Part shown: positions 1 through 64,000 of the stretch, piece by piece
Layout of the letters: the number at the start of each line of letters is the position of its first letter
How positions within the stretch are numbered: the first letter of the stretch is position 1
Assembly: GCA_001897535.1 (NCBI GenBank)
Contig: MKTC01000007.1
Span: 1 to 64,000, forward strand
Direction of reading: 5' to 3'
Length of the DNA: 64,000 nt
Origin: Bacteroidetes bacterium 37-13
Lineage (GTDB): Bacteria; Bacteroidota; Bacteroidia; Chitinophagales; LD1
Program-made: the position numbers and the translations under genes
Notes under the pieces: generated by a model
What the model saw: only the letters and a program-made list of their open reading frames with translations
Told to the model about the DNA's origin: nothing
Database searches by the model: none

Positions 1-565
1 AGCGGAGGCGGATTTACAGCACTGCAAGGCACAGCGGCAAACAGACCAATACCAACAACTGTAGCAAGTTTAAATAATAAACCGGTAGTGCGTTTTGATG
101 GCTCAAACGATTTCTTACTGGTGAACACTTTTAACCAGAGCCAACCTTTAACCGTGTTTGCAATATGGAAGGTATCAGGAACAAATGCCAATACAGCAAA
201 CGTTTTATTTGATGGTATAGACGCAACGAACAGGCTAGCTCTTTTTGCATATCAAGCAGAAATAAGAGCAGTGGGTGGTGGAACATCACTAAGTTATGCA
301 AAAGCAATTCCTACAAATTATCTGCTAAATTCGATATTGTATAATGGAAGTTCACAAAGCGAAATATATGAGTCAGGAGTAAAAAAGGCGAGTAATAATA
401 TTATAGGCTCTAATGTGCTTACTGGGCTAAACATCGGGAGACTATATACCAACAATGCAGGATTTTTAAATGGTGATATAGCCGAAATGATATTTTATGA
501 CAGAGCTTTAGACAGCACAGAACGCCAGCAAGTAGAGCGTTATCTTAGAAATAAATATGCCCCAC
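1..565. repeat. First copy of a ~560-bp intragenic duplication
   Basis: Bases 1-565 recur at 2083-2645 in the same frame with only scattered substitutions and one 3-base indel. The first ~120 bases are almost identical. The unit encodes one LamG-like module. The high nucleotide identity points to recent duplication or gene conversion inside the adhesin gene. Confidence 0.9.
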
Positions 566-3500
566 CGGTTACATTAGGAAATGATACAATAGTAAACAGT
601 TTTTGCCCTTTTGTGCTTAATGCACAAAAGCCTTGGTTCGCATCTTATTTATGGAATACCGGTGCAAACACAGCATCAATATCTATAGCCCAATCTGGAA
701 TTTATTCAGTAGCAGTTACAGATATATTTGGGTATAAAAGTTATGATACCATTCAGGTTACATTGCCTAGTAAAGACTCATTACATTTTGTTCCTCAAAG
801 CCGCACTCTCTGCTATGGCGATTCTACACTCTTAAGTGTAGCACTTCAAAATAAAGGATTTTCGTTTACTTGGAATACCGGAGCTACCACAGAAACAATT
901 TATGCAAAAAACGCAGGTAACTATTCCGTAACCATTACAGATGCACAAGGCTGTTCAGTAAAGTCTGATACATTAGTTGTAAAAGTGGACAGTTTGAGTG
1001 TTTTAGCTTCATTAGGAAATGACACATCAATGTGTGCCGGTAATAAAATAGCCTTGCAAAGAGGGCAAATTCCAGGTTTAACATACTTGTGGAGTGATGG
1101 AAGCACCCTGCCAACATTGGCTATCATCAATTCCGGCAGCTATTCGCTTTTAGCTACAACTGCTAATGGGTGCGAGTTTAGAGATACTATTTTAGTAACC
1201 ATAAGCGGGGTTGCACCAACAGTAACTTTTACTGCAGATACCGTTTGTTTTGGAGCATCAACATCATTTTTTCCAACTACAATTCCTTCGGTAGTAGATA
1301 GTTTATTTTGGGACTTTGGTGGTGGGCTAAATTCAAAACAAATATCTCCCATGGTTACATTGCCGGCTTTTGGAAATGTTAGTGCTTCACTAACAGCATA
1401 TTCTAACGGATGCTCAGCAATAATTATTGATACTGCTTATGTATATAAAAATCCTGTGGCGGGAATTGCCTCACAGGATACATTTTGCCTCAATTCACCC
1501 GCAACTTTTTCAGAAGCGAATATTATTTCTCCGGAGCAAACAGTACAAACATGGGAATGGGATATTTCTTCCATCGGAACGTTTAATACTTCAAGCGTTT
1601 CTACTTCATTTTCTTCTTTAGGAAATTATTTTGTAAAACACAAAGTAGTTACCGATAAGCAGTGTTCAGATTCAACCACAAAAAATATCATTATTGCCCC
1701 TGCTGTTGCGCCTCCAACTGCTATAGCTCTTACAAGCCCAGTAGATCTGAGTAGCTTTTTAGTTGGAACAATTACATTCTCGTGGAGTAGTGCAAACAAT
1801 GCCAATAAATATAAATTACAAGTTAGTACAGATACAGCATTTCAAACAATTATTGAAAATACCTCAACAACAAACACATCTGCAACATTAACAATCCCCG
1901 AGTCTTCAGCATTTTATTACTGGCGTGTAATAGCTCTTAACCGTTGTGGAGATTCTTCTGTATCATTATATAGAACATTTAGCGTTTTTAAAGTAACAAC
2001 AATTCCTAATTTAAAAGCATGGTATCGGGCAGATAGCTTAATAACATTAACAGGAGGAGCTGTAAGCAGTTGGGGCGATGCAAGCGGAGGCGGATTTACA
2101 GCACTGCAAGGCACAGCGGCAAACAGACCAATACCAACAACTGTAGCAAGTTTAAATAATAAACCGGTAGTGCGTTTTGATGGCTCAAACGATTTTTTAC
2201 TGGTGAACACTTTTAACCAGAGCCAGCCTTTAACGGTATTTACAATATGGAAAGTATCAGGTACAAATACAACATCTGCAAACACATTGTTTGATGGTGT
2301 AGATGCTACAAATAGACTAACTTTTATGGCATATCAAGGAGAGTTAAGAGCAGTGGGTGGTGGAACAGCACTAGGTTATGCAAAAGGAATTCCTACAAAT
2401 TACCTGCTAAATTCGATATTGTATAATGGAAGTTCACAAAGCGAAATATATGAGTCAGGAGTAAAAAAGACGAGCAGTAATACTATAGGTTCTAATGTGC
2501 TTACCGCACTAAACATAGGAAGATTATTTAACAATGCAGGATCTTTAAATGGCGATATAGCCGAAATGATATTTTATGATAGAGCTTTAGACAGCATAGA
2601 GCGACAACAAGTAGAACGCTATCTAAGAAACAAATATGCCCCACCCGTGAGCTTGGGACCGGATATTAACTTTGCTTATGGTGCGTGCGATACTACCTTA
2701 AGAATAAAGAGTCATTTTACAAAAGTACTTTGGAGTACCGGAGATACAAATGTTTATACTCTAAAAGTAAAGCAATCGGGAAGTTACTGGGTTAGGGCAA
2801 CAGATGTTTTTGGGTTTGTTTCTACAGATACTATTAATGTAGTTGTTCCATATTCTAACTGGAAAATGAATAGAGTAAATGACACGGTAATGTGTGTTGG
2901 AAACTCGATACAGTTAGAATATAACATTACCGGTTCTCCTTATTCACTTTATTGGTCAACAGGCGATAGCGGAACAAACCAAATTACAGTAACCCAAGCC
3001 GGAAATTATTTTGTGCAAGTTAAAGACACGATAGGCTGTGCGCTCACAAGCGATACAATATCTGTAGCAATAGATAGTATTAAGTATTTCTCAGTTTTAG
3101 ATAATGACACAATTGCGTGTACTAATGCACCATTGGGATTATACACCTACAATTATCCCTATTCTACTTTTTCTTGGAGTACCAATGGAAATAAAGACAC
3201 TATTTCAATTCCCGGTGGCGGATTACTTTATGTAACCGTAACCGATGTGAATGGCTGTTCGGTGAGAGACTCCATAAATGTTGCTGTAAAAGGCGTAGCT
3301 CCAGCAGTAGATTTTTCGTTTACAAATAAATGTTTTGGCGACACAACAGTATTTACAAACCTTACTACCGTAACAGCTCCGGAACAAATTACACAATGGG
3401 TTTGGAATATGGGTAGTAACGATACTTTGCTCGACCAAAATCCAATTAAATATTTTCCGGTTGTTGGCTCTTTTAATGTTGCACTAACTGCGGTTACTGA

Positions 3501-5118
3501 TTCCGGTTGTGTAACCACAAAAACAAAAGTAGTAGCAATTGGCTCAAGACCTAAACCATTGGTTTCTTACAATATTACTTGCGCAAATTCTTCTACGCTT
3601 ATTTCTGATGCGAGCACTATAGTGTTTGGCGATACAATTATTAGCTATGTTTGGACATTGCCAAATGGTGCTACTTATACAACAAGAAATCTAACTTACA
3701 AATTTGATTCTGTAGGCATTCACCCTGTAAAACTCGTAGTAAGTTCTACAAAAGGTTGTGTAGATTCTACGATTGCAAACATTGAAGTTTTTCCACCGAT
3801 AAACGCAGGTTTTGTTTTTGATAACCAGTGTATAGGAAAACCAACCGTATTTAAAGACACCACTCATTCACTTTCAATATCAAAACGGGTATGGAAACTT
3901 ACAAACTTGCCAGGTGTAATTAACGACTCTATGCAGTTTGAAAAGACATTTTATACAGCAGATTCTTTTGATGTAATTTATGAAGTTACCAATGCCATTG
4001 GATGTAAAGATACTGTTCAAAAAGCAGTAGTTATCTATCCAACACCAATTGCTGATTTTATTGACTCTGCAGGCTGTGTTGGCGGTAGCGTAACGCTACA
4101 ACAAAGTTCAGTTTCGTCAGATTCAATTGTGAGTTTTGATTGGAAATTTGGCAGCAAAACTTCAAAATATATTGCGCCAACTTTTGCACTTCCTGATACG
4201 GGAAAAGTTTCAGTAAGTTTAAAAATAAAAACGCTGAAAGGTTGTGTAGATTCTGCAACCAAAACATTCACCATTCTTTCGTTGCCAAAAGCAGAATTTG
4301 TGTTTGATCCTTTCTTTGGTGAAGCACCTCTAAATGTTACCATGACCAACCAAAGCCAAAGAGCAACAAGCTATTTTTGGAACTTTGGAAATGGAGACTT
4401 TTCTACCGATAAAGACCCAACGGTTACTTATTTAAACAACGATACTTTCGATATAAAACTTATAGCGCAAAATAATTTGGGTTGTACCGATTCGATAAGC
4501 AAAAAAATGGTGGTAATTCCTACCAATGCAGATATTGAATTGATAAGTATAAACACACAACGCACGCAGCTTGCAGATGGTAATTTTTCAGTTACAATTA
4601 TTGCGCGCTATGCCAATGTGGGAACACAGCCAATAGTGAGCGCACAATTTTTGGCAACGATAGAAAGAGGAAATACTATTATGGACGATTGGAGCGGATT
4701 GTTGCGCCCGGGTGAAGTGCTTGTACACACTTTCAGTTCACAGTTTTATGTGCCGAAAAGCGCGAAAACTCAATATGTTTGCGTTGATGCAATAAACGTA
4801 AACAACGGTGCAGAAAAGAATCTTTCTAACAATAAGAATTGTAAAAGCATTGATAATCAATTGGTGGTTACAAAGCTTTATCCAAACCCTGCAGCAGGAA
4901 CGGTCTTTTTAGATATAATAATTCCTGATGCAACAAATTTTACCTTTGAAATAAGCAATGAAATGGGGCAACGATTATTGAGAAATGCGGAGTTTAACGC
5001 AGTGAAAGGTTACAACAAAGTGGACTTTGATGTTAGAAGCTTTTTACCGGGAATTTATTTCCTAAAAACAATCTATAACGACAATGTTGAAATTCAGAAA
5101 TTTCAAGTTGTGAGGTAA
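1..5118 (+). CDS. Large type IX-secreted surface protein, 5' end outside window
   Basis: The frame is open from base 1, so the gene begins upstream of the window; at least 1705 codons are present. It contains two near-identical LamG/concanavalin-like modules (codons 1-190 and about 695-880), Ig/PKD-like beta domains rich in SxxDTI and WNTG motifs, and a C-terminal type IX secretion sorting domain that begins with the typical KLYPNPAAG and ends with the short basic tail FQVVR. Such proteins are exported by Sec, crossed through the outer membrane by the type IX system and anchored or released at the surface. The likely role is adhesion or gliding; no catalytic motif was seen. The product family is confident, the exact ligand unknown. 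Confidence 0.85.
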   Translation, partial: SGGGFTALQGTAANRPIPTTVASLNNKPVVRFDGSNDFLLVNTFNQSQPLTVFAIWKVSGTNANTANVLFDGIDATNRLALFAYQAEIRAVGGGTSLSYAKAIPTNYLLNSILYNGSSQSEIYESGVKKASNNIIGSNVLTGLNIGRLYTNNAGFLNGDIAEMIFYDRALDSTERQQVERYLRNKYAPPVTLGNDTIVNSFCPFVLNAQKPWFASYLWNTGANTASISIAQSGIYSVAVTDIFGYKSYDTIQVTLPSKDSLHFVPQSRTLCYGDSTLLSVALQNKGFSFTWNTGATTETIYAKNAGNYSVTITDAQGCSVKSDTLVVKVDSLSVLASLGNDTSMCAGNKIALQRGQIPGLTYLWSDGSTLPTLAIINSGSYSLLATTANGCEFRDTILVTISGVAPTVTFTADTVCFGASTSFFPTTIPSVVDSLFWDFGGGLNSKQISPMVTLPAFGNVSASLTAYSNGCSAIIIDTAYVYKNPVAGIASQDTFCLNSPATFSEANIISPEQTVQTWEWDISSIGTFNTSSVSTSFSSLGNYFVKHKVVTDKQCSDSTTKNIIIAPAVAPPTAIALTSPVDLSSFLVGTITFSWSSANNANKYKLQVSTDTAFQTIIENTSTTNTSATLTIPESSAFYYWRVIALNRCGDSSVSLYRTFSVFKVTTIPNLKAWYRADSLITLTGGAVSSWGDASGGGFTALQGTAANRPIPTTVASLNNKPVVRFDGSNDFLLVNTFNQSQPLTVFTIWKVSGTNTTSANTLFDGVDATNRLTFMAYQGELRAVGGGTALGYAKGIPTNYLLNSILYNGSSQSEIYESGVKKTSSNTIGSNVLTALNIGRLFNNAGSLNGDIAEMIFYDRALDSIERQQVERYLRNKYAPPVSLGPDINFAYGACDTTLRIKSHFTKVLWSTGDTNVYTLKVKQSGSYWVRATDVFGFVSTDTINVVVPYSNWKMNRVNDTVMCVGNSIQLEYNITGSPYSLYWSTGDSGTNQITVTQAGNYFVQVKDTIGCALTSDTISVAIDSIKYFSVLDNDTIACTNAPLGLYTYNYPYSTFSWSTNGNKDTISIPGGGLLYVTVTDVNGCSVRDSINVAVKGVAPAVDFSFTNKCFGDTTVFTNLTTVTAPEQITQWVWNMGSNDTLLDQNPIKYFPVVGSFNVALTAVTDSGCVTTKTKVVAIGSRPKPLVSYNITCANSSTLISDASTIVFGDTIISYVWTLPNGATYTTRNLTYKFDSVGIHPVKLVVSSTKGCVDSTIANIEVFPPINAGFVFDNQCIGKPTVFKDTTHSLSISKRVWKLTNLPGVINDSMQFEKTFYTADSFDVIYEVTNAIGCKDTVQKAVVIYPTPIADFIDSAGCVGGSVTLQQSSVSSDSIVSFDWKFGSKTSKYIAPTFALPDTGKVSVSLKIKTLKGCVDSATKTFTILSLPKAEFVFDPFFGEAPLNVTMTNQSQRATSYFWNFGNGDFSTDKDPTVTYLNNDTFDIKLIAQNNLGCTDSISKKMVVIPTNADIELISINTQRTQLADGNFSVTIIARYANVGTQPIVSAQFLATIERGNTIMDDWSGLLRPGEVLVHTFSSQFYVPKSAKTQYVCVDAINVNNGAEKNLSNNKNCKSIDNQLVVTKLYPNPAAGTVFLDIIIPDATNFTFEISNEMGQRLLRNAEFNAVKGYNKVDFDVRSFLPGIYFLKTIYNDNVEIQKFQVVR
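2083..2645. repeat. Second copy of the ~560-bp intragenic duplication
   Basis: Partner of the repeat at the left edge, offset 2082 bases. Divergence is concentrated in the middle of the module, while both ends stay nearly identical, as expected if conversion still acts on it. Confidence 0.9.
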
Positions 5119-5245
5119 GATGTAGTGATTTGTTTTTTAGAAGCCTCAGGTCATCAATAAAAGAGAAATGGTTATAAGGTATAAATCCAAATTATCTTCA
5201 ATAATATAGGAGTAAGACCAGAACAAAAGTATAAATTTGTTCTGA

Positions 5246-5947
5246 AATGCTTGTGAATATAGCAAATTGAGCGATTGCAAAATTAAAAAACTCATAGGGT
5301 GTTTTTGTTCGGATATTGAAGCTAGTAAAACAACCGAAATTTTGAATTTGAATCGCAAAACTATCAATCATTATTATCGAATATTTAGAGATACCATTTT
5401 CACCAAACAACAGAACGATAAGCGGCTGTTTTTTGGGGATACTTACAGAAAGTTATTTTGGAGCTAAGAGATTACGCGGAATAAATATGCCACAGAAACG
5501 TGGGCGAGGAACTTGGAAACAAGCTGTGTTTAGAATTTTTGAAAGAGATGGACGAGTTTATACAGAGTTAATTCCTGATGTAAAAGAAGAAACTTTACGC
5601 AAAGTAATCAAAGGAAAGGTAAGCCCTGAAAGTGGTGTATCCACTGATGGTTGGCGAGGATATAGTGGTTTGTTAGATATTGATATGACAAACATTTTCG
5701 GATAGATAAAAGCAAAAGTTTTTCCAACAAAAATGTCGTTCACATAAATGGCATTGAAAGTTTTTGGAGTTTTACAAAACGTAGATTGGCGAAGTTCAAT
5801 GGCGGAAAAAGTACCTTTGGATTACATCTAAAGGAATGCGAGTGGCGTTGGCGAAAAGCAAATCAAGAAATGGAAAAAGAGTTGTGGGAACTTTTACTGA
5901 ATTTGAAACAGGAAAAACAAAAAAATCTTGTGAAAAGGAACAGCTAA
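5246..5947 (+). pseudogene. IS1595-family transposase remnant
   Basis: Three pieces in different frames make one IS1595-like DDE transposase. Codons from 5246 to about 5440 give the SDCKIKKLI helix-turn-helix part. About 5433-5700 gives ESYFGAKR...RGRGTWKQAVF...VSTDGWRGY. From about 5690 to the stop at 5947 comes HFRIDKSKSFSNKNV...NGIESFW...KECEWRWR. Frameshifts lie near 5440 and 5695. The first catalytic Asp, normally in D-E-S-Y-F-G, reads Thr here, so the gene is dead even apart from the frameshifts. I could not define terminal inverted repeats or a target duplication. Confidence 0.85.
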
Positions 5948-6090
5948 ATAGTTGTTCTTTTTCAAAAGAATAAATCTTTTTTTTAAAATCTTCTGGTATA
6001 GAGTCTTATTTAATACTCATAAGCTCCAACCTGCTCCTGTCGCTTAACCGGAACTTAGGTTATAGCTATTTCAGAATTAGGATAGGGATA

Positions 6091-6124
6091 AAAAAAAGGC
6101 CACTCTTTCGAGTAGCCTTTTTTA
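6091..6124 (-). terminator. Intrinsic terminator of the 6145-8973 gene
   Basis: On the - strand AAAAGGCTACTC pairs with GAGTGGCC and runs into a T tract; the hairpin starts about 20 bases after the stop codon. A-runs and T-runs on both sides make it potentially bidirectional, so it may also stop readthrough from the transposase remnant. Confidence 0.75.
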
Positions 6125-6144
6125 TGATTTCTGTAATTTTAGTA

Positions 6145-8973
6145 TTACTTAATCAAAGTGAATTTTAAAGTTTTTGATGCAGTGTTTTTACGGATATTTA
6201 CTAAGTAAATTCCTTTTGCAGCATCACTTAAATTAAAGTTGTGTTCTTTTTGAACTTTTGCTGTTGCAACCACTTCGCCAATTAAATTGCTAATTGTTAC
6301 ATCGTATAAATTGTCATCTCCAATTTCCAATTTGAATGTTCCGTTGTTTGGATTTGGCATCAATTTCACAGCAAAGCCTGAGCTAATATCGCTAATGCTA
6401 ACACCGGTAACATTTTGTGCAGCACTGGTTGCTTGGCAGCTATTGCCATCGGTAACTACAACAGTGTATGAACCATTTTGTGTAGCAGTATAATTTTGTG
6501 AAGTAGCACCATTAATGTTATTGCCGTTTAATTGCCATTGGTAGCTCGAAAATGCTCCTGTGCTTAATGCGTTGCCATTAGCAGTAATTGTAGGCGAAGG
6601 AAGTTGGTTTACTGTAACAGTAACAGTAGCAGTAGCACTGCAACCATTAGTGTTAGAAACGGTTACTGTATAAGTAGTTGCAGTTGTTGGATTTACTTTT
6701 ACCACAGCATTAGTACCTAAACTATTTGACCAAGCATAAGTTCCACCTCCGGTTGCAGTTAAAGTTGCAGTATCTCCGGCACAAATAGTATTGTTCCCGG
6801 TAATAGCAGCAGTTGGCGCACCAGGGTTGCTTAAGTTTACAGTAGCAGTAGCAGTACAGCCATTCACATCAGTTACTGTGGCAGTATAGCTTCCGGCAGG
6901 CAAGTTGCTTGCAGTGGCAGAGTTTTGAGCAGGATTGGTGTTCCAGCTATAAGTATAAGCCGGAGTGCCACCTGTTGCAGAAACACTCACTGTGCCGTTT
7001 GATTGACCGCAGTTAGGTTGAGTGCCAGCTGTGGCAGTAGCAGCAAGTGTATTTGGTGTATTGTTGATGGTTACGCTCGCAGTAGCAGTAGCTCCTGATG
7101 GTACATCAGTTACAGTAACTTGGTATGTTCCAGGATTTAATCCGGAAACACCTGAGGCAGAACTTCCATTACTCCATGCGTAAGTATAATTTGTTCCTCC
7201 ACTTGGCGCAGCTTCTGCAGTTCCTTTGGTATTGCAAATTACATCTGTTTTAGTCATGTTTATTGTAATAGTAGGAGCAGAGCAAGAAATAGCAACAAAG
7301 TTAGTTGTTTGTGCAGAGTTTACCGCAGGGCAAGTAACACCTTGATTTACTGCACGAATAAAAGTTGGTTCATAGCCTGTAACTCCAAATGTAGAAGCTA
7401 AAGTAGAAAGTTCACCACTCTGTGTGCCAAAGCCTCCGGTAATTGTTACATAAAATAGAATTTTATATTGACCACAAGCAGCATTTGTAGTTCCACTTAT
7501 TCTGTAGCAGCCATTTGTTCCACCATTATATGTAGCAGGATTTTGGTTAAGTGTAGCAGTTAAACCGGTTGGTACATTTCTAATGCTATCTACTTTTAAG
7601 CTGGTAACCGGATAGGTTAGAATAGTTGCAGGTACAATAAATGAAATATCTTGTGAGAATGCTTGCCCGTTAATAGCACAAGGAATTGCTGAAGATGCCG
7701 GACTAAACCCTGAACCACCCGGAACTGGTGTACAAACGCCTTGTGCAGCTAAGGTTGTGAAAGTTATATCTTGGCCGTTGGTAGTACCATCTGCATTTAC
7801 ACCTCTTGCGCGAAAATGGTAAGTAGTGTTAGGTTGCAAATTAGATACATTTGCTGCAATAGGAGTAGTTGTTGTACCTGTAACTGTAGCAGGGGATCCT
7901 AAATAAGGAGTGCCATAAGCTACTGTTGTGCCAAAATCGAAATAAGATTGAGTGCTTACACTATTTGCATTTATAGAACCATTAAGAGTAGCACTGGTTG
8001 AGGTTATATTGGTAGCAGCATTGGTAACTACTGTTGGCGGAGTTGGAGTGCTTATAGTTACATAAGCTACAATCCAAAAATCACCATAAAATAATTCGCA
8101 GGTAGCAAATTCTAAGGTATTGTTGCCATCACAATCATTGCCAAGTAATCCATAACCGGAAAGATTTGTAACAGGAGCAGAGGTGGTTGTGTAATTTATA
8201 TACCCAAAGCTATTGCCTGGAACAGTTGAATTGCTGTAAAGGCAAGCTCCTGCACAGTTGTTCCTGTAGCCGGTTAATAAATTAAATTTATTAGCAGTAT
8301 CGCCTTGGTAATCAACACGCACACCAAACGGAGCGCCTACAGGCAATGTAGTATTTACATTAAATGTTTTTAGGTAAACGCCATTCATTACGGGGATTCC
8401 TTGTGCATTTAAGTTGCCGGTTCCGGTTGCATTTAATGTTTGTGACCATAGTGCCGGAGTTGTAACAACTGTATTTGCGCCAGTTCCGCTTATGCTTGCC
8501 TGATTAATATTAAATACTGAAACTGTTAAAGTATCAGGCTTTGTAGTAAGTGTTCTGTTATGAAAATAATACACATCAACACTATCTACTCTCACTGTTT
8601 TGCCGGCATAACCTCCTAAATCTTGCGATGGATAAGTAGCCTGTAAATTTATTAACGAATCAAAAAATACCATACCATTTCTGTAAGTCTGGTTGATATT
8701 ATTTCCATAGCGTAAGTTAATGTTTGTATAGCCTAAGCTAAATCTTTTTCCGGTAGTATCAGCAGCATAATCATTTAAATTATCATCTAAATAGCTAATC
8801 ATAGCTTGCGTTGAGCTACGTCCCGCATTAGTTTTAATTGCTGGTTTTTGTACATTAAATGTATTCGTAGGTTTTTGAAGCCCGGGAGCTTTAACGTAAC
8901 TCGTAACTAAATTTTGAGCGTTTAGCGCAACAACCGTTATGAGTAATGTTGCTAGTAAGGAGAGTTTTCTCAT
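6145..8973 (-). CDS. Type IX-secreted multidomain protein with PKD/SprB-like repeats
   Basis: 942 residues with an N-terminal signal peptide (MRKLSLLATLLITVVALNAQ). A beta-rich N-terminal half is followed by a fibronectin-like segment (about residues 310-410, TNITSTSATLNGSINANS) and at least three repeats of the SprB/PKD type with GGTPAYTYSW and GSYTATVTD signatures (about 570-850). A C-terminal sorting domain starts at VKLMPNPNNGTFKL and ends KTLKFTLIK. It is therefore a predicted substrate of the type IX secretion system acting at the cell surface. The low-complexity threonine-rich repeats could recombine. No enzymatic motif was recognised. It has its own promoter element and terminator, so it is a single-gene unit. 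Confidence 0.85.
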   Translation of the reverse strand: MRKLSLLATLLITVVALNAQNLVTSYVKAPGLQKPTNTFNVQKPAIKTNAGRSSTQAMISYLDDNLNDYAADTTGKRFSLGYTNINLRYGNNINQTYRNGMVFFDSLINLQATYPSQDLGGYAGKTVRVDSVDVYYFHNRTLTTKPDTLTVSVFNINQASISGTGANTVVTTPALWSQTLNATGTGNLNAQGIPVMNGVYLKTFNVNTTLPVGAPFGVRVDYQGDTANKFNLLTGYRNNCAGACLYSNSTVPGNSFGYINYTTTSAPVTNLSGYGLLGNDCDGNNTLEFATCELFYGDFWIVAYVTISTPTPPTVVTNAATNITSTSATLNGSINANSVSTQSYFDFGTTVAYGTPYLGSPATVTGTTTTPIAANVSNLQPNTTYHFRARGVNADGTTNGQDITFTTLAAQGVCTPVPGGSGFSPASSAIPCAINGQAFSQDISFIVPATILTYPVTSLKVDSIRNVPTGLTATLNQNPATYNGGTNGCYRISGTTNAACGQYKILFYVTITGGFGTQSGELSTLASTFGVTGYEPTFIRAVNQGVTCPAVNSAQTTNFVAISCSAPTITINMTKTDVICNTKGTAEAAPSGGTNYTYAWSNGSSASGVSGLNPGTYQVTVTDVPSGATATASVTINNTPNTLAATATAGTQPNCGQSNGTVSVSATGGTPAYTYSWNTNPAQNSATASNLPAGSYTATVTDVNGCTATATVNLSNPGAPTAAITGNNTICAGDTATLTATGGGTYAWSNSLGTNAVVKVNPTTATTYTVTVSNTNGCSATATVTVTVNQLPSPTITANGNALSTGAFSSYQWQLNGNNINGATSQNYTATQNGSYTVVVTDGNSCQATSAAQNVTGVSISDISSGFAVKLMPNPNNGTFKLEIGDDNLYDVTISNLIGEVVATAKVQKEHNFNLSDAAKGIYLVNIRKNTASKTLKFTLIK

Positions 8974-9005
8974 ATAAAATTATTATGTGATAAATTTTGT
9001 TTGTA

Positions 9006-9013
9006 CAAATATA
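9006..9013 (-). promoter_or_regulatory. Bacteroidota -7 element TATATTTG for the 6145-8973 gene
   Basis: On the - strand TATATTTG matches the TAnnTTTG consensus exactly, about 33 bases before the ATG. No clear TTG -33 element stands at the expected distance, so only the -7 box is supported. Confidence 0.55.
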
Positions 9014-9141
9014 CTTTTTCCTCGGAATAGAAGCAGTTATATAGTGAATAAAATTTTAATTATTATTTGCAAAGCCTAAAAGTGAATATTTAAACAACCG
9101 AAAAACTATCAAACAAACTTTTAGCATTAGCTTTGCTCCAC

Positions 9142-10143
9142 ATGTTGAAGAAACTTTTTGCAGGCCCGTTTACAATTTTCTATATAGTATTTGTTTACAC
9201 TATTGCGTTTTCGGTGTGGTGGGCATATTTGCTTTATTCTAAAAACGAAGCTGCTTTTAGTGAAAAATTGGAGTTAGATAAAATTCACTATACCACCACC
9301 GCAGGCAACGATGCCGATTTTACTACAACCGATACCTATAAACGCAATTTTGAAAAATACCAACGCCAAAGAGTGATGATTTTGGCAGAAGGAAGTGTAT
9401 TTGTTTTGCTCTTAATTGTCGGCTTGATGCAGGTGCGAAGAGTGTTTGCAAAGGAAATTGCATTGGCAGCTTTGCAGCGCAATTTTGTACATTCCATTAC
9501 GCATGAGTTAAAGTCGCCTTTGGCTTCTATTAAAGCATCGTTGCAAACATTTCAAAAGCGAAATTTAGAGCCCGAAAAACGAGATAAACTTGTTGTTAAT
9601 TCACTCTCGGATGTTGAACGTTTAGAAAGTTTGGTTGATAATATTCTTATTGCCGCCAAAATTGAGCGCGAGGAGCACGGTTTAGAACCTGATTTGGTAG
9701 ATATAAGTTTCGTTTGCGAGCAAATTTCCAAGCGCTATTTCTCCAATAAAAAAGAGATAGTTTTAGTTACTGAAATTGCTTCAAATGTTTACTTGAAAAT
9801 AAGCAAAGTAGGCTTCGCTTCGGTGGTAAATAATTTAGTGGAAAATGCCATTAAATATTCACCCGAGAATGCTACGGTGAAATTACAATTGCAGCAGTTA
9901 AATAACATTGTAAAACTTACGATTTCTGATACTGGATTTGGAATTCCTGAAGCAGAAAGAAGTAAAATATTTCAGAAGTTTTATCGCATTGGCAATGAAG
10001 AAACGCGTAAAAACAAAGGCACAGGTTTAGGACTTTATATTGTGAAACGTGTGGTGGATGTTTTTAAAGGGAAAATTACTATTAAAAATAACACGCCAAG
10101 CGGTACAATTTTTGAACTTGAGTTTATGCAAACTCAAGCGTAA
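9142..10143 (+). CDS. Membrane sensor histidine kinase
   Basis: 333 residues from the ATG at 9142; an in-frame TTG three codons upstream is less likely. Transmembrane segments lie at about 9-31 and 79-97 and enclose a short periplasmic sensor loop of about 45 residues. The HisKA dimerisation helix carries the phospho-acceptor His121 in HSITHELKSPLASIKA. The ATPase domain shows the N box (NNLVENAIKYSP), G1 (DTGFGIP) and G2 (GTGLGLYIVKR). It would autophosphorylate and pass phosphate to a response regulator, but none is adjacent: the gene converges on secA. The stimulus is unknown. Confidence 0.9.
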   Translation: MLKKLFAGPFTIFYIVFVYTIAFSVWWAYLLYSKNEAAFSEKLELDKIHYTTTAGNDADFTTTDTYKRNFEKYQRQRVMILAEGSVFVLLLIVGLMQVRRVFAKEIALAALQRNFVHSITHELKSPLASIKASLQTFQKRNLEPEKRDKLVVNSLSDVERLESLVDNILIAAKIEREEHGLEPDLVDISFVCEQISKRYFSNKKEIVLVTEIASNVYLKISKVGFASVVNNLVENAIKYSPENATVKLQLQQLNNIVKLTISDTGFGIPEAERSKIFQKFYRIGNEETRKNKGTGLGLYIVKRVVDVFKGKITIKNNTPSGTIFELEFMQTQA

Positions 10144-13100
10144 TTAAAGCATATCTTTTCCGTGGCAAGATTTGAATTTCTTACCGCTGCCACAAGGACA
10201 AGGATCATTGCGACCAACTTTTGGACCTACGCGAACCGGTTCAGTTTTTTCGCGAACTTGGTGTTGTGTTTGCTCTTGGTTTCCACCTTCGCTATGTGAA
10301 CTGCCTTCCACTTCACCTCTGCCTTCACTCATGCGTTTTGCAAATTGCTGTGGAGGTTGTTGTGCTGCTTGCGCTTGTTGTGGGCTATCTTGCTTTGGTA
10401 ATTGACCTTTAAACAAGAACGAAGAAATTTCTTTATTCACTTCGCTCAGCATTTCTTGGAAAAGCTTAAAGGCTTCAATTTTGTAAATTACCAACGGGTC
10501 TTTTTGTTCGTAGCCCGCAGTTTGTACTTCTTGTTTTAAATCGTCCATGGCGCGCAAGTGGCGTTTCCATGCATCGTCAATTAAAACTAAAGTAATAGAA
10601 CGCTCAAATGCTGAGCGTAAATTGGCTCCATTTGAATCTATTGTTGGTTGTAGTTCTACAAAAACATTTAAACCATGAATGCCATCAGAATATGGAATTA
10701 CAACATTCTTAATTTGTTCGCCACGCTCGCGGTGAATATGCTGCAAAACAGGCAATGCTTCCTGAGTGAGTGCTTGCATTTTTCGGTGATAAACAGTAGT
10801 TACTTCGCTAAACAATTTGTCTATAAGCGCTTCTGATTTTCCTTTAGCAAATTCTTGTTCGGTAATTTCTGTATCTAAAGAAAAGAAACGAATTATATTC
10901 AATTTCAAGTCTTCGTATTTACCTGAATTAAGAGCTGATTGCACAATTTCGGTTGCTAAATCTTCAAAGCTGTTTAAAACATCTAAAGCTAACCTATCGC
11001 CAAACAGAGCATTTTTTCTACGTGTGTAAATTACATTGCGCTGTTTGTTCATCACATCATCGTATTCAAGCAAGCGCTTACGAATACCGAAGTTGTTTTC
11101 TTCCACTTTCTTTTGAGCGCGTTCGATGCTATTGGTAATCATGCTGTGTTGAAGCACTTCGCCATCTTTGTAGCCCATTTTGTCCATCACTTTGGCAATT
11201 CTTTCGCTGCCGAAAAGGCGCATCAAATCATCTTCGAGTGAAAGATAAAACTGAGAGCTTCCCGGGTCGCCTTGTCTTCCTGCACGACCGCGCAACTGTC
11301 TATCAACTCTTCTGGAATCGTGTCTTTCTGAACCAATAATGGCAAGACCTCCGGCTTGTTTTACTACATCTTTTATTTTAATATCTGTACCACGACCGGC
11401 CATATTAGTTGCAATGGTAACTGTGCCGGGATTTCCTGCCTCTGCTACAATTTCTGCTTCGCGTTGGTGCTGCTTTGCGTTTAATACGTTGTGCTTTACT
11501 TTGCGCAAAGTGAGCATTCGCGAAAGCAATTCACTTACTTCCACGTTAGTTGTACCCACCAACACAGGTCTGTTTGCTGCAGAAAGTTTTTCAATATCAT
11601 CAATAATGGCATTGTACTTTTCGCGTTTAGTTTTGTAAACTAAATCTTCTTTGTCATCGCGCACTATTGGTTTGTTGGTTGGAATAGAAGATACTTCTAA
11701 TTTGTAGATATCCCAAAACTCACCGGCTTCGGTTTCTGCTGTACCGGTCATACCTGCCAACTTATGAAACATTCTGAAATAGTTCTGCAAAGTGATGGTT
11801 GCCAACGTTTGCGAAGCAGCTTCTACTTTTACGTTTTCTTTTGCTTCAATAGCTTGGTGTAAACCATCTGAATATCTTCTGCCATCTAAAATACGGCCGG
11901 TGTTTTCATCTACAATTTTTACTTTGCCGTCCATTACTACATAGTCAATATCGCGCTCAAAAAGCGAATAGGCTTTTAATAATTGGTTTATGCTGTGTAG
12001 GCGCTCGCTTTTCACAGCAAACTCTTGCATTAGTGTATCTTTTCTTTGTAGTTTTTCTTCTGCAGAAAGTTGTTGTTTTTCTATTTCAGCAATTTCTGCG
12101 CCTACATCTGGAATTACAAAGAAATGTGGGTCTTCTCCAGCTCCGGTAATCATTTCAATGCCTTTATCGGTAAGTTCTACGGAGTTGTTTTTTTCATCAA
12201 TAACAAAGAAAAGTTCTTTGTCCACCTCAAACATATTTTTTTGCTGGTCTTGCAAATAATGGTTTTCGGTATTGCGCATTACTTGCAACATTCCAGGTTC
12301 GCTCAAAAATTTTATAAGCGCAGAATTTTTTGGTAAACCTCTGTGCGCGCGGTAAAGGCTCATGCCTCCTTCGCCTTCTTTGTAGCCTTCTTTACCATCT
12401 TTAATCAGGCGTTTTGCATCGCTAATATATTGTGTAATTGCTTTGCGCTGTGCTTCAAATATGCGGCTGATGCGCGGCTTTAAATCGTAAAATTCTTTTT
12501 CATCACCGCTATCTACTTGTCCTGAAATAATAAGTGGCGTTCTGGCATCGTCAACCAACACAGAGTCCACCTCGTCCACCATGGCGTAGTGATGTTTGCG
12601 CTGCACCATTTCTTCAGGTGAACGCACCATGTTATCGCGCAAGTAATCGAATCCAAATTCATTGTTTGTACCATAAGTAATATCGGCAAGGTAAGCATTT
12701 CTGCGGGCTTCGCTGTTTGGTTGGTATTTATCAATACAATCTACTCTTAAACCCATAAAGTTGAAAAGCGGGCCATTCCATTCGCTATCTCTTCGTGCCA
12801 AGTAATCGTTTACTGTAACGATGTGCACACCCTCTCCGGCTAAAGCATTGAGGTATGCAGGAAGTGTGGCAACTAAAGTTTTACCTTCACCGGTAGCCAT
12901 TTCGGCAATTTTTCCTTCATGCAAAACTATACCGCCAATTAATTGCACATCGTAGTGAACCATGTCCCATTTCACTTCGGTACCGGCAGCTAACCAAGAA
13001 TTTTTGTAAGTGGCGTTATTTCCATCAATAATAATATTGGGTGAAAATGCAGCTAAGTTTCTGTCTAATTCGGTGGCGGTTGATTGTAGTGTTTCGTTAT

Positions 13101-13476
13101 TGGTAAAGCGATAAGAAACTTCTTTTACTACAGCGAATGCTTCAGGAAGAATTTCTTGTAAAACTTCTTCAATTTTTTTGTCGCGCTGCTTGCGAAGTTC
13201 ATCTACTTGCTTGTAAATACTGTCTTTTTCTCTAATATCTTCAACGCTTTCAGCCGAGGCATTTAACGCTGCAATTTCGCCATCTATTTCTTTTAAATGC
13301 TCTTTTATTCTGCTTCTAAATTCTTGGGTTTTGTTGCGAAGTTGGTCGTTGCTAAGTGGTTTAAGTTCTTGGTAAGCAGCGTTTATTGAAGCCACTAAAG
13401 GTGTCAATTGCTTTAATTCTCGCTCACTTCTACTTCCAAATAATTTACCGAAAAACTTTTCTAAAAAATTTGCCAT
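10144..13476 (-). CDS. secA: Preprotein translocase ATPase SecA
   Basis: 1110 residues, the long form usual in Bacteroidota. Walker A reads [11 protein letters not shown], the DEAD-like box is [20 protein letters not shown], and the motor motif [11 protein letters not shown] and the arginine-rich [20 protein letters not shown] are present. The C-terminus ends with the zinc/SecB-binding motif [14 protein letters not shown] after a Gln/Pro-rich linker. SecA drives unfolded proteins through SecYEG at the inner membrane, including the type IX substrates encoded next door. It ends only one base after the sensor kinase on the opposite strand, so the two genes share no terminator space. Confidence 0.98.
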
Positions 13477-13648
13477 TGTATGTTGTTGATATTAAATTCT
13501 ATTGTTTGATTTTTTCACTTTGAAAAAAGCGCGCTAAGATAAGATTTCTGCCGAAACAGAACAATGTGTTTTATTTTGCTGATAAGAACGGTATTTGTGA
13601 ATGACTTTTATCATAAAAATATATCTTCTCACTTGCTATTTTCACACC

Positions 13649-14032
13649 GTGAAGAAATTCTTTTTCAGCTTTCTTACTGTACTCATGCTGTTCAGCCCGC
13701 TAATGCCAATAATGGATTACATGCTGCGCTACGATTACATTTCGGAAGTACTTTGTGAAAATAGAAACAACCCGGAAAAGCATTGTAATGGAAAATGTTA
13801 TTTAGCAAAAAATATAAAGAAAGTATTTAATGAAAATTCGGAAAATGGAACTTCACCTAAAGATATTAAGCTAGTAGAATTGGTTTTTGCACTTAACGAA
13901 GTCCCTGAAAGTTTTGTTCCAAAGCTATATTTTAGTTTTGAAATTTTTAAATTCTCAGAGTATAGTAATTTCTACTATTTCAATCATTACAAGGATTTTT
14001 TCCATCCGCCATTAAATGCCATCTGCGCATAA
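13649..14032 (+). CDS. Small secreted or membrane protein with CNGKCYL motif
   Basis: About 127 residues if the GTG at 13649 is the start (VKKFFFSFLTVLMLFSPLMPIM); an ATG at 13601 would add 16 residues in front of the same hydrophobic segment. The N-terminus is a signal peptide or anchor. The rest holds ENRNNPEKHCNGKCYLAKNI, a two-Cys motif that I associate with small Bacteroidota proteins next to TonB-dependent receptors. The following genes are a Met/His-rich lipoprotein and a copper-type receptor, so a role in copper handling is inferred. It has no assigned function. Confidence 0.65.
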   Translation: MKKFFFSFLTVLMLFSPLMPIMDYMLRYDYISEVLCENRNNPEKHCNGKCYLAKNIKKVFNENSENGTSPKDIKLVELVFALNEVPESFVPKLYFSFEIFKFSEYSNFYYFNHYKDFFHPPLNAICA

Positions 14033-14181
14033 TTTTCGGCTTTTATTACCTCAGCCGTTTTTGTTCAGTAAATTACAGTGAAGTTGCAACATATTTTTAG
14101 AATAAATTGTTGTAGCCAAAATGTATTTGCGATACTCTAATTACTACTTCATTTTACTAAACATCAATATGAAATATTTTT

Positions 14182-15015
14182 ATGAAAAGGATTTTATTTA
14201 TGGCATTTGCTGTGCTATTGCTTGCTGTGAGCAGTTGCAAAAAAGAAAACAATAATAAGGCGTCAGAAACTGAAGATTTAACTCAAATACAAGAAGTTAG
14301 CAATGCTAATTTTTCGGTAGAAATTTGGGGAGTGAAAAGTGGTTTTGAAACCGGATACAACGATATTTACTTTAGAGTGAAAGATAAAACTTCAGGTGTA
14401 TATTTACAAGATGCAAGTTTAAGCTGGTATCCTGAAATGCACATGATGAGTATGTCGCATTCTTGCCCAAATTCTACCATTGCAAAGATGAATGGAAAAC
14501 AAACACTTTACAAAGCTTATGCCATTTTTACAATGGCAACAAACGCTACTGAATATTGGGATGCAAAAATTGATATTACTAAGAATGGAGAAGTTTCTAC
14601 CGTTATACCGGTATTAAATGTGGTTGCATCTTCAACTAAAAAAGTAGCTTCATTCACAGGCTCGGATTCTAAAAAGTACATACTTGCTTACATTGAACCA
14701 CAGAAGCCCAAAGCTGCCGTAAATGATTTGGTTTTGGGATTGTTTTTGAAAAACGGTATGGGTTTTGATGCGGTACAAAACTTAAATATAGAAGTAGATC
14801 CGCGTATGCCAAGTATGAATAATCACTCTTCACCAGGAAATGAAAATCCTGTATTTAATCCAAGTGATAACTTTTATCATGGCAAACTTTCGCTAACCAT
14901 GAGTGGACTTTGGAAGTTGAATTTGATAGTGAAAAATGCTAATAATGATATAATAGGAGGGAAGGCAGTAACCCAAACTGAGGATAGCAATCTCTATTTA
15001 GAAGTAGAATTTTAG
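14182..15015 (+). CDS. Met/His-rich periplasmic lipoprotein with two FixH/YtkA-like domains
   Basis: 277 residues with a lipoprotein signal ending LLAVSSC (Cys19). Two beta-sandwich halves each carry a metal-ligand-like cluster: MHMMSMSHSC at residues 86-95, and RMPSMNNHSS near residue 208, both resembling the MPxMxHGS signature of YtkA/FixH-type domains. Methionine plus histidine clusters of this kind favour copper. The gene precedes the TonB-dependent receptor by about 60 bases and is probably cotranscribed with it. Inferred role: periplasmic or outer-membrane copper-binding partner of the receptor. The exact function is not established. Confidence 0.65.
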   Translation: MKRILFMAFAVLLLAVSSCKKENNNKASETEDLTQIQEVSNANFSVEIWGVKSGFETGYNDIYFRVKDKTSGVYLQDASLSWYPEMHMMSMSHSCPNSTIAKMNGKQTLYKAYAIFTMATNATEYWDAKIDITKNGEVSTVIPVLNVVASSTKKVASFTGSDSKKYILAYIEPQKPKAAVNDLVLGLFLKNGMGFDAVQNLNIEVDPRMPSMNNHSSPGNENPVFNPSDNFYHGKLSLTMSGLWKLNLIVKNANNDIIGGKAVTQTEDSNLYLEVEF

Positions 15016-15074
15016 TTGTGTTTAAAGCAGTTGGTGGTTGAATTGACTGCCAACTGTTTTTTTAATTGATAGTA

Positions 15075-17090
15075 ATGTGGATTTTTAGAAGATATATCTT
15101 ACTGGTTTTATGGTTAGCTATTGCAGATTTTCTGTTTGCTCAAGAGCCTGATACTTCATTTACTTCGCTCAACGAAATTGTAGTAAGCGCAAAGCCTGTG
15201 TTAGATTACAAGAGCCAAACTAAACCACTCTCTTCACTTGATGAGTACATGGAGAAAATGACTAATGTTGGTTTAATAAAGCGTGGTAATTACGCTTGGG
15301 AACCAATGCTGAACAGTATGGCATCGGAACGAATTGCCGTAACTATAGATGGTATGCACATTTTTGGAGCCTGTACCGATAAAATGGATCCGGTTACTTC
15401 TTATGTTGAAGTTTCAAATTTAAAAGAGATAAATGTTTCATCGGGGCAGAGTGGTGCAAGCTCGCGACCTTCAATTGGCGGCTCTGTTGATTTAGTGCGC
15501 AATTGTCATGAATATACTTCGAGCGGCTGGAGTGGTGCTGTAAATTTTGGAGCAGAATCTAATGCAAGTTTAGTTTCTGCCGGAGCCAAAGTGAAGTATG
15601 CTAATCATTTGTTTTTTACTGAAGCAAATTTTATGTTTCGCAATGCCGATAACTACAAAGCAGGGAAAAATACTTTGGTGAATTTTTCGCAGTTTACTAA
15701 ACACAATGCCTCTTTAACCGCAGGCGTGAAAGTGGCAGAAAGCCAAACACTTACAGCCTCACTTATCGTTGATAATGCAACAAATATTGGTTATCCTGCA
15801 TTGCCGATGGATGTTTCTTTAGCTAGAGCTTTTATTACATCTTTAGAACATACTGCAAAGGCAATTTCTCCTGCAATAGAAGCGTGGAATACGAAAGTTT
15901 ATTTTAATACGCTAAAGCATATTATGGACGACACAAAACGCCCGAATGTAGCAATACACATGGATATGCCGGGCAATAGCGAAACTTATGGTTTGCTTTC
16001 TAATGCAATAGTGAATGTAAAAAAACACAAGTTTATTTTTGGCATAAGCGGATATTATAATCGCTCGCTTGCCGAAATGACCATGTATCCCAAAAATCCT
16101 TTGGAGAAGCCAATGTTTATGTTTACTTGGCCCGATATTCGTACGCTTTATTTGGGTTTAAACACAAAAGACCATTGGATGATAAATGCACATCATCATT
16201 TGAATTATTCGCTACATGCAGGTTTCCAACAAAATAAAATTGCAGACGAAAAGGGATTACAAAGCATGGAAATTTTTTACCCAAAAGCATCACCTACAAA
16301 AAATAGATTTTTATACGGTTTGCAAGCCGGTTATACTTTTGAGAAAAATGGATTTGAAGTTACTTTTGGAAGTGGCTACGGTGAGCGCGCACCTTCGGTT
16401 TCAGAAGGTTATGGCTTTTATCTTTTCAATAGTTTTGATAAGTACGATTACATCGGGAATCCTGATTTAAAGAACGAAAAATCGGTTGATGCCAATGTTG
16501 GTTTTGTTTACCGAAACAATAAAGTGAAAGTGAATGTGAACGGAAATTATTTTCATATTTTTAATTACATTATTGGCGCAATAAATCCCGCACTTTCTCC
16601 AATGACAATTGGTGCAACAGGCGTTCGGCAATATACACAATTACCTTTTGCGCAAATTGCAAATGCCAATTTGGAACTTAGCTATAAACCAATTTGGAAT
16701 TTAGCTTTTAAAGGGCTTTTTTCTTATAGCTACGGTACTGACAACAAGCAAGCATATTTACCACTTATTCGCCCATTTTCTTTTCGGTTTAATGTAAATT
16801 ATACCATCAAATCTTTTGATTTTGAAGTGGCAACCGAAGGCGCAGCAAAGCATTATGCGTATAGCGAAAATTATGGTGAAACAGCAACATCGGCTTATGC
16901 AATTTTGAATCTTTCAGCAGGCTATAAATTGTTGCTTCCGCAGTATCAACTTTATGTAAAAGTTGGAGTTGAAAATATTGCTGATACATATTACACAACT
17001 TATGCCGATTGGAATCATATTCCACGCAGAGGTAGAAACTTTTTTGTGAGCCTTTCTTTTGTATTTGACAAAACCAATCGGTGCCATTAA
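15075..17090 (+). CDS. OprC/NosA-like copper TonB-dependent receptor
   Basis: 671 residues from the ATG at 15075 (an in-frame TTG lies 9 bases upstream); signal peptide through LFAQ. The plug domain (about 30-145) contains SERIAVTIDGMHIFGAC; the beta-barrel follows and ends in the aromatic FVSLSFVFDKTNRCH. The sequence holds CTDKM (Cys100, Met104) in the plug and HIM (His282, Met284) in the barrel. These fit the CxxxM-HxM copper site described for OprC. It would import copper across the outer membrane using TonB energy. Spacing to the preceding lipoprotein suggests one operon. The motif match is seen; that these four residues meet in the fold is inference. Confidence 0.8.
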   Translation: MWIFRRYILLVLWLAIADFLFAQEPDTSFTSLNEIVVSAKPVLDYKSQTKPLSSLDEYMEKMTNVGLIKRGNYAWEPMLNSMASERIAVTIDGMHIFGACTDKMDPVTSYVEVSNLKEINVSSGQSGASSRPSIGGSVDLVRNCHEYTSSGWSGAVNFGAESNASLVSAGAKVKYANHLFFTEANFMFRNADNYKAGKNTLVNFSQFTKHNASLTAGVKVAESQTLTASLIVDNATNIGYPALPMDVSLARAFITSLEHTAKAISPAIEAWNTKVYFNTLKHIMDDTKRPNVAIHMDMPGNSETYGLLSNAIVNVKKHKFIFGISGYYNRSLAEMTMYPKNPLEKPMFMFTWPDIRTLYLGLNTKDHWMINAHHHLNYSLHAGFQQNKIADEKGLQSMEIFYPKASPTKNRFLYGLQAGYTFEKNGFEVTFGSGYGERAPSVSEGYGFYLFNSFDKYDYIGNPDLKNEKSVDANVGFVYRNNKVKVNVNGNYFHIFNYIIGAINPALSPMTIGATGVRQYTQLPFAQIANANLELSYKPIWNLAFKGLFSYSYGTDNKQAYLPLIRPFSFRFNVNYTIKSFDFEVATEGAAKHYAYSENYGETATSAYAILNLSAGYKLLLPQYQLYVKVGVENIADTYYTTYADWNHIPRRGRNFFVSLSFVFDKTNRCH

Positions 17091-17132
17091 GGATAAATTA
17101 CAACACGATTGAATTTCTTAACTGTAGTAAAT

Positions 17133-17690
17133 TTAGATTTTTAACTGTCCTCTAAAACCTCTGGCTGCATAGTAAGATTCAGCGCCATTGTGATAAAAAA
17201 ATACTCGCCCAAATCTAAAATCTCCAAAGATTGCTCCGCCAAGATTTCGCACATTTTCTGATGTTTTTATCCAACTAGATGTTTTAGTGTCGAATGGTTC
17301 AAGCGATTGAAGGAAAGCATATTGAATTTCATCTAAGACTTCAATTCCTATTTCGTGCGCCATATTTATTGCGCTATCTTTGGGCTTGTGTTCTTTTCTC
17401 GTTTCTAAAGCTTCATGGTCGTAGCAAATGCTTCTTCTTCCTTTTGGGCTTTCTTTTGAGCAGTCGCAAAATAAAAATGTGTTTTCTTGATAGTTGTAGT
17501 CAATAACATCCGGCTCTCCTCCCGTAATTTCCATTTGGTATAACGACCACAATTTTTGCGGTTGGTGGACTAACTTAGCTTCCACATCACTCCACTTTAA
17601 ATTCTTGTGCCTGTGAATATTTTTTTCAAAACGCAGTTTTAGAATAGCAAGTAGATTTTCTTTTTCAATTACAGAGATATTTACGCTCAT
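17133..17690 (-). CDS. DUF4256-family protein
   Basis: 185 residues, soluble, no signal peptide. It matches my recollection of DUF4256 proteins, with LWSLYQMEITGGEPDVI, FCDCSKESPKGRRSICYD and the C-terminal GGAIFGDFRFGRVFFYHNG...YYAARGFRG. The family has no established function. It converges on the copper receptor gene and is separated from the WYL gene by about 150 bases, so it is probably monocistronic. Confidence 0.75.
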   Translation of the reverse strand: MSVNISVIEKENLLAILKLRFEKNIHRHKNLKWSDVEAKLVHQPQKLWSLYQMEITGGEPDVIDYNYQENTFLFCDCSKESPKGRRSICYDHEALETRKEHKPKDSAINMAHEIGIEVLDEIQYAFLQSLEPFDTKTSSWIKTSENVRNLGGAIFGDFRFGRVFFYHNGAESYYAARGFRGQLKI

Positions 17691-17844
17691 TTTTTTTCTG
17701 GAAGGTAGAAGTTATCTAAGTAAGGTTGTGGAGATAAACTAAAAACAATAATGCAACATTATACTGAATATAATTTTCAGTTTTTAATGCTGCATTTAAA
17801 AAGGTGTGTGTCAAAAAAATGTCGAAGCCGAGTGATGTATGATC

Positions 17845-18219
17845 CTAATCTTCGTAATCTTCAGAGTCTTCGCCATATTTGGCACTGTCATCTTGGAAGT
17901 TATCAATATTAAAATCTTGCCTGCGCGAAAATTCTTCGTTTTTTAATTTAATCATGTTCAGCCTGTCTAAACGAAAGTTCCTGTATTCATTTCGCAAGTG
18001 GCAAAAACCAACTAAATTGCGTTTGCGGTCTTTGTAAACTAAAGCCATTGGTTCAATATCGCGAACTGTAATGCCTTTTTCGCGGCTATCGTATTCAATG
18101 GTTGTGAGTTTACAATTATCAATCGCATTGCTAATTGTACTAAGTAAATTGGGTGAGTAGTGCATTTGTCTGCTCCGCTGCTGGTTCCCTGACTTAGAAT
18201 AGGTAGAAAAACCGTTCAT
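17845..18219 (-). CDS. Stand-alone WYL-domain protein
   Basis: 124 residues. Residues about 28-100 form a WYL fold: LLSTISNAIDNCKLTTIEYDS, then VRDIEPMALVYKDRKRNLVGFCHLRNEYRNFRLDRLNMIK. The N-terminal winged helix-turn-helix found in most WYL regulators is absent, and the C-terminus is a short acidic tail. WYL domains bind nucleic-acid or nucleotide ligands and modulate transcription or defence, so this may be a ligand-sensing partner protein. The start at 18219 is uncertain; a Met at residue 19 (about 18165) directly precedes the domain. Confidence 0.7.
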   Translation of the reverse strand: MNGFSTYSKSGNQQRSRQMHYSPNLLSTISNAIDNCKLTTIEYDSREKGITVRDIEPMALVYKDRKRNLVGFCHLRNEYRNFRLDRLNMIKLKNEEFSRRQDFNIDNFQDDSAKYGEDSEDYED

Positions 18220-18523
18220 ATTTTCTTCAACTTTGTTAATTGTGGCGAATATATACGCTACTAAGTGATTTTGTCAAATTTTAAGCGAATTATTTTTATT
18301 CAGTTTCCATTAAGTGCTTGATTTTATTCTATTTGGAAACTTTGGTGAAAAAATGAGTTTTCCCTTAGTTTGTATATATTATTAAAATAGTGATCTCATA
18401 ATATGTTTGATATTAGTAAATTATAGTTGATAATGTTTATATTTTTTAGTTTAAATTATGTTTCCCGAATTTTATTTAGAGAAAATAGCCTTACTTTCGG
18501 TAATTGAATAAATGTGATGCAAG
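18220..18523. other. AT-rich intergenic region between divergent genes
   Basis: 304 bases with no open frame of note. A near-match to the -7 consensus, TACTTTCG at 18492-18499, lies about 25 bases before the hydrolase ATG; nothing else was recognised. Confidence 0.4.
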
Positions 18524-19519
18524 ATGTTAGAAACAAATGGACTGAAGTTTAAAACAATTGATGATTATTTTTTGTATATAGCGGAAACATTAGGTTATCC
18601 GCATGAAATTAAAGAACATTTTGTAAGTGATGTTGCTTTTAGCGATGGACTAAAAATTCACTTAGATATTTTTGAATATGCTAAAGAAGCGCCAACAGTG
18701 GTGTTTGTTCCCGGTACTGCAATTTATTCGCTTTGCTATGCAGAGTTTATGTATAAGTTGGGAAAAGAAGGTTTTAATGTGGTTGGTTTTGACCCGCGCG
18801 GACATGGGCAAAGCGAGGGTGTGCGCGGAGATTACACTATTTCGGAAATTATTCGCGACACGCAAAGTGTAATCACTTGGGCAATCAACCGCTTTAATAG
18901 CAATGTGTCGCTTATGGGTAGCAGCCAAGGCGGAATTGTGAGCTTTTATACGGCAGCAATTGATGAGCGGCTGAAAGGTGTAACATGTCAAAATTTTGCC
19001 GATTTAACTGCTCCGGAATCGTTACAACTTACTAAGTATCCGCGATTGTTTAAGTACATGAAGAAGTTACTTTCTAAAGCTGGAGATATACTCCCGAAAA
19101 CACAAATTCCGGTAACGAGCTATATAGATTTAGCACAAATTCCTGTTCGCTATTTTGGTAATGCAAAAAACTTTATTGAAAGCGATCCGTTAACTTTAAA
19201 GTCAATTTCATTAAGAGCCTTACAATCTTTAGCAACTACTGCTTTGCCTAAAAAGGTGGAGGAAATAAAAATTCCGGTGATGGTTTTTCAAGGTGATGCA
19301 GATAATATTTTTCCGATTAGCTATACACAACAGATTTTCCACAAAATTACTTCAAAGAAGAAGATGACAGTGTTTCCTAATTTAACCCATGCTTTGGTTC
19401 ACGAAAACGCTGATGAAATTTTACCTGAAATTGTAAGTTGGCTTCACGAAATTCACGATAATCCAGCAACTTCAGTGCTCGAAACACAATTAGAAAGCAC
19501 AACTAAGGTTAATTCATAA
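18524..19519 (+). CDS. Alpha/beta hydrolase, lysophospholipase-like
   Basis: 331 residues with no signal peptide. It has the nucleophile elbow GSSQGG (Ser about 137), the oxyanion region VFVPGTAIYSL, the strand GFDPRGHGQSEG, a catalytic Asp in FQGDADNIFP and the His in NLTHALVHE. This arrangement is that of Hydrolase_4/monoglyceride-lipase-like serine hydrolases. The substrate cannot be read from the sequence; a carboxylic ester of a lipid is plausible. It ends about 120 bases before rpoD, which has its own promoter. Confidence 0.85.
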   Translation: MLETNGLKFKTIDDYFLYIAETLGYPHEIKEHFVSDVAFSDGLKIHLDIFEYAKEAPTVVFVPGTAIYSLCYAEFMYKLGKEGFNVVGFDPRGHGQSEGVRGDYTISEIIRDTQSVITWAINRFNSNVSLMGSSQGGIVSFYTAAIDERLKGVTCQNFADLTAPESLQLTKYPRLFKYMKKLLSKAGDILPKTQIPVTSYIDLAQIPVRYFGNAKNFIESDPLTLKSISLRALQSLATTALPKKVEEIKIPVMVFQGDADNIFPISYTQQIFHKITSKKKMTVFPNLTHALVHENADEILPEIVSWLHEIHDNPATSVLETQLESTTKVNS

Positions 19520-19564
19520 AAAGTAAAAAGATATTTCTTGACTTCATTCGATATGCAATTTATA

Positions 19565-19594
19565 TTGCAAGCACAAAAAAGTTTTCTATTTTTG
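19565..19594 (+). promoter_or_regulatory. Bacteroidota-type promoter of rpoD
   Basis: TTG at 19565-19567, a 19-base spacer, then TATTTTTG at 19587-19594, an exact TAnnTTTG. The predicted transcript starts near 19600, leaving a leader of about 40 bases before the rpoD ATG. This is the best promoter match in the window's host part. Confidence 0.75.
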
Positions 19595-19639
19595 CGCGCT
19601 GCACTATTTTTATTCACCAAATAAAAAATCAATAAAATC

Positions 19640-20509
19640 ATGAGGCAACTCAAGATTTCTAAATCAATTACTAACCGCGAGAGCCAATCTATTGAGAAAT
19701 ATCTTCAAGAAATTGGTAAAGAGGATTTGTTAACTCCGGAAGAGGAAGTGGAATTAGCCCGCAGAATCAGGCAGGGAGACCAAACTGCATTGGAAAAACT
19801 TACAAGAGCAAACTTGCGTTTCGTAGTTTCGGTTGCCAAGCAATACCAAAATAATTCACTTTCGCTAAACGACTTGATTAACGAAGGCAATTTGGGTTTA
19901 GTAAAAGCAGCTCAAAAATTTGATGAAACACGTGGTTTTAAGTTTATCTCTTATGCTGTTTGGTGGATTCGTCAATCTATTATTCAAGCATTGGCAGAAC
20001 ACAGCCGTTTGGTTCGTTTGCCATTAAACAAAGTAGGCTCGCTTACTAAAATAAACAAAGCATTTTCTGATTTAGAGCAGAAATATCAACGTGAGCCAAC
20101 ACCTGAAGAACTGGCTGATATTTTAGAAATTACGGTTGAAGAAGTAGAAGCTACTTTAGGAATTTCTGCAAGACACGTTTCGATGGACGCTCCTTTTACC
20201 GATGGCGAAAGCAATGCGCTAATTGATGTGTTGGAAAACTTTAATGCAGAAAAAACAGATGCGCATTTAGATTACAAAGAATCGCTTCGTTTAGAAACAG
20301 AACGCACGCTTTCTTCGCTTACTGATAGAGAACGCGAGGTGATAAAACGTTTCTTTGGAATTGGTGTTGAGCATCCTCAAACTTTAGAAGATATTGGTGA
20401 AGAATTGGGTATTACCCGCGAACGTATCCGCCAAATTAAAGACAAAGCAATTACTAAATTGCGTTCACAAACGCGCAGTAAATCGCTTAAAGCATATTTA
20501 GGGCAATAA
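19640..20509 (+). CDS. rpoD: Primary sigma factor RpoD
   Basis: 289 residues. Region 1.2 ([27 protein letters not shown]), region 2 ([13 protein letters not shown]...[18 protein letters not shown]...[13 protein letters not shown]), region 3 and region 4 ([16 protein letters not shown]...[20 protein letters not shown]) are all present. Region 1.1 is missing, as in the primary sigma factors of Bacteroidota, which recognise TTTG/TAnnTTTG promoters. It directs RNA polymerase to housekeeping genes. Confidence 0.97.
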
Positions 20510-20552
20510 TTATATTGCTATTTTGGAAAGCATTGCTTTGCCATACGCTTTT

Positions 20553-20598
20553 ATTGTACGTTATTTTGCAAAACAATATTTGGAAGATAACGTACAAT
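20553..20598 (+). terminator. 12-bp inverted repeat followed by a T tract, downstream of rpoD
   Basis: ATTGTACGTTAT (20553-20564) and its exact reverse complement ATAACGTACAAT (20587-20598) are separated by 22 bases; a run of T follows directly. The loop contains a second palindrome, TTTTGCAAAA. It fits an intrinsic terminator for rpoD with a long loop, but the perfect symmetry would also suit a metal-regulator operator for the gene at 20641. Confidence 0.55.
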
Positions 20599-20640
20599 TT
20601 TTTTTGTAAATATTCTTTGTTTTTTAGTTTCGCTACTGCA

Positions 20641-20955
20641 ATGAGGGCTATCATTATTATTTTGAGTTGTTACATTTTAGCTATTTCTGCAATGCCTTGC
20701 AGCGATGGTTTTAACGAATGTGCCACAACCCAAGCTAAACATGAAACGCATAACCACGGCAATGACCAAACTGACCATTGTTCGCCTTTTTGCGTTTGTG
20801 CTTGTTGCGGTATGGTAGTTACTCCAAAAGTTTTTAGAGTGAGTACGCAACCAATTAAATTGTCAATTGCTGCGAAGCAAAAATTCCCAATCAGGGAGTT
20901 TGATTTTTCCTCCAATTTCTACAAAAATATTTGGCAGCCGCCAAAAATCAGTTAA
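20641..20955 (+). CDS. Small Cys/His-rich exported protein, DUF6660-like
   Basis: About 104 residues from the ATG at 20641 (MRAIIIILSCYILAISAMPC), a signal peptide; the frame is open further upstream but without a good start. The mature part holds HETHNHGNDQTDHCSPFCVCACCG, a dense His/Cys cluster that could bind a soft metal in the periplasm. It lies 99 bases before the heavy-metal pump gene on the same strand and is probably its operon leader gene. The function is unknown; metal chaperone or sensor is an inference. Confidence 0.7.
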   Translation: MRAIIIILSCYILAISAMPCSDGFNECATTQAKHETHNHGNDQTDHCSPFCVCACCGMVVTPKVFRVSTQPIKLSIAAKQKFPIREFDFSSNFYKNIWQPPKIS

Positions 20956-20970
20956 TTATTTATTGTAAAA

Positions 20971-20987
20971 CTTTCCTTGCAGGAAAG
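20971..20987 (+). repeat. Short hairpin before the pump gene
   Basis: CTTTCC-TTGCA-GGAAAG can form a 6-bp stem with a 5-base loop, about 70 bases before the czcA-like ATG. It may be an mRNA structure or a processing site; no T tract follows. Confidence 0.3.
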
Positions 20988-21054
20988 ACGATTTCATGTA
21001 GTTCATTTTTAATGTACACTACTTGTATTTTTTCAATTAAATGAAATTGATTTA

Positions 21055-21424
21055 ATGTTAGATAAAATAATATTATTCAGTATTAAGAATAAAATATTGA
21101 TAGGTATTGCCACTATATTTTTAGTGGTTTGGGGCGTTTGGAGTGCCACACATTTACCTATTGATGCAGTGCCGGATATCACAAATAATCAGGTGCAAAT
21201 TATTACAGTTTGTCCAGCATTGGCAGGGCAAGAAGTAGAGCAATTAGTTACCTCGCCTATTGAACGCAGCATTGCAAATTTGCCCGATTTGGTTGAAACC
21301 AGAAGTATTTCTCGATTTGGGCTTTCGGTAATCACGGTGGTGTTTGATGATGATGTGGATATTTATTTCGCACGCCAACTTCTTACCGAAAAATTAAAAG
21401 AGGCAGAAGAAAATATTCCTAAAG
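21055..21424 (+). pseudogene. czcA: 5' fragment of CzcA/CusA-type heavy-metal RND pump gene, split by the prophage
   Basis: The first 123 codons contain the first transmembrane helix (NKILIGIATIFLVVWGVWSA) and the start of the porter domain (LPIDAVPDITNNQVQIITVCPALAGQEVEQLVTSPIE), ending at ENIPK. The frame then runs into prophage DNA and stops at TAA (21427-21429). The continuation GIGTPELSPVSTG is found at 53910, and joining the two restores one frame. The truncated peptide alone cannot transport. Confidence 0.95.
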
Positions 21425-21433
21425 TGTAAACGG

Positions 21434-21477
21434 CAAATCCAAAAGTGCAATTATTCAAATCCAAAAGTGCAATTATT
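21434..21477. repeat. Two perfect 22-bp tandem repeats at one prophage end
   Basis: The unit starts CAAATCCAAAAGTGCAAT and ends TATT; copies occupy 21434-21455 and 21456-21477 without spacer, ten bases inside the element's end. They are probable transposase-binding sites, equivalent to R1 and R2 of Mu. The core CAAAAG is shared, in inverted orientation, with the sites at the other end. Confidence 0.8.
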
Positions 21478-21562
21478 TTTGCAACTCAAGAATACCCTTC
21501 ACTCTTTTTCTTTTGCCACACAACCTGTCAGTAATATTTTTTTGAGGCTGTTTTAAAACCAC

Positions 21563-22357
21563 TTAAAATAACTTCTGCTGCTGTGATGGCTGATAGTTCA
21601 TGGTAAACACCTCTGTTTTAGTTTTTCCTGCCTTATTCGATGCGGTTAAGTGCATTTCGTTATTGATGGTATGCCAGCCGTTGCGCGTGGAGTACTCGGC
21701 AAGTATTTCGCTTGGATAAGTAGTTAGCAGGAATTTGCCTTCGAGCGTTTCAAGAACGTTTAAAAGGTTTTTAAAATCACTTTCAGTATAACCATCATAA
21801 TGACCCATATCAGCATTGTAGTAAGGCGGGTCAATGAAATGAAACGTGTCGGGCGAATCACAGGTTTCTAACACATTAAGCGCATCGCGGCAAAATATCT
21901 GCACTTGCTCTAATCGCTTCACGTATCGCTCGTCAAACATCTTCTTTTCCTTGTCAAACTTTTTAGCAAGGTTTTTAGTGTCTGAATGCGCCCAACTCTG
22001 ACCAATATTGCCGCTAAAAGACTGATGCGACAAAACAAACACAGCCCAAGCTCTAAGAACACTTTTACCCATGCCAGCGTCCCACAATGCTTTTGCTTGC
22101 CGATATTGAAACTCACTATACAGCGTAACATCTACTTCGCTGTGCAGCTCCGCAAAATCGCGCTTAATGGTGCGATAGAAATTCACCATATTATCGCTTA
22201 TGTCATTGATTATTTCTACAACAGATATTGGCTTTTGAAAAAACACCGCACCGCCTCCGAAAAATACTTCGGTGTAGCAGCGATGTGGCGGTATTAACGA
22301 GATAATGAGAGGCGCAAGCTGCTGCTTACCGCCCCAATACCTTATCGGTGTCTTCAT
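21563..22357 (-). CDS. DNA adenine N6-methyltransferase, Dam/D12 class
   Basis: 264 residues. Motif X/I region PIRYWGGKQQLAPLI and YTEVFFGGGAVFF bind S-adenosylmethionine; the catalytic motif IV is DPPYY (about residue 173) in FHFIDPPYYNADMG. The family modifies adenine in short sites such as GATC. It is the last gene of the prophage at the end where Mu carries mom, so the likely job is to protect phage DNA from host restriction or to mark it. It starts 2 bases after the fibre-like gene, as the end of the late operon. The recognition site cannot be predicted. Confidence 0.9.
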   Translation of the reverse strand: MKTPIRYWGGKQQLAPLIISLIPPHRCYTEVFFGGGAVFFQKPISVVEIINDISDNMVNFYRTIKRDFAELHSEVDVTLYSEFQYRQAKALWDAGMGKSVLRAWAVFVLSHQSFSGNIGQSWAHSDTKNLAKKFDKEKKMFDERYVKRLEQVQIFCRDALNVLETCDSPDTFHFIDPPYYNADMGHYDGYTESDFKNLLNVLETLEGKFLLTTYPSEILAEYSTRNGWHTINNEMHLTASNKAGKTKTEVFTMNYQPSQQQKLF

Positions 22358-22359
22358 AC

Positions 22360-23502
22360 TTAATCCAATGCAAGTGAAATTCCAGCAAAAGAATATTTTT
22401 CTCCAATAGGATAATCCGTAATACTTACTCGCAGCAAGCCCGTAGAACCAATCATCGAACCAGTGGTGAAGTAGGTTGGAGGCGTATTAGTAGTGTCCAA
22501 GGTAAACACCAAAAACAGGCTACCTATAACAGGTCGGTAGACTGCCGGAAGAACGCACACATCGCCAGTAAAAGTCATTTTATCTATTTCAACAACACCG
22601 TCCAAAACAAGCATATTACCTTGCTTTTTGTAACGAAGTCCACCAAGTGATGCACTACCGGTGCAACCTGCTTCATAACTCGTTACCTCATGCCACACAT
22701 CTTCTGCGCCATTAGTAACCAAACAAACATTAGAAGTTGGCAATGTTCCATCTACAAAAAACAGTAACACATCGCCCGGCTTAAAGTAGTGGTCGCGCTG
22801 CCCGTTGCAGGCTATTGTGCCGTGCTTCACCTTCAGGTAGCCTGTACCCGTTACTTTTGCAAAAAAGTAATGAGGTTTACCGCCACTAACATACAAATTT
22901 ACAGTTTGCAACTCATCGTTATTGGTGTTGATGGTAATGTAATTTCCCGCGCGGTTATCGAATGAAACATTGTTTGCCGAAATACTAAGCGCAGGCGTTA
23001 TTTGCTTAATAAACAAACCCTTTTCAAAATACAAAGTACTGCCAACTACCGCATTTAGCGCCAACGCATCAAAGCGGTTGTTGTAGCATACTTCCCACGC
23101 TTGCGTGCCTGGTCCCCAGTTCATTGGGTCGTCCCAGTTTAAAGTAGCGATACGTTTTTTGTAAATATTAGTGTTGCTGCTATCTTCCATTACTATATCG
23201 CCATCGGGCACAACACTCGTTTCTTCTATTCTGAAAAAATTATTATCCTCATCAAACGTAATCGGCACCGTTACCGCAGGCACATAATACACTTCCCCGC
23301 CAATAGCCACATAACCTTCGGTGAAGGTGTAGCCGGTAGCAGGAGGAACGGCAGGTGAAGGCACACAACCACCAAGCAGCGCATCGCCCTTCAACATTTT
23401 AACTATCCCCTTCAGCGCATCGCGCACGGCATTACTCTCAAAATTCCAATCATCATTTCTTATAGGCGCTCCGCCAAGTTCCATCCATTTAACTTTGTTC
23501 AT
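22360..23502 (-). CDS. Putative tail fibre or baseplate-distal protein
   Basis: 380 residues with no signal peptide. The N-terminus MNKVKWMELGGAPIRNDDWNFE resembles the virion-attachment start of phage fibre proteins that follow the gp48-like baseplate gene. The rest is rich in beta structure and aromatic residues, with Cys in YEAGCTGSASLGG, and no enzymatic motif. The position between the gp48-like gene and the methylase matches the tail-fibre locus of Mu. Host-receptor binding is inferred from location only. Confidence 0.6.
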   Translation of the reverse strand: MNKVKWMELGGAPIRNDDWNFESNAVRDALKGIVKMLKGDALLGGCVPSPAVPPATGYTFTEGYVAIGGEVYYVPAVTVPITFDEDNNFFRIEETSVVPDGDIVMEDSSNTNIYKKRIATLNWDDPMNWGPGTQAWEVCYNNRFDALALNAVVGSTLYFEKGLFIKQITPALSISANNVSFDNRAGNYITINTNNDELQTVNLYVSGGKPHYFFAKVTGTGYLKVKHGTIACNGQRDHYFKPGDVLLFFVDGTLPTSNVCLVTNGAEDVWHEVTSYEAGCTGSASLGGLRYKKQGNMLVLDGVVEIDKMTFTGDVCVLPAVYRPVIGSLFLVFTLDTTNTPPTYFTTGSMIGSTGLLRVSITDYPIGEKYSFAGISLALD

Positions 23503-23512
23503 GTTTTTAGTT

Positions 23513-24082
23513 TTAATAGTTTACAATGGTATATCTCACTCCTGCTATTCTGTACAGTTCTACCCAAGCCTTCATATTGGCTACTGTAGCAGTGTTTATT
23601 GGGTCGGTAACATCAAACAATGCTATCGGCACTTTTACCACAAAATCATTATTTGCCTCTAATTCCGAATTGCAAAAGCGATATTTTCTGCGCACATCGT
23701 TTGGCGGCATCAAGTCAAGTTCTGCTTGGTTATACCGTGCAGCCTGGTGGCGATTTTCTTCTTTATTCCACCTAAACAAACCTTCTTTAAAGCTCGCAGG
23801 GTCGCTAATGTAAATTCCAACCGGATTTAATCGCGTTTCAAAATCGGAAAACGCTGGCAATCCGCTGTTAAACCTGTCATTAAGCAACCTTTCTATCCAA
23901 ATAGTTTGGCTGGTAAATTGCAACTTGTAGAGTGTAGCTTCGCGGTAAATCATAAAAGCATTATATGCCTGCTGCACACCTTCCAGCATTGCCAGAAGCA
24001 AATCGTTTAGCCTTATTTTAGCTGCCAAAAGTGGCGGCAAAATTAGTTTCTTCCATGCGTTTATTGCCAAGTTGTAAATCAT
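23513..24082 (-). CDS. Baseplate protein, Mu gp48/P2 gpI-like
   Basis: About 190 residues. The ATG at 24082 overlaps the upstream stop as ATGA, which supports this start over the one 15 bases earlier. The middle carries TIWIERLLNDRFN, FETRLNPVGIYISD and MPPNDVRRKYRFCNSE, and the C-terminus VELYRIAGVRYTIVNY. It directly follows the baseplate J-like gene, where gp48/gpI proteins lie. Sequence similarity to gpI is weak to my eye, so the call rests on order and size. Confidence 0.6.
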   Translation of the reverse strand: MIYNLAINAWKKLILPPLLAAKIRLNDLLLAMLEGVQQAYNAFMIYREATLYKLQFTSQTIWIERLLNDRFNSGLPAFSDFETRLNPVGIYISDPASFKEGLFRWNKEENRHQAARYNQAELDLMPPNDVRRKYRFCNSELEANNDFVVKVPIALFDVTDPINTATVANMKAWVELYRIAGVRYTIVNY

Positions 24083-24936
24083 ATTGTAGCCTCCCAAGTA
24101 GTGTTGTTATCAAAATAAGTTTCGTTGTTAAGCGCGTAGCCTGCATTTGTTTGGTAAATTCCTGTGGCAGTGCAGTCGCTATCGGGCAGCAAACCGTAAG
24201 TGCCGTAAAAATTAAGCACCACCACATCGGTAACGCCAGGTACTTTTTGCATAGCATCAATAGCCGCGCTCAGTACCACATTGCCATCAAAAGGCAAACT
24301 TTTTAAATACTCTTTAATGGCAGCTTTAACGGCAATTTTCAATGCCGCCAAATCCACCAACGCATCGTAGCGGATAATCAATTTCAGCTTAATTGCATCA
24401 GGGTCAAAACTACTGCACACCGTTTTAGTGCCAGCATACCTTATTTTTATGAAATAAGCATTAAGCGCATCTACTTCTGTGCTGCTCATCTTTTGCAAGT
24501 TGCCGTTGCCATCATCTTTTGCAGCTTTAATGCGCACAATGCCGCCATTATCTTTCACACTTGCCTGTGCCACCACCATTTTACTGGTGTCGGCAATAAG
24601 ATATTTATAGCTGTTATCTATCCAATAAAGCTGGTCGCCATACTGAAAGTTCAACGCCTGTTGTTTATACCAAAGTTTTGTACCCGGTTTGTGCTTAGCA
24701 ATTTGTGCATCTACATCGGCTCTAAAATAATCCCACAGTACCTCTAAAGTATGCATGGCTTCTGCCGCCACGTAAAATAAAAGAAGCCACAGCGCCACTT
24801 TACTGTTGCTGTTTATTTTCTGCAACACATATTGATAGCTGTTCGCCAATCCGTTTGGCAAATAAACATTTAGCGAAGCAAGACTTTCTTTCTTCGCTAC
24901 CATTCCATTAAATATTTCTTCAGTACTACGTGCCAT
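24079..24936 (-). CDS. Baseplate J-like protein, Mu gp47 equivalent
   Basis: 285 residues. The C-terminal third shows the J-like pattern: KLKLIIRYDALVDLAALKIAVKAAIKEYLKSLPFDGNVVLSAAIDAMQKVPGVTDVVV, in which a short helix-strand unit places a wedge subunit on the baseplate. The N-terminal part has an unusual hydrophobic stretch, VALWLLLFYVAAEAMHTLEVLW (about 46-67). It is followed by an overlapping gp48-like gene. Confidence 0.8.
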   Translation of the reverse strand: MARSTEEIFNGMVAKKESLASLNVYLPNGLANSYQYVLQKINSNSKVALWLLLFYVAAEAMHTLEVLWDYFRADVDAQIAKHKPGTKLWYKQQALNFQYGDQLYWIDNSYKYLIADTSKMVVAQASVKDNGGIVRIKAAKDDGNGNLQKMSSTEVDALNAYFIKIRYAGTKTVCSSFDPDAIKLKLIIRYDALVDLAALKIAVKAAIKEYLKSLPFDGNVVLSAAIDAMQKVPGVTDVVVLNFYGTYGLLPDSDCTATGIYQTNAGYALNNETYFDNNTTWEATI

Positions 24937-24948
24937 CGTTAATAAGGT

Positions 24949-25341
24949 TTAATTGTTTTCGCCTGTAATCTCTTCGCGGTTCACGCTCAAAATTTTCGCT
25001 TTGTCTTTTAAAAATTCGCTCAATTTGTCAAACGAAAAACCGATAATAATTGCCAACAGAAATTCAATATCACCATTTATCGCGTCATAAAACTGCGAAG
25101 GCAGCAACAGCGGCATGAAACGCACAAAAAGATACACCAAAAGCAAGCTGCTAACGCACCGCTTCCAATTATCTGCCACCATGAACCAAAACGAAAACTT
25201 CACTGGTGTTGCGGTGCTGGCTTTATCGCGTTTTGAAACATTGTTCAAAAGGTTTATCGTTGCGCCAATCAGCGCAAAAAGCATCAAAGAAAAAAAGTGC
25301 TGAACACCGTCCGCGCCTATTATATCTTTCAAAAATTCCAT
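24949..25341 (-). CDS. Small membrane protein, candidate holin
   Basis: 130 residues with three probable membrane segments at about 14-33 (QHFFSLMLFALIGATINLL), 60-80 (VSSLLLVYLFVRFMPLLLP) and 92-108 (FLLAIIIGFSFDKL), a charged loop and a polar tail. Size and topology suit a class I holin that would release the lysozyme encoded at 39454. It sits unexpectedly between tail-fibre-like and baseplate genes. No family match is claimed. Confidence 0.5.
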   Translation of the reverse strand: MEFLKDIIGADGVQHFFSLMLFALIGATINLLNNVSKRDKASTATPVKFSFWFMVADNWKRCVSSLLLVYLFVRFMPLLLPSQFYDAINGDIEFLLAIIIGFSFDKLSEFLKDKAKILSVNREEITGENN

Positions 25342-25357
25342 TGTGTTTGTTTTTTAG

Positions 25358-25783
25358 TTACACATCTTCCGTTCCCGTAAATTCAGGCAACCCGTTAATA
25401 ATATCTTCCACGCTTGGTAAATCGTTTATATCCGCAGCATCTACTGTTATTCTTACGTACTTCCAACAACCTTTTATCCATTCCGCTACTGCTGCTGCTT
25501 GTGCACCAAATTCAGCATCTCCAAGCCATGTGTTTACTTCATTGATACTAAAGTAATCATAAGGCATTTCGCGTATTATACCTTCAATATGCGATTTTAC
25601 TGCAGGCTCAACTTCTTGAAGCTCCCAATCGCGTTTGGTTGGCGCTGTTGCTATGCTTGCTGCATAGTTTTCCGCCTCTACTTGCGTTTCAAAAAAATAG
25701 AAGTTCTCATTATCACACCAACTGCCAAAGTTGTTTGGCGGCACACTTGCAGGGCTTTCGCCATTTCTTGCTATTGTTTTCAT
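25358..25783 (-). CDS. Hypothetical prophage protein, possible fibre-assembly partner
   Basis: 141 residues, acidic, soluble, with no motif that I recognise. It starts MKTIARNGESPASVPPNNFGSWCDNENF, and the C-terminus is rich in Asp/Glu (INDLPSVEDIINGLPEFTGTED). Its start overlaps the stop of the preceding fibre-like gene by one base (TAATG), indicating translational coupling. Small genes directly after fibre genes are often assembly chaperones; this is inference from position. Confidence 0.45.
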   Translation of the reverse strand: MKTIARNGESPASVPPNNFGSWCDNENFYFFETQVEAENYAASIATAPTKRDWELQEVEPAVKSHIEGIIREMPYDYFSINEVNTWLGDAEFGAQAAAVAEWIKGCWKYVRITVDAADINDLPSVEDIINGLPEFTGTEDV

Positions 25784-26307
25784 TACACTACTTTAATTGC
25801 TTTTATGAAGGATTTAGCTCTGGTTGTTACTGTGCCACCAGCACCGTAATTCACATGTCTAAATTTAACTGTGCCACCTGTTGCGCCTGTGGTAACTACT
25901 GCATACACGCCTACATGCCCTTCTCTATTTGATTTTTGAACAGAACCCATATTACTACTAATATCTATATAGCTAAACATAGAATCGTAAGATGAATTTT
26001 TCTTTCCGATAAATGTGCCACTAAAAGTGCCGCTCGGTATTATCATTCCAGCATAAGCCTCTGTGCCGCTGGAAAACATGATATTTAATCCTCCAGTAAT
26101 TATATAAGTGCTGTTTGGGGCTGCTTCAAAGCTTAGACCGATAATTTCTGCCGGGGTTTGGCTGCTATTGACTACATCAGCGGTAAGTACACGGGTGATT
26201 ATGCTGCCATTGTTTATGGCATTTTCAATATTAGTCCAATTACTGTCCACTTCTACCCAGCTAAGTGGCGCGCCTTTAATAAGTCTTTTAAACAGGGTTA
26301 AACTCAT
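25783..26307 (-). CDS. Putative short tail fibre/tip protein
   Basis: 174 residues. The N-terminus LFKRLIKGAPLSWVEVDSNWTNIENAIN matches the L-T/S-W-x-E-x-D-x-N-F/W pattern at the start of many phage fibre proteins. The remainder is Ser/Thr/Gly-rich beta (TYIITGGLNIMFSSGTEAYAGMI, TGATGGTVKFRHVNYGAGG), as in trimeric receptor-binding tips. It lies after the LysM-like gene and before the J-like gene. Confidence 0.6.
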   Translation of the reverse strand: MSLTLFKRLIKGAPLSWVEVDSNWTNIENAINNGSIITRVLTADVVNSSQTPAEIIGLSFEAAPNSTYIITGGLNIMFSSGTEAYAGMIIPSGTFSGTFIGKKNSSYDSMFSYIDISSNMGSVQKSNREGHVGVYAVVTTGATGGTVKFRHVNYGAGGTVTTRAKSFIKAIKVV

Positions 26308-26346
26308 TTTAAATTTTGTTTTTTTGTCATTAGTAATTTTTAATTC

Positions 26347-26661
26347 TCAATTTTCGTTCACATAATCATGAACCCAATACCCGTCTTCTACATACATTTC
26401 CGGCAGCACCGTTGGTGCCAATCCGCTCGCTACCAATTTTCCCTGCCTTGCAAACTCCGCAGCTATGGCGCGGTTGTTATCGCTCAATTCAGGCACATTC
26501 AACCTAACCAACACCTTTGTGCCGGGTTGCGGCACATCGGCAAAATCGTTCACCACTCCGGGATTATCTTCCAATATCAGAAATATGCCATCTGTGTGCC
26601 CATACTCCTGTATCGCAAGGTCGTAGAGTGTTTGTCCGGTTAATAGGATTACTTCTTTCAT
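26347..26661 (-). CDS. LysM-like tail protein, P2 gpX type
   Basis: 104 residues. It begins MKEVILLTGQTLYDLAIQEYGHTDGIFLILEDNP, a single LysM-like fold with the QTLYDLA and N-P-G/V positions of tail protein X, followed by PGTKVLVRL. Such proteins sit on the tail-tube tip or help cross the peptidoglycan. The start overlaps the previous gene by 4 bases. The C-terminal 40 residues are polar and of unknown role. Confidence 0.7.
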   Translation of the reverse strand: MKEVILLTGQTLYDLAIQEYGHTDGIFLILEDNPGVVNDFADVPQPGTKVLVRLNVPELSDNNRAIAAEFARQGKLVASGLAPTVLPEMYVEDGYWVHDYVNEN

Positions 26662-26969
26662 TGCTCAGGGTATTCCGCTTTAATTCTCACATTCCAATTA
26701 GCATCTGTTGCCACCTCATCCACCACAGCTCCATCCGATTCCAGTTGCACCTTCACTTCTTTCTTTAGTGCCTGTACACTTGCCGAGGTCACCGGAGCAT
26801 TGATATATCGCTTACCGCCAATGCCCGAAAGCGGGTTTTGTTTATAGTTCCCTTTTTCACCCAAAAGCAAATCAGCAAAGTGCTGTGTGTCGCTAAAGCC
26901 AACAACCAAGTCGCCATCTTCGCTCACATCCAAATCACCATCTGCATCAAGTAAAATATCGTTTACCAT
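26658..26969 (-). CDS. Baseplate wedge protein, Mu gp46/P2 gpW-like
   Basis: 103 residues. The sequence DILLDADGDLDVSEDGDLVVGFSDTQHFADLLLGEKGNYKQNPLSGIGG matches the Mu gp46-type pattern of an Asp-rich start followed by Q-x-x-x-x-LL-x-x-x-G-x. It belongs to the gp25-like wedge group. The ATG overlaps the preceding stop as TAATG, and the next gene overlaps too. Confidence 0.75.
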   Translation of the reverse strand: MVNDILLDADGDLDVSEDGDLVVGFSDTQHFADLLLGEKGNYKQNPLSGIGGKRYINAPVTSASVQALKKEVKVQLESDGAVVDEVATDANWNVRIKAEYPEQ

Positions 26970-27535
26970 TAGTGCTTCACTTTATCGTTTTCAATGTCAC
27001 TTTGCTTTGTCTCTGTCAATTGCTGCCCCGCCCAACTACTAATAGCTCCTTTCAATGCCGCGCCACCATCTTGTGCCACTGGTGTCCATGTTGAAAACAC
27101 TGTTTTAACCGTGTTTAAATCACGTTCAATAGCATTGTACTTATTCACAGCTTCCAACACTTTCACCAAGCCTTTATTATTCCCACCGTTCAATTCAATT
27201 TCCTTTGCCTTCAGCTTCACTTTACCACCTTCCACAGTCAGCTCCACATCTTGCATCTTCAGCTCTACAGTATCCACTTCGGTAAACAGCAACACACACA
27301 ACTCATTGCCGATTACACCCACCAGCACTTGGCTGTCAACCTTCGGCTTTACGGCAATGCCTGTATCCTCTCCATCTGCCACAGCTCTCAGGCGCACTTC
27401 CTCTATTTCCCTTCCATCAGGCAGTGTTACAGTGCATTCGCGCTTGCTCCAGTCCACAGCTTTCACCACAGCATTCAGCATCGTGCCATCAGGCTCACCA
27501 ATCAATTGTTTCAATGCTTCTTTTATCTCTCTCAT
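26969..27535 (-). CDS. Baseplate spike/central puncture protein, Mu gp45/P2 gpV-like
   Basis: 188 residues. An OB-fold-like N-terminal half (GTMLNAVVKAVDWSKRECTVTLPDGREIEEVRLRAV...VLVGVIGNELCVLLFTEVD) is followed by a repetitive beta-helix (VELKMQDVELTVEGGKVKLKAKEIELNGG), as in phage spikes. A helical C-terminal tail ends with SDIENDKVKH. The spike pierces the outer membrane during injection. It overlaps the hub gene by 4 bases. Confidence 0.8.
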   Translation of the reverse strand: MREIKEALKQLIGEPDGTMLNAVVKAVDWSKRECTVTLPDGREIEEVRLRAVADGEDTGIAVKPKVDSQVLVGVIGNELCVLLFTEVDTVELKMQDVELTVEGGKVKLKAKEIELNGGNNKGLVKVLEAVNKYNAIERDLNTVKTVFSTWTPVAQDGGAALKGAISSWAGQQLTETKQSDIENDKVKH

Positions 27536-28494
27536 ATCTTTGCGCCCAATTCCAATTTTTGCCTGATGCCGCTGCGCCCTGCGCTTAGGCTTACTTTATC
27601 ACACCAAAACTTACCATCCCGCTCCGGGTAATCAATATCATACAGCTCCACCACATCACCTTCGTTTACCACTGGCTCGCCCCAAGCCGTGAAACTGCCG
27701 CGATAACCGTCATATTTCAGGCTGTCCAGCAATTGGTTGGCTTGCTTTTCCAAATCGCTTTTTTGAAGGTTGTAAAAATTCAATGTGCGGTGTTCACCGT
27801 CATTGTCGCCCACTTCCACTTCAATCTTGCTGCCGTCCTTTTGGTTACTGATGGCGGTCACCTTTAGCAGCACTTCCTCTTTGCGCCTGTACTGCAAATC
27901 GCTTTTTTCAATGTTGTTGCCAACCTGAAAGATGATTGCCTTGCCCTGCGATGCACTGTAAGGATTGCCGCAATGCAGTTTGCCGTTTCGGTAAAAGCTG
28001 CAAATGCCGTAAACCTTATTTAACTCATCCAGCACCTTTGCCACGCTGCTTTGCTTGGTGGTAATGCTGAACTTGCCGAGGTTGTAACTGCCCAAAGCCA
28101 CAAAGTCTGTGATGCCGCAATAATTCAGCACTTCGCTTAGTGTGGTGGCTTTCCAGCTTTTGGGCTTCACAGCCTTTTGCTTCAGCATAAACATTTCGTC
28201 TTCGCAGTCCACCACCAGCGGCACTTCGTTGCCTACATAAGCAATGTACCCAACAAAACGCTGCACCAGCCTTTCGCTGTTGCGGTCTCCATAACCCACG
28301 CGGATAGTAATTTTATTACCCCGCTTTATCAAATAACTTACACCATCTTCAAAGTACACTTTGCGCGGCAGTTTCAACTTTGCCGTGTTCGTCAGGTTGC
28401 GCCATGTTTGCTCGCTTTCAAATTCCACCAAGCTGCGCAGCTCCAACGTTTTAGTGTTGCCTTCAATGGTTATATGTGCCAAACACCTAAACAC
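27532..28494 (-). CDS. Baseplate hub protein, Mu gp44/P2 gpD-like
   Basis: 320 residues. The N-terminal domain LRSLVEFESEQTWRNLTNTAKLKLPRK and KIRVGYGDRN...VQRFVGYIAYV, then a middle VLDELNKVYGICSFYRNGKLHCG and a C-terminal GDVVELYDIDYPERDGKFWCDKV, follow the order of late control D/gp44 hubs, to which the spike attaches. Gene order hub-spike-wedge is that of Mu 44-45-46. It overlaps the DUF6046-like gene by 8 bases. Confidence 0.8.
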   Translation of the reverse strand: MFRCLAHITIEGNTKTLELRSLVEFESEQTWRNLTNTAKLKLPRKVYFEDGVSYLIKRGNKITIRVGYGDRNSERLVQRFVGYIAYVGNEVPLVVDCEDEMFMLKQKAVKPKSWKATTLSEVLNYCGITDFVALGSYNLGKFSITTKQSSVAKVLDELNKVYGICSFYRNGKLHCGNPYSASQGKAIIFQVGNNIEKSDLQYRRKEEVLLKVTAISNQKDGSKIEVEVGDNDGEHRTLNFYNLQKSDLEKQANQLLDSLKYDGYRGSFTAWGEPVVNEGDVVELYDIDYPERDGKFWCDKVSLSAGRSGIRQKLELGAKI

Positions 28495-29152
28495 GTTTCA
28501 GGTCTTTTTTATTTTTAATCTCCAGCTCCACCGGGTAATCGCTTACACAGTTCAATTCAAATGCCTGAAGGTTTTCAAATCCGGGGCGTGCTGGCAGGTT
28601 CCAGCTTTCAATCACCACTTCATAAATGCCCAACTCATTAAGCAACTCATGCACCACAGGAATTTGCACTGGTGCGCTCAAATACTGCTTCAGCGTTTTC
28701 ACATCCTTCATCGGGTATTTACCGTTTGCACCATACAGCACTCCTTTGATGGTCACTGCATAGTCACCTTCGTTTATGTATTCTTTCACCGAGCCTGCGC
28801 GGCTGCCGCCCATCGGTATGCTTTTCACAATGTCTTTTGTGCCTTGCACTTCCACAATGCAGCACAAAATGTTCAGCACCGGGATGCTCTCTTTTTGCCC
28901 GCGCACGGTGTAGTTCCAGTTGCCGCTTTGGCCCGATGCCTCACCCAATGTGATGTCCATCCATACGGCATTGCCAAGACTGCCTTTGGCATCTACCTCG
29001 GCACTTTCCCACACCTTTATATTGTTATACCCAAAAGCAGCGCGCACAGCCCTTTGCAACAGTTCAGCAGCCAACGGTAGCACAACACCTGTGGCTACAT
29101 TCGTTGCGGTTGCTGCCGCGCCTTGTTTTGTTGGTATAATTGGTATTGCCAT
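28487..29152 (-). CDS. DUF6046-like tail protein
   Basis: 221 residues, with an N-terminal Ala-rich hydrophobic stretch (VATGVVLPLAAELLQRAVRAAFGYNN), then VDAKGSLGNAVWMDITLGEASGQ and a C-terminal domain with YEVVIESWNLPARPGFENLQAFELNCVSDYPVELEIK. I associate this with DUF6046, a family found between tape measure and hub genes in Bacteroidota phages. The place corresponds to Mu gp43, so a distal-tail role is inferred. Confidence 0.65.
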   Translation of the reverse strand: MAIPIIPTKQGAAATATNVATGVVLPLAAELLQRAVRAAFGYNNIKVWESAEVDAKGSLGNAVWMDITLGEASGQSGNWNYTVRGQKESIPVLNILCCIVEVQGTKDIVKSIPMGGSRAGSVKEYINEGDYAVTIKGVLYGANGKYPMKDVKTLKQYLSAPVQIPVVHELLNELGIYEVVIESWNLPARPGFENLQAFELNCVSDYPVELEIKNKKDLKRV

Positions 29153-29155
29153 TTC

Positions 29156-30847
29156 TTATCCGTTGCTTAAACTCAGTTCACTATCGCGCACTGCGCCTAC
29201 TAAAATTCTTTTTACCGCTTCGCGTATTTCGCTCTCTCCCGCTCCGGCAATGTTGGTGGTACTTATTTCCAACTTGCCAATCAATTGCTGAATGCTTACA
29301 CTCACATTTCGCGCACTGCCACCGCCACCAGCTCCACCGCTGCCGCCTGCCGCGCCTGCCGATGTTGTTTTGCTTGGTGCTACACCCGGTGCAATACCTG
29401 ATGGCGTTACCACACTTGTAGTGCTTTTCTTTTCGGCTGCTGCTTTCTGTTCCTTTTCAGACTGTTCTTTTGTTTTGCGATCACTCTTACCTTTGTTGTA
29501 AGATTGACCGTTCAATGAACTCATAAACTGATTTGCACCTTCGCGCATCAGTTTCGGGTCAAAAAGCCCGGCAATCATTTTGCCCAAACCGCCAAAAAAG
29601 TCGAAGATGCTTTGCCCCACACCCCACACCATCAGCCTGAAGCTCTCAAAGTTTTTGTAGGCATAAACTAAACCACCCACCACTGCACCAATGCCCATTG
29701 CTATCCAACCCCATGGGCTGTTCAGCATTGTTTTGGTTAAAAAAGCATTGGCAGCCGCCAGCTTGTAAGTTGCCCATTCTTGCAGCAGCAACCATCCGTA
29801 TTGAATGCCCTCAATCAGCGTTAAGCCTTTCAGCACACCCCCATAAAGAAAACTAACTGTTGAAGTATAGGCGTATGCTGTAGCCAAACCGCCCAATGCT
29901 CCGGCAACAACCATAAGCGAACCTTCATGCGCAGCTAACCAACCGCCAAAAGCCTCGCCTGTGTTCCACAGCGTGCGCATCGCACCTTCTGCAAGTGGCA
30001 GCCATGTCGCGCCCAAGTCAATCAATGCGTTTATAGTTGGTTGCAGTTTGTTGAATGCTCGAACTGCAAAACTTTCCAAGTCTGCCAACAGCGAACCCCA
30101 CCTTGCACTGGTAGATTGGTTTTGATTGTTCAGCATATCGTAAAACATGCCTCCCTTTTGCGTCAGGTTATCAAATGCTTTTTCAATTTGAGGGAGAGAC
30201 ACACCATTTTGCTCTACATATTTTCTCAGCGCATTTCCGGTTAAGCCTGTTTGCTTTTCCAGTTCTTTCCAAATCGGCACTCCGGCAATAGCAAACTGAT
30301 TCAAGTCCATAGTGTTTCCACGCTGTGCCGAAACCATTTTGCCATAGTTATCTACAAGGCTTTTAAACTTCTCACTGTTACCCATCGAAAGGTCACCGAG
30401 CTTACTCATCATCGGCAACACCTTTTGGTTTTGCACACCAAATCCAAGTAAACTCTGCCCTGCCGTTAAAACTTCCTGATTGCTAAATTTTGTTGCTTTA
30501 CCGAAACCCATCAACTGGTCAATCAATGCACTGCTTGCAGCTTTGTCACCCATCAGCAATGTGTCGTAAGCCATGCGTGTTTGTTCCATATCAGCACCCA
30601 AGTTAAATATAGAACTACCCAACTGCTGCAAACCGCTCAATGCAAAATACCCGCCCACAAGCCCGGTAAATTTTCCCCATATAGAACTTTGCTTTTCAAT
30701 GCTGTTGCTGGTGTTATTCACCTGCTTCTGCAACTGCCCTTCGTACATAGCCATTTTGCCGTATGTACGCGCCATGCCGCTATCCAGCTTGGCAAGCGAG
30801 CCGCTCACCATATCCTTCAAACTTAAATCCCATATTGTGCTTGGCAT
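29156..30847 (-). CDS. Tail tape measure protein
   Basis: 563 residues. The tape-measure N-terminal domain is recognisable: FNLGADMEQTRMAYDTLLMGDK, LMGFGKATKFSNQEVLTAGQSLLGFGV, and GNTMDLNQFAIAGVPIWKELEKQTG. Hydrophobic helices lie at about 300-420 (LMVVAGALGGLATAYAYTS, WGWIAMGIGAVVGGLVYAY). A low-complexity Gly/Ala/Ser linker (GAAGGSGGAGGGGSA) precedes the C-terminal region. It sets the length of the contractile tail. It starts 2 bases after the end of the frameshifted chaperone frame. Confidence 0.9.
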   Translation of the reverse strand: MPSTIWDLSLKDMVSGSLAKLDSGMARTYGKMAMYEGQLQKQVNNTSNSIEKQSSIWGKFTGLVGGYFALSGLQQLGSSIFNLGADMEQTRMAYDTLLMGDKAASSALIDQLMGFGKATKFSNQEVLTAGQSLLGFGVQNQKVLPMMSKLGDLSMGNSEKFKSLVDNYGKMVSAQRGNTMDLNQFAIAGVPIWKELEKQTGLTGNALRKYVEQNGVSLPQIEKAFDNLTQKGGMFYDMLNNQNQSTSARWGSLLADLESFAVRAFNKLQPTINALIDLGATWLPLAEGAMRTLWNTGEAFGGWLAAHEGSLMVVAGALGGLATAYAYTSTVSFLYGGVLKGLTLIEGIQYGWLLLQEWATYKLAAANAFLTKTMLNSPWGWIAMGIGAVVGGLVYAYKNFESFRLMVWGVGQSIFDFFGGLGKMIAGLFDPKLMREGANQFMSSLNGQSYNKGKSDRKTKEQSEKEQKAAAEKKSTTSVVTPSGIAPGVAPSKTTSAGAAGGSGGAGGGGSARNVSVSIQQLIGKLEISTTNIAGAGESEIREAVKRILVGAVRDSELSLSNG

Positions 30848-30849
30848 GG

Positions 30850-31071
30850 CTATTGATAAATCTTTGAAACACTCTTAGCTATTAACTCCGCTTCCATCTG
30901 CATCACAAACAGGCATTCGCCATATCGTTTCAGCAGCCTTTCCCACTCCATCTTTTCAGGCTCCGGCTCTCCACCCTTCAGGCGCACCACTGCGTGTATT
31001 TTTTGCAGTGCATGTGTATCGCCTTCGCTGCCGCTTTCGGTGGGTATTATTGCGGCAGCTAAATCTTTTCC
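30850..31071 (-). CDS. -1 frameshift extension of the tail assembly chaperone (T-like part)
   Basis: In the -1 frame relative to the upstream gene an open frame runs GKDLAAAIIPTESGSEGD...EWERLLKRYGECLFVMQMEAELIAKSVSKIYQ and stops at TAG (30850-30852). It is opened upstream by a TGA about 33 bases before the other frame's stop, and has no ATG before its middle, so it cannot start normally near its beginning. Size and position between chaperone G part and tape measure fit the T part of a G-T chaperone made by programmed frameshifting, as is known for many long-tailed phages including Mu. Confidence 0.75.
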   Translation of the reverse strand, partial: GKDLAAAIIPTESGSEGDTHALQKIHAVVRLKGGEPEPEKMEWERLLKRYGECLFVMQMEAELIAKSVSKIYQ

Positions 31072-31418
31072 AGCTCCACCTGCACCATCTCAAAACGCTC
31101 ACCTATTGCTTTGCCAATCGCAAAGTGGTATTCGTCTTTGTATAGTTCATCACCGCTTATTTCAGCTTCACTAAATAGCAGGCAGTTGTTTCTAAACTCA
31201 TCGCTTGCCTTAAATGCCTCTTGGCGCATCATGTAGCTTATACACAGTGCCACCACATTTTTGTCGGGCTTTCTGTAATAGAAGTACAGTTTTTTACCCG
31301 GGTCGCGAAGGCTCGGCACACTGCCGCGAAATACATTTTCATTTACCTTGCCGTACTTTTCAACCCACTCGTTAAGTTGTTCTTGGGTGATGCCACCCGG
31401 TAATGTTTGCTTTCCCAT
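31059..31418 (-). CDS. Tail assembly chaperone, G-like part
   Basis: 119 residues, soluble, mixed alpha/beta, starting MGKQTLPGGITQEQLNEWVEKYG and ending MVQVELEKI. No direct family match is claimed, but it lies between tail tube and tape measure, where chaperones are found, and its 3' end overlaps the -1 frame described at 30850-31071. The chaperone is expected to coat the tape measure protein during tail assembly. Confidence 0.7.
   Translation of the reverse strand: MGKQTLPGGITQEQLNEWVEKYGKVNENVFRGSVPSLRDPGKKLYFYYRKPDKNVVALCISYMMRQEAFKASDEFRNNCLLFSEAEISGDELYKDEYHFAIGKAIGERFEMVQVELEKI
31065..31071 (-). promoter_or_regulatory. Candidate -1 slippery site GGAAAAG
   Basis: On the - strand the zero frame reads CTG GAA AAG ATT TAG; slipping one base back reads GGA AAA GAT TTA, entering the extension frame. 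The Lys tRNA re-pairs well on AAA; the preceding codon pair is imperfect, so this is a non-canonical heptamer. It lies within the only short stretch where both frames are open. Confidence 0.55.
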
Positions 31419-31454
31419 GTTGTGCTTTTTTGTTGTGCTATGAAAATTTGTTGA

Positions 31455-31886
31455 TTACACTTTATTGAACAAAATGCCACCCGGCAAAAGCGGCAAAGGC
31501 ACTTCTATCTTGGTATCGTTTTGCTTGGTGTCAATGCCTTGCTCCAAGAACTGGCATTGTTGAATAACATCAGTTTTCAGGATGTCATTACCCTGTGGCT
31601 TATACACCACCGCAATGTTGAACGGGGCAATATCACCAAGCGATTTACCCGCTGGCAAAGCCGCCATAATTCTATCCACCTCATACTTCATTAAAGTAAT
31701 AGAAGCCTCATACTCGTTGTTGCCCACACCGCGATGCACAGGCTCGCCACCCGCACCATACTCGTTGGTAATGGTTGACTTTTTTTTGTAGCTCACTGCC
31801 GTAACACCTGTGATGGTGATACCAAACAAAACCAGCTCAATGCTTGCCCAACTGTGGCGTGTGCCGTTTACTAATGGTGCGCTCAT
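31455..31886 (-). CDS. Tail tube protein
   Basis: 143 residues. MSAPLVNGTRHSWASIELVLFGITITGVTAVSYKKKSTITNEYGAGGEPVHRGVGNNEYEASITLMKYEVDRI shows the pattern of contractile-phage tube proteins: an N-terminal strand with G-x-x-H/Y-S-W, then G-x-x-x-x-P-x-G. It follows the sheath gene directly, as in Mu and P2. Tube hexamers stack inside the sheath. Confidence 0.8.
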   Translation of the reverse strand: MSAPLVNGTRHSWASIELVLFGITITGVTAVSYKKKSTITNEYGAGGEPVHRGVGNNEYEASITLMKYEVDRIMAALPAGKSLGDIAPFNIAVVYKPQGNDILKTDVIQQCQFLEQGIDTKQNDTKIEVPLPLLPGGILFNKV

Positions 31887-31915
31887 TTATTTGCGTTTAA
31901 AAGATGATTGAATGA

Positions 31916-33181
31916 TTAATTAAATGGGTTTGAAAAACCGATGTAAGCCGTGATGGTTTCAGCCGTTGCAGTCGGCACAAGCGATATGCGAACAGTTACA
32001 ACACTGGTGCTGATAACATTCTGATTCGGGTCAACAAATACAGACTTGCCGCTTATCTCAACATTCTGCAACATCAAATCCAAAGCATTTTCCACCTTTT
32101 CTTCAAAGTATTGGCAAATGCCCGGTGTCATTTTGCCGCTGGTGGCATCTACCGGGATGCTGCGATTGATTTCAGGCGTAAGTGTTACGCGCGTGATGCG
32201 AATAGCCTTTTGCATGGTGCGGTTCAACTCAATGCGGCAGTAGTCATCTGTCTCCAGCGCACAGGTGTAACCCTTATTAAAGAACACACCCGGATAACCA
32301 GTTTCTGTTTTCGGAAAAATGTAACCTTTACTTTCCAGCGTATCAAAGTCACCGTTTGGCACATCGCTGTAGGCACTCAATAAACTACCTGAAGACAATG
32401 CCGGGCGAATAAAGATGCCCTCAGCTTGGTCTTGTAAATTGCCATCGGCAACCCATCCCACACTTTCGTTCACCGCTCTGCGGGCAGCCATACCCAACAG
32501 GCATTCCACAGCAGCATAACCTCCAAACAAAGCATCCAGCGCAGCCACATCAGCATCTTGTGCAATCGTAGTGGCTACCTGCCCACTGCTTAGCAAATGC
32601 AAATCAATTGCATCGGCAGTAGTGCCGTTAAAGCCGCGACCTTCTACAAAAATTGTAACAGGGCGTTTCAATGTTTCTTCCTCGGCTGCCAGTGCTTGCG
32701 CATTGATAATAGCACCGCTATATGCCGGACCCGTTGTAACCGTCAATACATCACCATCAAAACTACTGTCTCCATCAGTTGGTGTGTAGCCGCTTGCCGG
32801 GTTGCGGGCTATTGCCGCTTGGCGAATCAATCCGGCACACTTAGGGTCGCGCAACAATTTTGCCAAACCGTTGGTGGTGCTTTTCAAAGCCATCTGCGTA
32901 AGTGTTACGCTTTGCGCCACCAAGATGATGAACAACTTACCATTGGGCGCAAGGCGAAAGAATTCACGAATCCTGTGCCACACCAAAACATCGTTGGCAA
33001 GGTCATACGCTTTATTCAACCCCAATGCCTCGGCATCGTTCAGGTTGTTCAATTCATAAACGGTATTAAGTGATGCGCCACCGCTCACCTCCACACCGTT
33101 CATGCACAATCCACTGTAAGCGTCTTCGCTTGGTGCTTGCCTGCCTAAATTGCCGTTGGTTTTAATGATGTTTAATGCCAC
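31916..33181 (-). CDS. Contractile tail sheath protein, DUF2586-like
   Basis: 421 residues. The N-terminal LGRQAPSEDAYSGLCMNGV, the central LARLL-type DPKCAGLIRQAAIARNP, GRGFNGTTADAIDL and DADVAALDALFGGYAAVECLLGMAARRAVNESVGWV, and the C-terminal domain RIELNRTMQKAIRITRVTLTPEINRSIPVDATSGKM...FEEKVENALDLML are typical of the sheath family found in Bacteroidota Mu-like phages. Gene order sheath-tube-chaperone-tape measure confirms a myovirus-type tail. Confidence 0.85.
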   Translation of the reverse strand: MALNIIKTNGNLGRQAPSEDAYSGLCMNGVEVSGGASLNTVYELNNLNDAEALGLNKAYDLANDVLVWHRIREFFRLAPNGKLFIILVAQSVTLTQMALKSTTNGLAKLLRDPKCAGLIRQAAIARNPASGYTPTDGDSSFDGDVLTVTTGPAYSGAIINAQALAAEEETLKRPVTIFVEGRGFNGTTADAIDLHLLSSGQVATTIAQDADVAALDALFGGYAAVECLLGMAARRAVNESVGWVADGNLQDQAEGIFIRPALSSGSLLSAYSDVPNGDFDTLESKGYIFPKTETGYPGVFFNKGYTCALETDDYCRIELNRTMQKAIRITRVTLTPEINRSIPVDATSGKMTPGICQYFEEKVENALDLMLQNVEISGKSVFVDPNQNVISTSVVTVRISLVPTATAETITAYIGFSNPFN

Positions 33182-33238
33182 TGCTTGTATTTTTATTGTG
33201 ATGTTGAATGTTGTTGTTGTGTGTTTCCAGTCTGTTGC

Positions 33239-33637
33239 CTATTGCTTTACCAGCGTATCGGCAGCTTTGTCATACTCGTACCACGCCAGCTTTTTGCTGT
33301 CTGCGTAGTTTCTGCAACTGCTTTTTTCGCGGTTCAAAAAGGGTGTGTTATCCTCACAGATAAACAGCGTTCCCTCTTTTGGGTAATACTGCAAACACTC
33401 TTTTGCCGATTCCTTCAAAGCATCTTCTTTCGTAAGTGCTGCTGGAGCTTCGTTTTCTTCTGCTGCCGGAGATTGTGTTTCTTCTACCACTGGCGCAGGT
33501 GTTTCTTCCACCGCTGGCGCAGGTGTCTGTTCTACAACTTGCGCAGGTGTTTCATTTACCACTGTTGCAGGTGTTTCATTTACCACTGGAGTGGTGTTGT
33601 CTTTGTTTTTGTCTTGGTTTTTACCGTGCTTACTCAT
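33239..33637 (-). CDS. Prophage protein with Glu/Thr/Pro/Ala repeat linker
   Basis: 132 residues from the ATG at 33637, which overlaps the upstream stop as TAATG. Residues about 14-58 are a degenerate tandem repeat built on V-V-x-E-T-P-A, encoded by related 24-27-base units. The C-terminal half is a small domain with two Cys: KESAKECLQYYPKEGTLFICEDNTPFLNREKSSCRNYA. The place between capsid and sheath genes suggests a head or connector accessory; the repeated linker could be a flexible spacer. Function unknown. Confidence 0.6.
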   Translation of the reverse strand: MSKHGKNQDKNKDNTTPVVNETPATVVNETPAQVVEQTPAPAVEETPAPVVEETQSPAAEENEAPAALTKEDALKESAKECLQYYPKEGTLFICEDNTPFLNREKSSCRNYADSKKLAWYEYDKAADTLVKQ

Positions 33638-34389
33638 TAGAAAGGCATTTGAATTTTGAAATAAAGTTTCGCCACCTTCAGTCCAGCCCACAACACGATT
33701 AGTGCGATAATTATCCAACTAAACCACATTGCAGCTTTATATGCTTTAGGCACATAGCGCACCATCACGGTGTGCGTTGTGCTGTCTGTTTTTATCGTTG
33801 ATTTTAGTCGGGTTATTTCTGTGTCGCGCACCTTCACGCTGTCCTTCCACGCATCGCATGTCAGCACAGCCGTCAGCTTGCCTTTGTTATCAAGTTCGAT
33901 GCTTCCATTACTGCGCTTGCCGCTGCTCTGTTGTTTAAATGGCTTTGCTTTACTTGCCTCTTGGATCTTGGCACTTGACTCTTGTGCATCAGGGCATTCC
34001 ACCTCGGCATAAAACACCAGTGTGTCGCCCGGTAAATAAACAGGCACGAGCCTTTCGGTAAACCAAACGCCCGTGCTGTCTATGGTGTTGGTTGTGCTAT
34101 TGCTAACCGTACCCGCCACCTTTGGACTGCATCCCGCAATCGCCAAACAAAAGGATGCAACCAAAATAACGTTCAATGAATTTTTGTCTATCCACTTTTG
34201 CATCAGGTGTTTGCCAAGCAATCCGGCAGCACCGCCAATGAATCCTGAAAAGATGATTACAAACATTTTCAGAGCAATAGTTTCAACTGCTATAAACCAA
34301 TCGTTTGTAACAAAAAGTAGAACAAAAGTTGTTGCTAAATCCCCAAAAGAGAATGCTATAAAGTTGTCTGCAATTGCTTTTGTACTCAT
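33637..34389 (-). CDS. Composite membrane protein: holin-like N-terminus plus u-spanin-like lipoprotein
   Basis: About 250 residues from the ATG at 34389 (frame open to an ATG at 34464). The first 60 residues have two membrane segments (FGDLATTFVLLFV and ETIALKMFVIIFSGFIGGAAGLL). Then an internal Met (34203) begins MQKWIDKNSLNVILVASF followed by CLAIAGC, a complete lipoprotein signal with lipobox IAGC. A polar periplasmic-type region of about 130 residues follows, and the C-terminus is a membrane helix (AAMWFSWIIIALIVLWAGL). From the internal Met the protein has the layout of a unimolecular spanin: outer-membrane lipid anchor, periplasmic link, inner-membrane helix. Whether one fused protein or two nested products are made is unknown. 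Confidence 0.65.
   Translation of the reverse strand: MSTKAIADNFIAFSFGDLATTFVLLFVTNDWFIAVETIALKMFVIIFSGFIGGAAGLLGKHLMQKWIDKNSLNVILVASFCLAIAGCSPKVAGTVSNSTTNTIDSTGVWFTERLVPVYLPGDTLVFYAEVECPDAQESSAKIQEASKAKPFKQQSSGKRSNGSIELDNKGKLTAVLTCDAWKDSVKVRDTEITRLKSTIKTDSTTHTVMVRYVPKAYKAAMWFSWIIIALIVLWAGLKVAKLYFKIQMPF
34203..34203 (-). promoter_or_regulatory. Possible internal start of the spanin-like lipoprotein
   Basis: ATG at 34203-34201 (- strand), in frame with the composite gene, begins a textbook lipoprotein signal peptide of 24 residues before the lipidated Cys. No Shine-Dalgarno is expected in this phylum, so the start is judged only by the encoded signal. Confidence 0.45.
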
Positions 34390-34495
34390 CTGTTTTCTGC
34401 TATCTGATTTCTGAACTCTGTTTGAAAAAAGACGGAGCAGGAAACCCTCAAAAACCTGCCCCAACCTTTCACTCTACCTGTTTGTATTTTTAAGA

Positions 34496-35602
34496 TTAAG
34501 CTGCTGCTTCTACCAAAGCCACAACACCTTTTGCATCTGCGCGGGCAATTCTTCCACCTGCGCGAACCAATGCACTGATTAGTGTAGCTCCGTTAAAGTC
34601 TGCTCTGCCTTCGTTGATTGAAACCACGATACCACCATTGTCTGTGTTACCAATTGCTTTGCGCACAAAGTTTGGATGCCAGAACAATGCAGCCACGTTG
34701 CTGGTAGCAGCGTTTGCACTACCAAATGGCAATTTCACCGGGGTGCTTTCGTTGTCATAACTCTGCACTCTGCTGCGGGTGTAAATGCTGATACCTAAAA
34801 CCATTCCGATTGCGCCATTAGGCAATGCTCCAGTTTGTCCAAACTTAGAAGCATCAATAAACTCGTCAATTTTGAAAAGGTCAGCCATCAATGCGCTGTC
34901 AATCAACGCCACCCTGCCTTGTGATGGAACGTCCATGCTATCCAGCAAGGTCATTGCATTTACAAAGTCTGCATACACCAATGCTTTACGGTTGCCCGAT
35001 TGCCCTGCTTTGTATGCTGCTCTTCCTGTGCCTGTAGTGCGCAAAATGCTTGCTGCTGCCGATGGAGCCCACAAGAATGCAAAGCGGTCTGCAATTTTGG
35101 TTTTCAATGTGCCGATGTGCTGTTGCAAGATACTTGCACGCATATTGTATGATGCCTCCAACTCTTCACTGTAAGCAACCATAATCGGGTCGGTACTGAA
35201 CTCATCAATGCTGTAGTCCAATTCGGTATCTACACGCTGCGAAACCGTTGCAGGGAAAGTAGCCCTGTTCATTTCCACATTCGGGTCGCTACCTGATTGT
35301 GGCAAGTGTACCGTTTTATTGTTTACATATTGGCTGTCATCCACCCCATGTGTATAAAACTCATTTTTTGGCTGAATGGTGTCGGCAATATCCTGTGTCC
35401 AAATCTCTGTAGATACACCAATTTGCAAAGCTCCGATAGGCATAATGTTGATGCCAAACAATTGCGGAATAGTTGTGCAAGCAAAGATGCCTGCCGCTAC
35501 CGATGGGCTTGCTCCGGCTGTGAGCGGTGCAATGGCAAATGCCACCAGTGTAGCTAAGAATAAATTGATAAGCACTCGGCTTAATGAAACTCTCTTTTTC
35601 AT
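34496..35602 (-). CDS. Major capsid protein with hydrophobic N-terminal extension
   Basis: 368 residues. The core from about residue 57 (GVSTEIWTQDIADTIQPKNEFYTHGVDD...KTVHLPQSGSDPNVEMNRATFP) through FWHPNFVRKAIGN and the Ala-rich end matches Bacteroidota Mu-like major capsid proteins. In front lies a signal-peptide-like extension, MKKRVSLSRVLINLFLATLV then AFAIAPLTAGASP, plus a second hydrophobic patch to residue 52. An alternative ATG at residue 54 (MPIGALQIG) would skip it. The extension may be a scaffold or delta domain cut by the prohead protease, or a membrane-targeting segment. Confidence 0.85.
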   Translation of the reverse strand: MKKRVSLSRVLINLFLATLVAFAIAPLTAGASPSVAAGIFACTTIPQLFGINIMPIGALQIGVSTEIWTQDIADTIQPKNEFYTHGVDDSQYVNNKTVHLPQSGSDPNVEMNRATFPATVSQRVDTELDYSIDEFSTDPIMVAYSEELEASYNMRASILQQHIGTLKTKIADRFAFLWAPSAAASILRTTGTGRAAYKAGQSGNRKALVYADFVNAMTLLDSMDVPSQGRVALIDSALMADLFKIDEFIDASKFGQTGALPNGAIGMVLGISIYTRSRVQSYDNESTPVKLPFGSANAATSNVAALFWHPNFVRKAIGNTDNGGIVVSINEGRADFNGATLISALVRAGGRIARADAKGVVALVEAAA

Positions 35603-35662
35603 GTTGTTGATTGAATTGTGTTTAAAAAAACTGTCTTTGAATTACTGATTTAAGAAGAGCGG

Positions 35663-36106
35663 TTAATACTCCGCGAATGGATGAAATGAACTACCTGTAT
35701 ACACGTAGCCAACCCGCTTCTTTGGGTCAACTGTAAAGGTGTCGTTACCAACACTCTGCACCACCACCAGCTTTTGGCTGTCAGCTTTAGCATAGAAGTA
35801 AAGCAACTCACCCCCTTTAAAATAGCTGTTAGCACTCAGCTTCACCCTGCGTGTGGCAGTTAGTGAATCCAGTGTAACAAATGTGTTGGCGTGTACAGGC
35901 TTCAGCACAAAGCTGTCAGCCGTCCATGCGCCCGATTTTGATTCGTATGAAGGGAACAAATGCACCGTGCTGGTGGTGATGCTGTCTGCAAATTTCCAGC
36001 TCTGCGTTTTGCCACCTTTGGTGATGCCACCCGCTTGTGCGTTGGTATCAATTGCAGTTGTCAATAAGGCTACAACCGCCATGCCTGCTAATAGTAACTT
36101 TCTCAC
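35663..36106 (-). CDS. Putative capsid decoration protein with signal peptide
   Basis: 147 residues. It starts with a clear Sec signal (MRKLLLAGMAVVALLTTAIDTNAQA, cleavage after NAQA). The rest is a beta-rich domain: SITTSTVHLFPSYESKSGAW, LTATRRVKLSANSYFKGGELLYFYAKADSQKLVV, YVYTGSSFHPFAEY. It sits between protease and capsid gene, the usual place of decoration proteins, but a signal peptide is unexpected for a capsid component. It could instead be an exported envelope protein. Confidence 0.6.
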   Translation of the reverse strand: MRKLLLAGMAVVALLTTAIDTNAQAGGITKGGKTQSWKFADSITTSTVHLFPSYESKSGAWTADSFVLKPVHANTFVTLDSLTATRRVKLSANSYFKGGELLYFYAKADSQKLVVVQSVGNDTFTVDPKKRVGYVYTGSSFHPFAEY

Positions 36107-36197
36107 TTCTTTTTGATTTTGATGTTAGGCTTTGCCGTTTCACTTGGCAAAGCCTTTAATGTTATTTTGAATGCTCTTTTACTGTTGCTTGCTTTTG

Positions 36198-37190
36198 TTA
36201 CTGGTTTGGCTCTTTGTTGTAAGCCGCCACGTACAACTCTTTGTACAATTCAGGGTCTTCGCGTTTGATGCGCAACACCAGTTTGGCATTTGTCTTTTCC
36301 AAATCGCGCAAGCCTTTATCGCCTGCCAAATCGCGCAATGATTTTGCACCGCCTGCCGAAGCTGGCTGCTTTCCGTCACCTGGCTTAATGCTACCTGATG
36401 GCAGGTTGGGAGCTTGCAGTTTGCTCAATTGCTTTTCCAGCATTGCCAAATTGGTGTTACCCAACTCTTCAAAATCCTTCACCTCATCGGCTGTGATTTT
36501 TTTGGCTGCCAAAGCATCAGCACAAAGCTGTTTTACACGCGCGGTCTTTTCAGCCGCCTGTGCATCTTTCAGCGTTTTCAATTCTGATTTTAATTGGCTG
36601 CTTTCAGAAAGTGCCAATTCCACAGCGGCTTCGATTTGCTCCGCTGTTGCATTATCGCTCAACTTAAGAGCGGTAATCGTTTTAGCTGTTAGTTTCAGCA
36701 TACTTGTATTGTTGTTTGATTGAAAAAACAATTGAAGGTCAGCACCGCCTTTCAACTCAATGGCTTTGCCATCTCTGTCATAAAGTGCCAGTGCATTCTT
36801 GTTACCGGGCAAATCCACTATTGATATTTCTACCAGTTCGCATTCGGTAACTGTTGGCAGGGTTTGCCCCGGCAACATCAGTGCGGGGTCTTCGCTAAGT
36901 GATATGATTGAAAAGCCGATGCTGGCAGCACGGATAAAACCGCGCTCCATTTTGCCGCTTATTTTAGCACCCAAACCATCATCTTCTTTATCCAATTCAG
37001 GTTCAGCCTTTAGTTGCGTTCCTTCTTTTACAAGGTTCAGCCACTTGCCTATTACACCATCTTCTCGTTCATGGTTGTAAAACATCACCGGGTTGGCTTC
37101 AAATCGCTCGGTGCGGATGCCTGACGTAAGCACACGGAATCCGTACTCGTTTACCGTTTCGTCTGATACAATAAATGTTTTCTTGCTCAT
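36198..37190 (-). CDS. Prohead protease with C-terminal scaffold region
   Basis: 330 residues from the ATG at 37190 (MSKKTFIVSDETVNEYGFRV); 33 bases of open frame precede it. The N-terminal 170 residues show the HK97-type protease pattern with NPVMFYNHEREDGVIGKW (catalytic His in the NHE stretch) and RAASIGFSI (catalytic Ser), and ECELVEISIVDLPGNKNAL. The C-terminal part is coiled-coil, Lys/Glu/Ala-rich (ESSQLKSELKTLKDAQAAEK) and would act as internal scaffold. This protease-scaffold arrangement equals Mu gpI/gpZ. It would cut the capsid extension. Confidence 0.85.
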   Translation of the reverse strand: MSKKTFIVSDETVNEYGFRVLTSGIRTERFEANPVMFYNHEREDGVIGKWLNLVKEGTQLKAEPELDKEDDGLGAKISGKMERGFIRAASIGFSIISLSEDPALMLPGQTLPTVTECELVEISIVDLPGNKNALALYDRDGKAIELKGGADLQLFFQSNNNTSMLKLTAKTITALKLSDNATAEQIEAAVELALSESSQLKSELKTLKDAQAAEKTARVKQLCADALAAKKITADEVKDFEELGNTNLAMLEKQLSKLQAPNLPSGSIKPGDGKQPASAGGAKSLRDLAGDKGLRDLEKTNAKLVLRIKREDPELYKELYVAAYNKEPNQ

Positions 37191-37373
37191 GCGTTTTCTT
37201 ACTCGTTCTAAAGCCTTTCGCATCGCAAATGTGCATAGGTTTCGCAGTCCACACCCCGCGCTGTTTCTATTTGTCAGCTATTTACACCTATAAGTATTGC
37301 ATGGGGGAATTATAGAAATAACCTTACGCGCTCAAAACGCCTTTAATGTTGCTTTGCAAACAAATAACGAGGC
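37191..37373. other. Divergent promoter region between the two late modules
   Basis: 183 bases separate the protease (- strand) from the small terminase (+ strand). No exact TAnnTTTG box is placed correctly for either gene. The stretch GCTTTGCAAACAAATAACG precedes the + strand gene by 15 bases. Late transcription in Mu needs an activator, so absence of a sigma box is not surprising. Confidence 0.4.
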
Positions 37374-37889
37374 ATGGCTGAGAAAAAAAGTGAGGCAACA
37401 AAGGTGAAGCGTAAGCGACACCCACAACATGATGCCGCACGCCAACTGTTTGTAGAAGGCAACATGGAGCTGAAACAAATCAGCGAATACTTGGATGTAT
37501 CACAGCGAAGTGTTGGCATTTGGTGCAGAGAAGGTAAGTGGGAACGCGACCGCGAATTGTTTCAAACAATGCCCGAAAGGCTTGCGCAGCGATTGCAGCA
37601 AATGGCAATGCGCATTATGGAGTTGAGCGGCATTGAATATGATGCTTTAGAGCCACAGGAGCGCATCAAGATTGTTGAAGAAACAAAGCTGCTCAATGTG
37701 ATGAGTGACAGCATAAGCAAAATCAGCAAAAGCATTGTGGCTATCAACGACAGGATAGACCAAAGCGCAGCCATTCAGGTATTGATAGCATTCAACAAAT
37801 ACGTTGTTGCAAATGGTGGTATAAAAGAGGTGCAGACATTGATGCCGTTACAGGGCGGCTACATCAAAAGTTTAAGCGATGGCGTATAA
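37374..37889 (+). CDS. Small terminase subunit/DNA-recognition protein, Mu gp27-like
   Basis: 171 residues. The basic N-terminus (MAEKKSEATKVKRKRHPQHD) precedes a helix-turn-helix (AARQLFVEGNMELKQISEYLDVSQRSVGIWCREGKWERDREL). The rest is helical (LAQRLQQMAMRIMELSGIEYDALEPQERIKIVEETKLLNVMSDSISKIS). It overlaps the large terminase gene by 11 bases, so the two are coupled. It probably selects phage DNA for packaging. Confidence 0.8.
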   Translation: MAEKKSEATKVKRKRHPQHDAARQLFVEGNMELKQISEYLDVSQRSVGIWCREGKWERDRELFQTMPERLAQRLQQMAMRIMELSGIEYDALEPQERIKIVEETKLLNVMSDSISKISKSIVAINDRIDQSAAIQVLIAFNKYVVANGGIKEVQTLMPLQGGYIKSLSDGV

Positions 37890-39441
37890 CATGAAGGATT
37901 GGCTTGCGCATTGCGAAATGATTGCACAAGCCACTCAAATAAGCATTACCGAAACACCTTCCGAATTCCGCGCCACCAAAGCGCGAATGGTGGCAGATTA
38001 TGAATTTTTCTTTACCAAATTATTTCCACACTACGCCACATCGCGTTCTGCTTCATTTCACACACACGGTGCTAATCTTTTGAAGCAACACAGGCACATC
38101 AATCTCATGGATGTGTTCTTTCGCGGAGCGGCAAAAAGCAGCCATTTTGCTATGGCTGTGCCGCTGTGGCTCAAATTCAATGATGAGTCGCGCAGCCTTG
38201 TAATGAGCAGCGATAACAACGATAAAGCATGTATGCTTTTAAGCGAGCTGCAAGCCGAGTTGGAAGCAAACGAAATGCTGAAACATTACTTTGGTGAACA
38301 GGCTGCTCACGGCAGTTGGGAGGAAGGCAATTTTAAAACAAAAGACGGCTTTAGTGCTTGGGCTTTGGGTTTGGGGCAAAGCCCGCGCGGTTTAAAGAGC
38401 CGAGGTGTGCGACCCGACCTTATTGTTGCCGATGATATTGACAACAAAAAGCGTTGCAAAAATCCTTTACTGATACGCGAAGCGGTGGACTGGATTGAGG
38501 AAGATTTAAAGGGAACATTCGGAACTTTTGCCGAGCGTTTTATCTTCAACAACAACCTCATCAGCCGCAACTCGATCACCCAAAAGCTGCACGATAAGTT
38601 TTTGCTGGATGGCACACTGCAACGCCACCCCGGACACAAGCACAACAAAGGTGGCATTACCTACAAAGTGAGCGGCAACTGGCACTACGTTCAGGTAGAT
38701 GCCATTGATGATAATGGCGAGCCTACATGGCACGATAAATACACAGCCGAATATTGGGCAGAAAAGCGCAAAGGCATGGGCTTGCATTCGTGGAGGCGCG
38801 AATACATGAACGACCCTGTGGAGGAAGGCACGGTGTTTCAGGAGCGTTGGATAAACTGGAAAGATGCTTTGCCGCTTTTAGAGTATGACCGCATTGTTGC
38901 CTACTGTGACCCTTCATTTAAAAGCTCTGCACACAGCGATTACAAAGCCATCAAAGTGTGGGGCAAAAAAGGCACAGAGCTGCACCTGCTTAAATGCTTT
39001 GTGCGCCAATGCTCCATTGCAGAAATGGTGCGCTGGTTTTACGACCTGCACGAATCCATGCCCGCAGATGTATTGTGTGAGTATTGGATAGAAGCAAACT
39101 TTTTACAGGACTTGAATTTGGATGAATTCCACAGGCAGGGCGAGCAGCGCGGCTACCAGTTGCCAATCAGGGCAGACAAACGCGCCAAGCCTGACAAGTT
39201 CGCGCGTATCGAATCGCTAAGCCCGCTCTACGAAAACGGGTACATTTTTTACAACGCCAAAGAGCGCAACACCAGCGATATGCAACGCGCCATAGAACAA
39301 CTGTTGGCTTTTGAACACGGCAGCAAAGCCGCTGATGATAGCCCCGATGCAGATGAGGGCGCAATAGACATCCTGCAAAAAGGCGGCAGGCAAAGCACAT
39401 TCAAACGCATCAGTGGTGGTGTGGAAAGAAGAAGGTATTAA
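37879..39441 (+). CDS. Large terminase subunit, Mu gp28-like
   Basis: 520 residues. The ATPase half has an atypical P-loop region DVFFRGAAKSSHFAMAVPLW and a Walker B VRPDLIVADDIDNKKRC. The nuclease half begins with the acidic strand IVAYCDPSFKSSAHSDYKAIKVWG and has CEYWIEANFLQDL and the C-terminal DEGAIDILQKGG. It pumps DNA into the prohead and cuts it after headful filling. The start lies inside the small terminase gene. Confidence 0.9.
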   Translation: MAYNMKDWLAHCEMIAQATQISITETPSEFRATKARMVADYEFFFTKLFPHYATSRSASFHTHGANLLKQHRHINLMDVFFRGAAKSSHFAMAVPLWLKFNDESRSLVMSSDNNDKACMLLSELQAELEANEMLKHYFGEQAAHGSWEEGNFKTKDGFSAWALGLGQSPRGLKSRGVRPDLIVADDIDNKKRCKNPLLIREAVDWIEEDLKGTFGTFAERFIFNNNLISRNSITQKLHDKFLLDGTLQRHPGHKHNKGGITYKVSGNWHYVQVDAIDDNGEPTWHDKYTAEYWAEKRKGMGLHSWRREYMNDPVEEGTVFQERWINWKDALPLLEYDRIVAYCDPSFKSSAHSDYKAIKVWGKKGTELHLLKCFVRQCSIAEMVRWFYDLHESMPADVLCEYWIEANFLQDLNLDEFHRQGEQRGYQLPIRADKRAKPDKFARIESLSPLYENGYIFYNAKERNTSDMQRAIEQLLAFEHGSKAADDSPDADEGAIDILQKGGRQSTFKRISGGVERRRY

Positions 39442-39453
39442 ACAATCAATTAT

Positions 39454-39963
39454 ATGCAGAAAGCTATTGAAATTATTAAGCACTTTGAATCGTTACACGA
39501 TGGCGATTTAAAAACCATCGGATTGCAGCCCAAGCTATGCCCGGCAGATGTTTGGACTGTCGGTTGGGGCAGAGCTGTTATTGACCCCGCAACAGGAAAG
39601 TTCCTTACAGGCGCAGGCAGCAAAAAACGCGTTTTAGAATTATATCCGGCACTCACCATTGAACAGGCTGATGCCATGCTTGCCGAAGATTACAACCGCT
39701 TTGAATTGGCAGTTAAAGAACTTTTAAAGCGCACTCCGTTAGACTATCAGTTGGGCGCAATGACTTCGCTCGCCTATAACATCGGTTTAAACAACTTTAG
39801 AAAAAGCAGTGTGCTGCGCTACTTCAATGGAGGCAATATGGCAACAGCAGCAGAGTGCTTTAAGCTGTGGGTAAAAGCCAACGGCAAAGTGCTGAAAGGT
39901 TTGCAAAGAAGGCGGCAGGCTGAACTGCATTTGTTTTTACATAACGAAGTAAAATTTAGCTAA
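39454..39963 (+). CDS. Phage lysozyme (endolysin), GH24-like
   Basis: 169 residues. The N-terminus IIKHFESLHDGDL carries the catalytic Glu12; LCPADVWTVGWGRAV matches the CPAxVWTIGYG motif of lambdoid and P1-type lysozymes; later DYQLGAMTSLAYNIGLNNFRKSSVLRYFN is the conserved helical part. There is no signal or SAR sequence, so it needs a holin to reach the peptidoglycan. It lies between large terminase and connector, away from the holin candidates at 24949 and 33637. Confidence 0.9.
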   Translation: MQKAIEIIKHFESLHDGDLKTIGLQPKLCPADVWTVGWGRAVIDPATGKFLTGAGSKKRVLELYPALTIEQADAMLAEDYNRFELAVKELLKRTPLDYQLGAMTSLAYNIGLNNFRKSSVLRYFNGGNMATAAECFKLWVKANGKVLKGLQRRRQAELHLFLHNEVKFS

Positions 39964-40385
39964 TGGCATTTCTAACAACAACAGATTTTAAGCAAATCAT
40001 TCAAACCGATATTCTCGGTCAGGTGATTGAGGAAGATGCCACCGTGCGCTTGCAGGGTGAGCAAAGTGCCATTGAAGAAATGAGCAGCTACCTGAATTCC
40101 CGCTATGATGTGGCGGCAATATTTGCGAAAACAGGCAATGACCGCAATGCGCTTATTGTGTTGCTGTGTATGGACATTACGCTGTATCACATTCATGCAC
40201 GCATCAACCCGGTGATGATGCCGGACATCAGGAAAGAACGCTACAAATCTGCCATCCAATGGTTGAAAGATGTGGCTACAGGAATCATCAACCCTACAGG
40301 CTTGCCCGCGCTGGAAAATGCAGAAGGCGAAGCAGTGGTAAACAACCGATACGGCAGCAACCCCGGATTGACTTCACAGTGGTAA
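39963..40385 (+). CDS. Head-tail connector protein, Mu gp36/DUF1320-like
   Basis: 140 residues. MAFLTTTDFKQIIQTDILGQVIEED, then SYLNSRYDVAAIF and IVLLCMDITLYHIHARINPVMMPDIRKERYKSAIQWLKDVATG, is the DUF1320 pattern. The start overlaps the lysozyme stop as TAATG. It presumably joins the portal to the tail. Confidence 0.85.
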   Translation: MAFLTTTDFKQIIQTDILGQVIEEDATVRLQGEQSAIEEMSSYLNSRYDVAAIFAKTGNDRNALIVLLCMDITLYHIHARINPVMMPDIRKERYKSAIQWLKDVATGIINPTGLPALENAEGEAVVNNRYGSNPGLTSQW

Positions 40386-40400
40386 AATCATAATTGTATA

Positions 40401-41687
40401 ATGGCAAAGCAAAGAGCAACAAAACCTAAAGCAGAAGAGGCAAAGCAAATCAGTCAGCGCATCATCAAGATGAGCAAAGACTATTCGGTTAAAAGCATAG
40501 AAAAATGGCGCAGGGCAAAACGCGCTGCCGAAGACCCGCACGTGCCTGACCGCACACTGCTCTACGACCTGTTTGATGATTTGAAGTTGGATAACCACTT
40601 TATTCACATTCGCAGGCGCATGGCTTTGAATGTTACTGCTCCGCAATTTCAGTTAATGAAAGACGGTGAAGTGGATGAAATTGCCACCAAGCTGTTTCGC
40701 AAAAAATGGTTTCGCAAATTCCGCAAGGATGCTTTGGATAGTGAGCATTTTGGCTTTTCACTTTTGGAGCTTACCAAAGCAGACATTCCTAATCAGGTTA
40801 TTGAGTTTACCCTGATTAACCGAAAACACGTTTCACCTGAGCAGGGTGCATGGATGGTGTACCAGTACGACAGGCAGTATCAATATTACCGCGACACCCC
40901 GGCAATGAATTACCTGATTGAAGTGGGTGAGACCGATAACCTCGGCTTTTTGGATGCACTGGCTCCAACTATCCTTTACAAAAAGATTGCCATGCTGTGC
41001 TGGAGCGAGTTTTGCGAACGCTTCGGTATGCCATTGGTGAAAGCCAAAACCAACACCCGTGATGCAAAAGGAGTTTCAAGTTTAGAGGGCTTCCTGCGCA
41101 ACATGGCAAGCAAAAGCTATGCAATCATTGACAACAGTGAGGAACTGGATTTTGTAGAATCGGTAAAGAGCGATGCCTATCAGGTCTTTGATAAGTTCAT
41201 TGAACGCTGCAACAGCGAAATGAGCAAAGCAGTATTGCTGCAAACACTGGCAACCGACAGTGGCGACAAAGGAGCGCGCAGCTTGGGCGAAGTGCATAAA
41301 GACAGCATGGACGATGTGGCACAGGAAAACAAAGACTTTGTTACCGATTTGGTAAACGAGCAACTGATTCCGCTGCTCATCAAAAACGGCTTTGATTTAG
41401 ATGGTCGTGAGTTTACTTACCTGCAACAAAAGTCCGTTACCAAAGACAGCTTTGAGCAAGATAAATGGCTGGAAGAAAACTTTGAAATTGACGAACAACA
41501 CTTTGCTGATAAGTATGGTGTAAAAATCAATGCGAGAAAAGAAAAGCAGAGCAATGAAGATGCGGACAAAAAAGAACCTGGCGAGCCAAAAGCAAAAAAG
41601 GAAGAAATGAAAGCCCTGCCTGATAGTGTGGTGAAGCTGCACGCTGCGCTACATGAATTGTACAATTCAAAACACAACCATGCTTAA
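40401..41687 (+). CDS. Portal protein, Mu gp29/DUF935-like
   Basis: 428 residues. KRAAEDPHVPDRTLLYDLFDDLKLDNHFIHIRRRMALNV, EHFGFSLLELTKADI, CWSEFCERFGMPLVKAKTNTRD and SYAIIDNSEELDFVES are the conserved blocks of the DUF935 portal family. The C-terminus is Lys/Glu-rich. Twelve subunits form the DNA gate. It overlaps the F-like gene by 8 bases. Confidence 0.9.
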   Translation: MAKQRATKPKAEEAKQISQRIIKMSKDYSVKSIEKWRRAKRAAEDPHVPDRTLLYDLFDDLKLDNHFIHIRRRMALNVTAPQFQLMKDGEVDEIATKLFRKKWFRKFRKDALDSEHFGFSLLELTKADIPNQVIEFTLINRKHVSPEQGAWMVYQYDRQYQYYRDTPAMNYLIEVGETDNLGFLDALAPTILYKKIAMLCWSEFCERFGMPLVKAKTNTRDAKGVSSLEGFLRNMASKSYAIIDNSEELDFVESVKSDAYQVFDKFIERCNSEMSKAVLLQTLATDSGDKGARSLGEVHKDSMDDVAQENKDFVTDLVNEQLIPLLIKNGFDLDGREFTYLQQKSVTKDSFEQDKWLEENFEIDEQHFADKYGVKINARKEKQSNEDADKKEPGEPKAKKEEMKALPDSVVKLHAALHELYNSKHNHA

Positions 41688-42444
41688 AGATTGGGATGAA
41701 TTGGTGGAGCGCGTGGCGCGTGAGATTTACGAAGGCAATCAAAAAGGCATCATTGAACCCGAAATGGTTACTAAACATGCCGATGAACTGATGAATGCCA
41801 TTGTGGAAGGCTTGGGCTATGGCTTTGACACTGATGATGCACAGGCACTCTCTACCATCACCAAACTGCAAGCCAATGTGTTTCACTTTTCAGGTGCAAA
41901 AAATTGGAATCAGTTGCAGGAAATGAGTGCGCTGCTTACGGATGATAGTGTGGCAAAAACATTCAATGCCTTTTTAGGAGCGGTGCGCAATTTAGATGCA
42001 ACCTACAATGCCACTTACCTGAAGGCAGAATATGACCACGCCATCGCCAGCTCGCAGATGATCACCAAATGGCAACAGATTGAAGCCGAAAAGGAAGCTC
42101 TGCCGTTTCTTCGTTATGTGGCGGTGATGGACGACCGCACGCGCGATGAACACAGGCGCATCAATGACACTGTGTTGCCTGTCAATCATTCTTTTTGGAA
42201 CACACACTATCCACCAAATGATTGGGGATGCCGCTGCTCGGTGCAACAGTTGGACCAAGATGATGCAGTAGAATACAGTCAGGAGCCACCAAGCAAGCTG
42301 CCGAAAGTGCCGACATTGATGCGCAACAACGTAGGCAAAACAGGCATTGTGTTTAGCACCAAGCATCCCTATTTTGAAACCATACCTAAAAAGTTGCGCA
42401 AACAGGTTGCGACCGAAAGCGAAAAACTGATCACCGAAAAGTAA
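41680..42444 (+). CDS. Minor head protein, Mu gpF-like
   Basis: 254 residues from the ATG at 41680, which overlaps the portal stop as ATGCTTAA. The C-terminal half is the phage Mu F domain: LPFLRYVAVMDDRTRDEHRRINDTVLPVNHSFWNTHYPPNDWGCRCSVQQL, with the conserved D-R-x-R-x-x-H and P-x-N-D-W-x-C-x-C. It is injected or portal-associated in Mu. Confidence 0.9.
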   Translation: MLKDWDELVERVAREIYEGNQKGIIEPEMVTKHADELMNAIVEGLGYGFDTDDAQALSTITKLQANVFHFSGAKNWNQLQEMSALLTDDSVAKTFNAFLGAVRNLDATYNATYLKAEYDHAIASSQMITKWQQIEAEKEALPFLRYVAVMDDRTRDEHRRINDTVLPVNHSFWNTHYPPNDWGCRCSVQQLDQDDAVEYSQEPPSKLPKVPTLMRNNVGKTGIVFSTKHPYFETIPKKLRKQVATESEKLITEK

Positions 42445-42447
42445 GCA

Positions 42448-42987
42448 ATGCCAATTCGCCACAGCGGCAAAAGCCCGCAACAGCAGATTAAGGAAATCAA
42501 AACAGCGATTAAGGCTTTGCCCGTAAAGCTGGCAAACACCGCTTTAAATCACTTTTTAAACAACTTTAATACCGAGAGCTTTGAAGGTAAAAAGTGGAAA
42601 GAGCGCAACGCTTGGGCAGTGCGCAACACCGGGCGCAAGCTGCTGCGCGACACTGGCACACTTTACCGGGCAATGACTAAGCAGGTGAATGGCATGAGCA
42701 TTCGCGTGTTTGTTGCCCCGCCTGCCGATAAATATGGCACACTGCACAACGATGGCGGCACGGTTACCATAAAGCCCAACAGCAAAAGCATAAAGTTTTT
42801 TTGGGCAAAGTATTATGCCGCCACCAGCGGAGTGGAAAAGAGCCGATGGAAAGCGATGGCACTGGCAATGCAAAGCGGCAAAAGCATGACGATAAAAATG
42901 CCGCAACGCAAATTCATGGGCAACAGCCCGCAACTGTTTGCCAAACTGAAAGCAAAAATTGAAACCGAGTTAAACAAAGTAGCATGA
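42448..42987 (+). CDS. Virion morphogenesis protein, Mu gpG-like
   Basis: 179 residues, basic. KALPVKLANTALNHFLNNFNTESFEGKKWKERN, then GRKLLRDTGTLYRAMTKQV and IKMPQRKFMGNSPQLFAKLKAKIETEL are the conserved gpG blocks. It acts in tail completion or head-tail joining. It overlaps the next gene as ATGA. Confidence 0.9.
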   Translation: MPIRHSGKSPQQQIKEIKTAIKALPVKLANTALNHFLNNFNTESFEGKKWKERNAWAVRNTGRKLLRDTGTLYRAMTKQVNGMSIRVFVAPPADKYGTLHNDGGTVTIKPNSKSIKFFWAKYYAATSGVEKSRWKAMALAMQSGKSMTIKMPQRKFMGNSPQLFAKLKAKIETELNKVA

Positions 42988-43496
42988 ACCAACAATCTTA
43001 CATAGACCTTGCAAAGCGCATTCGCGCAAAAGTTCCGGCTTGCAACAGCATTGATATTTTCAACAATCAATACGATGAGCCAAACCAGCACCAGCCATTG
43101 CGCACACCGGGCGTGTTGATTGAATGGTTGCCAACCGAGTGGATGGATAGTGGCAGCGGTGTACAGGAAGGCACAGGAGGCTTTAGAATTCATTGCTTGG
43201 TGCAGTCAATAGCCAATACACAAAACATTGATAAGGTAAGCGATAACCAAGCCGCCATAAACTTGCAGCACTTAAACTTTCACAGCGATGTTCATGGAGC
43301 TTTGAATGGTTTTGCACCAAGCAACTACAGCCCGCTGCAAAGAGTGCGCACTGTGCCTGACCATCGCTACAACAGCATTATTGTAATTGTGCATGAATAC
43401 TCCGCTAATGAGCGTGACGAAAGTGGATATGCCTACAAAGACCACGTGCTTGCTCCGGTTACTGATTTCCCTATAACAAAGGATTTGGAACAATAA
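42984..43496 (+). CDS. Mu gp37-like connector/tail terminator candidate
   Basis: 170 residues. NQQSYIDLAKRIRAKVPACNSIDIFNNQYD, then TPGVLIEWLPTEWMDSGSGVQEGTGGFRIHCLVQSI has the P-x-x-x-I/L-x-x strand and F-x-I-H strand expected in gp37/tail terminator folds; a late YNSIIVIVHEYSA strand completes it. The assignment relies on size, position after gpG and fold impression. Confidence 0.6.
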   Translation: MNQQSYIDLAKRIRAKVPACNSIDIFNNQYDEPNQHQPLRTPGVLIEWLPTEWMDSGSGVQEGTGGFRIHCLVQSIANTQNIDKVSDNQAAINLQHLNFHSDVHGALNGFAPSNYSPLQRVRTVPDHRYNSIIVIVHEYSANERDESGYAYKDHVLAPVTDFPITKDLEQ

Positions 43497-43518
43497 GCAG
43501 GTATGGTTATATTGCACT

Positions 43519-43986
43519 ATGAAAGCAATTTTAACCTCTCTTTTATTAGTGCTATGCACGGGTGTTTTGTTCAGTCAGAACAATATTGAGAATACACCTG
43601 TAAAGGCTTATTCTCTTAAAGATTCGTTGTTTATTGAGATTTTAAGTATACGCGAAGTTAAGCATTGTGCAAACGAAAACTTTAGCATTACAGACACCAA
43701 AGCAACCTTTGCAGATGGCACAACAGTTTCAAAATTTATAGGGCAAATAGCAACTGAATTAAAAGGTGATGAACTGTGCAATTTATGGATTGGTTATACT
43801 ATCAATTGCAATGGAGAGATTGGTAATTTTTACTTTACCGGAGTAAATGAAACTTGTGCAGTGTACATAAAAAAGTTGTGCGCTAAACTGAAAACATTGG
43901 ATAAATGTGTTCCTGCTACTGTAAACGGAAAAGCCGTTGATACAAGGATAGAGCCTGCACCAATTCGTGCAATGCTTAAAAATTAA
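43519..43986 (+). CDS. Secreted prophage protein of unknown function (possible moron)
   Basis: 155 residues with a Sec signal (MKAILTSLLLVLCTGVLFSQ). The mature part has five Cys, including IGYTINCNGEIGNFYFTGVNETC, AVYIKKLCAKLKTLDKC; the pattern I-x-x-N-G-x-I faintly recalls the TonB C-terminal fold. It is the last + strand late-side gene, overlaps the 3' end of an opposite gene by 4 bases, and has host-like AT-rich codons. A lysogen-expressed envelope protein, such as a superinfection-exclusion factor, is a guess. Confidence 0.6.
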   Translation: MKAILTSLLLVLCTGVLFSQNNIENTPVKAYSLKDSLFIEILSIREVKHCANENFSITDTKATFADGTTVSKFIGQIATELKGDELCNLWIGYTINCNGEIGNFYFTGVNETCAVYIKKLCAKLKTLDKCVPATVNGKAVDTRIEPAPIRAMLKN

Positions 43987-44219
43987 AAAGGCATATCATC
44001 TAAAATAGTTACAACGCAGCTCTGCGCATCTTTACGCAGCTTCTTGATGCCGTATTTTGTGTTGCCTAATAGAATGGCTCTGGAGCCATTGTTGTAAACC
44101 ACGGGAACTTCTTTGTGGTTCATCCAAAACTTTCCACTGTGCCAAACTAAGCCCGGCATGGATGGGAAGTACCAGCCTTGCACTTTTACTTCGCATCTAA
44201 GTTTTCGCCTCATTATCAA
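43983..44219 (-). CDS. Small basic hypothetical protein
   Basis: 78 residues, rich in Lys/Arg/Trp: MIMRRKLRCEVKVQGWYFPSMPGLVWHSGKFWMNHKEVPVVYNNGSRAILLGNTKYGIKKLRKD. No family recognised. It ends convergently with the secreted protein gene. Confidence 0.5.
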   Translation of the reverse strand: MIMRRKLRCEVKVQGWYFPSMPGLVWHSGKFWMNHKEVPVVYNNGSRAILLGNTKYGIKKLRKDAQSCVVTILDDMPF

Positions 44220-44269
44220 TGATGTATTTAGAAGTTAGCGTGGGCATATCTATAAGTTAGTGGCAAGTG

Positions 44270-44698
44270 CTACCATTCTCGGTCAACACCGACTTGTATG
44301 AAATCAACACTTTCCGAATAGTAACCATTACTTTCACCAAACCAACGAATATCTACATATCCTTTTATTGTTGCTAACTTGTAAAATGTCCACGTACAGC
44401 TTTCAGGCTCATAATTGCCTTCATCATCTTTCTTTGAATACGAGCCTTCAACTTCTTTAAACTTTGAAGTAAAAGCGTTTACAAAATCATCATTTGAAAC
44501 TTCCTCTGCTAATAAAATTGGTGTCCCAATTAAGTCATCCAATTCGCCATTAATATCTTCAATAGAAACGCTTTCACAACAATCTTGTGCGTGATACATT
44601 TTGTATTGAGTTCCATCATCAACAATAAAAATTAATTCATTGCCATTGTCTTTGATTTCGGTAAGTGTTTTACCTACTAAGTCTTTGATTTCTGCCAT
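44270..44698 (-). CDS. DUF7448-like protein
   Basis: 142 residues from the ATG at 44698 ([15 protein letters not shown]); an open frame continues upstream without support. The core [40 protein letters not shown] is a motif I recall from DUF7448 proteins, found in phages and varied bacteria, function unknown. The acidic composition and C-terminal [21 protein letters not shown] suggest a small beta protein. It lies between the early operon end and the convergent point. Confidence 0.7.
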
Positions 44699-44822
44699 TG
44701 TATTTGTTTTTAAATTTAAAATTTCGTTTAATAATCCGCACCAGCCACTAACAGCGGTTTTGTGCAAGTTGCCCCAACGCTCAATTCCAACGCTTAGCAA
44801 CCTTCACAAAGCCGCAAAAACG

Positions 44823-45011
44823 TTACCACCCCCTCTTAATTATCTTCTCTATTGTGCTTTGTTCGAGGTAGAACTTAATGGTCAGCTTCTTTAGTATCAG
44901 CTCGTGGTTATACTTCTGCACATTGTGTTCTTTGATGCCACACAACTTTTTGAAGTCAGCAATGATGTCCTGATTGCGCTTTTGGATTTTCTCTTTGTTG
45001 TTACGAGGCAT
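44823..45011 (-). CDS. Small helix-turn-helix-like early protein
   Basis: 62 residues: MPRNNKEKIQKRNQDIIADFKKL, then KYNHELILKKLTIKFYLEQSTIEKIIKRG. Charged N-terminus and a C-terminal helix-turn-helix-like stretch (LTIKFYLEQSTIEKII) occur in many small Bacteroidota phage proteins. As the last gene of the early operon it occupies the place of Mor, the middle-gene activator of Mu, but no sequence likeness to Mor was seen. Confidence 0.55.
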   Translation of the reverse strand: MPRNNKEKIQKRNQDIIADFKKLCGIKEHNVQKYNHELILKKLTIKFYLEQSTIEKIIKRGW

Positions 45012-45028
45012 TGTTAATTGTTTTGGTC

Positions 45029-45439
45029 TTAATCGTTCCAGCGTTTGTTGTTAAGGTAGGTTGCAGGGTACGGCATGGCGATGCCGGATAGATTGCATTT
45101 ACTCCGCAGCACAGGTATGTATTTAAACGCTTTTATACGCTCTGCTTTGCTTAGTCGCTCCCAAGACTTTTCAGCCTTTTGGCGGGCTTCTTTTACAGCA
45201 TACGTGTTGTAGAAATAATCAAATGTCACTTCGGTAATCTGCTCTTCTATTTTCAGCTTGCTGATGCGGCTGAATGGCTCTAATTCTGTAATGTTTAATG
45301 GCATTCTATCCATTATCCATTTCACTTTTTCTTCTGTCCAATCTTCGGGCAGTTCAAAACCTATCAGCAACTCTGCATCATTGAACTTGAAGGTTATCAC
45401 CCACGGCTGGTCGTGTTTGGTTGCGATGAAGGTTCTCAT
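45029..45439 (-). CDS. Phage protein with conserved replication-type C-terminus
   Basis: 136 residues. The C-terminal 60 residues (YFYNTYAVKEARQKAEKSWERLSKAERIKAFKYIPVLRSKC then YPATYLNNKRW) match a conserved tail seen in Bacteroidota phage helix-turn-helix/replication-type proteins. The N-terminal half is a small beta domain (WVITFKFNDAELLIGFELPEDWTEEKVKWIMDRMPLN). It overlaps the upstream gene by one base (TAATG). Confidence 0.55.
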   Translation of the reverse strand: MRTFIATKHDQPWVITFKFNDAELLIGFELPEDWTEEKVKWIMDRMPLNITELEPFSRISKLKIEEQITEVTFDYFYNTYAVKEARQKAEKSWERLSKAERIKAFKYIPVLRSKCNLSGIAMPYPATYLNNKRWND

Positions 45440-45738
45440 TATAATTGCTGTTGAATGTTTTGATAAATTGGTGTGATTACCGAAAGGGTAAACGGGTCGA
45501 AGTTGTCAAGCGTTATATTACCAACTGCCGCACAGGTGGCAATGGCTTCGGGAATGGTTAATTGAAAGCTGCGCGTTTTTTTAAACTTAAATTGTGTGCG
45601 GTGGTTGCTCCTGAACCATAGTTGCAGCAGCGTGGCGCGTATCAGATGGGTGCAGCGTTTATCGTTGCCAAATTCATAACACAAATGAATGAAGCAATCC
45701 ATTTCATCGTATGTTAGTTTAATCTTAATTTTCTTCAT
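45439..45738 (-). CDS. Hypothetical early prophage protein
   Basis: 99 residues, no recognised family. MKKIKIKLTYDEMDCFIHLCYEFGNDKRCTHLIRATLLQLWFRS is helical; the later part has IPEAIATCAAVGNITL. It overlaps both neighbours, so it is part of a coupled operon. Confidence 0.5.
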   Translation of the reverse strand: MKKIKIKLTYDEMDCFIHLCYEFGNDKRCTHLIRATLLQLWFRSNHRTQFKFKKTRSFQLTIPEAIATCAAVGNITLDNFDPFTLSVITPIYQNIQQQL

Positions 45739-46193
45739 GATAAATCGCTTTTTAAAAGTCTTTCAAATATTGTTACAATGGCAGGCAGTTCGGTTAATGA
45801 ATACTTCTGCAATGGCTTTTTGCCGGGGCAGCGGGTAGTACAAAAAGCATTGATGCGGGCGAAGTCGAGTTGTGGTTTGCCGCCTTTCAATATCAACTCC
45901 TTATTGTCATCGCGCTTGTACCATGCCATTGTGTGGCAAATGGCGAGTATTTTTTTGCGCATTCGGTTGGCAACATCGCTGGGCGGTTCTTGGCTCTTGC
46001 TTCTTGGTTCTTGGTTCTGTTCTTTCAGCCACTTAATCATATTGATGGCTTCAAACTCAAACATTTCGGAACTATGTTCAGTACGCCCTGAGGTGAAACC
46101 GTTTACAAGCTCCGCTTTGTGCGCCATACTGCCGCTTTGCGATAACAAAACGTGCAGTTGTTTATTAGTTTGTTTTTGAATTGTGATTGGCAT
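45735..46193 (-). CDS. Early protein, possibly Mu gp16/DUF1018-like
   Basis: 152 residues. The second half, RMRKKILAICHTMAWYKRDD...LDFARINAFCTTRCPGKKPLQKYSLTELPAIVTIFERLL, has the L-x-x-Y-S/L-x-E-L-x-x-I-V-x-x-x-E/L arrangement of gp16-like proteins that lie in this place in Mu relatives. A short Gln/Pro/Ser repeat (EQNQEPRSKSQEPPS) precedes it, encoded by a TTCTTGG-type microrepeat on the + strand. Function in Mu is unknown. Confidence 0.5.
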   Translation of the reverse strand: MPITIQKQTNKQLHVLLSQSGSMAHKAELVNGFTSGRTEHSSEMFEFEAINMIKWLKEQNQEPRSKSQEPPSDVANRMRKKILAICHTMAWYKRDDNKELILKGGKPQLDFARINAFCTTRCPGKKPLQKYSLTELPAIVTIFERLLKSDLS

Positions 46194-46481
46194 TTATGAT
46201 AGTTTTAAAGCATTTTTAAAAAGTTCGCGCACTTCTTTCAAATTACACAGTGGCTCTTCGGGTATGTGCAGCAGGTGTGTGAGTTGGTGTACAATTCCTT
46301 CATCTGATAGGCATTCGTGGCTTGGTATTTCTTTTAAAAAACAAATAATACAGGCAAGGTGCAACGCTCTTGGTATTTGTGTGGCAAACCGATCGTTACT
46401 CATCTGAACAAAGTCTTCGTATTCCGATTTTAATTCTTGATACGAAAGAGAGTAGTGTGTTCCTTTTAAAACGTAATTCAT
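46194..46481 (-). CDS. Hypothetical early prophage protein
   Basis: 95 residues, helical, two Cys in HLACIICFLKEIP. It is adjacent to the next gene (stop and start one base apart) and follows the structured RNA region. No family recognised. Confidence 0.5.
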   Translation of the reverse strand: MNYVLKGTHYSLSYQELKSEYEDFVQMSNDRFATQIPRALHLACIICFLKEIPSHECLSDEGIVHQLTHLLHIPEEPLCNLKEVRELFKNALKLS

Positions 46482-46690
46482 TTTATGTTGAATTTTTAGT
46501 TACTTAATTAAGCGGAGCGGCTGCATCTTTTCACCGCTCCGCGCTGTTATCAATCAGCCTATAGGCTCTATGCCGCGCTTTCGCGCCTTTTTTGAAATAT
46601 TGCTCGGTGGGCGGAGTTGAACCGCCATTGCTCACGGATTTTAACCGTTTCAGCCCCTGCACCGATACTCTTTTGAAAGCAAATCACAAC
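46482..46690 (-). other. Structured non-coding segment inside the early operon
   Basis: This 209-base gap in an otherwise gapless operon contains, on the transcribed strand: a tRNA-like fold (46604-46665), GCGCGAAAGCGC (46575-46586), the palindrome AGCCTATAGGCT (46556-46567) and a perfect 9-bp stem GCGGAGCGG/CCGCTCCGC (46512-46520 with 46534-46542). No coding frame spans it. Confidence 0.65.
46604..46665 (-). ncRNA. tRNA-like RNA with T-arm but no D-arm
   Basis: Outer stem TCGGTG/CACCGA (6 bp) encloses two hairpins. One is ACGG-TTAAAAT-CCGT with an extra GCT/AGC helix below it and a 7-base loop like an anticodon arm (46630-46654). The other is GGCGG-TTCAACT-CCGCC (46610-46626), an ideal T-arm whose loop begins TTC. 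Only 12 bases lie between outer stem and the anticodon-like stem, so no D-arm can form. It is not a canonical tRNA; it may be a tRNA mimic or a three-way-junction regulatory RNA. Confidence 0.5.
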
Positions 46691-47320
46691 TTATATTGAT
46701 GAAAAATTTAGTTGAATGTCTTTGTAACTGCCGTCCTCCTCCCTGATTGCAACACTGTAATATGTTTTACTATCAGGTCTGCGAATGCTGTTTTCGAGGT
46801 GCGTCATGGCACGTTGATACAAATCGTGTTTTATCTTGCTGCGATAGTTCAGCAGGCTCATCACCTTCTTAGCATCCAAACGACCTTTTGTGTTGGAGAA
46901 TGCACTTTTTACCAGCTCCTTAATCAAAACGGCTTCGCCTTCGGCTCCGATGTTTTCGTCTATGTACTGGTCGAGCAGCTCCTTGCAAAAGCCGATTTGT
47001 GTTTGGTCAAAATCAATGCGCTCGTTGATGTTGCATTCTACTTTGATGGTTCTGTCAAAATTGTACCATGTGAAATTGCCTTTGCCGGGCTTCTTTTCCA
47101 CTTTTGCTTCGGCACGCTCGGCTGCTTCCACCTCGGCAAAAATGCCGCGTATCAGCTCTTTAAAATCGCTGAGTGATTTGGTGATTTTTGTCGCTTCTTT
47201 TGCCAGCGTGAAAGCCTTGTTTTCTTTCAGCTTTTCAACTTTTGTAATTCTGTTGGCAGGTATCTGAATGCCTGCTTCGTCTGTCCAACTGGCAGAGCCT
47301 GTTTGTTTCAATAGTTCCAT
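46691..47320 (-). CDS. DUF3164-family early protein
   Basis: 209 residues. The family blocks WTDEAGIQIPANRITKVEK...DFKELIRGIFAEVEAAERAEAKVEKKPGKGNFTWYNFDRTIKVECNINERIDFDQTQI...AKELLDQYI-like, and ...KTYYSVAIREEDGSYKDIQLNFSSI are those of DUF3164, common in transposable phages between MuB and gp16-like genes. Function is unknown, presumably in DNA metabolism. The structured RNA follows its stop codon. Confidence 0.85.
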   Translation of the reverse strand: MELLKQTGSASWTDEAGIQIPANRITKVEKLKENKAFTLAKEATKITKSLSDFKELIRGIFAEVEAAERAEAKVEKKPGKGNFTWYNFDRTIKVECNINERIDFDQTQIGFCKELLDQYIDENIGAEGEAVLIKELVKSAFSNTKGRLDAKKVMSLLNYRSKIKHDLYQRAMTHLENSIRRPDSKTYYSVAIREEDGSYKDIQLNFSSI

Positions 47321-47354
47321 TTCTAATTTATTTTTTGTGATTAAATACTTGTTA

Positions 47355-47570
47355 TTAGCCCCAACCGATTGACTTACTTATTTCGGGCGTGAAGCCACCG
47401 AAATGATTAAACAGCCTATTTTTAAATGCTTCGCCAGTGGGCAAATCATTTCTGAAATATATTTCAGTGCCTGCCGGAGCAAATCGCCAATAACGGCACA
47501 TAGTGTAATGGTCGAGTGTTTCGATTTTGGCTAATGCCTCGTTAATCTGTTGTTGCGTGAATTGTTGCAT
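47355..47570 (-). CDS. Small hypothetical early protein
   Basis: 71 residues: MQQFTQQQINEALAKIETLDHYTMCRYWRFAPAGTEIYFRNDLPTGEAFKNRLFNHFGGFTPEISKSIG. No family recognised; conserved-looking aromatic core. Tight spacing to its neighbours supports translation. Confidence 0.5.
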   Translation of the reverse strand: MQQFTQQQINEALAKIETLDHYTMCRYWRFAPAGTEIYFRNDLPTGEAFKNRLFNHFGGFTPEISKSIGWG

Positions 47571-47590
47571 GATTATTTTTTTGATTGTTA

Positions 47591-47785
47591 TTAAATACTC
47601 TTTTCTGCATCGCTGATTTGATAATTCAAATCATTGAGTTGCTTTAGCATTGCCGCCAGTTCTATCGCGCCCGGCACTTGCATGGCTTCTACCACGGCAG
47701 GCGGCAGCTTATCTGCCTGCTCTTTTATTTGCGATTTGAGTTCCTGCCGCTCTATGAGCAGTTCGTTGAATTGTCCGATTGTCAT
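47591..47785 (-). CDS. Small coiled-coil early protein
   Basis: 64 residues, almost entirely helical with heptad-like Leu/Ile/Gln (FNELLIERQELKSQIKEQADKLPP...AMLKQLNDLNYQISDAEKSI). The start overlaps the DnaA-like gene by 4 bases (ATGA type). It could be a dimerising accessory for the DnaA-like protein; inference only. Confidence 0.5.
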   Translation of the reverse strand: MTIGQFNELLIERQELKSQIKEQADKLPPAVVEAMQVPGAIELAAMLKQLNDLNYQISDAEKSI

Positions 47786-48216
47786 AACTGATTGTTTATT
47801 GATTGCTGAATAATGTTCAATGTGTTACGCACTTCGTCAATGTTTTTCAGGTCGTTATTCACGGTGTTGATGCCGTGAATAATGGTGCTGTGGTCGCGAT
47901 GAAAGAACCTGCCAACCTGCTTGTAGCTTGGTTTAAAATGTGATTCGTAAATTAGCTTGTAAGCGATTTGGCGAACTATCACTAAACCGCGCTCGCGGCT
48001 GCGACTGCGTATTTCATGAACGGGATAGCCTGTTGAGTTTTTGATTGCCTGAAACAGTTTTTCAACCCACTCATTAAAATCTTGATTGCCGATTATCACA
48101 CGCGGTTGTGTAAGCAATACTTTCACCGGCTGGTTTAGAATTGCCTGAATTTCGGTTTCAGCTCGTAACAATGCCTTATATATTTCGCCCGATTGGGAAG
48201 TGGTGATGTTTAGCAT
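47782..48216 (-). CDS. DnaA domain IV-like DNA-binding protein
   Basis: 144 residues. The C-terminal 80 residues (IRSRSRERGLVIVRQIAYKLIYESHFKPSYKQVGRFFHRDHSTIIHGINTVNNDL) reproduce the DnaA C-terminal DNA-binding domain, including the signature helix (GRxxxxRDHSTIIH), which reads DnaA boxes. The AAA+ ATPase domain is absent; the N-terminal 60 residues are an unrelated helical part. It might recruit or block host DnaA, or bind its boxes on phage DNA. It overlaps the upstream gene by 7 bases. Confidence 0.85.
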   Translation of the reverse strand: MLNITTSQSGEIYKALLRAETEIQAILNQPVKVLLTQPRVIIGNQDFNEWVEKLFQAIKNSTGYPVHEIRSRSRERGLVIVRQIAYKLIYESHFKPSYKQVGRFFHRDHSTIIHGINTVNNDLKNIDEVRNTLNIIQQSINNQL

Positions 48217-48662
48217 GTTACCTCCTTTCTTTTAGTTGTTTGCACCTGGCGTTGCGCGTCCTCTTCCTTCCTGATGGCATCAATCATTTGAGCCCACGCT
48301 TTATCAGGCACACGGGCGTTGATGTTGTCCGGGTGGTGGCTTTCCAGCCACAGCTTGCGCAGCCAGTTCTTTGTGCTGATGATTGGCTTCACTCCGATGC
48401 CTGTCAAAAACTTGTAGCTGTCTTTATCAATGGCGGCATCCACATTGTAGCTGCCGTATTGCGCTAAAAACACCTCGTCACGCACATCAAAGTGGCGTTT
48501 CCACCAGCTCCAGTAAGCAGATGTCCGTGTCAGGTATTCCACCGCGCCTGTGCAGTTGGCGCAGTTTTCGTTGGCGTAGTTGTAGCCCATTTGCTCTACT
48601 GCTTTTGCATACTCCATATCTGTGAGCTGCAACAGCTCTATAATTGCTTCTTTAGTTTTCAT
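48210..48662 (-). CDS. Hypothetical early prophage protein
   Basis: 150 residues from the ATG at 48662, inside the 3' end of the preceding ATPase gene (11-base overlap). Contains YANENCANCTGAVEYLTRTSAYWSWWKRHFDVRDEVFLAQYGSYNVD and a basic C-terminus. The C-A-N-C pair and Trp-rich helix are distinctive, but no family was recognised. It may be a replication or host-takeover factor by position. Confidence 0.5.
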   Translation of the reverse strand: MKTKEAIIELLQLTDMEYAKAVEQMGYNYANENCANCTGAVEYLTRTSAYWSWWKRHFDVRDEVFLAQYGSYNVDAAIDKDSYKFLTGIGVKPIISTKNWLRKLWLESHHPDNINARVPDKAWAQMIDAIRKEEDAQRQVQTTKRKEVTC

Positions 48663-49374
48663 TGGTGCTGTTGTTTGGTTTAGTTCCCCAATATTTTGCT
48701 TCGCCTTCGCCCCAAATGGTGTATTCTCCACCGGGGTTGTAGCGTCCGTTGCTGATGGCTTTAAAGCCCTCTACCCATATCTTCAGGTCAGCATCGTACT
48801 TTATCTTTTCGGCTATCTTGCCTTCAGGATTTTTGCCAACCGCTTGGCTGTTGATGATGAACAGCACCTTTGGGTGTGCCTTCACCATTTCGGTAAAAGC
48901 CTGAAAGCGCAAGCCGTGGCAGTATTGTATGGTGTCAATCACGCAGGCTGTGGGTGCTTTGTGTTTGCTCAGGCGTTCTCCCATTTCTTCAAAACTCTCA
49001 TTGCCAATGATGAAGTTCTTATTGCTGGCATCCACTCCGGCATCTATCAGGGCGTTGCGCATGGTCAGGCGGTTGCCCTGCTCCAAGCTGTTGAAAAACA
49101 ACTTGCGGCTGTTGCTGATTTCTTTTGCAAGCTCTATCAGAAAGCGCGTTTTTGCATTGCCGCTGTTGCCCCAAATAAACCACACACCGTTATCTTCCGG
49201 CTCCCCGAAGGCGGCTTTCCATTCCGCGCCCCATTGTATTGTTTCATAGTTTGTTGCATAAATTTTTTGTATGGAATAAGCGCGAGCCATGTTGGTGCTG
49301 TTGTAGTTGTAATCTGTAAGTGTTGTTATGGCGGTGGATACATAAAGCAGTGCCGCTGTGATGGTGTGTGTCAT
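48652..49374 (-). CDS. RecA/DnaB-like P-loop ATPase
   Basis: 240 residues from the ATG at 49374, which overlaps the MuB-like stop as TAATG; an internal ATG at 49290 (MARAYSIQKIYATNY) is a fair alternative. Walker A is WGNSGNAKTRFLIELA, Walker B is TACVIDTIQYCHG, and FIINSQAVGKNPEGK follows as a sensor-like motif. The layout recalls RecA-fold ATPases used by phages as recombination or helicase-loading factors. The role next to MuB may be in replication or transposition. Confidence 0.7.
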   Translation of the reverse strand: MTHTITAALLYVSTAITTLTDYNYNSTNMARAYSIQKIYATNYETIQWGAEWKAAFGEPEDNGVWFIWGNSGNAKTRFLIELAKEISNSRKLFFNSLEQGNRLTMRNALIDAGVDASNKNFIIGNESFEEMGERLSKHKAPTACVIDTIQYCHGLRFQAFTEMVKAHPKVLFIINSQAVGKNPEGKIAEKIKYDADLKIWVEGFKAISNGRYNPGGEYTIWGEGEAKYWGTKPNNSTNEN

Positions 49375-50285
49375 TATGCCGATTGTTTTTGGGTTGACAA
49401 AAGCAACAGGCTTTCGGCTCTTCGCAAGCCGCCAATGTGTCCTTCGCTATCTTTGGCAAGGCACTTGTTTACAATCTCGCTCACGTTCACACCGTTTGTG
49501 GCGTTTGCCTTCACCACCTGTGTCAGCAGCGTGCGGTAAAAGCTGATGCGCTCGTTATTGTCAACTGGTGTTACCCTGCCGTATTTGTTGCCGTAGCGGC
49601 TGAAAATCTCTCTGAAACCAACCTTTTGATTTTTGATGCCGCGCGTCAGGTAAGCGCGTAAACCATCGGCTCCCATCATGTACCAGCCGCAACTGTTTTC
49701 GGTAGCGTTCCAAAATTCTTTCAGCTCCAAAAATGCGCCATAGTCCAAGTCACCAGCTTCGTCAATGATTATCACCGGGCGTTCTAACAATTGCAGGTAG
49801 TATTTGATGTTTGCCTTTACATCCACAAACTTTCCGTTGTTGTCCACGCCAATCACTTTGGCAAGCGAGCGCACAAAGTGTTGTTTGGTTTTGGCTTGGC
49901 TGCAATCCACATAAAAGCAGTTGTCAATCGCTTTGCTCAGGTGCTTTGCGGTAAAGGTTTTGCCCAAGTCGGTATCATCTACCAATATGCGGCTCTTGCT
50001 GTTTTCTTTACAAAAAATTACTTCCTCTTCAATGGTGTTGAACACCTCAGTGCGCACCATATTCCACTTGCGTTCGCCAATGGTTACGCCAAGCTCCCTG
50101 CCCATTTGCAGCCACTGTGTATCGCGCAGCAAACCGTCCAAGTCCTTGCCGTTTTTGATTTGAGAGTAAACGCTGCCGTTGATGTCGTACTGCTTTGCAA
50201 AGGCTGCATCGCTTCCGCCAAACTTTTTGCGGGCTTCCAGCAGAGCCGCCACTACTTTGTTTTTAAATTCGGTTGATAATTGCAT
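49374..50285 (-). CDS. MuB-like transposition ATPase
   Basis: 303 residues. An N-terminal helix-turn-helix (about 1-70; FAKQYDINGSVYSQIKNGKD) precedes an AAA+ domain. The P-loop reads DDTDLGKT (103-110), lacking the first glycines of GxxGxGKT; Walker B is VIIIDEAGDLDYG. MuB binds target DNA, delivers it to the transposase and gives target immunity. It lies directly downstream of the transposase gene, as in Mu. Confidence 0.9.
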   Translation of the reverse strand: MQLSTEFKNKVVAALLEARKKFGGSDAAFAKQYDINGSVYSQIKNGKDLDGLLRDTQWLQMGRELGVTIGERKWNMVRTEVFNTIEEEVIFCKENSKSRILVDDTDLGKTFTAKHLSKAIDNCFYVDCSQAKTKQHFVRSLAKVIGVDNNGKFVDVKANIKYYLQLLERPVIIIDEAGDLDYGAFLELKEFWNATENSCGWYMMGADGLRAYLTRGIKNQKVGFREIFSRYGNKYGRVTPVDNNERISFYRTLLTQVVKANATNGVNVSEIVNKCLAKDSEGHIGGLRRAESLLLLSTQKQSA

Positions 50286-50308
50286 ATTGAGTGTTGTTTT
50301 TTACTTGT

Positions 50309-52360
50309 TTAAAATCTATCGTAAAGGCTTTTTGAAGTGGTTTTAACCGTTGTTTCTTTATGTTCAATGGTTTCAATTATCTCAGCGTCCACAGGCTCTT
50401 CCACCGTGCGCCTTTCAATGCCTGCAATACTGAAACGCTTGCTTTTCGGCTGCTCGTTTTCGATGATGATGGTTTGGTTGATGGCTTTGCCCATTCGGTG
50501 CGCGTAGCCTTCCACGGTGGCGCGGTAAGCGGCTGTAAGCCTTTCGTTTTCGCGGCATCGGTCTGTTTGCTCCAATTTAGCGCGGTGAAATGGCAATTCG
50601 TCCAGCAGCTCGCAGATAAACCTGCCTTCCATGTTGTGAACGTGCGCTTTCAACACCTTTCCCTCGTTATCATCCAGCCAAAAAACCTGCACCTCTTCGC
50701 CTTCAATCTCGCTCATCACGTTTAGTAGCGTATCGCCCAATGCCACTTGGCTTTCAAATCCAATCACACGCTGTTTTCCTTGCAGCATGATTCTGCCCAA
50801 TGCCATGCTGCTTTTGGTGCAGTATCCCAAGTGTGGAAGTATTCCATGCCAGTTGGTTGGTTTAAGGTCAGGGTGTTGCTTATCCATCAGCACATCCCAT
50901 CGGCTCATGCCGGGGTGCAGTTGTTGATTCGGGTGCAATTGGTTGTTCCAATCTTCAATCATCTTCAGCTCGCGCTCCACAATCGCATCTTTCGGCAGGT
51001 ATTTAATTTCACCGGGCTTTGATTGCAGGTGTTCAGCTTTAGCATGCGGACGCGCCATGAATTCTTCGTACTGGCGTTCGTGGTTATTACGCAATTCTCC
51101 AAACGTGCGCTCAATTCGCTTAGAACGCGCCATGTTTGGGATAATGTGAACCGCTTGGAACATTGCCCCTGCCGATAGAAATGTTTGTGCAAACGAGCTG
51201 TTAAGCGATGATTCGCACTCAATCTCATTTGGCATGTTCAAACCCCATGCCGTGTAGTTGCGCACCAGTTGGCGGTAGAATTCAATGATGATGCCGTCTT
51301 TAGTGTCACCATGCACCCAAGCGGTAAAGGCTTGGCTGCCCAAATCTTGCGCCATGTAAAACCACATGCGGTTGCCTGCGCCTTCGCCCCATTTGTATGG
51401 CGGCTGCCTGTCATCCACGCTGATGATGCTGCCTGAGTAAGCAGGTTGCTCCATGCTTGCGTGCGGTATGTATTTGCCCATATACTTTTGGCGGTCTCCT
51501 GCGCGTTTAAGATGTGTTACTATGCGGTTATCCCAATCGCTCAGGTAGTTATACACGCTGCTTTCGCTAATCTTTTTATAGCATTCGGCTTTCGGGTTGT
51601 GCAGCTCGCCTGTTTCACCGTTCACTATTTCAATTTTGCCGCTTAAAAAGGCATTGTACTTTGCCGAAACCTCAAAGTGTGTAGGTTTTTTGCGCTGCCC
51701 GGCAAAAATGTCATTCCACAACTGTATCATTTCGCGTGTAACCACCTGCGCGTTTGTGTTGTTGGCTCTGCCGTCAATCAGGCAGTTGTAACCTTCACGG
51801 ATGTAGCGGTTTAGCTTATCGTTCAGCTTGCGGGCGTTTTTTGGAAGGTTGTGCTGCAATCCGTTGTGTTTTAGCTTCAAAACATTGTTGAAGTCAGCGC
51901 AATCAGCCGCTAAACCTGCTGTAAGGTCTCTGCGCGGGTTGCCCAATCGCTTGGTCATGGTTTCGCGGTTGGTGCGCAGCGCAGCCAGTGCATTCAACAC
52001 GCTGGCATTGATGGTGTATTTTGAAATTTGGAAAGGTTCGAGCGATTTTCCGTTGGTGTGGCGAAATTTGTCATAGAAAGCGCGGGCTGCTGCGTCCATA
52101 GTAAAGAACTCTTCCAGCGCGTTAAATTCTTTTGCCGGGTTGCCCAATGTTTCGATGATGCGTTCGCGGTGTTGTTGTGGTATCGCGTTCAGCTCTATAA
52201 GCGATGGGCGACCGTTGCCACCGGGGCGAGTTTTAAAACCAAATTTCTTTGCATTTTTAACCCATTCATCCCAACGCCATTGCTCTACTATTCCTTTCTC
52301 CTTAACTGCGCAAGCAGCTACACATAATTTACCATCAAATTCAATATACGCTGTATTCAT
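50309..52360 (-). CDS. MuA-like DDE transposase
   Basis: 683 residues, similar in length to MuA. The catalytic core starts SGSIISVDDRQPPYKW (Asp316); the usual second Asp is replaced in PNEIECESSLNSSF by Glu381/Glu383; the third acidic residue is Glu417 in SKRIERTFGELR. Spacing 316 to 383 is 67 residues, the same as D269-D336 in MuA. A C-terminal MuB-interaction-like tail ends KSLYDRF. It cuts and joins the prophage ends in replicative transposition. It is transcribed with the small HTH gene at 52362. Confidence 0.93.
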   Translation of the reverse strand: MNTAYIEFDGKLCVAACAVKEKGIVEQWRWDEWVKNAKKFGFKTRPGGNGRPSLIELNAIPQQHRERIIETLGNPAKEFNALEEFFTMDAAARAFYDKFRHTNGKSLEPFQISKYTINASVLNALAALRTNRETMTKRLGNPRRDLTAGLAADCADFNNVLKLKHNGLQHNLPKNARKLNDKLNRYIREGYNCLIDGRANNTNAQVVTREMIQLWNDIFAGQRKKPTHFEVSAKYNAFLSGKIEIVNGETGELHNPKAECYKKISESSVYNYLSDWDNRIVTHLKRAGDRQKYMGKYIPHASMEQPAYSGSIISVDDRQPPYKWGEGAGNRMWFYMAQDLGSQAFTAWVHGDTKDGIIIEFYRQLVRNYTAWGLNMPNEIECESSLNSSFAQTFLSAGAMFQAVHIIPNMARSKRIERTFGELRNNHERQYEEFMARPHAKAEHLQSKPGEIKYLPKDAIVERELKMIEDWNNQLHPNQQLHPGMSRWDVLMDKQHPDLKPTNWHGILPHLGYCTKSSMALGRIMLQGKQRVIGFESQVALGDTLLNVMSEIEGEEVQVFWLDDNEGKVLKAHVHNMEGRFICELLDELPFHRAKLEQTDRCRENERLTAAYRATVEGYAHRMGKAINQTIIIENEQPKSKRFSIAGIERRTVEEPVDAEIIETIEHKETTVKTTSKSLYDRF

Positions 52361-52361
52361 A

Positions 52362-52568
52362 CTATCTTACTTTTTTGCCTTCCAAAGCCATTTGTATTTT
52401 TTCGGCTTGAATTTTTTTTGCAGCTAATTCCATGTGGTGATTTGTAATTTCAAATGCGCGATTTATAAGCTCATTGTTTCTTCTCTTGCTTCTCACATGC
52501 TTCACCATTGATGGTTTGTAGCCCGTTTGTTCTGCTATGAATTGGAGTAAGGTTTTTGTTTTATTCAT
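52362..52568 (-). CDS. Small DNA-binding early regulator, Ner-like position
   Basis: 68 residues from the ATG at 52568 (MNKTKTLLQFIAEQTGYKPSMVKHVRSKRRNNELINRAFEITNHHMELA). A start further upstream would lie on top of the promoter, so 52568 is preferred. Helix-turn-helix-like Q-T-G-Y-K-P-S-M-V-K-H-V and high basic charge suit a DNA-binding regulator. It is the first gene transcribed after the switch, where Mu has ner. Confidence 0.65.
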   Translation of the reverse strand: MNKTKTLLQFIAEQTGYKPSMVKHVRSKRRNNELINRAFEITNHHMELAAKKIQAEKIQMALEGKKVR

Positions 52569-52606
52569 TTTTCCGACTTGATTTGTACCTGTAATTGGTG
52601 CAATAG

Positions 52607-52655
52607 TGGAGAGTATTTTTATCATTTGCAAAAATATGGAGAGTTATTTTATCAA
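52607..52655. promoter_or_regulatory. Lytic promoter with flanking repressor operators
   Basis: Two near-identical 18-base direct repeats, TGGAGAGTATTTTTATCA (52607-52624) and TGGAGAGTTATTTTATCA (52637-52654), are 30 bases apart, about three helix turns. Between them on the - strand is TATTTTTG (52629-52636), an exact -7 box, with TTG about 16 bases further upstream. Repressor bound at both would cover the early promoter. A weaker copy, TGGAGAGTGGGTTATTAC, lies inside the repressor gene at 52823. Confidence 0.7.
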
Positions 52656-52661
52656 CATTAA

Positions 52662-53321
52662 ATGAACAGCAAAGAACGCTTACTGTCCTTCATTAAATAC
52701 AAGGGTATTAGCAAACGTAAGTTTTACGATGCTTGCGGACTTTCTAATGCTTTTTTAGATAAGGTTGGAAATATAGGAGCTGGTAAATTGGAGCAAATAA
52801 TCTCCACTTATCCCGAATTAAATGGAGAGTGGGTTATTACTGGCAAGGGAGAAATGCTGCAAACAACTGAAACATTCAATCCGCAACAGGTCAATGAACC
52901 ATTGCACAAGTATGTAACGACTATAAAAACTATACCATTGATACCTATTGACGCATTAGCAGGTTTAGCTCCCGGTGAGCTGGTAATTAAAGATTCTGAT
53001 ATTGAATCACGTTACACAGTACCCGATTTTGCAAAGGCTGATTTCCTCATTCGTGTAAAGGGCGGCAGCATGTACCCCAAGTACAGCTCAGGCGATGTCC
53101 TTGCCTGTAAAAAGGTAAGTAAAACCGATTTTATCCAGTGGAATAAAACTTATGTCATTGACACATCTCAGGGCGTGCTGGTAAAGCGAATTCTAAAAGG
53201 CAAAGATGATAAGCACTGGATACTTAGATCCGAAAACAAAGATTATCAGGATATAGATGTAAACCCTGAAAAGGACATCCACCATATTAACATCGTTATT
53301 GGTGTCATTCGGTTAGAATAA
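52662..53321 (+). CDS. LexA/S24-type prophage repressor
   Basis: 219 residues. N-terminal helix-turn-helix (YKGISKRKFYDACGLSNAFLDKVG), a linker, then an S24 peptidase domain: cleavage site Ala100-Gly101 in DALAGLAPGE, catalytic Ser136 in GGSMYPKYSSGD and Lys175 in VLVKRILKG. It should hold the lysogenic state and cut itself upon RecA activation by DNA damage. Unlike Mu c, which is not a LexA-type protein, it predicts SOS induction. It diverges from the early operon across the two operators. Confidence 0.92.
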   Translation: MNSKERLLSFIKYKGISKRKFYDACGLSNAFLDKVGNIGAGKLEQIISTYPELNGEWVITGKGEMLQTTETFNPQQVNEPLHKYVTTIKTIPLIPIDALAGLAPGELVIKDSDIESRYTVPDFAKADFLIRVKGGSMYPKYSSGDVLACKKVSKTDFIQWNKTYVIDTSQGVLVKRILKGKDDKHWILRSENKDYQDIDVNPEKDIHHINIVIGVIRLE

Positions 53322-53334
53322 AACCATGTTTCAG

Positions 53335-53355
53335 GCATTTATGCGGCATAAATGC
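53335..53355 (+). repeat. Perfect 9-bp inverted repeat after the repressor
   Basis: GCATTTATG (53335-53343) and CATAAATGC (53347-53355) with a 3-base loop lie 14 bases after the repressor stop. It may act as a terminator without a clear T tract. Confidence 0.5.
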
Positions 53356-53787
53356 ACCCAATACACGCTTTCTCCGCTTTTTTCATGCACTTTTGGTTTT
53401 AAATGTGTTTTATGTTATTGAAAATCAACATTTTAGCTAAAATACTACTTTGGTCTTAATGGGGTGCGAATCTGTATTTTTAATGTCTTTTACCATGTTT
53501 TTTGTGCCTTAAAGCTGTTTCAATAGCGTTTTAAAATACCGTTTTTTCCCGTCCAACTACCCGTCCAACTACCCGAGCAACCCATTTTAATGCAAAAAAC
53601 AGCCTCCAAGCGCACCCGGTTAAAGTGGCTTTAAATGCTGCTTAAAAATGTTTTGTATCGTGGGTGGTGTATATGGGTAAAACGCTTGTATTTATGCGCT
53701 ATTAGGCTGTTTTCTGCCCCTGTGGTGTAAGTATTGTGCCGTATGGCTCATTTGCAGCTCACACAATGTAACTGCAACCATATCACA

Positions 53788-53801
53788 ATGTACCTTTTGT
53801 T
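53788..53801 (-). repeat. Transposase-site-like copy 1, repressor end
   Basis: ATGTACCTTTTGTT, identical to the copy at 53881-53894, 93 bases apart; the reverse complement AACAAAAGGTACAT shares CAAAAG with the 22-bp repeats at the other end. Confidence 0.65.
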
Positions 53802-53880
53802 TTGTAGCTTTACACCACTAAAAAAACGTTCAAATATTGTCGTGTCGGGCTTTTCGGGCTTTTTTTGCTTCCTTTTCTCT

Positions 53881-53894
53881 ATGTACCTTTTGTT
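53881..53894 (-). repeat. Transposase-site-like copy 2, repressor end
   Basis: ATGTACCTTTTGTT, ten bases from the element end, the same distance as the terminal repeat at the opposite end. This symmetry supports it as the end-most transposase binding site. Confidence 0.7.
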
Positions 53895-53906
53895 ATAAGC
53901 CCCATA

Positions 53907-56900
53907 AAAGGAATTGGCACACCTGAGTTATCGCCTGTTTCAACCGGTTTGGGAGAAATTTATCAATATATTCTTCACCCGAAAAAAGGAAGCGAAAATA
54001 AGTACAATGCAAAAGACTTGCGCACCATGCAAGATTGGATTGTTGCGCGCCAGCTAAACGGAACAAAAGGAATTGCAGAAGTAAATAGTTTTGGTGGAGA
54101 ATTAAAGCAATATGAAGTAGCTGTTAATCCAAACCGCCTTAGAGCAATGGGTGTTAGTATCACCGATATTTTTAATGCCTTAGAGCAAAACAATCAAAAT
54201 ACAGGCGGGGCTTATATTGATAAAAAGCCAGATGCACTTTTCATAAGAGGTGTTGGCGTGGTAACATCTTTAAATGATGTGCGAAATATTGCAATTAAAA
54301 ACGCGAATAGAAGTACACCAATTTTTATTAGAGACGTGGCGGAAGTGCGCTTTGGCAATGCAATGCGCTATGGTGCTCTTACCTATAATGGCGAAGTTGA
54401 TGCCGTTGGCGGAGTGGTAATGATGCTGAAAGGAGAAAATAGCAATGATGTAGTAAACCGTATTAAGGCTAAAATTCCTGAAATTCAGAAATCTTTACCA
54501 AGCGATATTGTAATTGAAGCCTATTTAGATCGCGCTGAATTGGTTTCTCGTGCCATAAAAACGGTAGAAAAAAATTTAATTGAAGGTGCATTGATTGTGA
54601 TTTTTGTTTTGGTACTTTTCTTAGGAAATTTTAGAGCCGGACTTATTGTAGCATCAGCTATTCCGCTTGCCATGTTATTTGCTTTGGGCATGATGCGTGT
54701 ATTTGGAGTGAGTGCCAATTTGATGAGTTTAGGTGCCATAGATTTTGGCTTAATTGTAGATGGTGCAGTAATTGTGGTTGAAGCTATATTACACCATTTG
54801 GGGCTGCGCAAAACAATGCACAGATTAACACAGCAAGAAATGGATGATGAAGTTTTTTCTGCAGCTTCAAAAATTAGGAAGAGCGCTGCATTTGGAGAAA
54901 TTATTATTCTCATCGTTTATATCCCTATTTTGTCTTTAGTTGGTATAGAAGGTAAAATGTTTGGACCAATGGCTAAAACGGTGAGTTTTGCCATTTTAGG
55001 CGCATTGATTTTGTCGCTCACTTATATTCCAATGATGAGCGCTTTGTTTTTATCAAAGAATGCTTCTTCCAAAGAAACTTTTTCAGATAAGATGGTGGCA
55101 AGTATTCAAAAACGCTACCTGCCGCTATTGCAAAAAGCTGTGCAAGCAAAGTATAGCATTGTTGGAATTACAGTTGCTGTTTTTATTGCTTGCATTTTCA
55201 TTTTTAAAAATTTAGGTGGTGAATTTATACCGCAGTTGCAGGAAGGTGATTTTGCTTTTCACTGTATTTTGCCGCAAGGAAGTTCACTCAATCAAAGTAT
55301 AGAAACTTCAATGCAAGCTTCAAGAATTATCAAGCAATTTGATGAGGTGAAAATGGTGGTTGGAAAAACCGGCTCAGCAGAAATTCCAGCCGATCCAATG
55401 CCGTTTGAAGCTACAGATTTGGTAATTGTTTTAAAGCCGCAAAGCGAATGGAAAAGTAAAAAATCATATCAAGAACTAAGCGATGAAATTTATGAAAAGT
55501 TGAAGGTTATTCCAGGTGTGTTTTTTGAACAAAACCAACCGATACAAATGCGCTTTAATGAGTTGATGACAGGCATTCGGCAAGATGTAGCAGTAAAAAT
55601 TTTTGGTGAAAACTTAGATAGCCTTCAGCAATATGCACAGCAAGTTGCTAATGTAATTTCTTCTGTAGAAGGTGCTTCTGCTCCGCAGGTTGAGCAAGCA
55701 AGTAAATTGCCACAAATAAATATTGATTACGACCGAACTCGCCTCGCAAATTATGGCATCACGGTGAAAGAAGTAAACGATGCAGTAAATACCGCGTTTG
55801 CAGGTAAAGTAGCCGGGCAAGTGTTTGAAAACGAAAGACGATTTGATTTGGTAGTCCGCTTAGATAGCTCATATAGAACAGATATTGATGATGTAAAGAA
55901 CTTAACCATTACTACCGGCAATGGCATGCCAATTCCGCTTTCGCAAGTTGCTAATATAAGCTATAAATTAGGACAGTCGCAGATAAGCAGAGAGTGGAGC
56001 AAACGCAGAATTGTAATCGGTTTTAATGTGGAAGACAGAGATGTGCAAAGTGTGGTCAATGAAATTCAAGAAAAGCTGGATAAAAAAGTAAAACTGCCGG
56101 CAGGATATTATTTTACCTATGGCGGACAATTTGAGAATTTGCGCGAAGCAAGTAATCGCTTAATGATTGCCGTGCCTTTGGCGTTAGTTCTCATTTTCCT
56201 TTTGCTGTATCTCACATTCCATTCTGCCAAACAAGCAGCACTTATTTTCACAGCAATTCCAATGAGTGCCATTGGCGGAGTTTTGGCTTTGCTTGTTTGC
56301 GGTATGCCATTTAGCATAAGTGCCGGAATTGGCTTCATTGCTTTGTTTGGCGTTGCAGTTTTAAATGGAATTGTTCTTATTGGCACATTTAATCAATTGG
56401 AAAAAGAAGGCGTAACCGATATTATGAAGAGGATAATTGATGGCACAACAGAAAGACTTCGCCCGGTGCTAATGACTGCTACAGTTGCCAGTGTTGGGTT
56501 TTTACCAATGGCAATAAGCACAAGTGCGGGAGCTGAAGTTCAAAAACCCTTAGCAACAGTTGTGATTGGTGGTTTAATTTCGGCAACTTTTCTCACCTTG
56601 TTTGTGTTGCCACTTTTGTATTTAATATTTAATTCTAAACAAAAATTTGCGATGAATAAAAGCGCTATTTTGTGTGTGTTGTTGCTGCTTTGTTTCAGTG
56701 CCAATGAAAATTTGGTGGCACAAAATTCTTCAATCATAAGCATGGAAGAAGCCGTGAATTTAGCACTCAAAAATAATGGAACAGTAAAAGCAAAAGCCTT
56801 GGAATACAGTGCAGCAAAGAGTTTGAAAGGCACAGTTGGTGAAATTCCAAAATTGGAATTTAATGCACAGTTAGGTCAATACAACAGCATTGCTTTCGAC

Positions 56901-57902
56901 CAATCGTATCAAGTTTCCCAAAGTATTCCTTTTCCAAGTTTATTTGTTGCCCGCAAAGCATTGGTGAATGCAGAAACAAAGAGCAAAGAAGTGCAAAAGC
57001 AATTGGCTGAAGTTGATTTAAAAAGCCAAGTGCGTGCTTACTATTGCGAGATTCAATACTTACAGCATAAGCAGGATAAGTTAAGGCATTTAGATAGCTT
57101 GTATCAAGATTTTATCAATATTGCAGCGCTAAGATTTCGCACTGGAGATACAAGAAAAGTAGAGGTGAGTTCTGCAAAAGCACAAAGAGGCGAAGTGAAT
57201 TTATTACTGCTCCAGAATGAAGTACTATTGAAAAATGCGTTTCAAAATTTTTATGCTTTGCTTAATACAAACGAAACGTTTGAAATACTAAAAAGTGAAA
57301 CACCAAAACCTTTAGTTCTAAATAATTCTTTGGATACAACTACATTGGCAAAACATCCACTAATTCAAAATTTATTGCAAGATGCAGAACTTGCAAAGCA
57401 AGCGCGAAACGTAGAAAAGTCGCAGGGTTTGCCCGATTTTACACTTGGATATGTGAACCAATCACTCACCGGTTATCAAACTATAAATGGAAGCGAAAAA
57501 TATTTTAATTCTTCGAGTAGATTTCATTCTGTGAATGTTGGTATTTCAATTCCTTTAGCGTTTGCAGCAAATGCCGCGCGTATGAAATCGCTTAATTTTA
57601 AAAAGGAAGCTGCAGAAGCAAATGCGCAACAAGAAAAGAAAAAACTCACGGCAGATTTTCAAAATGTAATACAGCAATATGAGCAAAATATGGAGCAATA
57701 TAATTACTATACACAGCAGGCTTTGCCCAATGCTGATGAAATAACTAATGCTGCTCGATTAAGTTACAGAACTGGAGATATTAGCTATGTTGAGTATCTT
57801 TTTAGTTTGCAAACAGCTACCAATATTCAGTTGGGTTATTTAGAAAGTATTCGCCAACTCAACTTATCAGTTATCAATATTTTTTCATTGCTAAATCAAT
57901 AA
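53907..57902 (+). pseudogene. czcA: 3' part of the CzcA-type pump fused to a CzcC-like outer-membrane channel
   Basis: From KGIGTPELSPVSTGLGEIYQY the frame gives the rest of an HME-RND pump, including the proton-relay segment AIDFGLIVDGAVIVVEA, the porter domains and TM helices to about 56640. It then continues without stop into a signal-peptide-like segment (ATG 56652, MNKSAILCVLLLLCFSANEN) and a TolC/CzcC domain (ISMEEAVNLALKNN...YRTGDISYVEYLFSLQTATN). Joined to 21055-21423 the protein would have 1453 residues, typical of the Bacteroidota CzcA-CzcC fusion. The first codons are now supplied by prophage DNA (open from 53865), so translation is doubtful. Confidence 0.93.
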
Positions 57903-57908
57903 TTCAAA

Positions 57909-59111
57909 ATGAAATTTTATATAAAACATATTCTCCTTTCAGTTCTATTTTATGTAGGACTTTTGGCTATGAATAGTTGCGGTAATCACGATGCGCACAA
58001 TCATAGCAATGAAGAAGCTGCACACGAACATTCAGAAACGGAATCTTCTACAACATCGCTTTCAAAAGCTCAAATGCAAGCTGTTGGTGTAGTTCTTGGC
58101 AAGGTTGAAAATAAAGAGCTTACATCAACTATTCAAGCCAACGGAGTTTTGAAAGTTCCCAATAATAGTCGCGCTAATATTTCATCAATTTATGGTGGTA
58201 TTATTCAATCCATAAATGTTGAAATTGGCGATAACGTAAAGAAAGGTCAAGTAATTGCAACTATTGCTAATCCACAGTTTGTACAACTGCAAGAGGAGTA
58301 TCTTGCGGCAAGCAGTAAACTCCTTTTTGCTGAGCAAGAGCATCAACGCCAAAACGATTTGAATAAAGGCAATGCGGGAGCACTCAAAAATCTTCAAAAT
58401 GCTACTGCTGAATTAGATATGCTTCGCTCAAAACAATCTTCGTTGAAGCAACAGATTATTTTGATGGGAATAAATCCTACAAATATTTCAAGTAGTAATT
58501 TGAAGCCTGTAATTTCTGTTACAAGTCCGCTGAGTGGAACGGTTAGCAATCTTTACGCTATAATTGGCGCGTATGTTGATGCTACTTCACCTATTGCAGA
58601 AATAGTTGATAATGCTTCTCTACATTTAGACTTGCATATTTTTGAGAAAGATTTACCACTGTTAAAAATCGGTCAGGTTATTCATTTTACACTCACCAAT
58701 AATCCGGTTACGGAATACGATGCGAAAATTTACAGTATTGGTTCTTCGTTTGAATCGGAGAGTAAAACCATTTCGGTACATTGCGATGTAACAGGAAATA
58801 AGCAAGGTTTAATTGATGGAATGAATATTTCTGCCATTGTGAGTTTAAATAATGTTACACAACCTGCAGTGCCAAATGATGCTATTGTAAATGCGAATAA
58901 CAAAGACTATGTTTTTATTGTGAAGAACTCAGAGAAAACTGATTCTACAAATTTTAATTTTGAAAGAATTGAAGTAGTGAAAGGTGTTTCTAATATGGGT
59001 TACACAGCAATTACCTTCGTGAAAAATATTCCTGAAAATACAACAATTGTAAGTAAGGGTGCTTTCTTTATTAACGCTAAACTCACAAACACGGGAGAGC
59101 ATGAACATTGA
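57909..59111 (+). CDS. CzcB-like RND efflux adaptor lipoprotein
   Basis: 400 residues. Lipoprotein signal (LLAMNSC), then a His-rich segment (HDAHNHSNEEAAHEHSE) that can bind metal. The lipoyl/hairpin region (INVEIGDNVKKGQVIATIANPQFVQLQEEYLAA) and beta-barrel domains (VTSPLSGTVSNLYAIIGAYV) follow. It links the inner-membrane pump to the outer-membrane channel. It starts 6 bases after the pump gene, so expression after prophage insertion may be reduced or driven from inside the fused gene. Confidence 0.9.
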   Translation: MKFYIKHILLSVLFYVGLLAMNSCGNHDAHNHSNEEAAHEHSETESSTTSLSKAQMQAVGVVLGKVENKELTSTIQANGVLKVPNNSRANISSIYGGIIQSINVEIGDNVKKGQVIATIANPQFVQLQEEYLAASSKLLFAEQEHQRQNDLNKGNAGALKNLQNATAELDMLRSKQSSLKQQIILMGINPTNISSSNLKPVISVTSPLSGTVSNLYAIIGAYVDATSPIAEIVDNASLHLDLHIFEKDLPLLKIGQVIHFTLTNNPVTEYDAKIYSIGSSFESESKTISVHCDVTGNKQGLIDGMNISAIVSLNNVTQPAVPNDAIVNANNKDYVFIVKNSEKTDSTNFNFERIEVVKGVSNMGYTAITFVKNIPENTTIVSKGAFFINAKLTNTGEHEH

Positions 59112-59138
59112 TTTCTTTCCTTTAGAAAAGAACTAAAA

Positions 59139-61154
59139 ATGACGCAGCAAAAGCCAACACATAAACATATTTATGATGCACAAGGGAAACAGCTTTGCTG
59201 CACACTTGAAGATAGAATTTACACCAATGCAGGTGCTAAGAAGTTGATAAAACCTACACATCAGCACACACACGAACATTCGCATGAGCATGGAAGTGTT
59301 CTTAAAACAACTATTCCTATTGCGGTATCAATGCTTTTGTTGTTTACTGCTATGGCATTTGATCATTTTCTTCACCCTGAATGGTTTACTGGAATTGCAA
59401 GAGTTTTGTGGTATGTGGCAACTTATATCCCGGTTGGTTTTCCTGTAATAAAAGAAGCGGTTGAAAGCATCGCACATGGTGAAATATTTTCTGAATTTCT
59501 ATTGATGGCTATTGCTACTTGTGGCGCTTTTGCTATTGGTGAATATCCTGAAGCAGTAGCAGTGATGCTGTTTTACGCCATTGGCGAAGTGTTTCAAACT
59601 ATAGCGGTTGAAAAGGCAAAATCGAATATACAATCGCTCATCGACCAGCGCCCAGATGAAGCAGTTGTGATAAGAAATAACCAACAACAAACTGTAAAAG
59701 CTAAAGAAGTTTTAGTTGGCGATATTGTGCAGTTGCGCCCGGGAGATAAATTGGCATTAGATGGTATTTTGATAAGTGAACAAGCAAGTTTTAATACTGC
59801 TGCGCTAACAGGCGAAAGTGCGCCAGATACTAAAACAAAAGGCAAAGTGGTGCTTGCAGGAATGATAAACCTGAATACGGTAGCTCAAATTCAAGTTACA
59901 ACTGCTTATGCGGATAGTAAATTGAGTAAAATTTTAGAGTTGGTTCAAAATGCTACAACACATAAAGCCCCAACTGAATTATTTATTAGAAAATTCGCGA
60001 GAATATACACGCCAGCAGTTGTTGCTTTGGCAGTGCTCATTTGTGTTTTGCCTTATTTTTTTCTTACAAATTATGTGTTTAATGAATGGCTTTATCGTGC
60101 TTTAATTTTCTTGGTTATTTCTTGCCCTTGTGCTTTGGTTATTAGTATTCCGTTGGGTTATTTTGGTGGCATTGGTGCGGCAAGTAAAAATGGAATTTTG
60201 TTTAAAGGAAGTAATTTTATTGATACGCTTGCAAGCATTCAAAATGTGGTAGTTGATAAAACCGGAACTATTACCGAAGGCGTGTTTAGCGTACAGCAAG
60301 TGGTGTTGCAGCCAGAGTTTAATAAAGCTGAAATATTGGCAATGGTGAATGAAATTGAAAAACTCAGTTCACACCCGGTGGCAACTGCAATTCACGAGTA
60401 TGTTGGTGAAAATAAACTGCCGATTACGATAGAAAATGCTGAAGAAATTCCTGCACATGGATTAAAAGCAATTGCCAACGGAAAAGAATTGTTGGTAGGA
60501 AATCTGCGACTATTGGAAAAGTATGGTATTAAATACGACACAACTATTGCCAATACTGTTGCTACGCTAATTGTAATTGCTTATGGTGGAAAATTTGCAG
60601 GCTATATCACCATTGCTGATAAGATAAAAACAGATGCAGCAGATACAATTCACAAATTGAATAATTATGGAGTAAAAACCACTATGCTTAGTGGCGATAA
60701 AACAAGTGTGGTAAATGCAGTAGCTAAAGAGTTGAATATCGCAAATGCTTTTGGTGATTTATTGCCTGAAGATAAAGTTGCAAAAGTACAAGAATTGAAA
60801 GCTCAAAACCAAAGCGTAGCATTTGTAGGCGATGGCATAAACGATGCTCCCGTAATTGCGCTAAGCGATGTGGGAATTGCGATGGGTGGTTTAGGAAGCG
60901 ATGCCGCAATTGAAACTGCCGATGTGGTTATTCAAGATGATATGCCGAGTAAAATTCCATTGGCAATTTTAGTAAGTAAAAAAACTAAAAGTATTGTGTG
61001 GCAAAATATTGGACTTGCTTTTGCCGTAAAAACTATCGTGCTTTTGCTTGGTGCAGGCGGCATTGCTACTATGTGGGAAGCTGTTTTTGCCGATGTTGGC
61101 GTTGCACTTTTAGCTATTTTAAATGCTATACGTATTCAACGAATGAAGTTTTAG
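59139..61154 (+). CDS. Zn/Cd/Pb-type P1B ATPase
   Basis: 671 residues. No classical HMA domain; instead the N-terminus has QLCC and HQHTHEHSHEHGS clusters. Motifs seen: TGES (ALTGESAPDTK), the ion-binding SCPCALVISIP, phosphorylation DKTGTITEG, SSHPVATAI and GDGINDAPVIALSDVG. CPC with His-rich N-terminus suits Zn2+ or Cd2+ export to the periplasm, from where CzcB and the pump would expel the ions. It lies 27 bases after czcB in one operon. Confidence 0.9.
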   Translation: MTQQKPTHKHIYDAQGKQLCCTLEDRIYTNAGAKKLIKPTHQHTHEHSHEHGSVLKTTIPIAVSMLLLFTAMAFDHFLHPEWFTGIARVLWYVATYIPVGFPVIKEAVESIAHGEIFSEFLLMAIATCGAFAIGEYPEAVAVMLFYAIGEVFQTIAVEKAKSNIQSLIDQRPDEAVVIRNNQQQTVKAKEVLVGDIVQLRPGDKLALDGILISEQASFNTAALTGESAPDTKTKGKVVLAGMINLNTVAQIQVTTAYADSKLSKILELVQNATTHKAPTELFIRKFARIYTPAVVALAVLICVLPYFFLTNYVFNEWLYRALIFLVISCPCALVISIPLGYFGGIGAASKNGILFKGSNFIDTLASIQNVVVDKTGTITEGVFSVQQVVLQPEFNKAEILAMVNEIEKLSSHPVATAIHEYVGENKLPITIENAEEIPAHGLKAIANGKELLVGNLRLLEKYGIKYDTTIANTVATLIVIAYGGKFAGYITIADKIKTDAADTIHKLNNYGVKTTMLSGDKTSVVNAVAKELNIANAFGDLLPEDKVAKVQELKAQNQSVAFVGDGINDAPVIALSDVGIAMGGLGSDAAIETADVVIQDDMPSKIPLAILVSKKTKSIVWQNIGLAFAVKTIVLLLGAGGIATMWEAVFADVGVALLAILNAIRIQRMKF

Positions 61155-61735
61155 CCTTTTTTGCTAAATGAAAAATTGCGTTGAGAAAAATAGCTGAATC
61201 CAACTACAATAATCGTGGTAACTATTTTTGCAATGGTCGGGTAAAAATGAAAGTACTCTACAAATAATTTTATGAATACATAGTTCAATAAAAAACTGGT
61301 GAGTACTACCGAAAAATACCGAAAAAATTGTACTCTTCTACGCAAGTTCGATTCAACAAAAACCACCGTGCGCATTAAGTAAAAGCCAAGTGGAAAAGTG
61401 ATAACGAACGACATCATAAAAGCTGCGATATACGGGCTTATATCTATGATTGGCGTATGCACAATTTGTTTCTGCAAAATAAAATTGTAGCTGATAAAAT
61501 ACAGAAAAATATCAAGCATTGTATTTCCTCCGCCACAAGCAGCATAGCGAAAAGTTTGTTTGTCAAATATTTTTGAAAACGGTGGATAAAAAAAATCAAT
61601 GATAGATATAATCGTTTGCCGTATCACAAGTGCGAAGAAATAATTTTTGGATAAGTTTTTATAGAGGAATTTAAAAAACGCAAACAAGCACGCTTTGAAC
61701 TTCGTAATTAAAGAAATATGAGCGAATATTACCAA
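61151..61735 (-). CDS. GtrA-like membrane protein
   Basis: 194 residues, four hydrophobic segments: YAACGGGNTMLDIFLYFISYNFIL, IAAFMMSFVITFPLGFYLMRTVVF, FFRYFSVVLTSFLLNYVFIKLF, and IVTTIIVVGFSYFSQRNFSF. The R-Y-A-A-C-G-G-G-N-T start and F-S-Q-R-x-F-S-F end are hallmarks of GtrA proteins, which help lipid-linked sugar translocation. The gene converges on the ATPase with a 4-base overlap. The start could lie at a later Met than 61735. Confidence 0.85.
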   Translation of the reverse strand: MVIFAHISLITKFKACLFAFFKFLYKNLSKNYFFALVIRQTIISIIDFFYPPFSKIFDKQTFRYAACGGGNTMLDIFLYFISYNFILQKQIVHTPIIDISPYIAAFMMSFVITFPLGFYLMRTVVFVESNLRRRVQFFRYFSVVLTSFLLNYVFIKLFVEYFHFYPTIAKIVTTIIVVGFSYFSQRNFSFSKKG

Positions 61736-61754
61736 CTACAAAATACAGCTAATT

Positions 61755-62045
61755 ATGAATACAGAAATAAAAATAGAAGATAATGGAAAAGACGGCAAAG
61801 TGCTTTTGTTTGAAGATGGAAATGCAGCGGGAGAAGTAATTTTTCATTGGATAGATGAGTCTAAGTTTGTTTTGGCGCATACTATTGTAGATAAGGCTTT
61901 TGGAGGAAAAGGTTATGGTAAATTATTAGTAATGGAAACAGTTGCTTACGCGCGAAAGAAAGGTGTAAAAATTGTCCCTGAATGTTCGTATGCAAGAGCG
62001 CTTTTCGATAAAATAGAAAGTATTCAAGATGTAGAAGCGAAGTAG
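61755..62045 (+). CDS. Small GNAT-like N-acetyltransferase (YjdJ type)
   Basis: 96 residues. The short GNAT form with HTIVDKAFGGKGYGKLLVMETVAYARKKGVKIVPECSYARALFDK has the acetyl-CoA loop G-G-K-G-Y-G-K and C-terminal P-x-C-x-Y-x. Such proteins may act on small molecules; the substrate is unknown. It precedes the AraC regulator by 30 bases. Confidence 0.85.
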   Translation: MNTEIKIEDNGKDGKVLLFEDGNAAGEVIFHWIDESKFVLAHTIVDKAFGGKGYGKLLVMETVAYARKKGVKIVPECSYARALFDKIESIQDVEAK

Positions 62046-62074
62046 TGATTTTTCAGACCAAAATGATTTAAAGC

Positions 62075-62638
62075 ATGAGTACACTTTTTATTAAAAATAT
62101 GGTTTGCAACCGCTGTATTATGGTGGTTCAAAATGAATTGGAGAAACTTGGTTTAAAAGTAAAGAATATTAAGTTAGGCGAAGTTGTTTTAGAAACTGCG
62201 CCAACAGAGGCCAATAAAAGAAAAGTGGAAACTAATTTAGTTGCTTTAGGCTTTGAATTGATTGATGATAGAAGAAGCAGAATTATTGAAAGAATTAAAA
62301 CTGTGATTATTGAATTAGTACATCGCCAAAATGGTGAAATGAAAAGTAACTTATCCGATATTTTAAGCAGTGAATTACACCACGATTACAACTATCTTTC
62401 AAATCTGTTTTCAGAAATTGAAGGCACTACAATTGAGAAATATTTTATCGCTCAAAAAATAGAGCGAGTGAAAGAACTTTTGGTTTACGATGAACTTACG
62501 CTCAGCGAAATAGCATATACCTTAAACTATTCAAGTGTAGCTTATTTGAGCAATCAGTTTAAAAAGGTAACAGGTTTAACGCCAAGCCATTTCAAACAAA
62601 TAAAAGTGGATAAAAGGAAACCACTCGATAGAGTGTAA
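62075..62638 (+). CDS. AraC-family regulator with N-terminal HMA-like metal-binding segment
   Basis: 187 residues. Residues 1-65 resemble a heavy-metal-associated domain with the M-x-C-x-x-C core MVCNRC (9-14) and a ferredoxin-like pattern (VQNELEKLGLKVKNIKLGEVVLE). The C-terminal half is an AraC-type double helix-turn-helix (LTLSEIAYTLNYSSVAYLSNQFKKVTGLTPSHFKQ). It would sense a soft metal and activate the nearby efflux genes. The domain layout is clear; metal identity and targets are inference. Confidence 0.85.
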   Translation: MSTLFIKNMVCNRCIMVVQNELEKLGLKVKNIKLGEVVLETAPTEANKRKVETNLVALGFELIDDRRSRIIERIKTVIIELVHRQNGEMKSNLSDILSSELHHDYNYLSNLFSEIEGTTIEKYFIAQKIERVKELLVYDELTLSEIAYTLNYSSVAYLSNQFKKVTGLTPSHFKQIKVDKRKPLDRV

Positions 62639-62727
62639 AACTTACAAAACAGTAAGGTATAATTAAACTATTGTTACCTAGCAGAGGCAATTGTCATGTA
62701 TTGGAGGGTAAAGAGTCTTTTGTTAAA

Positions 62728-62756
62728 ACAAAAAAGCCATCAATTGCTGATGGCTT
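62728..62756 (-). terminator. Intrinsic terminator of the tRNA transcript
   Basis: On the - strand AAAGCCATCA and TGATGGCTTT form a 10-bp stem around a 4-6-base loop and are followed by a T-rich run, directly after the tRNA. Confidence 0.75.
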
Positions 62757-62763
62757 TGTGTAG

Positions 62764-62836
62764 TTGCGGGGACAGGACTCGAACCTGTGGCCTTTGGGTT
62801 ATGAGCCCAACGAGCTACCAACTGCTCCACCCCGCG
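62764..62836 (-). tRNA. Initiator tRNA-fMet (CAT)
   Basis: 73 bases. Anticodon CAT in loop CTCATAA; anticodon stem with three G-C pairs (GGG/CCC) and an unpaired C1-A72 (CGCGGGG against CCCCGCA). These two traits mark the bacterial initiator. T-arm CAGGTTCGAGTCCTG is canonical; CCA is not encoded. Confidence 0.93.
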
Positions 62837-62976
62837 GTATATGTTTAATATGAATGTTTTTCTAAAGAACATTTTTTTTTTAAAAGCGGCTGCAAAGATA
62901 ACATTAAAGTTTAAATTCCCTAATTAAAAAGTTCAGCCCGAACCATTTTGAATAAATAGCTTACTTTAGCGCTGCA

Positions 62977-63246
62977 ATGAAAAGCCAAAACAATTTATTA
63001 AAAAGAGTAGAAGAAAGTTTAGATACCATGCGTCCATATTTGAATGACGATGGTGGAAATGTAGAGGTGGTAGAAATAACCGAAGAAATGGAAGTTTTAG
63101 TGAAACTAACCGGGAAATGCGGTACTTGTCCACAAAGTTTTATGACCATGAAAGCCGGAATAGAAATGGCGGTGAAACAAGCTGTGCCGGAAATTAAAAG
63201 TGTAGTTGCCATTAATAGTAAGCCAACTCCCAAACACGCCATATAA
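62977..63246 (+). CDS. NFU-type iron-sulfur cluster carrier
   Basis: 89 residues, a single NifU C-terminal domain: [24 protein letters not shown], then the Cys pair in [18 protein letters not shown]. Two monomers bind a 4Fe-4S cluster for delivery to apoproteins. It overlaps pyrF by one base (TAATG), so the two genes are coupled. Confidence 0.93.
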
Positions 63247-64000
63247 TGACGAAACAAGAACTTACAGCAGAAATTTTAAAGAAAAAAAGTATGCTGTGTG
63301 TAGGCTTAGATTCTGCCTTGGATTTAATCCCCAAACATCTACTAAAATTCAGCGATCCAATTTTTGAATTTAATAAGCAAATAATTGATGCCACACATCA
63401 GTTAGCTATTGCATACAAGCCCAATATTGCTTTTTATGAAGCAATGGGAATTAGTGGTTGGCAAAGTCTTGAAAAAACAATCAATTACTTAAACCAAAAC
63501 TATCCAGAGTGCTTCACCATTGCAGATGCTAAGCGGGGTGATATTGGTAATACTTCTGCCATGTATGCCAAAACATTTTTTGAATGGCTAAACTTTGATT
63601 CCGTAACTGTGGCACCATACATGGGAAGCGATTCCGTAATTCCTTTTCTTCAATACAAAAACAAGTGGGTAATTTTGCTTGGGCTCACTTCAAACAAAGG
63701 TAGCAGCGATTTTCAGTTTGAAAAAATAGGTAACGAAATGCTATATGAAAAAGTAGTGAATACATCGCAGCAATGGGCAAATGCTAACCAATTGATGTTT
63801 GTAACCGGAGCCACACACCCAGAGCAACTTGCAGGCTTGCGAAAACTTGCTCCAGACTATTTCTTTTTAGTTCCGGGAATTGGCGCTCAAGGAGGAAGTG
63901 TGGAAGCAGTTTGCGAAAATGCTTTCAATAGCGAAGGCGGCTTGCTCATCAATTCTGCAAGGCAAATAATTTATGCTTCGCCAAACGAAGACTTTGCAGA
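63246..64000 (+). CDS. pyrF: Orotidine 5'-phosphate decarboxylase, 3' end outside window
   Basis: 251 codons are visible. It belongs to the long type-2 PyrF group: [16 protein letters not shown], the catalytic [19 protein letters not shown] (Lys and Asp of the DAKRGD core), VAPYMGSDS and VPGIGAQGG. It makes UMP from OMP in pyrimidine synthesis. The last residues lie beyond base 64000. Confidence 0.95.

Follow-up and report, generated by a model that had tools for sequence, protein, structure and literature searches.

Shrunken tRNA-like RNAs between early genes of Mu-like phages of Bacteroidota and their possible role as punctuation marks

tRNA punctuation is textbook knowledge for mitochondria, and in animal mitochondria the tRNAs abut genes. 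RNase P, RNase Z, and the CCA-adding enzyme recognize their substrates by the acceptor-T helix, the elbow of T-loop and GG, and the N73 end. For bacteria and phages we know only of scattered mRNAs and antisense RNAs as RNase P targets. Plant mitochondrial t-elements are cut out by RNase P and RNase Z, define mRNA ends, and receive a CCA tail, and they are not charged (PMC11658184). In mascRNA (from MALAT1) and menRNA (from NEAT1), which are RNAs of about 60 nt with an acceptor and T-arm, a reduced D region with two guanines, and no usable anticodon, the two D-loop guanines and the T-loop form an elbow that is important for RNase P and RNase Z (PMC11693755). Bacterial RNase P RNA efficiently cleaves hairpins that consist of no more than an acceptor stem, a T-stem, and a T-loop, and phage-derived RNase P substrates other than tRNAs exist, namely M3 RNA and C4 antisense RNA (PMC11143913).

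The window analyzed here (a stretch of 64,000 nucleotides of contig MKTC01000007.1 from Bacteroidetes bacterium 37-13) contains a real shrunken tRNA-like RNA, which belongs to a family found between early genes of Mu-like phages in Bacteroidota. As with t-elements and mitochondrial tRNA punctuation, tRNA-like structures are located where genes meet, on the transcribed strand, and the phage elements abut stop codons. Unlike t-elements, they are found in bacterial viruses, they often consist of acceptor and T-arm only, they are multiplied at successive junctions of one operon, and their cleavage is predicted. The window element resembles a t-element in its proposed working but is not a member of that group, since it is in a prophage in a bacterial genome and not in a plant mitochondrion. 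The phage elements share the anatomy of mascRNA and menRNA; those RNAs, however, are eukaryotic (human) and present as a single copy at the 3' end of a lncRNA, and no sequence homology is expected. They also share acceptor, T-stem, and T-loop with the RNase P model hairpins, while C4-type RNAs fold differently and regulate as antisense RNAs. Compared to canonical tRNA (RF00005), they have the T-arm, acceptor, GG, and N73-C tail, and in some phages the same locus carries a complete initiator-type tRNA, but the window copy has no D-stem and most relatives lack the parts needed for decoding.

The element family was previously uncatalogued, while the proposed mechanism is already known from mitochondria. 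No Rfam 15 family scored at or near its gathering score with the window copy or with the minihelices described below. The open-access literature, within the limits of the collection searched, yielded no report of tRNA-like RNAs in Mu-like or Bacteroidota phages.

The element of the window and its neighbors

The element lies among the early genes of the prophage, all of which are on the minus strand. These are a probable MuA-type transposase gene (50309..52360), a gene for a MuB-type DNA transposition protein (49374..50285, phrog_296), an ATPase gene (48652..49374, phrog_6891), the DUF3164 gene (46691..47320, PF11363 and phrog_846), which is the upstream neighbor of the element and the marker of the locus, and the next gene downstream (46194..46481), which matches phrog_7083 and has no assigned function. 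The window transposase gene has no Pfam hit, and its assignment is based on position and size and on a gene in the same order in another locus, L381, that matches the phrog_310 transposase. The element in L381 has transposase, MuB-type, DUF3164, and ATPase genes as neighbors. The predicted structure of DUF3164 was compared to the PDB in search of an RNA-binding relative, and there was no meaningful match. The window operon also includes a gene with a DnaA C-terminal (DnaA-box binding) domain (47782-48216, minus strand, PF08299). Downstream in the same prophage early region of L381 there is a c4-2 RNA of the C4 antisense RNA clan (L381:13511-13589, Rfam RF02944, 44.6 bits).

The element occupies positions 46604..46665 of the minus strand, in the transcribed direction of the operon, and starts 26 nt past the DUF3164 stop codon. 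Read from 46665 to 46604, it consists of the acceptor 5' strand TCGGTG (46660..46665), a linker CAGGGGCTGAA, an anticodon-like hairpin ACGG-TTAAAAT-CCGT with 4 bp and a 7-nt loop (46634..46648), the spacer GAGCAAT, the T-arm GGCGG-TTCAACT-CCGCC (46610..46626), and the acceptor 3' strand CACCGA (46604..46609), and it is followed by GCAATATTTC. The acceptor stem is stacked on a T-arm with a TTCRANY loop, as in canonical bacterial tRNA, and the loop and T-stem pairing are kept in relatives; the anticodon-like hairpin, which has AAA at the anticodon position, is not. The GCAA tail (46600..46603) contains N73 and C74, like host tRNA genes. Sequence and RNAfold agree with the original prediction of a 62-base element with a 6-bp stem, a TTAAAAT hairpin, and a five-pair TTCAACT T-arm, and the minimum-energy structure adds three pairs below the anticodon-like hairpin. 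The prediction also held that there is no room for a D-arm. This is correct for the D-stem, which is missing from the predicted fold, but D-loop-like guanines persist as GGGG in the linker that replaces the D-arm (46654..46657). They correspond to the tRNA G18-G19 site and would dock on the T-loop.

The window element cannot be proved from its own sequence alone, since its fold energy is unremarkable (z -1.5, with 17 of 200 shuffles equally good), ARAGORN in default mode makes no call, and the Rfam RF00005 score is below the family threshold. The mitochondrial mode of ARAGORN reports it as Phe(aaa), but this call was dropped as evidence because the mode is too permissive and makes about 20 other calls in the window. 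The tRNA-like domain of tmRNA was also discarded as an explanation, as there is no G3-U70 alanine identity pair (a G-U third acceptor pair) and no match to Rfam tmRNA. DNA searches found the window copy alone in its own and related genomes and nothing in named phages. The only close copy in the collections (L002/L041) has an identical DUF3164 protein and the same element, so the stems of the window copy itself have no variants to test. The interval between the element and the next gene (46482-46602, minus strand) holds more stable hairpins, including GCGGAGCGG...CCGCTCCGC (fold z -3.4).

Relatives at the DUF3164 locus

Loci were fetched from virus contigs and genomes via DUF3164 homologues, giving 115 loci after deduplication and 131 when genome finds were added. 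A tRNA-like RNA is found just after DUF3164 in approximately 26 of the 131 Bacteroidota Mu-like phage loci. Within 400 nt after DUF3164, a T-arm with an acceptor is present in 16 of the 115 deduplicated loci, compared to 5 of 3807 control segments (Fisher p 2e-21). When no acceptor is required, T-arms occur at 468 per Mb after DUF3164 and at 9 per Mb elsewhere, which is about 50 times denser, and several of the hits elsewhere are further copies of the element in the same operons. T-arm-like hits in L014 and L016 were dropped because we read them as part of the MuB-type coding sequence. This enrichment at the same locus shows that the window observation is real. It is highly improbable that the window copy is a coincidence within a real class, as its energy score and its single close copy with an identical DUF3164 protein might suggest, since it is located where T-arms are so dense and has the T-loop, acceptor, GG, and G-C-AA tail.

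By position and anatomy there is strong evidence that the window copy belongs to the wider class at this locus: it has the top half immediately after DUF3164 and in coding orientation, along with the GG and C74. Most relatives have a helix with one pair more. In its placement the window copy deviates from the class, with about 120 nt to the next start, which is longer than usual. L045 is also D-armless and has the acceptor CCGGTG/CACCGG where the window has TCGGTG/CACCGA.

The bottom half varies among relatives from a whole initiator-type tRNA to a bare minihelix. Apparently complete tRNA-Met genes are located between DUF3164 and the next gene in five loci (L056:4643-4716, L057:4642-4717, L065:4634-4709, L091:1932-2005, and L093:4628-4701). 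Judged against the host initiator tRNA at 62763-62836, we read these as carrying the initiator marks, namely a GGG:CCC anticodon stem, A11:U24, and a 1:72 mismatch. L013 is a tRNA without an anticodon arm (Rfam tRNA, 43 bits), the middle is expanded in L066, L097, L233, and others, and L039, L105, L149, and L280 have only the acceptor and T-arm. The D-armless layout, which had been taken as the defining feature, is one of several reduced shapes. What is kept across the class is the top half of tRNA (an acceptor and T helix of 11 to 12 bp), the TTCRANY T-loop, the D-loop-like GG, and the N73-C tail, together with the place between genes and the coding strand, while the decoding half is optional or missing.

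The tail and the GG differ in how much they tell. Measured with a uniform 12-nt ruler, position 74 is C in 20 of 24 relatives; host tRNA genes nearly all have C74, mostly as N73-C with no encoded CCA. In 23 of 24 relatives the middle has a GG among its first 20 nt, compared to 16 of 24 expected by chance, and GG conservation is thus weak evidence in members with long middles and carries weight only in minihelices.

On the DUF3164 tree the element requires 16 gains or losses, 13 of them forced by well-supported branches, and it is present in deep branches. L080 was labeled positive on this tree as the sister of L090, although the scanner found no element in it. Many related phages have no element after DUF3164, so it is not required. 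The original prediction proposed that absence from close relatives would count against the structure; such absence is partly true, through frequent gain and loss, but it does not refute the structure.

Covariation and the minihelices of Weeksellaceae

Base pairing is maintained through sequence change at the level of the family. In 22 elements, excluding L043 and L047 for ambiguous acceptor pairing, the 12-bp acceptor and T helix is paired in 92% of cells, a figure inflated because acceptor 5' strands were picked by their ability to pair and the search rule already included the T-stem. Double changes occur at 11 of the 12 pairs, and the covariation score is 0.80, compared to 0.18 when shuffled and at most 0.17 when slid. 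A cleaner test is given by 49 distinct minihelix sequences, which combine genome copies and phage copies. These are paired in 99.1% of cells, with double changes at 9 of 11 pairs, in an alignment fitted to the model, and all 49 have GG in the linker. Compensated pairs are also seen among copies within one phage, L324 (TCCTA/TAGGA and TCCCA/TGGGA). In the two prophages of one genome, G092, the elements after DUF3164 (L273 and L277) have similar flanks and altered acceptor and T stems, with pairing kept. The covariation test suggested for homologous prophages was passed in both sets, at the level of the family. The prediction of a tRNA mimic in a Mu-like early operon was right.

A covariance model, R1, was built from six minihelix sequences. 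It matched 46 copies in 22 of 320 genomes of the Chryseobacterium kimseyorum family (Weeksellaceae) and nothing in 395 genomes spread over the phylum, showing that this sequence family is not a general host element. The window copy was not matched by R1 at E up to 1. In Weeksellaceae prophages a single early operon has the minihelix at up to 3-4 junctions, where it sits between the stop codon of one gene and the start of the following one. Many minihelices begin 1 nt past the stop codon, and most end 13-36 nt before the next start. In the element-bearing phage records checked, the core motif is confined to the operon strand, and element-free phages seldom have it. Elements are also found directly before the probable transposase gene in L324, L326, L328, L330, and L337. 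L042, the sister of L045, has no element after DUF3164 and has a minihelix before the probable transposase gene instead.

The distance of 13-36 nt to the start codon and the well-conserved minihelix sequence in Weeksellaceae would also fit an element that stays uncut in the message and there affects how the next gene is transcribed or translated, for example by binding a phage protein, as an antiterminator, or by contact with the ribosome. This is rather unlikely. At the same junction in other phages the sequence and the bottom half are very different and only the features of the tRNA top half are kept, which argues for general tRNA enzymes over a specific binding partner.

Other tRNA-like forms occur at these junctions. 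A tRNA-Trp(CCA)-like RNA is located directly before the probable transposase gene of L330 (~2240-2320). L334 has a tRNA-Leu-like RNA and a second T-arm-like hairpin, GGTGCAAATCC, at ~8590-8700, and a similar hairpin, GGGTGCAAGTCCC, is found in L078 and L090. The Trp-like and Leu-like forms, the intact tRNA-Met genes, and the frequent losses raise the question of whether the reduced elements are captured host tRNAs decaying as pseudogenes. In bare minihelices, decay would preserve neither the pairing of acceptor and T-stem through double changes nor the GG and the tail, and it would not duplicate minihelices at several junctions. With minihelix covariation largely refuting it already, this explanation is very unlikely.

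Proposed punctuation of early mRNAs

The mini-tRNA in the Mu-like early operon probably acts as a punctuation mark at which host enzymes would separate the early mRNAs. The mini-tRNA would be transcribed within the early operon, and host RNase P and RNase Z would recognize its tRNA top half and excise it. RNase P would cut on the 5' side, just past the upstream stop codon, and RNase Z at the 3' end, perhaps followed by the CCA-adding enzyme. These cuts would release the upstream mRNA and leave the downstream gene with a 5' end of its own and a short A-rich leader; the hosts start translation without Shine-Dalgarno sequences. The excised mini-tRNA would be unable to decode and would probably be discarded. 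We infer this from the features read by the enzymes that the members share, from the precedents of RNase P hairpins and t-elements, and from the lack of Shine-Dalgarno sequences in Bacteroidota, where structure near the start tunes initiation (PMC6847099). We somewhat favor the broader reading that this is a prokaryotic tRNA punctuation system, in which dedicated mini-tRNAs, pared down to what RNase P and RNase Z recognize, have been inserted and duplicated at gene junctions and the early polycistronic mRNA is divided by the host's tRNA maturation enzymes into messages that each have their own leader.

Several lines of evidence make punctuation the probable function, namely the enrichment, the covariation, the freely varying bottom half, the GG, the N73-C tail, the operon strand, the copies at multiple junctions, and the published precedents. 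On the other side, 120 nt separate the window copy from the next start, a distance not seen in most minihelices; an element after DUF3164 is missing from many related phages; and a neutral insertion in a compact operon would also sit between genes. Among the functions initially suggested for the mimic, feeding tRNA-processing enzymes is the one that the evidence favors, with the cutting itself predicted, while sensing of translation found no support.

That elements are optional and often gained or lost, with multiplied copies, some of them whole initiator-type tRNAs, and that the class adjoins a variable early region would also be expected of a decoy or antidote. Excised mini-tRNAs would then accumulate and absorb host immune enzymes acting on the tRNA acceptor or CCA end or on initiator tRNA, or replace damaged tRNAs. 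This is unlikely, since the tight stop-to-start placement at several junctions is unexpected for a decoy and most members lack the anticodon parts that many such enzymes need.

If punctuation is the function, a phage family with repeated covarying mini-tRNAs at gene junctions would offer a natural way to test how small an RNA can be and still be accepted by tRNA-processing enzymes in cells. It would also reveal how an operon can be segmented in bacteria whose translation does without Shine-Dalgarno sequences. These elements are short and portable and lend themselves to easy testing, and if the excised RNAs are stable they are candidates for decoys against phage defenses that target tRNA.

Eight records of named proteobacterial DUF3164 phages have no tRNA annotated at the locus and gave no hits in the T-arm scan, and in six of them the next gene is within about 15 nt of DUF3164. 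Phages without the tRNA-like element often have a GC-rich hairpin with a loop like GTTTCTAC at this junction, as seen in L037, L059, L082, L106, L107, L108, and L151. In some cases T-rich sequence follows the hairpin, which could be a terminator or a different kind of junction element.
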